DNA of 30,395 bases from a virus, in IMG/VR virus record IMGVR_UViG_3300027900_000008, positions 1-30,395 of that record; one strand, written 5' to 3'. Position 1 is the stretch's first letter. Every line of letters starts with the position of its first letter. Below are positions 1-30,395 of the stretch, piece by piece. Made by a program: the position numbers and the translations under genes. A model generated the notes under the pieces. The model saw nothing but the letters and a program-made list of their open reading frames with translations, ran no database searches and had not been told where the DNA came from.

Positions 1-255
1 AGAGCCGAGCGCGACAAGCTGCAGGCTGAGCTGGACTACCGCGTCCGTGGCGAGACAGACCCGACCGTCGAGCTGAGCTACACAATGATCGACGTAGACG
101 GCGGCCAGATGCGCGTGGGCTACGTGCCGCGCTATGCGCAGTTCGCCCCCACGGTTGAAGAGGTTTGGATCGGCTGCGAGTGGTGGTCTGTTGACTACCT
201 GAAGCCGGTGCTGGTCAACCAACTGCAGCGGGCGCTGGAGGCTAAGAAGTCATGA
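1..255 (+). CDS. Partial phage protein, C-terminal 84 residues
   Basis: The reading frame is open from the first base and ends at TGA 253-255, so the start lies outside the window. The visible part begins with a charged helical stretch (ERDKLQAELDYR), followed by a mixed sequence with several aromatics (EVWIGCEWWSVDYLKPV) and a helical tail ending KKS. No signal peptide or membrane segment is visible. The stop overlaps the ATG of the next gene in an ATGA arrangement, which indicates one operon with translational coupling. I do not recognise the family. Third-position GC and the tight overlap make it a real gene. Confidence 0.75.
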   Translation, partial: RAERDKLQAELDYRVRGETDPTVELSYTMIDVDGGQMRVGYVPRYAQFAPTVEEVWIGCEWWSVDYLKPVLVNQLQRALEAKKS

Positions 256-416
256 AGCCCACCCCCCTGCATCGCATGAACCCGGCCCGTCGCATCATGC
301 GCCCTCCTGCCCCCCGCCACCTACGCCGCTGGGCTGACCTCGGCTATGTGCTGATCGGCGCCGTCTGTGTCGTCGTGCTGGGCATCATGCTCGGTATGGC
401 ATCCACTGGAAACTGA
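252..416 (+). CDS. Small membrane protein, 54 aa
   Basis: A short ORF that starts at ATG 252 inside the stop of the preceding gene (ATGA overlap) and ends at TGA 414-416. Residues 1-29 are rich in Arg and Pro and carry a strong positive charge. Residues 32-50 (starting YVLIGAVCVVVLGIM) form a single hydrophobic helix, and the tail is only a few residues. This predicts a one-pass inner-membrane protein with the basic N-terminus in the cytoplasm. The next gene starts two bases after its stop. The function is unknown. Small phage membrane proteins at this position may act in exclusion or host takeover, but nothing in the sequence shows that. Confidence 0.65.
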   Translation: MKPTPLHRMNPARRIMRPPAPRHLRRWADLGYVLIGAVCVVVLGIMLGMASTGN

Positions 417-417
417 T

Positions 418-615
418 ATGGGATTCGTCATGAATGAGACTGCCATGCCGTGCTGCAGCGGCGAAAACTGCAACCAAGGCCGCGCGTGCAAGACGCCCGA
501 AGCGTGCCAACTTCCCGAGCCGGCTAACACGCTCCTGTCGGCGTACTCACGCTCCATGCTGTCCGCGCTGCTGGTGCTTTCGTGCGTGCTGGTCGTCGTG
601 GTGCTGTCGCTGTGA
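418..615 (+). CDS. Cysteine-rich small membrane protein, 65 aa
   Basis: The ORF runs from ATG 418 to TGA 613-615, with a second possible start at ATG 430 (MNETAMPCC). The N-terminal half has five cysteines (residues 12, 13, 18, 24, 30) in a CC-x4-C-x5-C-x5-C pattern that could bind a metal. Residues 47-65 are a hydrophobic helix that reaches the C-terminus. The layout is a soluble Cys cluster anchored by a C-terminal membrane helix. It sits between two other short genes with 1-2 base gaps, so it belongs to the same operon. I cannot assign a family or role. Confidence 0.6.
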   Translation: MGFVMNETAMPCCSGENCNQGRACKTPEACQLPEPANTLLSAYSRSMLSALLVLSCVLVVVVLSL

Positions 616-616
616 C

Positions 617-823
617 ATGGACGCAGCTTTCCGCGCGTGGGTTGCCAATACCGTACAAAACATATCGGATATTCGGCCCCGCGCCATTGCTAGCCCAACA
701 AGAGAGTGGTCACTTACTTTCAAGGAAAACCGCGCGGCTGCTTGTCAAGATGCTGTGAACGATTTTCTTGAAGAGCAAGAGCAAGCACTGTCAAGGCTTC
801 TCACGAAAGTGAGTGCCCGCTAA
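617..823 (+). CDS. Small phage protein, 68 aa, unknown
   Basis: The frame is open further upstream (to 434), but that part overlaps the preceding gene in another frame. The ATG at 617, one base after the preceding stop, is the natural coupled start. The product begins MDAAFRAWVANTVQN and ends with a charged helix (residues 48-68, including FLEEQEQALSRLLTKVSAR). No membrane segment is visible and the family is not recognised. Base composition between 640 and 800 is more AT-rich than its neighbours, which could mean a separate origin. The gene ends just before the long non-coding leader region. Confidence 0.55.
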   Translation: MDAAFRAWVANTVQNISDIRPRAIASPTREWSLTFKENRAAACQDAVNDFLEEQEQALSRLLTKVSAR

Positions 824-952
824 CTTCTTCAGGCGCAGAAAAGGCCACGACACTACTGATGTTGGCTGTTCTTCGGCTGCGCCTGCGATCAGCCTGCCAA
901 GCGCCTCAACCAGCCGGCGGGGCTTCCAAAACGTAAGGGGTAAAGCATGAGC
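824..952. other. Intergenic region, no gene seen
   Basis: About 130 bases between the small-gene operon and the promoter at 953. A 9-bp inverted repeat is present (CAGGCGCAG near 830 and CTGCGCCTG near 877), separated by about 37 bases and without a T-run, so it is not a convincing terminator. No ORF with a ribosome binding site was found. Confidence 0.4.
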
Positions 953-981
953 TTGACGCCGCCAGCCGGTGCCGCTATGCT
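953..981 (+). promoter_or_regulatory. Sigma70-like promoter for the antisense-type RNA
   Basis: TTGACG at 953-958 and TATGCT at 976-981 are separated by exactly 17 bases, a near-consensus sigma70 arrangement. Transcription would start near 988, just before the complementary element at 993-1002 and the structured RNA that follows. Nothing else in the leader looks like a better promoter. It is a prediction from sequence only. Confidence 0.6.
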
Positions 982-992
982 TTGCGCACCAT

Positions 993-1002
993 TGGCGGAA
1001 TC
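993..1002 (+). promoter_or_regulatory. Antisense target element (seqA-like)
   Basis: The ten bases TGGCGGAATC are the exact reverse complement of GATTCCGCCA at 1058-1067, which covers the loop of the second hairpin in the structured RNA. A few bases on, CTTTGGT (1002-1008) is complementary to ACCAAAG in the closing stem of that RNA (from 1080). In phage P4 the CI RNA pairs in the same way with an upstream element called seqA in its own leader transcript. By that analogy this is the target site. A second copy downstream (seqC) was not clearly found. Confidence 0.45.
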
Positions 1003-1014
1003 TTTGGTACAGCT

Positions 1015-1100
1015 TGAGGCCCCTTTGGCCCATGCTCCACCCCGAAAGGGGAACCGTGATTCCGCCACGGGGAGCAGGGACCAAAGGGGCTTTTGCTTTT
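1015..1100 (+). ncRNA. C4/CI-like antisense RNA (three-way junction)
   Basis: The fold is visible by eye. GCCCCTTTGG (1019-1028) pairs perfectly with CCAAAGGGGC (1081-1090), and TGCTCC (1033-1038) pairs with GGAGCA (1071-1076) across a small internal loop. The junction holds two hairpins: CCCC-GAAA-GGGG (1040-1051, a GNRA tetraloop) and CCGTG-attccgc-CACGG (1054-1070). TTTTGCTTTT follows the closing stem, so the element can also end transcription. One closing stem with two hairpins, a loop complementary to the transcript leader and a promoter directly upstream match the C4 RNA of P1/P7 and CI RNA of P4. Those RNAs keep early or antirepressor genes silent in the lysogen. The family assignment is from memory of its architecture and has not been checked against a model. 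Confidence 0.6.
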
Positions 1101-1393
1101 CAGACGCGCTTGGGACGACTGTGAGCGCGCGACAGGCCGGCAACAGGCACATGCCGGATGGTGGGTTTTGGCGTAATGCGGTCGCCCGTGGGTGTCAGTC
1201 CAGGCTGGCAGAAGGATCGCAAGCGGAGCGCCTTTGGATCGACTCCGCCGAAGCACCCGATGCCGTGGCTCCGGGAAGCAGAGAAGCTAGTCAACCTGCA
1301 TAGGGTTGGCTTTGCTTCGCCCCTCAACCGCTCACCAAGAAGCATAGGGTTTCCCCCGATGCGCAGTAGCACGAAAACCGGCACCATCGCTGC
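1101..1393. other. Leader region between the structured RNA and the exonuclease gene
   Basis: About 290 bases. Several ORFs overlap here in all frames but none has a ribosome binding site or recognisable product. A short + frame from ATG 1151 (MPDGGFWRNAVARG) to 1303 is the most gene-like. In P1/P4-type systems a small protein (Icd/Ash type) can lie just downstream of the C4 RNA, but I cannot match this sequence to it. The segment also holds an inverted repeat GCGGAG/CTCCGC (near 1225 and 1244) and the TAGGGTT motifs at 1301 and 1345. Confidence 0.4.
1345..1357 (+). promoter_or_regulatory. TAGGGTTTsCCCC motif, copy 1
   Basis: TAGGGTTTCCCCC ends 36 bases before the ATG of the exonuclease gene. 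A near-identical motif, TAGGGTTTGCCCC, ends 37 bases before the ATG at 3377. Same sequence, same spacing and the same operon suggest a binding site or promoter element for early genes. A shorter relative (TAGGGTTGGC) is at 1301-1310. The factor is unknown. Confidence 0.4.
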
Positions 1394-2299
1394 ATGAACA
1401 CACCGAACCTCCGAACCCGTCCGATGGGAATCGTGCGCGGCATGCCCTTTGAGGACTATCTAGCCGTTGACGCACTAAGGGCCTCGTCTATGCGCCTGCT
1501 GGCACGTTCGGCGTGGCACTACAAAAACCGCGTGCCGATGAAGCAAACGCGGCCGATGCTGTGCGGTTCGCTGGTTCACTGCGCCCAGCTTGAGCCTGAT
1601 GCAATGCGCAGCCGATACGCCTTTGTGCCAGACGAAGCCCCGCGCCGTCCGACTGCCGCCCAATGGGGCGCAAAGAACCCGAGCCCAAACAGTGTGGCCG
1701 CCATGAACTGGTGGCGCGATTTTGAGGCTGAATGCAACGGCCGCGACATGGTGACTGCCGACGAGTTCGACATCACAAAACAGCAACTGGCCGCCATCCA
1801 AGCCGAGCCCTACCTGCGCGACCTGTTTGCGAATGGCGAATCGGAGCTGTCGGTGTTCTGGATCGACAAGGCAACCGGCGTTTACTGCAAGGCGCGGCCC
1901 GACTTCATGCAGCGCACTAGCGAAGGCTGGCGCGTTGTCGAACTCAAGAGCACCGCGGACGAGTCCCCCGATGGATTCGCCCGCACCCTGTCGAATCTCG
2001 GATACCACCGCGCCCGCGCTCACTACATCGACGGCATCGAAGCCGCGACCGGGCTGAAGGTGTCCGAATACGTGTTCGCCGTCGTCAGCAGTGCGCCGCC
2101 CGTGCTGGCTGTGCCCTACTGGCTTGACGAAGAAGACGCACAGCAAGGCGCCGACGAGTGCGCCGAACTGCGCGAGCGCTTTGCCTGGTGCATGCGTGAG
2201 AACCAATGGCCGGCGTATGGAACCGGCCCCCAGCTTGTCGGCCTGAAGCCTTGGGCCAAGCGTAACAACGAATTGGAGGTGTCCTTTGTCGATGATTGA
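1394..2299 (+). CDS. RecE/exonuclease VIII-like PD-(D/E)XK nuclease
   Basis: A 301-residue protein with the full motif set of the phage-type exodeoxyribonuclease VIII family (PDDEXK-like). The motifs are a GSLVH box (Gly58, His62), an acidic residue at Glu151 in ESELSVFW, Asp170 in KARPDF, the Glu183-x-Lys185 pair in VVELKST, and the late YHRARAHY helix (204-211), equivalent to the QxxxY motif. Members digest one strand of duplex DNA 5' to 3' to expose single strands for annealing. The next gene, overlapping its end, is a conserved partner in phages. No strong Shine-Dalgarno sequence precedes ATG 1394. The start is chosen because homologous domains begin close to residue 15. Role in recombination or replication is inferred from the family. 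Confidence 0.85.
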   Translation: MNTPNLRTRPMGIVRGMPFEDYLAVDALRASSMRLLARSAWHYKNRVPMKQTRPMLCGSLVHCAQLEPDAMRSRYAFVPDEAPRRPTAAQWGAKNPSPNSVAAMNWWRDFEAECNGRDMVTADEFDITKQQLAAIQAEPYLRDLFANGESELSVFWIDKATGVYCKARPDFMQRTSEGWRVVELKSTADESPDGFARTLSNLGYHRARAHYIDGIEAATGLKVSEYVFAVVSSAPPVLAVPYWLDEEDAQQGADECAELRERFAWCMRENQWPAYGTGPQLVGLKPWAKRNNELEVSFVDD

Positions 2300-2867
2300 T
2301 GTGAGCGACCTTCGGCCGACCATCGTGCCGAAGTCCGACCAACTGAACAGCGAGCAGCTTATTGGCGGCCCGATGACCGTGCGCGTTACCGACGTGCGCG
2401 TTGGCAGCAGTGACGAGCAGCCTATCTCAGTCCACTACGAAGGCGAGAACGGCCGCCCGTTCAAGCCGTGCAAGACGATGCGCAAAGTGCTCATTCTCGG
2501 TTGGGGCCCGGATGGGCGCGAGTGGGCTGGCAAGTCGATGACGCTCTACAACGACCCGCAAGTGAAGTTCGGTGGGGCTGAAGTCGGCGGAATCCGCATC
2601 AGCCACATGAGCGACATCCCGGCCGGCATCAAGGTTTCGCTGACAGCCACCAAAGGCAAGAAGGCGCTGCACACCATCGCGCGGCTAGAGGTTGACAATG
2701 GACCGGCGCTGACGGATGTTCTAGACGCTATCGTAGCAGCGACTAACCGCGAGACGCTGGCCGCCGCTAAGTTGTTGGCTGAGCAGTTGCGTGACGCGGC
2801 GGATATCACTCTCGCAGTGTCGGCGTACAAAACGCGGGTCTCAGAGCTGAAGGCCGCCGCGCAGTGA
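2286..2867 (+). CDS. Conserved phage protein paired with the exonuclease
   Basis: A 193-residue protein. GGAGG at 2275-2279 sits 6 bases before TTG 2286 and 12 bases before ATG 2292. The TTG fits the spacing better, while MIDVSDL from the ATG is the form I remember from relatives. The first 135 residues look beta-rich (SDQLNSEQLIGGPMTVRVTD, PFKPCKTMRKVLILGWG, SMTLYNDPQVKFGGAEVGGI), which could be an OB-type fold. The rest is helical and basic. Proteins of this type commonly follow a RecE-like exonuclease in phages of Proteobacteria. A single-strand binding or annealing role is inference from that pairing. It overlaps both neighbours. Confidence 0.75.
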   Translation: MSMIDVSDLRPTIVPKSDQLNSEQLIGGPMTVRVTDVRVGSSDEQPISVHYEGENGRPFKPCKTMRKVLILGWGPDGREWAGKSMTLYNDPQVKFGGAEVGGIRISHMSDIPAGIKVSLTATKGKKALHTIARLEVDNGPALTDVLDAIVAATNRETLAAAKLLAEQLRDAADITLAVSAYKTRVSELKAAAQ

Positions 2868-3304
2868 AGAAGACCCGTGTCACCAAGCCCCGGACAATGA
2901 AGTGGATTCGCTCCATGTGCAGCCAGTCAGGCGACTGCCTGCTGTGGAAGGGCCCGACGAATAAAGGCGGCTACCCGCAGACGCACGATAAACAGGCGTA
3001 CCGCGCGGGGAAGAAACAAACAATGCTTGTGCGCCGCTTGGTGTACACCATGAAGCATGGCCCGATCCCGGAAGGTGCGCGAATCATGATGACGTGCGGC
3101 AATCGGCTGTGTCTTAAACAAGAGCACATGCAAACAGCAAACCACCGCGAAACAGCAGCGGCTGCCGCGGCTTCCGGGGCCTGGAAAACACCCAAAAGCC
3201 AGATGGCGCGCAAACTGACGATTGCAGCTGTAAACCTTCGGTTGAAGCGTGCTGTTCAGCCTTTTCCTCAGTCGAGCGTGTTTGCCTTTGCTAGCGCAGC
3301 CTGA
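2864..3304 (+). CDS. HNH-type protein with substituted active-site histidines
   Basis: A GTG start (2864) overlaps the preceding stop (GTGA). The 146-residue product has the framework of the small phage HNH endonucleases: GDCLLWKGPTNKGGYPQ (residues 23-39), LVRRLVYTMKHGPIPEG (55-71), then a Cys-x4-Cys-x4-His cluster (Cys78, Cys83, His88). In typical members the second block reads as an HR pair and the strand before the Cys cluster ends in His. Here those positions are Arg57 and Met76, so two residues normally used for catalysis are missing. It may be a DNA-binding relic rather than an active nuclease. It lies just upstream of the attC array. The C-terminal 45 residues are low-complexity and basic. 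Confidence 0.65.
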   Translation: MKKTRVTKPRTMKWIRSMCSQSGDCLLWKGPTNKGGYPQTHDKQAYRAGKKQTMLVRRLVYTMKHGPIPEGARIMMTCGNRLCLKQEHMQTANHRETAAAAAASGAWKTPKSQMARKLTIAAVNLRLKRAVQPFPQSSVFAFASAA

Positions 3305-3326
3305 GCAAACAGACCGCCTAGTGAGG

Positions 3327-3339
3327 TAGGGTTTGCCCC
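3327..3339 (+). promoter_or_regulatory. TAGGGTTTsCCCC motif, copy 2
   Basis: TAGGGTTTGCCCC, 37 bases before ATG 3377. It matches copy 1 at 1345-1357 in sequence and in distance to the downstream start. This supports 3377 over 3359 as the start of the next gene and suggests that the array is transcribed, at least partly, from here. Confidence 0.4.
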
Positions 3340-3376
3340 AATACACCCGCGCTTACACATGGGAGATAGTAGCGGC

Positions 3377-3949
3377 ATGAGCACAAAAGACGCAATCCGC
3401 CGAGCGCTGCGCGAGCTTGCCGCGCTGCCGACCGATGAGCCGTCGATAGCGGAGAGCCGCATCGAGCGAATCGAGAGCGTGCTGCGTGCAGCTCTGGCCG
3501 CCGACGAAGCGCGGGAGACGGTGGCGTTTCACAACCCGTGGCGCTCGTCGCTGGAGAACTGCATCAGCGGCGACAACTATCTGAGGTCTGGTGAATACCG
3601 CGACTTGATCGAGGAGCTTGACGACCTGTACCGGCTGCGAGCCATCCACCCACCCGCATCCGCTGCGCAGGCCGAGCAGCCCCTTGGGGTCGGTTCGAGC
3701 GCAGGGTTAGGCCCGCTGGCGGAGCCAATGGGCGACTACCCCGAACCAGGGCAGCGCACCTACGACGAGGAAGCGCTGTTTGCGTTTGGCCGGCAGGAAA
3801 GGGCCGCAGAGCGCGAACGGCTGTGCGCAGCGATCAAGGCCGAGGATGACCACTGCTGCGACCAGGGCGATTACATGCTCGACAGCGACGACTGCATCAG
3901 TGTGATCCGCGGGACTTGGGTGCGCCCCGACTACAACCCAAAAGCCTAA
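3377..3949 (+). CDS. Chimeric early protein formed at the left end of the cassette array
   Basis: A 190-residue protein, starting at ATG 3377 (GGGAGA ten bases upstream); an in-frame ATG at 3359 is also possible. Residues 1-100 are a charged helical domain (DAIRRALRELAALPTDE...). Around residues 104-112 the frame crosses the right arm of an attC site, encoding GVGSSAGLGPLAEP. Residues 115-190 are a typical small phage domain (ALFAFGRQERAAERERLCAAI, then CCDQGDYMLDSDDCISVIRG). The stop TAA (3947-3949) lies inside the GCCTAAC core of the next attC. The protein therefore looks like an upstream gene fused to a cassette gene. Both halves are of unknown function. Confidence 0.7.
   Translation: MSTKDAIRRALRELAALPTDEPSIAESRIERIESVLRAALAADEARETVAFHNPWRSSLENCISGDNYLRSGEYRDLIEELDDLYRLRAIHPPASAAQAEQPLGVGSSAGLGPLAEPMGDYPEPGQRTYDEEALFAFGRQERAAERERLCAAIKAEDDHCCDQGDYMLDSDDCISVIRGTWVRPDYNPKA
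3680..3712 (-). other. attC half-site (attC0), right arm only
   Basis: GTTAGGC at 3706-3712 is preceded by the arm TCGGTTCGAGCG with the same extra T as the complete sites, and by the small palindrome CCCCTTGGGG (3680-3689). No matching left arm with a GCCTAAC-type core exists upstream. The right core matches GCCTAAC at 3944, the end of the same unit. I read it as a truncated attC inside the 3377-3949 gene. Confidence 0.65.
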
Positions 3950-4046
3950 CGTTTGAGCTAACTTGCCCGCAAGGGCGCTACGGGAGCAACGATGAACAAG
4001 ACACTGCCGCCCGCCCTTGCGGGTCAAGTTGAGCGAAGTGTTAGGC
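3944..4046 (-). other. attC1
   Basis: Cores GCCTAAC (3944-3950) and GTTAGGC (4040-4046). The arms pair over AACTTG and then CCCGCAAGGGCG, with the single extra T at 4024. The apical loop (about 3977-4008) carries GGGAG (3982-3986) five bases before ATG 3992. The stop of the 3377 gene ends at 3949, exactly at the predicted exchange point. Confidence 0.85.
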
Positions 4047-4198
4047 CGCCGTTCAGGCCGACGCAAGCCCATATGGCTGTTGCGTGGATGCTGCAAGGTC
4101 GGCGACTGCCTCATCACGGCGGGTGGATTTTTAACCCGTACAGCAGCTGGTGGGTGGAGCGGCCGAACGTTCGAGCTAACCTGGACCCAACAGCATGA
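3992..4198 (+). CDS. Cassette 1 mini-protein starting inside attC1
   Basis: The smallest cassette (3950-4167) has one plausible frame. It starts at ATG 3992 in the attC1 loop behind GGGAG, crosses the right arm (ALAGQVERSVRPPF), encodes a short body with many Trp and Tyr residues (MAVAWMLQGRRLPHHGGWIF, then NPYSSWWV), and runs over the cassette boundary into attC2, ending at TGA 4196-4198 (tail PNVRANLDPTA). An internal ATG at 4073 without a clear ribosome binding site would give 41 residues. No family is recognised. Both ends of the 68-residue product are made of attC sequence, so the coding status is uncertain. Confidence 0.4.
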   Translation: MNKTLPPALAGQVERSVRPPFRPTQAHMAVAWMLQGRRLPHHGGWIFNPYSSWWVERPNVRANLDPTA

Positions 4199-4264
4199 AC
4201 AAAATTGACCGAAGCGCGCCCCTGCCGCCTGCTGTTGGGGCTCAGGTTGAGCGAGGGGTTAGGC
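4162..4264 (-). other. attC2
   Basis: Cores GCCGAAC (4162-4168) and GTTAGGC (4258-4264). Paired arms AACCTG then CCCAACAGC/GCTGTTGGGG, with the extra T in the right arm. An ATG in the loop (4195) has no ribosome binding site and opens only a short frame. Cassette 1 ends here with GCCGAA although it opens with GTTAGGC, a single mismatch between its two cores. Confidence 0.8.
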
Positions 4265-4279
4265 GTCATTGGAGGAGCT

Positions 4280-4582
4280 ATGCGAGAGACGACATTCAAG
4301 ATACTGGCTCAGGGCGATGTGCAGATGGCGCACTGCCAAGGCTACATGGTGGCCGGTGGCGCTGATGCGGTGTGCTTCTACATTGACCCAAGCGGCCGTG
4401 CCTACATCAGTGCCAGTACGGAGAGCGAAAGCGGATGCCCTGTTGTGTACGTGTCGCGGGATGACTGCGAGCGAGACACGGAAATTGAGTTCAGCGAGTT
4501 TCAGGGCTGGCGATTTCACGCTGGCGGCGCAGGCAAGACGATTGCGGTGGCGCTGGTGCGCCGTGCGGCTGATGACGCCTAA
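4280..4582 (+). CDS. Cassette 2 protein, 100 aa, unknown
   Basis: The ATG at 4280 follows GGAGGA (4271-4276), an excellent ribosome binding site 15 bases after the attC2 core. The frame stays open upstream into attC2 but that part has no such site. The product begins MRETTFKILAQGDVQMAHCQ and is acidic in the middle (SRDDCERDTEIEFSEFQGW). It looks soluble and beta-rich. The stop TAA (4580-4582) is part of the GCCTAAC core of attC3, so the coding frame ends at the predicted exchange point. No family is recognised. The cassette cores GTTAGGC and GCCTAAC match. Confidence 0.7.
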   Translation: MRETTFKILAQGDVQMAHCQGYMVAGGADAVCFYIDPSGRAYISASTESESGCPVVYVSRDDCERDTEIEFSEFQGWRFHAGGAGKTIAVALVRRAADDA

Positions 4583-4702
4583 CGTTCGAGCTAAGTTGCC
4601 CGCGGAGGCGGCGTTGCCCTGCGGGGCGAAGGAGAATTGACATGACCGAAGAACCGCAGGGCAACGCTGCCGTAGCGGGTCAGCTTGAGCGAGGGGTTCG
4701 GC
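4577..4702 (-). other. attC3
   Basis: Cores GCCTAAC (4577-4583) and GTTCGGC (4696-4702). Inner boxes AAGTTG and CAGCTT, then CCCGCGGAGGC against GCCGTAGCGGG, then a second paired block GCGTTGCCCTGCGG (near 4612) against CCGCAGGGCAACGC (near 4656). The apical loop carries AAGGAG (4629-4634) seven bases before ATG 4642, in frame with the cassette 3 gene. Confidence 0.85.
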
Positions 4703-4731
4703 CTCTGGCTCCGAATCGAAAAGGACTGACG

Positions 4732-5100
4732 ATGACAACGCAACGATTCCACCTCGGCGCCGTACTGAGCATGACGACCGGCAAGCTGCTGTGCCAGATG
4801 GACGACATCTACAAGATCGCGCAGCACCTCGCTGGCGAGCCCGTATGGACGCACCAGCTCGGCCGCGTGATGACCGAGAGCAAGCCTCACTTGCTGGCGC
4901 AGTTCCCGGCGCTTGCGGCCGTGACTGGCGACGAGGTGACGCCGGAGAACTTCGCGGCGTGGCTGTACGAACGGGTCGGCGAGCACGGAGAATGGTTCGA
5001 CGTGGAGCCGATGCCCGAGCACGCGCACCAGAGCATTGACCCGATCAGCGAGCTGGCTGAGAAGGTGCACCCGGACCGCATCCTGACGGTGGGCCACTAG
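4732..5100 (+). CDS. Cassette 3: DUF7736-like phage protein
   Basis: A 122-residue product from ATG 4732, preceded by AAGGA (4721-4725). An alternative ATG at 4642 inside attC3, with a stronger AAGGAG, is in frame and would add 30 residues (MTEEPQGNAAVAGQLERGVR...). The sequence MTTQRFHLGAVLSMTTGKLL, then YKIAQHLAGEPVWTHQLGRV, LLAQFPAL and DPISELAEKVHPDRILTV is the pattern I know from phage proteins filed as DUF7736, of unknown role. The length is normal for that group. TAG 5098-5100 comes two bases before the GCCGAAC core of attC4. The cassette opens with GTTCGGC, so its cores match. Confidence 0.8.
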   Translation: MTTQRFHLGAVLSMTTGKLLCQMDDIYKIAQHLAGEPVWTHQLGRVMTESKPHLLAQFPALAAVTGDEVTPENFAAWLYERVGEHGEWFDVEPMPEHAHQSIDPISELAEKVHPDRILTVGH

Positions 5101-5102
5101 AG

Positions 5103-5188
5103 GCCGAACGATTGAGGAAAGCTGCGCGCGTGACCGGCACCCGGCGCGAACCGGGCCGATGCGCGTCAGCTTGTGCGAGTAGTTCGGC
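5103..5188 (-). other. attC4
   Basis: Cores GCCGAAC (5103-5109) and GTTCGGC (5182-5188). Inner boxes AAGCTG and CAGCTT with CGCGC/GCGCG and the extra T in the right arm. Inside lies a GC-rich hairpin, CCGGCACCCGG...CCGGGCCG. The loop has no ribosome binding site with a start codon. Confidence 0.8.
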
Positions 5189-5223
5189 TGGGGCCGGAGC
5201 GAAGTGACTTTAAGGAGCGACGA

Positions 5224-5559
5224 ATGCACACAAGGACAATTTCATGGGCTGGCCGTCAGATGGTGCTGGCTTGCGATGGCCTATGCGGCAAGGCGTGGGG
5301 CATCACGTCGCGGCCGAAGGTGCAACTCAGCGACGACCATGACGACGTGGCGTTTCTGGCCGATTGCGAGCTGCAAGAAGCGCCGACAGACCCAGGAACC
5401 TACGAAGGCGGCTGCTCGAAGCCGCGCGGGCCGGCCGCGATGAACAAGTGGTGCGCTCGCGAGTGCGAGCGCAGCGACATTGACGAAACGGTGGACAAGA
5501 TCGCGCTGCCTGACTTCAGCAAGCGCCTGCTTAACCAGCCATGGAAGCACGCAACCTGA
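5224..5559 (+). CDS. Cassette 4: cysteine-containing phage protein, 111 aa
   Basis: ATG 5224 follows AAGGAG (5213-5218) at good spacing. The product carries Cys17, Cys21, Cys50, Cys65, Cys79 and Cys83 in a spread (ACDGLCGKAWG, then DCEL, GGCSKPRG, WCARECERS) that suggests a small zinc-binding fold. I recall similar proteins in phages of Proteobacteria (VLACDG...KAWG and NKWCARECERS), always uncharacterised. TGA 5557-5559 stops one base before the GCCGAAC core of attC5, and the cassette opens with GTTCGGC, so the cores match. It looks complete. No membrane segment is visible. Confidence 0.75.
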   Translation: MHTRTISWAGRQMVLACDGLCGKAWGITSRPKVQLSDDHDDVAFLADCELQEAPTDPGTYEGGCSKPRGPAAMNKWCARECERSDIDETVDKIALPDFSKRLLNQPWKHAT

Positions 5560-5560
5560 A

Positions 5561-5689
5561 GCCGAACGTTCGAGCTAAGCTGCCCGCGGAGGAAGCCGAT
5601 GACCGGCCGCGCAGGGACGATGGCAACGCCCGCCCGGAGCGGCCGGGCATTGGCTGCCGTAGCGGGTCAGCTTGAGCGAGGGGTTGTGC
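5561..5689 (-). other. attC5
   Basis: Cores GCCGAAC (5561-5567) and GTTGTGC (5683-5689). Inner boxes AAGCTG/CAGCTT and CCCGCGG/CCGTAGCGGG with the extra T. The right core belongs to the next gene unit, which ends with the complementary GCACAAC at 6002. The loop holds GGAGG (5588-5592) and ATG 5599. Confidence 0.85.
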
Positions 5690-5715
5690 TTCACCCATCC
5701 GAAGCGCGCAGATAG
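5599..5715 (+). CDS. Possible attC5-encoded leader peptide, 38 aa
   Basis: ATG 5599 lies in the attC5 loop, six bases after GGAGG. The frame (MTGRAGTMATPARSGRALAA...) crosses the right arm, giving the recurring string GQLERGV, and stops at TAG 5713-5715. The ribosome binding site of the cassette gene (GGAGAG) follows within a few bases, with its ATG at 5728. Such spacing would allow translational coupling. It may be a regulatory leader rather than a functional peptide. Evidence is only the initiation signals and the neat end. Confidence 0.35.
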   Translation: MTGRAGTMATPARSGRALAAVAGQLERGVVLHPSEARR

Positions 5716-5724
5716 TGGAGAGCA
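5678..5724 (+). repeat. 47-bp direct repeat, copy A (cassette leader)
   Basis: Bases 5678-5724 are identical to 7752-7798. The repeat covers the end of the attC right arm, the GTTGTGC core and the leader up to the ribosome binding site of the gene. The genes that follow are unrelated. This points to a shared or exchanged cassette 5' module. Confidence 0.9.
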
Positions 5725-5727
5725 GAC

Positions 5728-6000
5728 ATGGCGACGATCTACAAGTACCCGCTGGAGCCGGGGCGCACGCAACTGAACCTGCCGCGCGGCGCCCAGGCGC
5801 TGACTGTGCAGATGCAGCACGGCAGCCCGTGCCTGTGGGCAAAGGTGGACCCGATGCAGCCGACCGAGCCGCGCACCTTTGACGTGTACGGCACCGGCCA
5901 CCAGATGCCGGACGACCCGCGCCTGCTGTACGTGGCGACGTTCCAGATGGACGGCGGCGCGCTGGTGTGGCACGTATTCGAGGTGCCGGCCGGCGCGTGA
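5728..6000 (+). CDS. Cassette 5: DUF7352-like phage protein
   Basis: A 90-residue product from ATG 5728 behind GGAGAG. The order IYKYPLEPGRTQLNLPRGAQ, then LTVQMQHGSPCLWAKVDP, YGTGHQMPDD and VATFQMDGGALVWHVFEV is the signature I know from DUF7352, a compact beta-strand phage protein of unknown function, usually 85-100 residues. This one looks complete. TGA 5998-6000 stops one base before the GCACAAC core of attC6. Its cassette opens with GTTGTGC, so the rare core variant occurs at both ends of the unit. The first 42 bases of the cassette are repeated at the start of cassette 10. Confidence 0.85.
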   Translation: MATIYKYPLEPGRTQLNLPRGAQALTVQMQHGSPCLWAKVDPMQPTEPRTFDVYGTGHQMPDDPRLLYVATFQMDGGALVWHVFEVPAGA

Positions 6001-6001
6001 A

Positions 6002-6097
6002 GCACAACGACGAAGTGGAGCCGCCACGCGCGGCAGGAGAGCAACGATGACCACAGAAGCAACGCCGCGCGAGGTCGGCTCGCACGCAGGGTTAGGC
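6002..6097 (-). other. attC6
   Basis: Cores GCACAAC (6002-6008) and GTTAGGC (6091-6097). Inner boxes GAGCCG/CGGCTC, then CCACGCGCGGC against GCCGCGCGAGG, with the extra T. The loop carries AGGAG (6035-6039) seven bases before ATG 6047, the only start found for cassette 6. Confidence 0.85.
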
Positions 6098-6346
6098 CCG
6101 GCGCCGGAGCGTGCCGAACTGTGCCAACCCGAGGGGCTGAAGTTCGACGCGTTCGGAGAGCCGCGCACCCGATACGTGCGCGTGACGCTAAACGGCAGCC
6201 ACTGTGTGATGACAGCGGCCGAGGGAGACGCGCACGTTGAGGAGGCGCGCAACAGCGGAGACCCTGATTGGGCTCGTTACGTGGTGCGCGACGTGTGGCT
6301 CAGCGAGCGTGAGTTTGACGACCTGCCCGAGTTCGAGGGGTTCTAG
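6047..6346 (+). CDS. Cassette 6 protein, start codon inside attC6
   Basis: A 99-residue product. Between the attC6 core and residue 56 there is no in-frame ATG, GTG or TTG, so the ATG in the attC6 loop (6047, behind AGGAG 6035-6039) is the only reasonable start. Residues 1-20 (MTTEATPREVGSHAGLGPAP) are encoded by the attC loop and right arm. The body (RTRYVRVTLNGSHCVMTAAE, then YVVRDVWLSEREFDDLPEFE) looks like a small two-layer phage protein whose C-terminal motif (SEREFDDLPEFEGF) is familiar from phage accessory proteins of unknown role. TAG 6344-6346 comes one base before the GCCTAAC core of attC7. Confidence 0.75.
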   Translation: MTTEATPREVGSHAGLGPAPERAELCQPEGLKFDAFGEPRTRYVRVTLNGSHCVMTAAEGDAHVEEARNSGDPDWARYVVRDVWLSEREFDDLPEFEGF

Positions 6347-6347
6347 G

Positions 6348-6467
6348 GCCTAACGATTGAGCTGAACTGCGCCCGGCGGCGCGCGAGGAGTAACGATGAC
6401 AGACAAAGCTACCGAGAACCACCAGCCTAGCCCGCCGATGGGCGTCAGTTCGAGCGAGGGGTTAGGC
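6348..6467 (-). other. attC7
   Basis: Cores GCCTAAC (6348-6354) and GTTAGGC (6461-6467). Inner boxes GAACTG/CAGTTC, then CGCCCGGCGG against CCGATGGGCG with the extra T. The loop carries GAGGAG (6385-6390) five bases before ATG 6396. Confidence 0.85.
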
Positions 6468-6740
6468 CCGCTGGTGGATCGCCTGAAATCCGAACGAGCT
6501 GTACAAGATGCGGCCATTGCCTGCCTGCGGGCTGACTTGCGCGAGTGCGCAACAGTGCGCGACGCCGAAATTGAGCGGCTGCGACGCGCCCTGCACGACA
6601 TTGCCGAGGAATGGGCTGGGGCCGAGTGCGGCGAGCCCGTACACGCACAAGAAGCCTACGCCATCGGACTGGCGAAGCGGATGTATGCGCTGGCCGTGGA
6701 AGGCATGGGGCCCAACGTTCGAGTTAAGCCGCCCGCGTAG
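6396..6740 (+). CDS. Cassette 7 coiled-coil protein, both ends in attC
   Basis: A 114-residue product from ATG 6396 in the attC7 loop (GAGGAG five bases upstream). The attC arm encodes MGVSSSEGLGPL. Residues 28-70 form a charged helix likely to be a coiled coil (VRDAEIERLRRALHDIAEEW). The C-terminal part (EAYAIGLAKRMYALAVEG) is another helix of a kind common in phage accessory proteins. There is no stop before the GCCCAAC core of attC8. The frame crosses the predicted exchange point and ends at TAG 6738-6740, adding PNVRVKPPA from the next cassette. Function is unknown. Confidence 0.7.
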   Translation: MTDKATENHQPSPPMGVSSSEGLGPLVDRLKSERAVQDAAIACLRADLRECATVRDAEIERLRRALHDIAEEWAGAECGEPVHAQEAYAIGLAKRMYALAVEGMGPNVRVKPPA

Positions 6741-6836
6741 GACGGACGGCTTGCCCGTGCGGCCGATGATGAACCAAGGCGGCTGCACGGGCAAGCTGGC
6801 CGGCCGTAGCGGGTCGGCTTGAACGAGTGGTTAGGC
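6710..6836 (-). other. attC8
   Basis: Cores GCCCAAC (6710-6716) and GTTAGGC (6830-6836). A long stem: AAGCCG/CGGCTT, CCCGCGTAGG against CCGTAGCGGG, then GGCTTGCCCGTGC against GCACGGGCAAGC. The tip holds two ATGs (6766, 6769) without a ribosome binding site. The left core differs by one base from the core that opens cassette 7. Confidence 0.85.
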
Positions 6837-6855
6837 ATCGCCTGTTGGAGAACCA

Positions 6856-7158
6856 ATGAACTACACCGAAGACTTCCACGGCATACGTTACAGCGCCAAG
6901 CGCGGCGACGTGCTGGAGATTCGCGCCGATGCGGAAGAGTTTTACTTTGCCTGTTGGAATGGCGTGCTGAACTTGATGAGCCGGAACATTGGCGGGCGAA
7001 CCGCTGTGTTCGTAGCCGACTGCGACTTTTACCAAGGGGCCAAGGAATTGCTTGTGAAGGTGCAGCCGGGAACGCCGAGCTATATGAAAGAGCTTTCTCG
7101 CGTGCGCAAGGTGAGCCGCGAAGAGGCTGCAATGCATGGGCTGGGGCGTCTTTGGTGA
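6856..7158 (+). CDS. Cassette 8 protein, 100 aa, unknown
   Basis: ATG 6856 follows TTGGAG about nine bases upstream. The product (MNYTEDFHGIRYSAKRGDVL, then EEFYFACWNGVLNLMSRNIG and VFVADCDFYQGAKELLVKVQ) is mixed alpha/beta, has no membrane segment and does not match a family I know. The C-terminus is basic and helical (KELSRVRKVSREEAAMHGLG). TGA 7156-7158 comes one base before the GCCTAAC core of attC9. The cassette opens with GTTAGGC and closes with GCCTAAC, so the unit is internally consistent. Confidence 0.7.
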   Translation: MNYTEDFHGIRYSAKRGDVLEIRADAEEFYFACWNGVLNLMSRNIGGRTAVFVADCDFYQGAKELLVKVQPGTPSYMKELSRVRKVSREEAAMHGLGRLW

Positions 7159-7159
7159 T

Positions 7160-7211
7160 GCCTAACGTTCGAGCTAAGCCGCCGAAGGTCGGCTTGAGCG
7201 AGTAGTTAGGC
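7160..7211 (-). other. attC9 (minimal site)
   Basis: A 52-base site: cores GCCTAAC (7160-7166) and GTTAGGC (7205-7211), inner boxes AAGCCG and CGGCTT, a short tip around CCGAAGG, and the single extra T at 7189. It is the clearest site in the array for seeing that its reverse complement, not its + strand, follows the canonical attC order. Confidence 0.9.
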
Positions 7212-7246
7212 CTGGTTCCGAAGCGCGAACAACTTGGAGAGCAAAG

Positions 7247-7717
7247 ATGGATGACACCGCCGCGCTGATACAGCGCCTGTACGACGAGGCCAGCCAGTGC
7301 GAACTGTTCGGCATCACGAAGCCTGCCGCGCTGCTGCGCGAGGCCGCAGAAGCCCTGCAGCATGCCGCCAACTTGCAGGCAATGAGCGAGTTTGCGGAAG
7401 TGGTGACTGCCGGGCACCTAAGCGATGCCGAACCGGTGGCGTGGGGCTTCCCGAACAGCGCCATCACCGGCGGCAGCCGCTGGTTGATGCTGCGCGAGCA
7501 GGTGCCGGCCGATGACCAGTACGGCGGCGCGATGTGGGTGCCGCTCTACGCCGAGCCGCAAGCGGCGGCCGAGATTGAGCGCCTGCGTGTTGAGCTGGCG
7601 GATGCCAAGCACGCGATGCGTGCCTACGCCAAAGAAAACCCGCGCCATGAGTACCAAGGCCGCACGCAAGACCCGAATGGCGTGCACGCTTGGCTGGCGC
7701 GCAACGACAAGGCCTAA
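7247..7717 (+). CDS. Cassette 9: Ea22-like accessory protein, 156 aa
   Basis: ATG 7247 follows GGAGAG. Residues 1-55 are helical (TAALIQRLYDEASQCELFGI, ALLREAAEALQHAANLQAM). The middle has the block EPVAWGF...GSRWLMLREQVP...MWVPLYAEPQ, the VAW/PLY pattern of many phage accessory proteins related to lambda Ea22, which appears to be a swappable small domain. A helix rich in Arg and Glu follows (AAEIERLRVELADAKHAMRA). The stop TAA (7715-7717) is inside the GCCTAAC core of attC10. The role is unknown. Proteins of this group are not essential for growth in the phages where they have been tested. Confidence 0.75.
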   Translation: MDDTAALIQRLYDEASQCELFGITKPAALLREAAEALQHAANLQAMSEFAEVVTAGHLSDAEPVAWGFPNSAITGGSRWLMLREQVPADDQYGGAMWVPLYAEPQAAAEIERLRVELADAKHAMRAYAKENPRHEYQGRTQDPNGVHAWLARNDKA

Positions 7718-7763
7718 CGTTCGAATTCAGCCGCCGTAGGTCGGCTGGAATGAGGGGTTGTGC
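7712..7763 (-). other. attC10 (minimal site)
   Basis: Another 52-base site: cores GCCTAAC (7712-7718) and GTTGTGC (7757-7763), inner boxes CAGCCG and CGGCTG, tip around CCGTAGG, extra T in the right arm. The GTTGTGC core pairs with the GCACAAC half-core at 8490-8496 that ends cassette 10. Confidence 0.9.
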
Positions 7764-7798
7764 TTCACCCATCCGAAGCGCGCAGATAGTGGAGAGCA
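7752..7798 (+). repeat. 47-bp direct repeat, copy B (cassette leader)
   Basis: Identical to 5678-5724. It covers the last bases of attC10, the GTTGTGC core and the leader with the ribosome binding site of the next gene. Cassette 9 has a related but shorter leader (CCGAAGCGCG followed by GGAGAGCAAAGATG). Confidence 0.9.
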
Positions 7799-7801
7799 AA
7801 G

Positions 7802-8488
7802 ATGATGATGAGCCAAGTGCAGCAGCGAGGCCGGGTGACGTTCCCGGAGTTCACGGGCGAACGCATCTACATGCGCGAGTTCACCAAGGCCGCCGGCCTG
7901 CCGCGCGACCTGGCACGCTGGCAACCGACCGTTGACGCCATGCTTGACGGCGTGGACACGAGCGGGCCAATCTTCCTGATGGTGGACCAGGCCCCGGTGA
8001 AGGCGGCGACGACGCATCGCCGGCCGGGCCTGCATGTGGATGGCTACTGGCACCCGGCATTGCAGGCGCACGGCGGCGGGGGAGGTGGCGGCCACATTCA
8101 CCGGCCCGCAGAGCCCGTGGGCGGGCACAGTCACAACCGAGGCGGCCACCGCGGCACGCCGACGCCGACAACGCCGGCCATCCCCGAAGGCGGCCACTCG
8201 CACCGCAGGCCGGGCGGCCACTTTCACGCTGGCGACGATGACGAGGCGTTGATCCTGGCAAGCGACGTGCTGGGCTGCGCCGCCTACGTGGGCCACTTTG
8301 ACGGCCAACCCGGGGCCGGTGGTGACTGCGCCCACATTGACGCCAGCGGCCTGCTGCGCGTGGACATGGAGCCGGGGCGCGTGTGGGCCGGGCACACGCT
8401 CACGATGCTGCACGAAGCCCTACCGGTGCGCCGCGACTGCCTGAGAACCGTGGTGCGGCTGAACGTGAAACGGTGGCGCGCAGCGTGA
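7802..8488 (+). CDS. Cassette 10: His/Gly-rich protein, possible 2OG-Fe(II) oxygenase fold
   Basis: A 228-residue product starting at one of three ATGs (7802, 7805, 7808) behind GGAGAG. Residues 1-88 and 146-228 look like one domain, interrupted by a low-complexity stretch (90-142) with seven Gly in a row and ten His in pairs (GGHSH, GGHFH). The flanks show His78-x-Asp80 (RPGLHVDGYW), a late His204 (TLTMLHEALP) and Arg215, the order and rough spacing of the iron and cosubstrate ligands of 2-oxoglutarate oxygenases. This is a weak match, so the reaction is not assigned. TGA 8486-8488 precedes a GCACAAC half-core. It is by far the longest cassette gene. Confidence 0.65.
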   Translation: MMMSQVQQRGRVTFPEFTGERIYMREFTKAAGLPRDLARWQPTVDAMLDGVDTSGPIFLMVDQAPVKAATTHRRPGLHVDGYWHPALQAHGGGGGGGHIHRPAEPVGGHSHNRGGHRGTPTPTTPAIPEGGHSHRRPGGHFHAGDDDEALILASDVLGCAAYVGHFDGQPGAGGDCAHIDASGLLRVDMEPGRVWAGHTLTMLHEALPVRRDCLRTVVRLNVKRWRAA

Positions 8489-8489
8489 A

Positions 8490-8496
8490 GCACAAC
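8490..8496 (-). other. Orphan attC core at the right end of the array
   Basis: GCACAAC, one base after the cassette 10 stop, matches the GTTGTGC that opens cassette 10. No right arm or second core follows in the next 150 bases. In the minus-strand direction of the attC sites this is where the first cassette would join an attI or secondary site. The adjoining sequence (8497-8526) has no attI feature that I can recognise. Confidence 0.5.
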
Positions 8497-8526
8497 TGAG
8501 CTATAGCCAATCCTCGCAAGCTCTGC

Positions 8527-8859
8527 ATGTACCGCAAACCATCCCCCAAGCGCCAGGCCGCCCACGCGCGCAAGCTCGAAGCTCTGCGCCGCGGCCGCGA
8601 CCGAGCGAACGCCAGCAAGCCCGCGAGGCTGTACCCGCCGACGCTGCCCGATCTTCGGCGCGTGGTGACGGTGACGGACTACGACAGCGGGGAGCCGGTG
8701 ACACACACACTGAACCTGTTCAAGACGCGGCGCGTGGACTCGTACCGTATCGAGGCCGATGGCAAGCCGTGGAAGGTCTGCGGCTGGTCTGGCGCGCTTG
8801 AGGGGATGCGGAAGATCTTTCAGCGGGTGCCTTCTCCGCGTAGTGACTTTTGGGAGTGA
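8527..8859 (+). CDS. Conserved phage protein, 110 aa, unknown
   Basis: ATG 8527 has only a weak ribosome binding site, so the start is less certain. The N-terminal 40 residues are very basic (RKPSPKRQAAHARKLEALRR), which suggests nucleic-acid contact. The rest is beta-rich (RRVVTVTDYDSGEPVTHTLN, then SYRIEADGKPWKVCGWSG) and ends with a helix. It lies outside the cassette array and runs almost into the next gene (2 bases apart). Its lack of an attC-type end separates it from the cassettes. No family is recognised. Confidence 0.65.
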   Translation: MYRKPSPKRQAAHARKLEALRRGRDRANASKPARLYPPTLPDLRRVVTVTDYDSGEPVTHTLNLFKTRRVDSYRIEADGKPWKVCGWSGALEGMRKIFQRVPSPRSDFWE

Positions 8860-8861
8860 CG

Positions 8862-9155
8862 ATGATCGACCTGATAGAGCGGCTGCGCAGCCCAAACGCC
8901 AGCGCTGGTGACTTGTGCGACCTAGCCGACGAAGCCGCAGACGCTATCGAGCGCCTGACAGCCGAGCTTGCAGCAGCGCGCGATACTGCGCGGCGGCTTA
9001 TGGCTGCGGAGCGGGTGCTGACAGCAGAGCGCGATGCAGCCCGAGACGACGGCATGCGTGCAGCGGCAAGCCTCCTCGATGCCGAGCACGACAAGCGCGC
9101 GGGCCGGCTTGCGGCGTACTACGCGCGCATGATCCGCGAGGCTATCGGGAGATGA
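8862..9155 (+). CDS. Coiled-coil early protein, 97 aa
   Basis: ATG 8862 sits five bases after GGGAG (8852-8856). A TTG at 8850 in the same frame is less likely. The product begins MIDLIERLRSPNAS, has a helix with an acidic CDLADEAADAIERL motif of the Ea-type phage accessory proteins, and then a long Ala/Arg/Glu-rich coiled coil to the end (LTAELAAARDTARRLMAAER...). It is the last plus-strand gene. Its stop is 10 bases from the stop of the opposing spanin gene, and no terminator separates them. Confidence 0.65.
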   Translation: MIDLIERLRSPNASAGDLCDLADEAADAIERLTAELAAARDTARRLMAAERVLTAERDAARDDGMRAAASLLDAEHDKRAGRLAAYYARMIREAIGR

Positions 9156-9165
9156 GCGGCAGAAG

Positions 9166-9624
9166 TTAAGGTTCGCGCCTTGTCAAAGCATCGTAGGCCC
9201 GCTCGCAGGCCGCGCCGGCTGTTCGGGCTCTGTCGGCCTCGGCAGCAAGCTCTCGACCAGCCTCCTCCACCCGTCGGAGCATGTCGGCGAGCACGTCTCC
9301 GGGGCCGGCTCCTGACGCGCTGCCGGTGGCAGGGGCGGCACATTGCTTGGCAAGACTGGCAACGTGCCCCCGCAGGCTGTCAGCAGCACGACCAGCGGCA
9401 GCAGCATCAAGGCGGGCGCGGCGTAGCGTTTGGGCTGCTTCGGTGGTTGCATTCTGTTGCTCCTGTAGGCGGCGCATGAACTCGGCTTCAGCATCGGTCC
9501 TGGCCTGCGCTTCGGCCGCTGCACGCCGGCCTTCTGCGGCATCGCGGCGCCAGTCCTGAACTTGCCACGCGACACCAAAGCACACAGCCCCGGACAGCAG
9601 AGAGGCGGCGACGAGTGTTCTCAC
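9166..9624 (-). CDS. Rz-like inner-membrane spanin (DUF2514-type)
   Basis: A 152-residue product whose N-terminus is a membrane anchor (MRTLVAASLLSGAVCFGVAW), followed by a long Ala/Arg/Glu coiled coil and a C-terminal block ending AGAACERAYDALTRREP. I recognise the C-terminal pattern from DUF2514 phage lysis proteins, which occupy the Rz position. Spanins link the inner and outer membranes and fuse them at the end of lysis. The gene follows the endolysin with a 4-base overlap (9621-9624), and another reading frame inside it encodes an Rz1-like lipoprotein, the usual nested layout. It is the last gene of the late operon. Confidence 0.8.
   Translation of the reverse strand: MRTLVAASLLSGAVCFGVAWQVQDWRRDAAEGRRAAAEAQARTDAEAEFMRRLQEQQNATTEAAQTLRRARLDAAAAGRAADSLRGHVASLAKQCAAPATGSASGAGPGDVLADMLRRVEEAGRELAAEADRARTAGAACERAYDALTRREP
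9183..9452 (-). CDS. Rz1-like outer-membrane lipoprotein, embedded in the Rz gene
   Basis: An 89-residue frame completely inside the Rz-like gene. ATG 9452 follows GGAG at a suitable distance; the longer open frame upstream (to 9578) has no such signal. Residues 1-26 are a lipoprotein signal: basic start (MQPPKQPKRY), hydrophobic core (ALMLLPLVVLL) and lipobox L-T-A-Cys27. The mature part is rich in Pro (GGTLPVLPSNVPPLPP, then LPRPTEPEQPARP), as usual for Rz1 proteins. It would be lipidated, placed in the outer membrane and would bind the Rz-like protein. Nested Rz1 genes are often missed in annotation. Confidence 0.8.
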   Translation of the reverse strand: MQPPKQPKRYAAPALMLLPLVVLLTACGGTLPVLPSNVPPLPPAARQEPAPETCSPTCSDGWRRLVESLLPRPTEPEQPARPASGPTML

Positions 9625-10130
9625 GCTTCGCCCGTTGTCGCGGCAGCCGATCCCTTGGCAAGCTCCACAAACCGCGGCAACTCGCGCCCCGGCGGCCAGC
9701 GGTAGGCCAGCACGCGAGAACGCGGGAAAGCGCGGATGTTCACCTCATTGCGCTGGTTGCCGCCGAGCACCAGCAGGTTCCCGGCCGCGTCTTCGCCCAC
9801 GACGAAGCCAACATGCCCGCCGCCCGTGCGTGTGAACACCACAATGCAGCCGTGCGCCGGCCGGTCGAGCAGCTGGCCCCATGCCGCCCACGCGCGAGCC
9901 TGCCACCACTTCGAGACGGGCACGAAGCCGGCATCACTTACCCACTTCGCCACAGCCCCGCCGCACCAGGGCTGGCCTAGCAGCCACTTGGCGCCCAGCT
10001 TTGCCAGCATGGTGCGGATCCAGGGCGAGTCGTTCGGCCCGAGAGTTTCGCGCTGGCCGATGTCGCCGCGGGCTGCAGCAAGCCATGTCGGCTCGGCTGT
10101 CGCGCCCCAGTTGCCATGTATGTTGGGCAT
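9621..10130 (-). CDS. Endolysin, TIGR02594-type (NlpC/P60 or CHAP-like peptidase)
   Basis: A 169-residue protein starting at ATG 10130, which shares one base with the holin stop (TGATG). The core shows Cys56 in GQPWCGGAVAKWV, His106 in GGGHVGFVVGED and Asn125 in VLGGNQRNEV, the Cys-His-Asn set of the TIGR02594 family of cell-wall peptidases. These proteins cut peptidoglycan cross-links or stem peptides. No signal sequence is visible, so release would depend on the holin. Gene order holin - endolysin - Rz/Rz1 confirms the lysis role. A TTG three bases upstream is a less likely start. Confidence 0.85.
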   Translation of the reverse strand: MPNIHGNWGATAEPTWLAAARGDIGQRETLGPNDSPWIRTMLAKLGAKWLLGQPWCGGAVAKWVSDAGFVPVSKWWQARAWAAWGQLLDRPAHGCIVVFTRTGGGHVGFVVGEDAAGNLLVLGGNQRNEVNIRAFPRSRVLAYRWPPGRELPRFVELAKGSAAATTGEA

Positions 10131-10333
10131 CAATGGGCCTTCGGTTGGTCAATGAGCCGACCCGCCAAGATCAGCAGGCCTAGGATAGCTGGCACCCGTT
10201 CTGAAGGCAGCCCGATGGCTGACAGAATGGCCGTCTGAGCCTCAGTCGGCAGCGACCCCCAGGCCACAGCGACCGCGGCAAACTGCACCGACGCCATGCG
10301 CCACGCCCGGCGCCAGTTGGGGATGAGCTTCAC
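10130..10333 (-). CDS. Holin, DUF7940-type, 67 aa
   Basis: A GTG start (10333) overlaps the preceding stop (GTGA). The product starts MKLIPNWRRAWRMASVQFAA, has a first hydrophobic segment (about 15-28), a polar middle (PTEAQTAILSAIGLPSER) and a second hydrophobic helix (ILGLLILAGRLIDQP) with a basic end. The MKLIPNWR-AWRM start and the GRLIDQPK end are typical of short phage proteins (DUF7940) annotated as holins. It would form membrane holes that release the endolysin encoded next. Family membership is from memory. Confidence 0.75.
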   Translation of the reverse strand: MKLIPNWRRAWRMASVQFAAVAVAWGSLPTEAQTAILSAIGLPSERVPAILGLLILAGRLIDQPKAH

Positions 10334-10656
10334 TTCGGCGCCCTCTCAATCCAGCGGAACACCTCAAGCATGATGCCGAAAGCAGCAGCGCCACCAGCTA
10401 TAGCCGCGCACGCGACCATAAACCGGCGAATCAGGGTGCCCGGCTTGAACTGGTTTACTTCGTCACGGATGGCCTTAATCTCGGCAGCCACCTCAGCCTT
10501 GGTGGCTAGCTGAGCCATCGTGGCTTCGATGCGGGTAATGTCGCTTTTTGTCGCCATACCTTGCATCACATGCGCTATATCCGCCAATCTATCCTGCACA
10601 TTCCCTAAATGAATGTCTAGTTCACCGATGGTCTGTGCTGGCCGTCTGTCGCTCAT
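10330..10656 (-). CDS. Coiled-coil membrane protein of the lysis group, 108 aa
   Basis: ATG 10656 follows a GGGTGAG stretch. Residues 1-72 form a soluble coiled coil (IHLGNVQDRLADIAHVMQGM, ATMAQLATKAEVAAEIKAIR). Residues 78-97 are a membrane helix (FMVACAAIAGGAAAFGIML) and the end is basic (RWIERAPK). It lies directly before the holin with a GTGA overlap. Position and topology suggest a holin partner, antiholin or a superinfection factor, but no family is recognised. Confidence 0.65.
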   Translation of the reverse strand: MSDRRPAQTIGELDIHLGNVQDRLADIAHVMQGMATKSDITRIEATMAQLATKAEVAAEIKAIRDEVNQFKPGTLIRRFMVACAAIAGGAAAFGIMLEVFRWIERAPK

Positions 10657-10686
10657 TTTCTCACCCGTGCTTGTCGTTGTTAGCTA

Positions 10687-11040
10687 TCAATTTTGATAGG
10701 TGAGCCGGTACGCGACAAATGCCGCAAACAGGAGCCCCACGAATCCAACATCCACCCCGGCCCACGCGCTGCACATGGGCTGGCCGGGCTCAATAGGCCA
10801 CGGCTTGACCATGTACGCCGCCGAGCAGACGGCCGTCTGCCCGTACTCCCATGCCCCATAGGCGCACGCCAGCCAAACGGCTTTACGGCGCCACGCTGCG
10901 GCGATCAACGCCAGGAACACGAGCGAGGCCAGCGCGCCAAGCATCTTGCTTGCCACGCCCGCTAGCTCAGACGGGACCAATCCCCAGCCGTAGTGCCTAG
11001 CCAGCACGGCAGCGACGATGATGCAGGCGACTGACTTCAC
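10687..11040 (-). CDS. Multi-pass membrane protein of the lysis group, 117 aa
   Basis: A GTG start (11040) overlaps the stop of the repeat protein (GTGA). Three to four hydrophobic segments are visible: 1-15 (SVACIIVAAVLA), 33-50 (MLGALASLVFLALIAAAW), 52-66, and 94-111 (VGFVGLLFAAFVAYRLT). Proteins of this kind sit next to holins in Burkholderiales podophages. It may be a second holin or a pinholin/antiholin. A 30-base gap separates it from the next gene. Confidence 0.6.
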   Translation of the reverse strand: MKSVACIIVAAVLARHYGWGLVPSELAGVASKMLGALASLVFLALIAAAWRRKAVWLACAYGAWEYGQTAVCSAAYMVKPWPIEPGQPMCSAWAGVDVGFVGLLFAAFVAYRLTYQN

Positions 11041-11216
11041 AGCGGCTCGATAGGCCCACCGCCACCGCGCAGGGGCTCTTTAGGGCCACCGCCACCGCGG
11101 AGAGGTTCCTTCGGGCCGCCCCCACCGCGCAGGGGCTCGATTGGGTTGCCACCACCACGCAAGCGGCGGGCGATGCGTTCAAGCCAGGATGCAAGGGTTT
11201 CTCGAATGCGCTTCAT
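11037..11216 (-). CDS. Repeat protein with PxEPLRGGGG units, 59 aa
   Basis: ATG 11216 follows AAGGAA at good spacing and TGA (11037-11039) overlaps the GTG of the next gene, so it is part of the late operon. Residues 1-20 are a basic amphipathic helix (MKRIRETLASWLERIARRLR). The rest is four near-exact ten-residue units of the form GGGGPxEPLR, with x being Ile or Lys. At DNA level these are tandem 30-base repeats. The helix could bind membrane or DNA and the rest is likely unfolded. The gene is short and easily overlooked. No function can be assigned. Confidence 0.65.
   Translation of the reverse strand: MKRIRETLASWLERIARRLRGGGNPIEPLRGGGGPKEPLRGGGGPKEPLRGGGGPIEPL
11041..11160 (-). repeat. 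Tandem 30-bp repeats (four units)
   Basis: On the plus strand the unit contains GGGCCACCGCCACCGCG followed by CAGGGGCTC, repeated four times at 30-base steps with small differences. The repeats are in frame and encode the GGGGPxEPLR units of the 59-residue protein. Copy number could vary between related phages. Confidence 0.8.
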
Positions 11217-11282
11217 GGTGTTTCCTTGGTGGTCAAAGTGTATCGGTTGACTTGCTCACATCGCGGCGAAAACCCCCCGAGC

Positions 11283-13082
11283 TTACGCCAGCGTGTAAGA
11301 AATAGAATTGGCCGTAACAGCCTTTGCGCCAGAGGCTGTAAACGCATTCCCGCCGACGGTTGCGTACAGCTCAATGACGCCAGTAGTTTTAATTCTTGCA
11401 AAACCAACCGCATTAACGCCGTTGTCTGTAATTCTGAGGATAATATCTTTATCAACAGCGGGGCGAATATCTAAGGGTCCGCCAGTGAGCGTAAACGACG
11501 TGCTGTTTGACGTGCCTGAAATTGATGGAATATCCAGCGTAACAGTGTTACCTACGACTGAATACTTCACGGCCCCCGCGGGGGCTGTCGTCATACCTGT
11601 CGCAGTCGCGGTGTAAGAGGTTTGTGAAACAGCCCAATTAGACAGGCCCCAATGTTCAGGCAGTTTCCCTGTGAGGTTTTCGTTTGAAAACACTACCACG
11701 CCGGCCCGCTGAGTATTGACAACACCTGCGCCAGCAGCGGTGGTGCCTCGCACCATGTTGCCCGCAATCAGGCCACTTTCACCGTCGCCGTTTAGTTGCA
11801 CCAACTTCCCAGCGTAAGAATCAGAGCCATGCGTGACACAGTTGCCGGTTACTGAGAATCCTCGGACAGTTCCAGACCCGCCGCCGAAAACAATTCTGGT
11901 CGCTGCTGCGGCATCGCTCGCGCTGAACACGCAACCTGAAATGTTGACGCCACCGACGTACTCCGATGCTCCATTTGGAACAAACTGAAAATCTACAGTG
12001 TCGCCGCCTTCTGTTCGGCAGCCAACAAACGAAATACCAGCGCAGCTGCCGGCAATAAAAAACCCAACGCCGACACACTGCTCCCAGTTGCAACCGACAA
12101 AGCTCAGATTATCCGCAAACGCAGTCGACGGCATGACGACTGCGCCAACAGATGTTCCAGTGGTAAACGTACACCCATCAAAAGCAAACTGCCCTCCTCC
12201 AGTGAAGCCGGCAGCAAAGCGAATAGTTGCGTCAGAAATCTGATACCCAACTACCTGTTCGTATGAATGCGTGTAGCACCTGGTGCCTTCAATAGTGATT
12301 CCGGTCGTCACGCCAAAAAGTTCAACCTCTTTAACCGCAACATTGGCGACATTCTTCAAACGCAGAGCATTTGGCACACCATCAGCACTGCGGATTGTCA
12401 AGCGGCTGATGTGAATGTTCTCCACGTTGTTTGTAGCTAGACAGTCGAAGTCTAGAATGTGCGCACCGGCGGACATTCCCACACCAAAGAGCAACGAGCC
12501 GAAGGTGTTGTCGCCTAGAATTGACACTGGCGCAGAGGCTGTCAGCGGGGCCGATATTTTGTAATAGGCCCCAGCATTAGCTGGCGGAATGAAAACAGTC
12601 CCGCGCACTGCGACTGCTTGGTTAATTGTCGCTTGAATCGCAGCCGTATCATCAGCCACCGCGTCACCTACGGCGCCGAAGTCTCTCACGCTCACCACAT
12701 CGCGCATCTTCGCCTGCGCCGTGCGCGTCACTACGCCAGCGCCAGCCTGAACAAATACCACTTCGCTGGAGCTAATGTCACCAAACCGCTCAGTAGAAGC
12801 CGGCGCCGAATACACCAGCGATCCCTTGGCATCCTGCACCAAGAGCGAGTAATCGCTGCCCACGTACAGCCGGCCAGGGCTCCCCGAGTTCGACGGGTAA
12901 CCGTTGATCGTCCGCACCGGCTGCGCTGCTGGTTGCGACAAGGCAGCATCCCAAAACACCGCGATAGGGTTGGTTTGCGGCGGCAGGTTGGCAGCGCCAA
13001 TCCAGACATAGCCGTTTTCCAGCGGCTGGCCGTCTCGGTCAGTGAAGATCGGGAAGGCGGGGGAAACTGAGAGGGCGGTCAT
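11283..13082 (-). CDS. Tailspike: head-binding domain plus pectate-lyase-like beta-helix
   Basis: A 599-residue protein. Residues 1-115 match the P22 tailspike head-binding type (FPIFTDRDGQPLENGYVWIG, then PQTNPIAVFWDAALSQPAAQ and GRLYVGSDYSLLV), which attaches the spike to the tail. Residues 131-160 carry the start of a pectate-lyase superfamily fold (SVRDFGAVGDAVADDTAAIQ). A long region of short beta repeats follows (residues 200-450), consistent with a right-handed beta-helix, and the C-terminal 130 residues look like a separate beta domain. Such spikes bind and often cleave host surface polysaccharide. Its start overlaps the preceding gene by 4 bases. Substrate cannot be read from sequence. 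Confidence 0.88.
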   Translation of the reverse strand: MTALSVSPAFPIFTDRDGQPLENGYVWIGAANLPPQTNPIAVFWDAALSQPAAQPVRTINGYPSNSGSPGRLYVGSDYSLLVQDAKGSLVYSAPASTERFGDISSSEVVFVQAGAGVVTRTAQAKMRDVVSVRDFGAVGDAVADDTAAIQATINQAVAVRGTVFIPPANAGAYYKISAPLTASAPVSILGDNTFGSLLFGVGMSAGAHILDFDCLATNNVENIHISRLTIRSADGVPNALRLKNVANVAVKEVELFGVTTGITIEGTRCYTHSYEQVVGYQISDATIRFAAGFTGGGQFAFDGCTFTTGTSVGAVVMPSTAFADNLSFVGCNWEQCVGVGFFIAGSCAGISFVGCRTEGGDTVDFQFVPNGASEYVGGVNISGCVFSASDAAAATRIVFGGGSGTVRGFSVTGNCVTHGSDSYAGKLVQLNGDGESGLIAGNMVRGTTAAGAGVVNTQRAGVVVFSNENLTGKLPEHWGLSNWAVSQTSYTATATGMTTAPAGAVKYSVVGNTVTLDIPSISGTSNSTSFTLTGGPLDIRPAVDKDIILRITDNGVNAVGFARIKTTGVIELYATVGGNAFTASGAKAVTANSISYTLA

Positions 13083-15061
13083 GGTTGGCCTGCTACGGTT
13101 TTGGCTTTCTCTTCGATAGCCTCTGATTGCGTCTGGATGGTAGAAAACAGCCGTTTGGCGATTTGCTGTTCTTCGGCGCTACCGGGAGCCGTCTTGCCTA
13201 GCTTCAGCATGAGATCCCGAACGGGGACTGATTCGTATACCCGCGCAAGGCTGCCAATGCCGCCCGCAGCTGCGATGGTGCCCACAAGCGATCCGAAGAA
13301 GCTCTGCAGCAGACCGCCAGCGACGAACGGCATGGTTTCCTGACCCGTGGCCGTGGTTACACCAGCTTGAGACGCGCGGCGCGTAAGATTCAAAGCGCGC
13401 GACAAGCCTTCAACTTGATCACGATCCGCGCCCTTAAAAAAGACGCCTATCTGTGGTTGAAGGCGCTTTAGTTCCGCGTTGAAGCGCTCCGGGCTAAACA
13501 TCTTTGTGCCGTCTTCCATCTCGTATTCGGCCTTCTGAGCGGCGCGGGATAGAACGGCCGTGCGGGCATTGGCTTGCCCGGCAGGGGTGAGGCTTGAGTA
13601 AAGCTGACGCACCTCGCTAGGCTTGACCGAGAACAGCAGCTTGTTCACGTCCTCCGGTGTAGCGTTTCCGCTGCGAAGAACAGACTTCAGCGTCCCGAAC
13701 TCAAGCTCCCCGGCAAGCTCGGACAATCGCTTGTTCGCTACCATCCACTTGGTGGCGTCACGGGTCTGCCCGGTTGCCTTGATGAAGGCTTCCATGTCCT
13801 GCTTAAGCGGGCCATAGATAGAAGAAAGCGACTTCTCCCCAGCGCTACGAATTGAAGCCAACTCCGGCGCCGTGAACGATTCGCCGACTTGCTTGCGGAG
13901 GGTTTCGACGTTGCGCAGGTTTTGATCTTGAAGGCTTGTCTTCCAGTCTTCCAGCGTGCGGATGATTGGCGCGTACTGCTCAGACTTCAAACCTTGAAGC
14001 CTAGCGATCTCGCTATCAATGGCCTGCGTGGCGTTTGTCACCGGCACCGTGCCAGTAGCGCCTAGCCTGTCGATCACTTCGTTTTTCAGTCCTGAATACT
14101 TGGTCAACTCTGCCGAGCGCTTGTTTGCCAAGTCGCGCATCACGTCGTCACTGACGTTTGCCGCGTCGTCGGCCCCGAACTCGCGCAGCAGGCCTTTCAC
14201 GGCGTCGACACGGGCCTGCTGCTGGGCAACCCTAACCGGGCCAGTGCCGAGCACGGGGATACGCTCGCCAGTGCGCTGGCCAACTTGCCCCATGAACGTA
14301 GAAGGCGGCAAGGCATCCGAAGTCATCACCGGGATACCACGCTGCTCGGCTGCGCGCACGCTTTGCTGAAGTCCCGCGTTAGGGGTTCTTGCGGCAGATG
14401 GCACCATTCTTGCGCCGACCAATCCGCCCAAAAGGCTAGCGCCGATTTGGCCTGCTGGCGATCCGCCCGCCTCTTCCGAGGCTTGACCGGCAGCGCCAGC
14501 CCCCGCACCGCCGGCCACTTGCGCCAAAGGCTGCGCGGCCAGAGCACGGCCGACCTCGCGCGTTACGGGTGACGTTGCCGCCAATTGCACGGCACGGCCT
14601 GCCGACGCGATACCGCCAGCACCAGCAGCGCCAGCAGTGGTCGATTGAACGATGCGCTCTGCCTGCGTTTTGGCTTCCGGCACGCCCATGCGCGTGAGCA
14701 TGTTTTGCATGGCCTCGGTCGGCCGCGTGAACTTGGTTCCGAATAGGTTGTTCACCGTGTCGACGATGGGGTCGCCCACCAGCGGCGCCAAAGCTGCAGC
14801 ACCAGCGCCGGCAATGGCCCCGGGGATAGCGCCGACGCCCGCAACCGGGGCGCCTAGCGCCGCACCTAGCACGGCACCGCCAGCGATGGGACCGCCACCA
14901 CGCACAGCCGCGCCAGCTACACCAGCGACAGAGGTACGCGGCGGCTCGGCTTCCTGCGCCTTGGCAAGTTCATAGGCTTGCACAACGGTCTGGAAGTCAG
15001 GCGTGCCGCGCTTGTCGGCGTTTTGAACGATCCACGCGGCGTATTCGTCGGCGCTTGCCAT
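13079..15061 (-). CDS. Large DNA-ejection protein (P22 gp16 position)
   Basis: A 660-residue protein from ATG 15061, one base after the preceding stop; the open frame extends to 15154 but overlaps the preceding gene. The N-terminus (ASADEYAAWIVQNADKRGTP) is a motif I have seen in phage internal virion proteins. Residues 45-105 are very rich in Gly and Ala (VAGVAGAAVRGGGPIAGGAV...), hydrophobic enough to enter a membrane, and a second Gly/Ala segment lies at 140-220. The rest is helical. In P22 three proteins (gp7, gp20, gp16) leave the capsid with the DNA and form a channel. This gene is third in such a trio, and the assignment is by position and composition. Confidence 0.7.
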   Translation of the reverse strand: MASADEYAAWIVQNADKRGTPDFQTVVQAYELAKAQEAEPPRTSVAGVAGAAVRGGGPIAGGAVLGAALGAPVAGVGAIPGAIAGAGAAALAPLVGDPIVDTVNNLFGTKFTRPTEAMQNMLTRMGVPEAKTQAERIVQSTTAGAAGAGGIASAGRAVQLAATSPVTREVGRALAAQPLAQVAGGAGAGAAGQASEEAGGSPAGQIGASLLGGLVGARMVPSAARTPNAGLQQSVRAAEQRGIPVMTSDALPPSTFMGQVGQRTGERIPVLGTGPVRVAQQQARVDAVKGLLREFGADDAANVSDDVMRDLANKRSAELTKYSGLKNEVIDRLGATGTVPVTNATQAIDSEIARLQGLKSEQYAPIIRTLEDWKTSLQDQNLRNVETLRKQVGESFTAPELASIRSAGEKSLSSIYGPLKQDMEAFIKATGQTRDATKWMVANKRLSELAGELEFGTLKSVLRSGNATPEDVNKLLFSVKPSEVRQLYSSLTPAGQANARTAVLSRAAQKAEYEMEDGTKMFSPERFNAELKRLQPQIGVFFKGADRDQVEGLSRALNLTRRASQAGVTTATGQETMPFVAGGLLQSFFGSLVGTIAAAGGIGSLARVYESVPVRDLMLKLGKTAPGSAEEQQIAKRLFSTIQTQSEAIEEKAKTVAGQP

Positions 15062-15062
15062 G

Positions 15063-16367
15063 CTATTTCCCGCGGATAATTTGGTCGGCGCGGGAACGGA
15101 CATCCCCCGCAGCGGCTGGCGCTGCACCTTCTGGAATGGGGGCAACGCTATCAAGGAACATCTGCGCCGTGTCAGACTTGGTAGCCGCAGCCTTCAGCAA
15201 CTTGGTGTTTTGAGCGTACTGCGCCCTGGACGCTCTTTCAAACACATTGAACAGTGTTTCTAGCTCTCCCTTGGTAAAGGTGATGTCGCCAGCCTTGGCT
15301 TTGATCAGCAGCTTTTGTTCATTTTCCGTAATGGGGCCTTGCCCCGCCAAAAGCGAGCGAGCGTTAAGCGCCATTTCTGCGTTACCTTGGATCAGCTCCG
15401 TGGTGGCGTTGACTGCTTTGTCTCCGGTGAACCCAAGCGCTGAGGCTACGCGCGCAACCACGAGTCTTTGCTCTGCGCCAGGGCCGACAATCGCCGACTG
15501 CAACGCTTGACGGTAACGCGGAATATCGTTCAGTTGACCGACTGCTGCATTAGCCTTTTCGTACAGCACAGGGGCCAGTTTGCCAAGTTCTGCGGATGCG
15601 CCCTTTTCGATGTTCGACACTTCCACGCGCGTGACAGGCTGCCGCAGAATCTGCGTGTTCTTGAAGGTCTGTTGCTGGCTCGGCGTCAGCTTCTCAAACT
15701 CGATAGCTTCGAGGATAGATGACGGCATGCCTTTTCGGCGCTCAGACTCGGTGACCACTGGCGCCAGTGCAGCCGCGCGCCGCTCGCTCTCGGCTTTGTT
15801 CCACCCTTCAATGGCATCCTTGCCGCCAGGCAGCCCGGCGATCAGCCCGCCGATGGCCGTTTGGACGTACTCCGGCCCTACCACGTCAAGCGCCTTAGCC
15901 CAGTCCTCATAGGCTTTTGCTTCGTCCCTACGGTTACTGTTGCGCGATGCTTCGGCGCGTTCTTGCAGCATGCGCTTAGCCGCCTCGGGATCACGCCCGG
16001 CAGCCACCAAGATGCTAGTGCCGAACGACAGCATGCCCTTCTGTGCGCCTTCATCCATGCGCGTCCAGACGCGGTTGATGGCCTCGGCTTGGTCTTTGGG
16101 GGCAAAGGCTTGCGCTTCAAAGAAGTCAGCCGGCGTCCATTGGCCGTCTCGCACCTTGCCGACAAGCGCAGACATCCGGGCTTGCTGCGCTGCTGCCTGC
16201 TCTGCCGCCGCGCGCTGCTGAAGTACCGCCTGTTGCTGCTGTGCGGCGCGGGCTTCGGCTTCTTGCCGCAGGGCCTGGGCTTGGGCCATCTGTGAGCCCA
16301 TCTGAAACCCGCCAGCCAACGACTGGAACGGGTTTTGATCCGGCATCGTGTAGTTAAGCGGCCCCAT
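15063..16367 (-). CDS. DNA-ejection protein (P22 gp20 position)
   Basis: A 434-residue protein from ATG 16367, one base after the preceding stop (TGACATG). The start at 16412 of the longer frame overlaps the neighbour and is rejected. Residues 20-65 are a Gln/Ala-rich coiled coil (ALRQEAEARAAQQQQAVLQQ). Residues 70-330 are helical with repeated short helices, and the end is rich in Ala and Pro. There is no enzyme motif. It lies second in a trio of ejection-type proteins, as gp20 does in P22. The sequence is not close enough to be certain without a structural comparison. Confidence 0.68.
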   Translation of the reverse strand: MGPLNYTMPDQNPFQSLAGGFQMGSQMAQAQALRQEAEARAAQQQQAVLQQRAAAEQAAAQQARMSALVGKVRDGQWTPADFFEAQAFAPKDQAEAINRVWTRMDEGAQKGMLSFGTSILVAAGRDPEAAKRMLQERAEASRNSNRRDEAKAYEDWAKALDVVGPEYVQTAIGGLIAGLPGGKDAIEGWNKAESERRAAALAPVVTESERRKGMPSSILEAIEFEKLTPSQQQTFKNTQILRQPVTRVEVSNIEKGASAELGKLAPVLYEKANAAVGQLNDIPRYRQALQSAIVGPGAEQRLVVARVASALGFTGDKAVNATTELIQGNAEMALNARSLLAGQGPITENEQKLLIKAKAGDITFTKGELETLFNVFERASRAQYAQNTKLLKAAATKSDTAQMFLDSVAPIPEGAAPAAAGDVRSRADQIIRGK

Positions 16368-16368
16368 G

Positions 16369-17142
16369 TCACGGCCCCCCAAAGCTGAACCCAGGCGGCG
16401 CGCGGAACCCACTGCCAGGCGCCATCAAACCGGGCGTGGTTGTCGGGGGTGAGCCGCCGAACGGGTTGCGCCCCATGCCCATCTGCATGCCTGCAAACTG
16501 AGCCGGCATGTTCAGCAGGTTGACGAACGGAGCCGAGCGGCCAATGGTGCCGCCGGCCAGCGCTGCGCCTTGCTGCTGCAGTAGTCCGGCGATGCCTTGG
16601 CCCGTTTGCATGCCAGCAGAGCCAACGCCAGCTGCGGACTGCTGCCCCAGCTGCGTAAGACCAGCGAGCCGGCTGTACTGCTGGTCGATAGCCTGCTGCA
16701 GCATGGCGGGGCGGAACTGAGCCAGCGCGCCTTGCAGGTTGCCGCCACGGAGCCCGCCCGTCGCCGATGCGTTTTGCAACATGGCGTCTTCGCCCTGCTG
16801 CACTTGCGATTGGAAGAGCGGGCTCTGCTCAATACCTGCGATGGCTTGCTGCTGCGCTTCCTCATTTGTCATAGAGCCGGGAGCACGCGGGCCTACCATG
16901 TTCGGATCGTAGGTGCCACCGATGCCCGCCAGCGCTTGCAGGCCACGCAAGGCAGGCTGCCCAGCTTGGACGTAGGGCGACAGCAGCTCTTGCATCAGGT
17001 CAAACTGACGCCGCTGCTCATCAATGCCAGCTTGCGCCGACTGCGCTTGCTGTTGAGATGCCTTGTTAGCCGCCCGAGACTGAACTACGCCGCTGGCTAG
17101 CGTCGTGCCGCCAAGAACAAGGCCAGCAACTGGATTAGGCAT
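16369..17142 (-). CDS. DNA-ejection protein (P22 gp7 position; p32-like)
   Basis: A 257-residue protein from ATG 17142, preceded by GGGGGCG. The first residues (MPNPVAGLVLGGTTLASGVV) form a hydrophobic helix. A Gln-rich helix follows (ANKASQQQAQSAQAGIDEQR), then DLMQELLSPYVQAGQPALRG, a motif of phage proteins annotated as DNA transfer protein, and a Gly/Gln/Met-rich tail. It is the first of three ejection-type genes and overlaps the end of the preceding gene by eight bases. The hydrophobic N-terminus fits a protein that enters the host envelope. Confidence 0.72.
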   Translation of the reverse strand: MPNPVAGLVLGGTTLASGVVQSRAANKASQQQAQSAQAGIDEQRRQFDLMQELLSPYVQAGQPALRGLQALAGIGGTYDPNMVGPRAPGSMTNEEAQQQAIAGIEQSPLFQSQVQQGEDAMLQNASATGGLRGGNLQGALAQFRPAMLQQAIDQQYSRLAGLTQLGQQSAAGVGSAGMQTGQGIAGLLQQQGAALAGGTIGRSAPFVNLLNMPAQFAGMQMGMGRNPFGGSPPTTTPGLMAPGSGFRAPPGFSFGGP

Positions 17143-17578
17143 GATCGCCCCCTTGGAACTCTGCCATGTATTGGTCGAATGTCTCCCCGTACAGAGCCAT
17201 GACCAGCGGTGCCGCTTTGACGGCGAACTTGGCGCCATGCACCAAGCACACAGCCGACAACACTAGATCGTAGTAACCGGCCCGCCAGGCGTAGGCCATG
17301 GCCGATGGGTTACCGGCTCGCTCGGCTGAATCGCTGGCCTGCCACTTCAGCACCACTTGCGCGATGAGCGGCAGAAGAACCGCGCTGTGTTGCTGGAAGA
17401 ACGGGCTCGCCGGGAGCGCGAACAGCAGATTCCAGATAGCCGCGTCCAAGTCTTCGCGCTTGATCTCGTCGCCATCGGCTACGTCGTCGAGCACTTGCAG
17501 GCAGTCATAGAACGACAGCAGCCATTCCACCGCAGCGGGCGGCAGCTTGAAGACTTGTTCTAGGTTCTCGCGCAGCAT
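17135..17578 (-). CDS. Conserved late protein, 147 aa (P22 gp14 position)
   Basis: ATG 17578 follows GGGAGGTGAC, one of the best ribosome binding sites in the window. The product is all-helical (MLRENLEQVFKLPPAAVEWL, FYDCLQVLDDVADGDEI), with segments that look partly hydrophobic but no clear membrane helix. It precedes the ejection trio, where P22 has gp14 (a virion maturation factor of similar size). The match is only positional. Proteins beginning in this way are found in related podophages without assigned function. Confidence 0.6.
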   Translation of the reverse strand: MLRENLEQVFKLPPAAVEWLLSFYDCLQVLDDVADGDEIKREDLDAAIWNLLFALPASPFFQQHSAVLLPLIAQVVLKWQASDSAERAGNPSAMAYAWRAGYYDLVLSAVCLVHGAKFAVKAAPLVMALYGETFDQYMAEFQGGDHA

Positions 17579-17633
17579 GTCACCTCCCGGTGGCTGCTGG
17601 CGGCCGATAACTCAGCGTGCGCATCATACCCGA

Positions 17634-17969
17634 TCAGGTGATTTCCGGGCCAGAAACGCGGAAGACCAACGCGCCGCCCGCGCTGGCGATGGTAGAGATG
17701 GAACCGCCCGGGTCCAGAGCGTGGCCTACCAACTCGGGACACATATAGGTCTCATCCGGCTGAACCGTTCGGTTGTCGATCACTAGATTAGAAGAGCCAG
17801 GCGACCCGCCACTTTGCACTAGATTTACAGAGAAGCTGCGAGCCACAGTATCAATGTTCGTTACCGTGGCTTTGAAGATGACAGCCCGAACCGAAGTTGC
17901 CGTGTATTGCGGGGTTTGCGTGGCCTGCAATAGCAGCGGCGGCACTAGCACCTTGGTGGTGAAACTCAC
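17634..17969 (-). CDS. Small virion-associated protein, 111 aa
   Basis: The frame is open up to 18212, but that part overlaps the preceding gene. The GTG at 17969 lies seven bases after AGGAG and overlaps the preceding stop (GTGA), so it is the start. The product (MSFTTKVLVPPLLLQATQTP if read with Met) is beta-rich, with a TATVTNIDTVARSFSVNLVQ type pattern typical of beta-sandwich head or tail proteins (TSVRAVIFKATVTNID, then GHALDPGGSISTIASAGGAL). Function is probably structural. A 55-base gap with no terminator follows. Confidence 0.65.
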   Translation of the reverse strand: MSFTTKVLVPPLLLQATQTPQYTATSVRAVIFKATVTNIDTVARSFSVNLVQSGGSPGSSNLVIDNRTVQPDETYMCPELVGHALDPGGSISTIASAGGALVFRVSGPEIT

Positions 17970-18748
17970 GGTTCGCTCCTGATGTTGCTCGTTACCGTCA
18001 GAATGACAGACGGAATCTCCGGGACCGGCCCGGACGCTGGGAAGTATTGAAGTTGCACGGCGGTGTCTGACACTGCCCACATAAGCTGCACATAGTCGCC
18101 TGCTTTGAGGTCTAGCAGGATGTTGGCCGCGCCGAATATCTCGTGATTGTTGCCCTGAATCTGAATCTGGGATGCCGACGCGGGTACGTTTACGCCGTTC
18201 ACACGCCACCACGTCCAGAAGTTCGCAGACCCGCCGCTGGTCTTGTCTAGCTGTACGCTGAACTGGAAGTTGTAGACGCCTTCGGTGTCTACTTGCACTT
18301 CAGACGGGCTGCGCAACACTGCGCCTTGGTTTGGTGCGCTATTGTTGTACGTCACCGCGTAGGCCGTATTGATGGCCGCCGCCGTCTGCGTCGTGGTGTC
18401 CCAAAACATGCCAAACCGCTGGCGCTTGCGCGGCGGGATGGGTGGCTGCATCTGCAGGCCTTCAACCGTGGCCGCGAGGTCGCCGACGAGTGCAAGCGCT
18501 TGGTTCGCTTTGCTTTCTGCCAGCGCACACGACACGGCCGCCTCTTGCGCCACGCTTGCGATAGTGGACAAGGCCTCGTTGGCTGAAGCCTGGGCTAGGC
18601 CGATTTCCACGAAGTCGCTTGACGCTGACCCATCGGCCAGCGGCTCGACAACAGAAAACAGGTTCTCGAAGGCGCGGATCTGCTCCTGATCCTTGAGGAA
18701 CTGCGCCAGCTGCGACCGGCTTAGACGGAGCGGCGGGATCGTCGCCAT
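17966..18748 (-). CDS. Structural protein with coiled coil and jelly-roll-like C-terminus (possible tail needle)
   Basis: A 260-residue protein starting at ATG 18748, overlapping the gp10-like stop by one base (TAATG). Residues 1-35 are helical (RLSRSQLAQFLKDQEQIRAF), residues 36-95 form an Ala-rich coiled coil, a Pro-Arg linker follows (PPIPPRKRQRFG), and residues 110-255 are a beta domain (YNFQFSVQLDKTSGGSANFW, then WWRVNGVNVPASASQIQIQG) of the C1q/TNF jelly-roll kind. In P22 the gene after gp10 is gp26, the tail needle. Relatives such as that of Sf6 carry a TNF-like knob at the tip. Function as needle is inference. Confidence 0.65.
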   Translation of the reverse strand: MATIPPLRLSRSQLAQFLKDQEQIRAFENLFSVVEPLADGSASSDFVEIGLAQASANEALSTIASVAQEAAVSCALAESKANQALALVGDLAATVEGLQMQPPIPPRKRQRFGMFWDTTTQTAAAINTAYAVTYNNSAPNQGAVLRSPSEVQVDTEGVYNFQFSVQLDKTSGGSANFWTWWRVNGVNVPASASQIQIQGNNHEIFGAANILLDLKAGDYVQLMWAVSDTAVQLQYFPASGPVPEIPSVILTVTSNIRSEP

Positions 18749-20151
18749 TACACGTTCAGCGGCTCTAGCCGCGCCTCAAGCCTGAGCACTGACAGGTGAG
18801 CATCCGTGTCGCCGCGAAAGCGCTGCATGCGGATGCTTTCCATGTGGCCCTGTTGGAACCAGACTAGGCGCTTTCTGGTGTCGCCAGTCGTGCCTGCAGA
18901 GATGAATCGATCCTGACTCCAACTCATGCCGTCCGTGCTGTAGGACGTGCTGATCTGCGGATTCTTCCCCAGCGTCACCCGGCCCGGCAGCGCCACTATC
19001 TCTAGCTCGTGGAAGATGGCGCCTTTGCTGTCGTTGTAAACGATGGGGCAGGCGAACTCCCAGCGGGCTTGCTGGCCCCATTGTGTGCTGATCGTGCGGT
19101 CCAGATGGCCCACTTGAGACGATGACGGATGGCCGACGACCCAGCGGTCATAGCACCAGACCATATTCCGCGCCGGGTACTGCTCAAAGCCGACAAGCCC
19201 GCCGGTCAGGGTCAACCACACTTGCTGCTGTAGCACTTGGCTGGCGGAGTGGTCATAGACAATGGTCCTATCCGGCAGATGCACGTACAGCAGCTTGTGT
19301 GCGCGGTCGAAACGGGCTTCTAGCTTGACTGAAGCAAGATCGGCTTCGGTGTAGGTCTGCAGCAGTAGATCGATGTCTTGAGACGCGAGCGGGGCACTCG
19401 AAGCGTTCATCCCGAGGAAGATGCTCGGGGGCTCATTCCGGCCGCCGCCTAGGAAGGCGATACCCTCGTCTCCGAATGTGCAGCACGCATGCGTTCCGAC
19501 AGCGCCGCGCATGATCTGGGCACCGTCGATCCGCTGAAACGGGAACAGGGTGCCGCCTACGTTGTCGAAGACCTCAATCGTGTGCCGGTTGATGGCATAG
19601 ACCTCATTCCGCAACTTCAGCAGCGCGACAACAGGGTCGGGGTCAAGCTCGCTTGATCCGTACTTCAGCGGATTGACCAGGGTCGGGTCGATCAACTCCG
19701 TGACGACGAGGAAACTGCCGTCCGTCGTCATGAAAAATCCGTCAACCCAGACAACATCAAGTACCGTCCCGAGGTCGGGGTCGGTCACTTGCGTAAGCGT
19801 GCCGTTCCAGTAGAACAAGCGCCCGCTGCTGGCAATGGCTAGGCGATCAAACGAGTAGTCAAAGGTGACGTATCCCGAACCACCAACATCGCCGAGCGTA
19901 GTCACGACCCCATTGGACGACACCGTCACCAATTTGGTGCCCATCACCCGGTAACAGGTGCCGCGCCACTCAATCCCGCCGCGGTCAACCCCCGGGCCCG
20001 TACCAAGCGGGACGATCCCGTCAACCGGGCGCAGGTACTCCTGACTGACGCCCGATCCTTTGGGGACCGGCATCATGTTGACAGGGAACGACGTGCGAAC
20101 GTCCGGGCCGTTGTCCGTGTAGATTCCAGAGACGATGGGGATAGACGGCAC
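18748..20151 (-). CDS. P22 gp10-like packaged-DNA stabilisation protein
   Basis: A 467-residue protein, about the size of P22 gp10. It begins MPSIPIVSGIYTDNGPDVRT and carries SFPVNMMPVPKGSGVSQEYL, matching the 'PVNM...P' start of the gp10 family, followed by repeated short beta segments (WRGTCYRVMGTKLVTVSSNG, YVTFDYSFDRLAIASSGRLF) of a beta-propeller-like body and a beta-sandwich end. In P22, gp10 forms a hexameric tail hub after gp4 and closes the portal channel. The gp4-like gene lies two genes upstream (one additional gene in between). Confidence 0.85.
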   Translation of the reverse strand: MPSIPIVSGIYTDNGPDVRTSFPVNMMPVPKGSGVSQEYLRPVDGIVPLGTGPGVDRGGIEWRGTCYRVMGTKLVTVSSNGVVTTLGDVGGSGYVTFDYSFDRLAIASSGRLFYWNGTLTQVTDPDLGTVLDVVWVDGFFMTTDGSFLVVTELIDPTLVNPLKYGSSELDPDPVVALLKLRNEVYAINRHTIEVFDNVGGTLFPFQRIDGAQIMRGAVGTHACCTFGDEGIAFLGGGRNEPPSIFLGMNASSAPLASQDIDLLLQTYTEADLASVKLEARFDRAHKLLYVHLPDRTIVYDHSASQVLQQQVWLTLTGGLVGFEQYPARNMVWCYDRWVVGHPSSSQVGHLDRTISTQWGQQARWEFACPIVYNDSKGAIFHELEIVALPGRVTLGKNPQISTSYSTDGMSWSQDRFISAGTTGDTRKRLVWFQQGHMESIRMQRFRGDTDAHLSVLRLEARLEPLNV

Positions 20152-20160
20152 GGGCCACCA

Positions 20161-21183
20161 TCAAGCGTTGGACGACTTGATCACCGCGTACCGCAAGACA
20201 ATCGCCTCGCTCAAGCTGCCGGCTGTGACGTTGCGCACGTTGATATTGGCTTGAACCAATAGGCACTGAGCATTCAGCGTGTAGGCCCCAGCAGTGCCGC
20301 CAGAAATGTGATTGAGCACCAAGATGTCGTCGGCTTCAATTACCGTGTTATTGAGGGTGAAGGTGACGGTCGTCCCCGCGCCCAACGCGGCGGCGTTCAT
20401 GGTGATAGTCCCCGTGGGTCGGTCAAGCGTTACCGGCGTCACTTTGCTGGATGCCTGCACTACTGCGCCACCTGCCCCGGTAGCGTACCCGTGCTTAGCT
20501 GGGCCAGTGATGTACTGATTGGAGGTCGTTGAAAGGCTGGTGCCCGTGGCGACACCAAGCACCGGAGTCACGAGGGTCGGCGTCGTAAGGGTCGGCGTAA
20601 CCAAGGCCGGCGACGTGGCGAACACCAGCGCGCCCGAGCCCGTTTCGTCGCTCACGGCGGCGCGCAGGTTGGCACTGTTCGGGGTAGACAGGAAATCACG
20701 GATAGCCGCGCCGTAGGGGGCGCCATCGGCCGCGATGCTGTACCACGAGTTGGTCGCCTGATACCAGCGCAAACGAACACCCGAGCCCGCTTGCAGAATG
20801 GTCGGCAGGCCGAACACAGCAGACGCGCCGTTCAGCCCGATGGTCAGCGCCGTGATCTGCTGCGTCGTGGTGATCAGGATTTCCGTGCCGTCAGGCGTGC
20901 CGGTATTGAGCGGCAGGGTTACCGTGCCCGTCGCCAGCGTAGAGGCGGGCTGAAGCAGCACCCATTGCTGACGGCTGACCGGCGTGGGCACAGCGATGCT
21001 GAAGCCTGTGGCCGGGGTGTAGAGGTTGACGGCAACGTCAGGGGACGCGAAAGTCTGCTCAAAGAAATCGAGCATGGTCCCGAGGCTTGCGCGCCTGGCG
21101 TCACCGTTGCTCGTGTTGTAGATCGGGATCTGGTCGCCGCTGGAAAGCTGAGAGACAACCGGCAGTTGGTTGATGGTCGGCAT
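20161..21183 (-). CDS. Phage structural protein, 340 aa
   Basis: Starts at ATG 21183, behind a GGAG near 21196; the in-frame TTG at 21189 would overlap the gp4-like stop. The N-terminus (MPTINQLPVVSQLSSGDQIP, then SNGDARRASLGTMLDFFEQ) is a pattern common in phage tail and head proteins of this group. The middle contains tandem threonine-proline-valine repeats (LVTPTLTTPTLVTPVLGVA), and the rest is beta-rich. It is inserted between the gp4-like and gp10-like genes. It is probably a virion protein, perhaps a fibre or decoration, but no specific role can be given. Confidence 0.65.
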   Translation of the reverse strand: MPTINQLPVVSQLSSGDQIPIYNTSNGDARRASLGTMLDFFEQTFASPDVAVNLYTPATGFSIAVPTPVSRQQWVLLQPASTLATGTVTLPLNTGTPDGTEILITTTQQITALTIGLNGASAVFGLPTILQAGSGVRLRWYQATNSWYSIAADGAPYGAAIRDFLSTPNSANLRAAVSDETGSGALVFATSPALVTPTLTTPTLVTPVLGVATGTSLSTTSNQYITGPAKHGYATGAGGAVVQASSKVTPVTLDRPTGTITMNAAALGAGTTVTFTLNNTVIEADDILVLNHISGGTAGAYTLNAQCLLVQANINVRNVTAGSLSEAIVLRYAVIKSSNA

Positions 21184-21185
21184 GG

Positions 21186-21662
21186 TCAAAACTCCAGCGG
21201 GCCTTCCTGGCCCGTAAGCACCGGATTCGTCGGCGCAGGCATGAACGGATCGTCAAAGCGCCACGGCTTCTGGCCCGCGCCCATGGGAAGCGTCCGCGGG
21301 AATTGCTGCTCAGGCGGGAAGGCAGCGCGGGCTAGCAGCGTGTCATAGGCCTGTTTTGCCGTGGTGCGCGTGTCAAGCGATACGGTCTTGCCGTACTGCG
21401 GAGCGATCCGAATGGCGAGGTTCGCGACGATGGCCTCATTGGCGCTATCGGGCACCTGGGTATCGGTGTCTAGGTCGCTGTCTTCCGGGTTGGACGGCAG
21501 CGGATACCCAAGGCGGATGCCCCGGGCGTTCCATGTTGCCATCATCGTATCGAGCCGACGAAGGCAGGCATCCAGCTGCTGGGGCGACAGGTCGAAGGTG
21601 TAGGAAGCCATGCCGATTTCGGCAAAGGCTTCCTCTACGAACTGGCGCTTGGTGTAGCTCAT
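21186..21662 (-). CDS. P22 gp4-like tail accessory factor
   Basis: A 158-residue helical protein, close to the size of P22 gp4. The N-terminal part (SYTKRQFVEEAFAEIGMASY, then LDACLRRLDTMMATWNARGI) and the middle (ANEAIVANLAIRIAPQYGKT) follow the gp4 family. The C-terminal segment (FPRTLPMGAGQKPW) has the conserved P-TLP-G pattern. It forms the first ring below the portal, to which the gp10-like protein binds. In P22 gp4 also has peptidoglycan-cutting activity, which cannot be judged here. It overlaps the preceding stop by one base (TGATG). Confidence 0.85.
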   Translation of the reverse strand: MSYTKRQFVEEAFAEIGMASYTFDLSPQQLDACLRRLDTMMATWNARGIRLGYPLPSNPEDSDLDTDTQVPDSANEAIVANLAIRIAPQYGKTVSLDTRTTAKQAYDTLLARAAFPPEQQFPRTLPMGAGQKPWRFDDPFMPAPTNPVLTGQEGPLEF

Positions 21663-23227
21663 CAGGACATCGCTTCTTGACCGATGATGTGGGCACCAAC
21701 TAGAGCCGAGCCGCCCGAGTTGTTGGTGATAGCTACTGTGATCCAGTCGGGTCGGTTGCCCGCGATGGTGTTGTAAAGCGGGAACAAGTCCTGCAATTCA
21801 ATCTGCTGCAAGTCGCTGCCAGCTCCTGACGGAGAGGTGAAGGCGTAGACAACCTCACCGCCAGTCAGCGCGGTAGCAGACACGTCTCGCTCAGCGAAAC
21901 TGCCACCCGCGCCGAGCGTTGTCAGTGCCTGGAAGTTCGCCCCGGTCAGACTAACCGGAGTCGTGGCATTAGATGAAATCAGCTCGACGGTACACAGCGC
22001 GTTAGCACTGATGAGAAGACGGCGCGGCAGAATCTGCCCGCGGTTGATCAGGCCGATGGTGTAGTTGTTGCCGACAGCCGGCGCCACAGCAAGCGCGCCA
22101 CCCGTCACCACGTCTTGAATTGTGAGGGTGTTGGCAGTGTTGGACGTGATGCGCGCGACCGTCGGGATGGCCCCGGCCGCTCCAAAAGCGACAGCACGGC
22201 CGGCCCACTGGTTGACGGCCCAAGGCGTGCCAGAAACCGTCATGCTGGTCGTGGTGCCGGCAGAGATAGCCGCGCTCGCTTGCGTGAACTCCAGAGTGCC
22301 CATCGTCCGGTTACGCACCGTGAGCACGGGGAAGCGAGTAGACCCGTTGGGGACTGAGCGCCGCGGAGATGCGGGGTCCATGCCGTAGGCGTAGGTAAAG
22401 CCGCGCTGCTCATCCACGCCGCCTTCCACCATGACCGACACGCCATAGTGAAACATGTCGTTTTGTGCGGCAATGGTCGCGATGTTGCGCTGCTCATACC
22501 TGACGGGCAGGTTTCCGGTGCGCGCCCACGGCACCACCTGGCCCGGGCGGTTGCCGAACCCGGTAGTGTGAAACAGGATCGGCTGCCCATCGATGAAACA
22601 GCCAAACCGCACTGCGCCGGCACCATACCAAGCGTACTCAATCCAGAGCATCTGGATTCGGAGCCAGTCGATCTGGTTGATGATGGTTCGATTCCCGTTC
22701 CAGTTTTGCAGCTCGACTCGCGTGTCCACGGGAGCGCCGCTGATGTCGCTGCGGATCACGACGCCCATTCCTGTCGGGTTGGCTGCGGTAGCGCCGGAGT
22801 CCTCAAAGAACACGCCGTTGCTGTCGTCAAAGAAGCCGGTTCGTTGCACGTTCCCGCTCACCGCCGGCCCCAGTTGAATGGCCGTCGCCATGAACATCGT
22901 CTTGCCGGGCTGGTATCGGTGATACGGCCGCGACTGACGAATGCAGATAGCGCCGACCGTCGTCGGCACGCGCATGCGTACACCGCCTTGACCGGGCAGA
23001 TGCGTGACGCTGGCGCCGTTTGCGGTGAACGACTCCCATCGCAACGGCTGCGAACCGTACTCAAAATCGGCTTCGTAGATGTTCTGTTGCCGGCTGACCT
23101 TCAGCCGCCCGACCGCATCTCGAGCGCGGTCTGAGAACACCATCGACTGCTGTTCCGCAAACGTACCGTCCGCAAGATCGGTGAATCCGATATTGACTTG
23201 ATCCCGGCTCTTGGTGATGTCAGGCAT
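21662..23227 (-). CDS. Conserved virion protein, 521 aa
   Basis: Starts at ATG 23227, two bases after the preceding gene. The N-terminal half contains DRARDAVGRLKVSRQQNIYE and FEYGSQPLRWES, a motif common to uncharacterised structural proteins of podophages. The remainder is beta-rich with many aromatic residues (FGCFIDGQPILFHTTGFG) and Thr/Ala repeats. Residues 330-400 (TSMTVSGTPWAVNQWAGRAV) look like a small beta domain found in other phage proteins. It lies between the coat gene and the gp4-like gene, so it may be a head decoration or head-tail connector protein. No enzyme motif is visible. Confidence 0.7.
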   Translation of the reverse strand: MPDITKSRDQVNIGFTDLADGTFAEQQSMVFSDRARDAVGRLKVSRQQNIYEADFEYGSQPLRWESFTANGASVTHLPGQGGVRMRVPTTVGAICIRQSRPYHRYQPGKTMFMATAIQLGPAVSGNVQRTGFFDDSNGVFFEDSGATAANPTGMGVVIRSDISGAPVDTRVELQNWNGNRTIINQIDWLRIQMLWIEYAWYGAGAVRFGCFIDGQPILFHTTGFGNRPGQVVPWARTGNLPVRYEQRNIATIAAQNDMFHYGVSVMVEGGVDEQRGFTYAYGMDPASPRRSVPNGSTRFPVLTVRNRTMGTLEFTQASAAISAGTTTSMTVSGTPWAVNQWAGRAVAFGAAGAIPTVARITSNTANTLTIQDVVTGGALAVAPAVGNNYTIGLINRGQILPRRLLISANALCTVELISSNATTPVSLTGANFQALTTLGAGGSFAERDVSATALTGGEVVYAFTSPSGAGSDLQQIELQDLFPLYNTIAGNRPDWITVAITNNSGGSALVGAHIIGQEAMS

Positions 23228-23229
23228 GG

Positions 23230-23532
23230 TTACTCGCTAGCAGCCAAGGCCGCGTTGATCTTGTCCAGCAGGGTCTTGTCGCTCCAGCGCTGGTCGACCT
23301 TGATGCCCAGCGTTTCCGCCTGCTGCAGCATCTCATCGCGCGTCGGCGGGGCGTTGTCGGCCACAGTCTCGGCCGGAGCTTCGGCCAAACCCACAGCCAC
23401 GAGAAAGTCGGTATGCCAGCCCTCGGCCAGCGCAGCCTCCAGAGCATCAGGCTCCACGCCCTTGCAGTCATACTTCTTGCCGGGCGGGCCAAAGTGCGGG
23501 CCGGGTGATCGATAGACGGCAATGAGGCTCAT
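23230..23532 (-). CDS. Small phage protein with a HeH/SAP-like C-terminus, 100 aa
   Basis: ATG 23532 overlaps the preceding stop (ATGA). The N-terminus (MSLIAVYRSPGPHFGPPGKK) and the middle (EPDALEAALAEGWHTDFLVA) are typical of small phage head-module proteins. Residues 65-97 (TRDEMLQQAETLGIKVDQRW, then LLDKINAAL) look like a helix-extended-loop-helix of the HeH/LEM or SAP type, which bind nucleic acid or act as small adaptors. It probably takes part in head maturation or packaging, but this is inferred from position. Confidence 0.65.
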   Translation of the reverse strand: MSLIAVYRSPGPHFGPPGKKYDCKGVEPDALEAALAEGWHTDFLVAVGLAEAPAETVADNAPPTRDEMLQQAETLGIKVDQRWSDKTLLDKINAALAASE

Positions 23533-23684
23533 TTCTTCCCTTTCGTCTTGTCCGCTTTCTTGGCAGCGGTGCGCGCGGTGTTCAGTGCGATGGCGACGGC
23601 CTGCTTTTGGGGCTTGCCGGCCTTCATCTCTTTCGAGACGTTCTTCGAAATCGACTTTTGCGAGTAGCCCTTGGTCAGCGGCAT
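23529..23684 (-). CDS. Small basic phage protein, 51 aa
   Basis: A short gene from ATG 23684 to TGA 23529-23531. The product MPLTKGYSQKSISKNVSKEM, followed by AGKPQKQAVAIALNTARTAA and a lysine-rich end (KKADKTKGKK), matches a small family of phage proteins with the GKPQKQAVAIAL block. Their role is unknown; they may bind DNA. It lies directly downstream of a terminator, so it may be expressed at a lower level than the coat region. It is too short for many gene finders but has good coding character. Confidence 0.8.
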   Translation of the reverse strand: MPLTKGYSQKSISKNVSKEMKAGKPQKQAVAIALNTARTAAKKADKTKGKK

Positions 23685-23697
23685 GATTTCCCCCAAG

Positions 23698-23734
23698 AAA
23701 AACGCGGGCGGCAGCTTGTCACCACCGCCCGCGT
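23698..23734 (-). terminator. Intrinsic terminator after the coat region
   Basis: On the minus strand ACGCGGGCGG pairs with CCGCCCGCGT across a 12-base loop, followed at once by TTTTTCTT. The 10-bp GC-rich stem and the T-run fit a rho-independent terminator downstream of the coat and 202-residue protein genes. Read-through would still allow expression of the later genes. Confidence 0.8.
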
Positions 23735-23753
23735 ATACACCGGCAACTGCCTA

Positions 23754-24362
23754 TCAACCGATCCGGTAGGTGACGAAGGTGTTCGCCGCCGTCTTGGTGG
23801 TGCGGAACCGCCCCGACGTGCTGAGCGCAACGGTCGCGCTGCCGACGATGGTGTGGCCGGCTGCCGCAGCCACCGTGAAGGCGTTGGCTGCGCCCGTGTT
23901 GATGACGCTCCAGTCCGTCGAATCGCCGATGGCGAACGTGCTCGACGCATCCAGCACGGCGCCAGTCGGCAGCGTGCCAGTGACGGCCGCCGCGGTCGTG
24001 GACGTGATCACGCCCGATGCGATCAAGGCGAAGGTCAGCGCACCAGTGACGTTCAGCACGCCAGCGGTGACAGGCTGAACCTGCCACGACAAGCGGGCCT
24101 GCTGCACTTGGGGAGCCGTGCCGACCTCATACCACACCTGAACACCGCCCGACGCATCGATCTGCACCGAAGTGGCGGGGGTGAACGGGCCGAACACGAC
24201 TTGACCGTTGTTGACGGTGCCGATAAGCGCCGTCGTGTCCGGGTAGTTCGGGGGCGTGCTGGTACGGCTGACGGAAGCCTGACCCTGGCAGTACACGGCG
24301 ATAGAGCCGCCAGCCGGGACCAGGACCGTTGCGATGCCTTGCGGCGGAACGAAGAAAGCCAT
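23754..24362 (-). CDS. Structural (head) protein, 202 aa
   Basis: ATG 24362 follows GGAGAATC. The product begins MAFFVPPQGIATVLVPAGGS and is almost entirely beta-rich with Thr, Val and Ala (TALIGTVNNGQVVFGPFTPA, VLNVTGALTFALIASGVITS). Such proteins follow the coat gene in many podophages and are probably capsid decoration or cement proteins. The gene is only 15 bases from the coat stop and shares its promoter, ending before the terminator at 23698-23734. The assignment as decoration protein is inferred from place and composition. Confidence 0.65.
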   Translation of the reverse strand: MAFFVPPQGIATVLVPAGGSIAVYCQGQASVSRTSTPPNYPDTTALIGTVNNGQVVFGPFTPATSVQIDASGGVQVWYEVGTAPQVQQARLSWQVQPVTAGVLNVTGALTFALIASGVITSTTAAAVTGTLPTGAVLDASSTFAIGDSTDWSVINTGAANAFTVAAAAGHTIVGSATVALSTSGRFRTTKTAANTFVTYRIG

Positions 24363-24377
24363 GGTTGATTCTCCTGA

Positions 24378-25652
24378 TTAGGGCTGGCTGAACATCACGA
24401 TGCCGCTCATCTGCGGCTGCTTGTTGACCACGCCGAACAGGGTGTCCAAGCGATACTTGGTCTTCATCGTGTCGATGTCATACCACTTCTGCATCACCAG
24501 CTCGATGCCCTGGTCGGTACTGGCGCGCATCACCGCGGTGCCAGCGTCGGTCGGCACCGCATAGCGGCCCGGCAGAATCTCGATAGCGTCCTTGTGCCAG
24601 AAGGGGTTCATGTTGCCGGCAGCGGTGTTCAGCCACACGATGGGCGCAGAGGCAGAGGTCGTCGGGATGGTGACGTTCTGGTACTGCGCTTCGGCGTCCG
24701 AGCCGCCCTGATTGCTGATCATCGGCGGGCTGATCACGAGCGTGGTCGACGACGGGACCGAGATGACGCGAAACGTCTTCAGCTGGCCGGTGCTCTGCTT
24801 GGTGATGTGATGCACCGCGAACACGTTGCCCGCCGTGAACGAATCACCAGGGGCGACGTTGGTCGTGCTGGAAACCGTGATGGTCTGGAAGCGGTTGTCC
24901 AAGTTGGACGTTTCGCCAGTGGCAGCCACGACGGTAGCGCGCGGAACCCAGAAGTTATTGGCCGCCGGGAGCGTGCTCATGGTGATGCCGCCGCCACCAG
25001 CCGCCGCGGTCTTGCGGACGGCGTAGTCGAGCTTGTAGGTCTCGAAAGACGCCACACGGCCGACAAAGGAGCGGCGCAGGGCGCTGTCGCTGATGTCGTT
25101 GCCGAAGCTGCGGGTTGACTTCGCCAGGTCGGACGCCATGCCGTTGTAATCGCGCGTCGACAGCGCGAGGTAACGGTCGCTGTCCATGATGCCCTGCTCA
25201 TTCATGACCGCTTCGATTTCAGCCACGTCGTCGAAACCGGAAGCTGCGCCCGTGCGCTTGACGAACAGCGTGCCTTGGTTGGCAGCGACGTTCATCACCG
25301 CCACGTTGATGTCGCTGGCCAGCTTTTGCTTAGCGGCGGCCCCCAAGCGCTTCTCCTGCAGCGCATCGCGCAGTTCGGTCGCGTTCATGAGCCACGGCAC
25401 GCCACGGGAAATTCCGATGGTCGCCGGAACCGACAACTGCGTGTAGTCGTCGAAGTTCGTCGTCATATCCACGCCAGCGTAGGACACAGCGATGTACGGC
25501 TGCGGACGCCAGATGACGTTGTTTGAGCGCTCCATCAACGTTTGGTCAGTGTTGTAGACCGCGACGTTTCGAGACAGCACGAGCGCATCCTGGAAGCCTT
25601 CAAGAAGGTCTTCAAACGCGTTGCGCTCTTCCTTGGAAAACGAGTTAGCCAT
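24378..25652 (-). CDS. Major coat protein, P22 gp5-like
   Basis: A 424-residue protein, about the size of P22 coat protein. ATG 25652 follows AAGGGG at good spacing. The N-terminus (MANSFSKEERNAFEDLLEGF, then ALVLSRNVAVYNTDQTLMER) and segments such as VSYAGVDMTTNFDDYTQLSV and LRDALQEKRLGAAAKQKLAS have the P22 coat layout, with an HK97-type fold. The region 230-310 (TVSSTTNVAPGDSFTAGNVF) corresponds to the inserted domain. Scaffold lies upstream and portal before it, the standard order. It is preceded by its own promoter-like sequence and a 136-base leader. Confidence 0.93.
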   Translation of the reverse strand: MANSFSKEERNAFEDLLEGFQDALVLSRNVAVYNTDQTLMERSNNVIWRPQPYIAVSYAGVDMTTNFDDYTQLSVPATIGISRGVPWLMNATELRDALQEKRLGAAAKQKLASDINVAVMNVAANQGTLFVKRTGAASGFDDVAEIEAVMNEQGIMDSDRYLALSTRDYNGMASDLAKSTRSFGNDISDSALRRSFVGRVASFETYKLDYAVRKTAAAGGGGITMSTLPAANNFWVPRATVVAATGETSNLDNRFQTITVSSTTNVAPGDSFTAGNVFAVHHITKQSTGQLKTFRVISVPSSTTLVISPPMISNQGGSDAEAQYQNVTIPTTSASAPIVWLNTAAGNMNPFWHKDAIEILPGRYAVPTDAGTAVMRASTDQGIELVMQKWYDIDTMKTKYRLDTLFGVVNKQPQMSGIVMFSQP

Positions 25653-25788
25653 TATTGGCCCCTTGATGATGAGTTACGGATGACCCCGCCTGGCGGGTTG
25701 CCTTCAGTTACTCACGCATCAGAGCCGCGTGGCTGCTCTCCAAGTCTGCTCTGCCATTTGTGGCTGGCGAAACCATGCAGACGGGCCG
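25653..25788 (-). other. Coat gene leader, 136 bases
   Basis: No gene is visible. It contains a short hairpin (CCCGC-CTG-GCGGG near 25686-25698) and the inverted repeat AGCCACG/CGTGGCT near 25727. The AAGGGG ribosome binding site of the coat gene is at its left end. A leader of this length may control coat expression, but nothing specific is recognised. Confidence 0.4.
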
Positions 25789-25816
25789 AATATACATCAT
25801 CCGGCCCGGGTTGCAA
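25789..25816 (-). promoter_or_regulatory. Promoter-like sequence before the coat gene
   Basis: On the minus strand TTGCAA (25816-25811), a 16-base spacer and TATATT (25794-25789). A perfect 6-bp inverted repeat, GGGCCG at 25783-25788 and CGGCCC at 25802-25807 (+ strand), brackets the -10 element and could be an operator. It lies directly after the scaffold stop codon. Confidence 0.5.
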
Positions 25817-25819
25817 TAG

Positions 25820-26656
25820 CTAGGCCTTTTTCGCCTTCAGTTTCTGCTTGTACGCATGCACCTCTGTGTAATCCCCCGTCTGTGCCGCTTTTTCCCGCAG
25901 TCGTTCAAGCGTGGAGTCAGAGCCGCCGCTCACGGGAGCGGTGCCAACGGGGAGTGCGCGCTCAGGCGCCGGGGGTTTTGCGCGGGGGACGATCTTCAAC
26001 TTGGTGTCCTCGATTCGTGATAGCTCTCGCAGAAACTGCGTCGGCTTTTTGATTGCGGCCAAACGGGCAAGCTCTTTCGGGTTCTTGCCCAGCGCAGCCA
26101 CCATCACAGCAGGGTTGTCGAGTGCATCGATCAAGATGCCCCGTTGCGTCTGGCTGAAAGCTTCCAACACCGCCGCCTCGGCGTCCTCAAAGTTGCTGAC
26201 CTTCAGTTCGGCTTTGGCCTTGCCGTAGCTGTCAAGCCGGCTCTTCCACGCGCGCTCGGCCTCTTCCGCCTGGGCTTTGGCCTGGGCTTCGAGCTTCGCC
26301 TGTTCGTCGCGCTGGCGATACCACGCTTCTAGGGCCGCTTCGTACTGCTCAGTGTTGTAGTCGCTGCCCTCAAGCGTGGGCTTTTCACCCAGCGGCTTGA
26401 CCTTCGGCGCCACCTGATCGCGGGCTTCGTACTCGCGCACCTTGCGCTGCAGCTCGCGGTGTTGCTTGCGAAGGTCGCGCACCCACTCGGGGGCCTTTTC
26501 CTGTTCTTCCTCGGCCGGGGTCTCGTCACCGATGGCGACGGTGATTTCCTCCGGTTCGGGCTCCGCTTCTGGCGCTTGTTCTTGCTCGGGCACCTCTTCC
26601 GGCTCGGTCTCAGGAACCTCGATTTCCTCTTCGACTGGCGTGTCTACGTCTTGCAT
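25820..26656 (-). CDS. Scaffolding protein, P22 gp8-like
   Basis: A 278-residue, highly helical protein. Residues 1-55 are strongly acidic (PVEEEIEVPETEPEEVPEQE). The middle has long coiled coils (RKQHRELQRKVREYEARDQV, then EQAKLEAQAKAQAEEAERAW), and the C-terminus is basic (YKQKLKAKKA). The charged C-terminal helix is what binds coat protein in the P22 family, and the order portal-scaffold-coat is the same. Size is near P22's. It guides capsid assembly and leaves before packaging. Sequence similarity is low, as usual for scaffolds. Confidence 0.82.
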   Translation of the reverse strand: MQDVDTPVEEEIEVPETEPEEVPEQEQAPEAEPEPEEITVAIGDETPAEEEQEKAPEWVRDLRKQHRELQRKVREYEARDQVAPKVKPLGEKPTLEGSDYNTEQYEAALEAWYRQRDEQAKLEAQAKAQAEEAERAWKSRLDSYGKAKAELKVSNFEDAEAAVLEAFSQTQRGILIDALDNPAVMVAALGKNPKELARLAAIKKPTQFLRELSRIEDTKLKIVPRAKPPAPERALPVGTAPVSGGSDSTLERLREKAAQTGDYTEVHAYKQKLKAKKA

Positions 26657-26699
26657 GCTCTGCCTCTCGCGCGTTAACGGCCGCGCGGTTGCCGTGGCG

Positions 26700-28646
26700 T
26701 CAACTGACGCCGATCTTGCTTAGGGTTTCCGCCGCCCTGGCATCGGACAAGCGGGCGTCAGACTGCGCCTTCTCGGCCTTCGCCAGCGCTTCAGTAGCTG
26801 CGGCGCGCATCAGGTCGGCGTTCGGGTCGGGCTGCGCTTGGGCCTGCTGCATGGCTTGCGCTTCTTCGTCCGTGGGCTTCAGCACGCCCATCTGAACCAG
26901 TTGCTTGCGGAAGTGCTCGTTGATGTCGCTCAGGCCCTGGCCTTCCATGTTCATGAGCGCGGCGGCCTGGAGAATCTTCTGAGTCTCCGGGTCTTGAGAG
27001 AGCGCCATCATCTGCGTCAGCGACTTGACCGTGGCCGCGCGCTTGCTGCTGCTGCTGGGGCCTACGTCGGTCGTCACGTCATATTGCGCATCGGACAAGT
27101 CGTTTTCGTACTCAATCTCGCCATCTTTGCCCACGATGGGGCGCATGAGTTCGACCGTGCTCGACTTGCCCTGCGCGCCGATGCCCTTCATCTTCCGGCC
27201 GGGCTCGACGTACAGCTCACGGGCCATGCCGAGCCACACTTCGCCGCAGCGGCGGATGGCCTTGGCAAAGTTGCTCATGTAGATGAACGTCTGCATGTCC
27301 AGGCGCTGTTGCACCATCTCGACGGCCTTGCCCGAGACATTGGCGACCACCTTGTCGCCCTGCTCTTGGTTGCCGAGAACGTCCTTGATGTCCTGCTCCA
27401 CGATCTGCAGCAGGGCAGCCATGGCGGGCGGGATCTGAGGGCTCTTGGTGTAGGCGATGGGGCCGGCGGGTTGCTGCGAGCCATCCGGGCCGATGATCGG
27501 GTTCAGCAGCAGATAGGCGTACTGCTTGAGGTTGTCTTCGGCCCACATCATCTGGTGCCCGGCGATCTGCTCGGGCAGCAGGATCGGCTTTTCCACGCTA
27601 GACAGCGCGCTGATTTCGGCCAGCTTGGAGCGCTGCATGTTCGCTAGGCGCTGAGCATCCTTGGCGAGCCGGACATGGCCCATGCAGCGCTCCACGTTGT
27701 CCACGAACCAGCGCTTGCCGTAGGTGACGATGATCGGGATGTGCCGGCCAGCGATATACCCGCAGTCTTCCAGCACCTTGGCGCCGCTCAGGAGGTACTT
27801 GCGCACCTTGCGCACCTTGATGCGCTTCTCGCCTACTTGGCGCGAGCCGATGGCCTCAAGCTGGGCAATCGTGTCCTCGTCTAGCTCGCTTTCGCGGTAA
27901 CGCTCCTCTTCTCCGTCAAGTCCCTGATAGATGCGGACGGTTTCCGAGCGCTCTTCGACACGGTAATACTCGGCCACGTACACCACATCGGGCGTTGACC
28001 AGTCGAATTCGTGCTGGTGGATGTCCTTCGGCCAGCTAGCGGGGTCGTCGCCCCATGCCTCTGTGTACGCCGCGGGCGTCATGCTCGTCAGGACGAAGCA
28101 GCGCCTAGCGTCTCCCTTGTCCTGGCGCTTGGACTGAAGATCGAAGAAGACCGAGCTATCAGCATCGAAGATCGGCTCGATCTTGATGCGCTGGCGCTCG
28201 TCTTCGTCGTCTTCCTCGTTCTCATACGCCGCCCGCAGGCGCCATGCCCCGATGCCACCGCCGACAGCTTCCTCGAAAGCGTTGTCATACGCTTCTTCAG
28301 CGCTTGAGTCCTGTTCGTCAGCCCGGTACAAGTCGTCGCACACATCGGCAAGGGCGTCATACTCCGCGCCTTCCTTGCTCACAAAGTCGACCGTGACGCG
28401 GTTCGCCCGGTACTCGCTGAAGATGCGTTGGACCGCAAGCGCGATCTTGTTCACCTCCATCTTCGGCTTGTTCTCGAACTGCGCGCCTAGCGGGCCTTCC
28501 CATTGAGCCCCGGCGATGCTGTAGAAGCGCCGATCCTGCAAGCACTGCTTCCGCTCATCCCGCACAGCCGACTGGATGGCGTCGAACTCGGCCATCGCTT
28601 CCTGATGGATGTCGTTCAGTCGCTCCTCTTTGGTTTGGCGGGCCAT
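26700..28646 (-). CDS. Portal protein, P22 gp1-like
   Basis: A 648-residue protein. The N-terminus (LNDIHQEAMAEFDAIQSAVR, then QCLQDRRFYSIAGAQWEGPL) and KMEVNKIALAVQRIFSEYRA are the P22-portal type. The core contains WRLRAAYENEEDDEDERQRI and IPIIVTYGKRWFVDNVERCM, followed by a helical region (NMQRSKLAEISALSSVEKPI). The C-terminal part from 560 is a long Gln/Ala-rich helix, probably the barrel, shorter than in P22 (725 residues). The dodecameric ring is the DNA entry and exit gate and binds terminase and the gp4-like protein. ATG 28646 follows AGGGAAACC. Confidence 0.93.
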   Translation of the reverse strand: MARQTKEERLNDIHQEAMAEFDAIQSAVRDERKQCLQDRRFYSIAGAQWEGPLGAQFENKPKMEVNKIALAVQRIFSEYRANRVTVDFVSKEGAEYDALADVCDDLYRADEQDSSAEEAYDNAFEEAVGGGIGAWRLRAAYENEEDDEDERQRIKIEPIFDADSSVFFDLQSKRQDKGDARRCFVLTSMTPAAYTEAWGDDPASWPKDIHQHEFDWSTPDVVYVAEYYRVEERSETVRIYQGLDGEEERYRESELDEDTIAQLEAIGSRQVGEKRIKVRKVRKYLLSGAKVLEDCGYIAGRHIPIIVTYGKRWFVDNVERCMGHVRLAKDAQRLANMQRSKLAEISALSSVEKPILLPEQIAGHQMMWAEDNLKQYAYLLLNPIIGPDGSQQPAGPIAYTKSPQIPPAMAALLQIVEQDIKDVLGNQEQGDKVVANVSGKAVEMVQQRLDMQTFIYMSNFAKAIRRCGEVWLGMARELYVEPGRKMKGIGAQGKSSTVELMRPIVGKDGEIEYENDLSDAQYDVTTDVGPSSSSKRAATVKSLTQMMALSQDPETQKILQAAALMNMEGQGLSDINEHFRKQLVQMGVLKPTDEEAQAMQQAQAQPDPNADLMRAAATEALAKAEKAQSDARLSDARAAETLSKIGVS

Positions 28647-28682
28647 TGGTGGTTTCCCTATTGCGCGTGGTGGCCGATTATG

Positions 28683-30017
28683 CTACCTGCTCCAGTGGTG
28701 CGCTATAGGCATGGGCACAGCGGCCGGCGGCTTTGCTGGCGCGGTCACGGCAGGAAACAGGGCAGTCAAGCCCCAGATGAGCGCATCGGCGCGGTTCGGG
28801 CTGCGGCTTCCGGTGTAGCCCGAGGTCGAAAACCCGGATAGTTCGTCCTCAAGATCAGGGAACATGCCGACATGGCGGACCTTCCCCTGTTCGTACAGGG
28901 CGGAGCACGGCTCGGCGCGCACGACCTTGCCACGGCTGGCGGTCACGGCGCGGAACGGCGTCCGGGGCCTGGCGGTCTCGATCACCTGGCGCACCATCGC
29001 CCCGCCATAGTTGGTTTCAGCCACCACGCAGTCGGCCTTGTGCCGGTCAAATGCGGTCGTTGCCACCTTGCCCCAGGTTGCAGGGCCTGCCTTCACTGTC
29101 AGGTCTTCGAGCACGTAGCAGGCGCCATCCGTGCCCAGGCCGACCACCACGATGCCTATTGCGTCGTTGTCCGACGATGCCTCGTCATCGGCGCCGCTCG
29201 GGTCAACCGCCACGACCACGCGCACCAAGTCGGGGACGCGGCCATCAAGCACGCGCCAGCGGTCGATATGCTCGTCAGGGAACAGGGCGTTCGGGTTCGC
29301 GTCTGAGAACCGGCCTTCGAGGAATCGAGCGCGCATCCGGGCCGGCAGGGATTCCAGCATGCGCAAGTATTCTGCTGACAGGTTTGCGCTGTTGTCGCCC
29401 GGGTTGATCGAAAACGCTTCGTAGTCCTCCGGCCGCGGCAGGCCTAGCCTGGTTTCCGGGTCGCGCTTCTCCACGAAGCGGCGGTACGTCCAGTGCGTCT
29501 TAGACGGCGGGTTGCAGTCATAGTACGCCCGGAGCCTGAGCGGCTGCGCCTCGGCTCCTTCTACCTGCTGCAGAGCTTTCTGGGCTAGGCGGGTCAGGGC
29601 TGTGTCGACCGACGATACCGGGATCTGGCTGCACTCGTTGAAGTACAGCGTTGCGAACTCCTGACCGAGAATCTTCTCGGTGCGGTCTTTGTCGTCCAGG
29701 CCGGCGAACCATATCTGACTGCCACCGGGAAGGCTTGCATAGCCATCCTGCTGGTGCACCTGATACTCGACGCCATTGAAGGCGGTTCTCATCACCTTCG
29801 GGAAGGTGTCCAGAATCACCGATGCCCGCAGGTGGTTGTATCGGAAGCGGAAGATCGCGTGACGGCTCTGCGGCGCCTTAAGCGCCCTCATCACCACGTT
29901 GCGCGTGAGAAGGAACGTCTTCCCCGACCGGCTGCCCCCGAATAGCATGCAGTGCGTAGCAGGCCCGGCTAGAACCTTCTGCGCTGCCTGCTGCCGCTCT
30001 GTGAGGGCAAACGTCAC
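28683..30017 (-). CDS. Terminase large subunit (TerL)
   Basis: A 444-residue protein. The ATPase domain has Walker A GGSRSGKT (27-34) and Walker B TLYFNE (123-128, Glu128 catalytic), followed by a coupling motif YYDCNPP (166-171). The nuclease domain shows Asp272 in VVAVDPSGADD, Glu334 in VVAETNYGG and Asp411 in SPNRADALIW, the RNase H-like metal triad. It moves DNA into the capsid through the portal and cuts it. Its start overlaps the small subunit gene by four bases. The size is normal for this group. It is the second gene of the late operon. Confidence 0.97.
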   Translation of the reverse strand: MTFALTERQQAAQKVLAGPATHCMLFGGSRSGKTFLLTRNVVMRALKAPQSRHAIFRFRYNHLRASVILDTFPKVMRTAFNGVEYQVHQQDGYASLPGGSQIWFAGLDDKDRTEKILGQEFATLYFNECSQIPVSSVDTALTRLAQKALQQVEGAEAQPLRLRAYYDCNPPSKTHWTYRRFVEKRDPETRLGLPRPEDYEAFSINPGDNSANLSAEYLRMLESLPARMRARFLEGRFSDANPNALFPDEHIDRWRVLDGRVPDLVRVVVAVDPSGADDEASSDNDAIGIVVVGLGTDGACYVLEDLTVKAGPATWGKVATTAFDRHKADCVVAETNYGGAMVRQVIETARPRTPFRAVTASRGKVVRAEPCSALYEQGKVRHVGMFPDLEDELSGFSTSGYTGSRSPNRADALIWGLTALFPAVTAPAKPPAAVPMPIAHHWSR

Positions 30018-30349
30018 AAGGCGCGGTCGTCGGGGCCGGCGATGATCCGAACCGGGCCGCCGCCGTCGCCGACATGCTCCATGCGGCTGAGCTTCGGCGC
30101 GGCGTATTCGGCCAGCTTCGAGAGCAAGTCAAGCGCGCGGGCAGGATCGGCAGGCTTCTGGCCTACTCCATCGGCCACTTGTTGCAGCCAAACCTGCACA
30201 TTTGCAGAGTTCGCCTCCAGCAACTGGCGCACGGTGTCGCGAAACTCGGTCGTTGACCTGTTCGGAACACCTTTTTTGCGGCCAGGGCCAGGAGTTCCGT
30301 CCCCAACCTTGCGTTTTTGCAAAGTCTGTTTATCGGAATCGTCGCTCAT
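30014..30349 (-). CDS. Terminase small subunit (TerS)
   Basis: A 111-residue protein, basic at the start (DKQTLQKRKVGDGTPGPGRK, then KGVPNRSTTEFRDTVRQLLE), with a GPGRKKGVPNR DNA-binding motif typical of TerS proteins that recognise the packaging site. The middle is helical (ANVQVWLQQVADGVG, ALDLLSKLAEYAAPKLSRME), and the tail is flexible. ATG 30349 follows GCAGGA. Overlap with the TerL gene supports the pair. The packaging site is often in or near this gene in P22-like phages, but I cannot point to it. Confidence 0.85.
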   Translation of the reverse strand: MSDDSDKQTLQKRKVGDGTPGPGRKKGVPNRSTTEFRDTVRQLLEANSANVQVWLQQVADGVGQKPADPARALDLLSKLAEYAAPKLSRMEHVGDGGGPVRIIAGPDDRAL

Positions 30350-30395
30350 TCCTGCATTGTTGCCGTTTTGGGTTCCTTTGGCAACAAAGCAAAAA
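30350..30395. other. Region upstream of the terminase genes
   Basis: The last 46 bases of the window. They contain the TerS ribosome binding site and an inverted repeat, GTTGCC (30360) and GGCAAC (30380), which could be a hairpin or part of an operator. The late promoter is probably beyond the window edge. Confidence 0.35.

Follow-up and report, generated by a model that had tools for sequence, protein, structure and literature searches.

Structure of the locus

The DNA analyzed in the present study (the window) is a phage contig of 30,395 nt from IMG/VR, which is probably incomplete and lacks ~4.5 kb relative to contig G005. Its early genes are carried on the plus strand and its structural genes on the minus strand, and its portal is shared with contigs G004 and G005 at 91% identity. 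Ahead of a gene for an exonuclease VIII-like protein, and on the same strand, lies a gap (~824–1393) in which none of the reading frames showed a clear coding signal. This gap harbors a putative small RNA, with the following features:

953–981, plus strand: sigma-70-like promoter, TTGACG-17-TATGCT; promoter-like sequences occur at the same place in G005 and G064
988–1008, plus strand: 5′ leader hairpin presenting the target, as obtained by folding; probable start site ~988
993–1002, plus strand: leader target TGGCGGAATC, the exact complement of 1058–1067, with 7 of 10 pairs covarying among three phages
1019–1038, plus strand: 5′ arm of the closing (terminator) stem, in the segments 1019–1028, 1029–1031, and 1033–1038
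1040–1051, plus strand: hairpin 2, CCCC-GAAA-GGGG, as obtained by folding
1054–1070, plus strand: hairpin 3, CCGTG-ATTCCGC-CACGG, with the antisense loop, as obtained by folding
1058–1067, plus strand: antisense loop sequence GATTCCGCCA, the exact complement of the leader target at 993–1002
1071–1090, plus strand: 3′ arm of the closing (terminator) stem, including a conserved GGAGCAG segment
1091–1100, plus strand: T-rich tail TTTTGCTTTT, with the core TTTTGCTTT common to the three members
1394–2299, plus strand: exonuclease VIII-like protein

The promoter-like site (TTGACG at 953–958, 17 nt, TATGCT at 976–981) was the only one in 600–1500, where 0.3 were expected. Downstream of the leader, a three-way-junction RNA occupies 1019–1090, and its second hairpin bears the exact 10-nt complement of the leader; the loop proper is 7 nt long (1059–1065), and the complement reaches beyond it into the hairpin-3 stem, by 1 nt on the 5′ side and by 2 nt on the 3′ side. 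The closing stem consists of an exact 10-bp base (1019–1028/1081–1090), followed by 1029–1031/1077–1079 and 1033–1038/1071–1076, and then runs into the tail, the core of which is also able to pair with GAGCAGGG (1072–1079) in an alternative fold. The promoter, the exact 10-base leader/loop complement, the three-way junction, the 10-bp stem end, and the T-rich tail, all named in an original prediction made from the DNA alone, were thus confirmed. A second complement, between CTTTGGT (1002–1008) and ACCAAAG (1080–1086) inside the closing stem, may be due to chance.

Minimum free energy z-scores reached −4.7 for 986–1100 and −6.6 for 1017–1093, compared with a lowest z of −2.63 among 150 random 80-nt windows of the contig, and the RNA region was the sole strong folding outlier in 500–1500. 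A coding explanation was rejected, as the open reading frame at 947–1303 has a good ribosome-binding site but neither a coding signal nor a protein family, and G005 differs in the frame that runs through the tail. Moreover, none of the open reading frames crossing or following the RNA matched an Icd-like or other known family.

Relatives and covariation

A covariance model built from the single sequence 1017–1093, with the leader left out, matched a second copy in G005 (L099:18575–18648, 29.8 bits, E 1.4e-4). A third copy, in L135/G064, was found by a DNA pattern taken from the 3′ arm and the tail, again with no use of the leader, and scored 37.5 bits with the same model, bringing the known members of the RNA to three. 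Both relatives keep a promoter-like site (TTGCAA-17-CATACT in G005, and CATAAT with a weak −35 in G064), the fold, the tail, and the leader–loop complement. In G005, the leader CCGCTGGCACG and the loop CGTGCCAGCGG are exactly complementary over 11 nt, and the L135/G064 leader GCGCTCGAACCGC matches its own loop GCGGTTCGAGCGC over 13 nt, both at nearly the same spacing from the −10 box and from the loop as in the window. In the 10-pair register shared by the three members, all cells were Watson–Crick (30/30), with compensatory double changes in seven of the pairs and three pairs invariant; covariation in related phages, put forward as a check in the original prediction, was therefore found for the leader–loop pair in two relatives. 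Leader identity between members was 4–7 of 10 positions, indicating that the letters are partly related. Each leader paired with its own hairpin at −22.9, −28.6, or −29.5 kcal/mol, compared with −7.0 to −15.2 kcal/mol for mixed pairs.

In 2.1 Mb of sequence, the architecture with a T-rich tail was detected at these three loci and in one unrelated element, and it was never seen in three local shuffles of the same 2.1 Mb, which served as the control because inverted repeats survive reversal and make reversed sequence unsuitable. The unrelated element (L113, 12459–12543) was rejected as an RNA of this type due to its overlapping inverted repeats, AATTGACAAT and CCCCTGCCCCTGAC; many CGCCCCTA repeats lie beside it, and it resembles an operator or a site of replication. 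No match was obtained when the leader was searched as an exact pattern, the matches of the pattern CCGAAAGGGGAACCGTG were unrelated, and blastn against phage and plasmid records returned only short chance-level pieces. A DNA pattern run on 399 genomes from the order to which the Rubrivivax genome belongs yielded 13 matches, none with the architecture, and two further patterns added no member except a doubtful element in L220. The latter (reverse strand, 5223–5340) lies immediately ahead of an HNH-type gene and has a leader–loop complement ATGAGCAAC/GTTGCTCAT and a closing stem of 11 bp; it had no Rfam match and is possibly a separate C4-type RNA.

Competing folds

Folding was run on transcripts cut at each 3′ end, and the calculation is an equilibrium (thermodynamic) rather than a kinetic one. 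In truncated transcripts of all three members, the leader–loop helix had a probability of ~0.9–1 from emergence of the loop to ~18 nt past it, and almost vanished when a sufficient part of the 3′ arm of the closing stem was present. With the complete U tail the helix partly returned in G005 (0.23) and G064 (0.54), and the two full-length folds were apart by 9.9 kcal/mol in the window and by 0.2 and 0.4 kcal/mol in G005 and G064, respectively. The tail core and the GGAGCAG segment, both conserved, are paired with each other in the leader–loop fold, a possible reason for their conservation. When the leader was blocked, the lower terminator stem began a few nucleotides earlier; the full terminator stem was predicted with a free leader too, and regulation would therefore depend on kinetics outside this equilibrium calculation. 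Shuffled leaders captured the loop in 4, 4, and 9 of 300 cases for the three members, and P1 C4 folded with its a1/b1 sites showed the same transient cis pairing in this calculation.

Relationship to C4, CI, and other antisense RNAs

The locus had been described as a C4/CI-like antisense immunity RNA. The part of this description that holds is an RNA with an antisense loop and its own leader target, backed by covariation in two relatives, together with the C4 order of closing stem, short hairpin, and antisense-loop hairpin; membership in C4 does not hold. The scan with the Rfam C4 model (RF01695), which the original prediction had named as a check, detected nothing in the window with the threshold relaxed to E 10, nothing at the gathering score, and nothing at 850–1200 with permissive filters, whereas P1 C4 scored 68.8 bits in the same search as a positive control. 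Similarly, no C4 was found by this model in 28 phage contigs, the window among them, or by Rfam scans of the relatives. Membership in RF01695 is judged by a covariance-model score >45 bits, which the window RNA does not attain, and we conclude that this RNA is not a member of Rfam C4.

At the level of individual features, the window RNA resembles C4 of P1/P7 (RF01695, with its target RF03163) in having a long closing stem that encloses a short tetraloop hairpin and then an antisense-loop hairpin, as revealed by comparing its folds with the P1 alignment. It also has a loop complementary to an upstream leader site (993–1002 with 1058–1067, likewise in both relatives), and the transient cis pairing would occur before the closing stem is complete. 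Judging from the promoter-like site, target and loop would lie in one transcript, as in C4. In contrast, it carries one loop complement of 10–13 nt, whereas C4 has two of 7 nt (b′ in the loop and a′ single-stranded 3′ of it); no second antisense segment a′ is present, the segment 3′ of hairpin 3 being paired in the closing stem. Unlike in C4, a U-rich terminator-like tail concludes the closing stem, and neither a2/b2 sites before icd/ant, nor these genes, nor a second target near a gene start were found. A further hallmark of C4 is RNase P cleavage at the 5′ end of its closing stem. The processing and loops of C4 have been described previously (PMC5320573).

Premature termination of the early operon, brought about by the RNA in trans, is characteristic of CI. 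In the satellite phage P4, the CI small RNA pairs with an upstream complement in its leader and is tied to transcription termination (PMC4825925), and matching CI/leader complements were seen in the P4 sequence. The window RNA is like P4 CI (seqA, seqB, seqC) in its predicted pairing with an upstream complement in its own leader, but only half of this arrangement is present, namely the seqA-like upstream site without a downstream seqC equivalent, so that it does not qualify as CI by this feature; it also lacks a kil/alpha operon and RNA-model similarity. Further parallels come from plasmids. In pT181-type attenuation, an early helix and a terminator compete for a leader segment, and in the kissing loops of ColE1 RNAI/RNAII, complementary 7-nt loops confer specificity. 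Both traits are echoed in the window RNA, although the plasmid antisense RNAs are made from the opposite strand, whereas here antisense and target would share one transcript.

Proposed mechanism

The anatomy of the locus, its non-coding nature, the conservation of the leader–loop complement, the member-specific pairing energies, and the two competing folds, all established by sequence and computation, lead us to favor, with modest confidence, an RNA that serves as attenuator and antisense alike, is self-contained in holding the antitarget as well as the target, and follows C4/CI-type logic. In such a scheme, an independent gene would be transcribed into a bistable small RNA of ~113 nt that is antisense and target at once. 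During synthesis, the leader would pair with the hairpin-3 loop; as the 3′ arm of the closing stem emerges, the stem and the U-rich tail would form an intrinsic terminator, and hairpin 3 would be freed. The exposed loop of the finished RNA could then pair in trans with the leader of new transcripts of the same phage type, blocking the early leader–loop helix and favoring termination. The expected result would be negative feedback on whatever lies downstream, with specificity against phages having the same leader–loop pair and perhaps an effect on immunity or superinfection. Target, antisense, and terminator would thus be fused in one unit.

More tentatively, the three members may represent a new RNA family, a portable unit of ~150 bp whose own promoter would drive one transcript comprising the target leader, the antisense loop, and the terminator. 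Such a unit would act as a self-recognizing and self-limiting switch, its specificity drifting by paired leader/loop changes and independent of a repressor protein or a fixed operon. Most known self-pairing immunity RNAs come from relatives of P1/P7 and P4, and the same layout in environmental phages, with paired target/loop change, a built-in terminator, and no detectable kinship, would point to more than one origin of this solution. The RNA would also offer a compact unit for testing RNA-based self-recognition by swapping matched segments.

Alternative explanations

A less probable yet serious alternative is a folding switch in cis only, in which the leader–loop helix is a transient folding guide, or an intramolecular pseudoknot, that times or stabilizes the RNA with no pairing in trans. 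The high probability of cis pairing predicted for truncated transcripts of all three members is consistent with this, as is the leader being the sole full loop complement in each phage record. A structural helix, however, needs no turnover of its letters, yet seven of the ten pairs have changed on both sides and the mixed pairs are weak; specificity therefore fits better than a structural helix, a result that action in cis alone could still accommodate.

It is rather unlikely that the RNA uses its loop or leader to target messages of the host or other phage messages in trans, like other prophage small RNAs, with the leader–loop pair as an internal brake. Its own promoter and terminator, gene size, and variable, moron-like positions would suit such a role, but the complement is conserved as a pair, which points to its own leader as the partner. 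Lower still stands a terminated operon leader RNA, comparable to the lambda 6S/late-leader RNA and read through when a phage antiterminator is made. The RNA lies upstream of, and on the same strand as, genes leading to terminase in G005 and G064, and precedes the exonuclease on the same strand in the window. Against this, the window RNA is not ahead of late genes, the RNA is missing at these places from close relatives that have the same portal, no antiterminator gene was identified, and the leader–loop complement would have no role.

An ordinary strong intrinsic terminator with a chance leader complement is strongly disfavored: the closing stem and T tail alone are terminator-like, but a 10-nt complement to hairpin 3 did not arise in any of 20,000 dinucleotide-shuffled leaders (0.09% had one to some part of the RNA body), and two relatives, located by searches in which the leader played no part, have the complement again in other letters. 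Least credible is a structural RNA of the particle like the phi29 packaging RNA, for although the three-way junction and the complementary loops covarying between phages recall it, G004, a close relative with a highly identical terminase and portal, shows no such RNA in its 30 kb contig, the G064 terminase differs, and pairings of 10–13 bp far exceed the interlocking 4-nt loops of phi29.

Genomic setting

The original prediction also had the RNA controlling the exonuclease operon and a cassette array, which the comparison of relatives does not support. The RNA is absent before the gene at the exonuclease position in G004 and G005, where a short element, TAGGGTTTCCMCCGATGCGCAGTAGCAC (~1343–1376 in the window), is retained immediately ahead of that gene in both contigs, and the RNA is likewise absent upstream of a 74% identical exonuclease on another contig. 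Because these relatives lack it, the RNA is an accessory unit that is not fixed in the exonuclease operon. Its locus differs in each of the three phages, the next same-strand gene being the exonuclease in the window, in G005 an open reading frame weakly matching O-like replication proteins, and in G064 a small open reading frame; the L135/G064 phage also has a different terminase and an Erf/exonuclease region.

Neither a tyrosine integrase nor an HTH_3 protein/repressor was found in the window, G004, or G005, with the window ~4.5 kb short relative to G005, and lysogenic immunity is accordingly offered only as a hypothesis. The RNA might, as the original prediction suggested, take the place of a protein repressor. 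No full-length target was found elsewhere in any of the three phage records. In the window, no second target copy precedes a gene, and only 9-nt matches occur, at 2586 and 12582; the former (GGCGGAATC, 2586–2594) falls within the coding sequence of the exonuclease operon's second gene and is a possible second target, at a frequency within chance. A relative of the exonuclease in a Rubrivivax genome only hints at a host among the beta-proteobacteria.

In addition, the window contains a cassette array at 3679–8400, with attC-like ends (GCCTAAC...GTTAGGC) and repeat families D1–D6 around approximately nine small open reading frames; integron cassettes in phages have been reported (PMC9892861). 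Finally, a dispersed motif, TAGGGTTTNNCCCNATG, an imperfect palindrome of the form TAGGG-N5-CCCTA, occurs at 1346 and 3328 in the window and in several copies in G004 and G005. Its copies sit upstream of early operons in this phage group, and a phage regulator probably uses it as an operator or promoter element.
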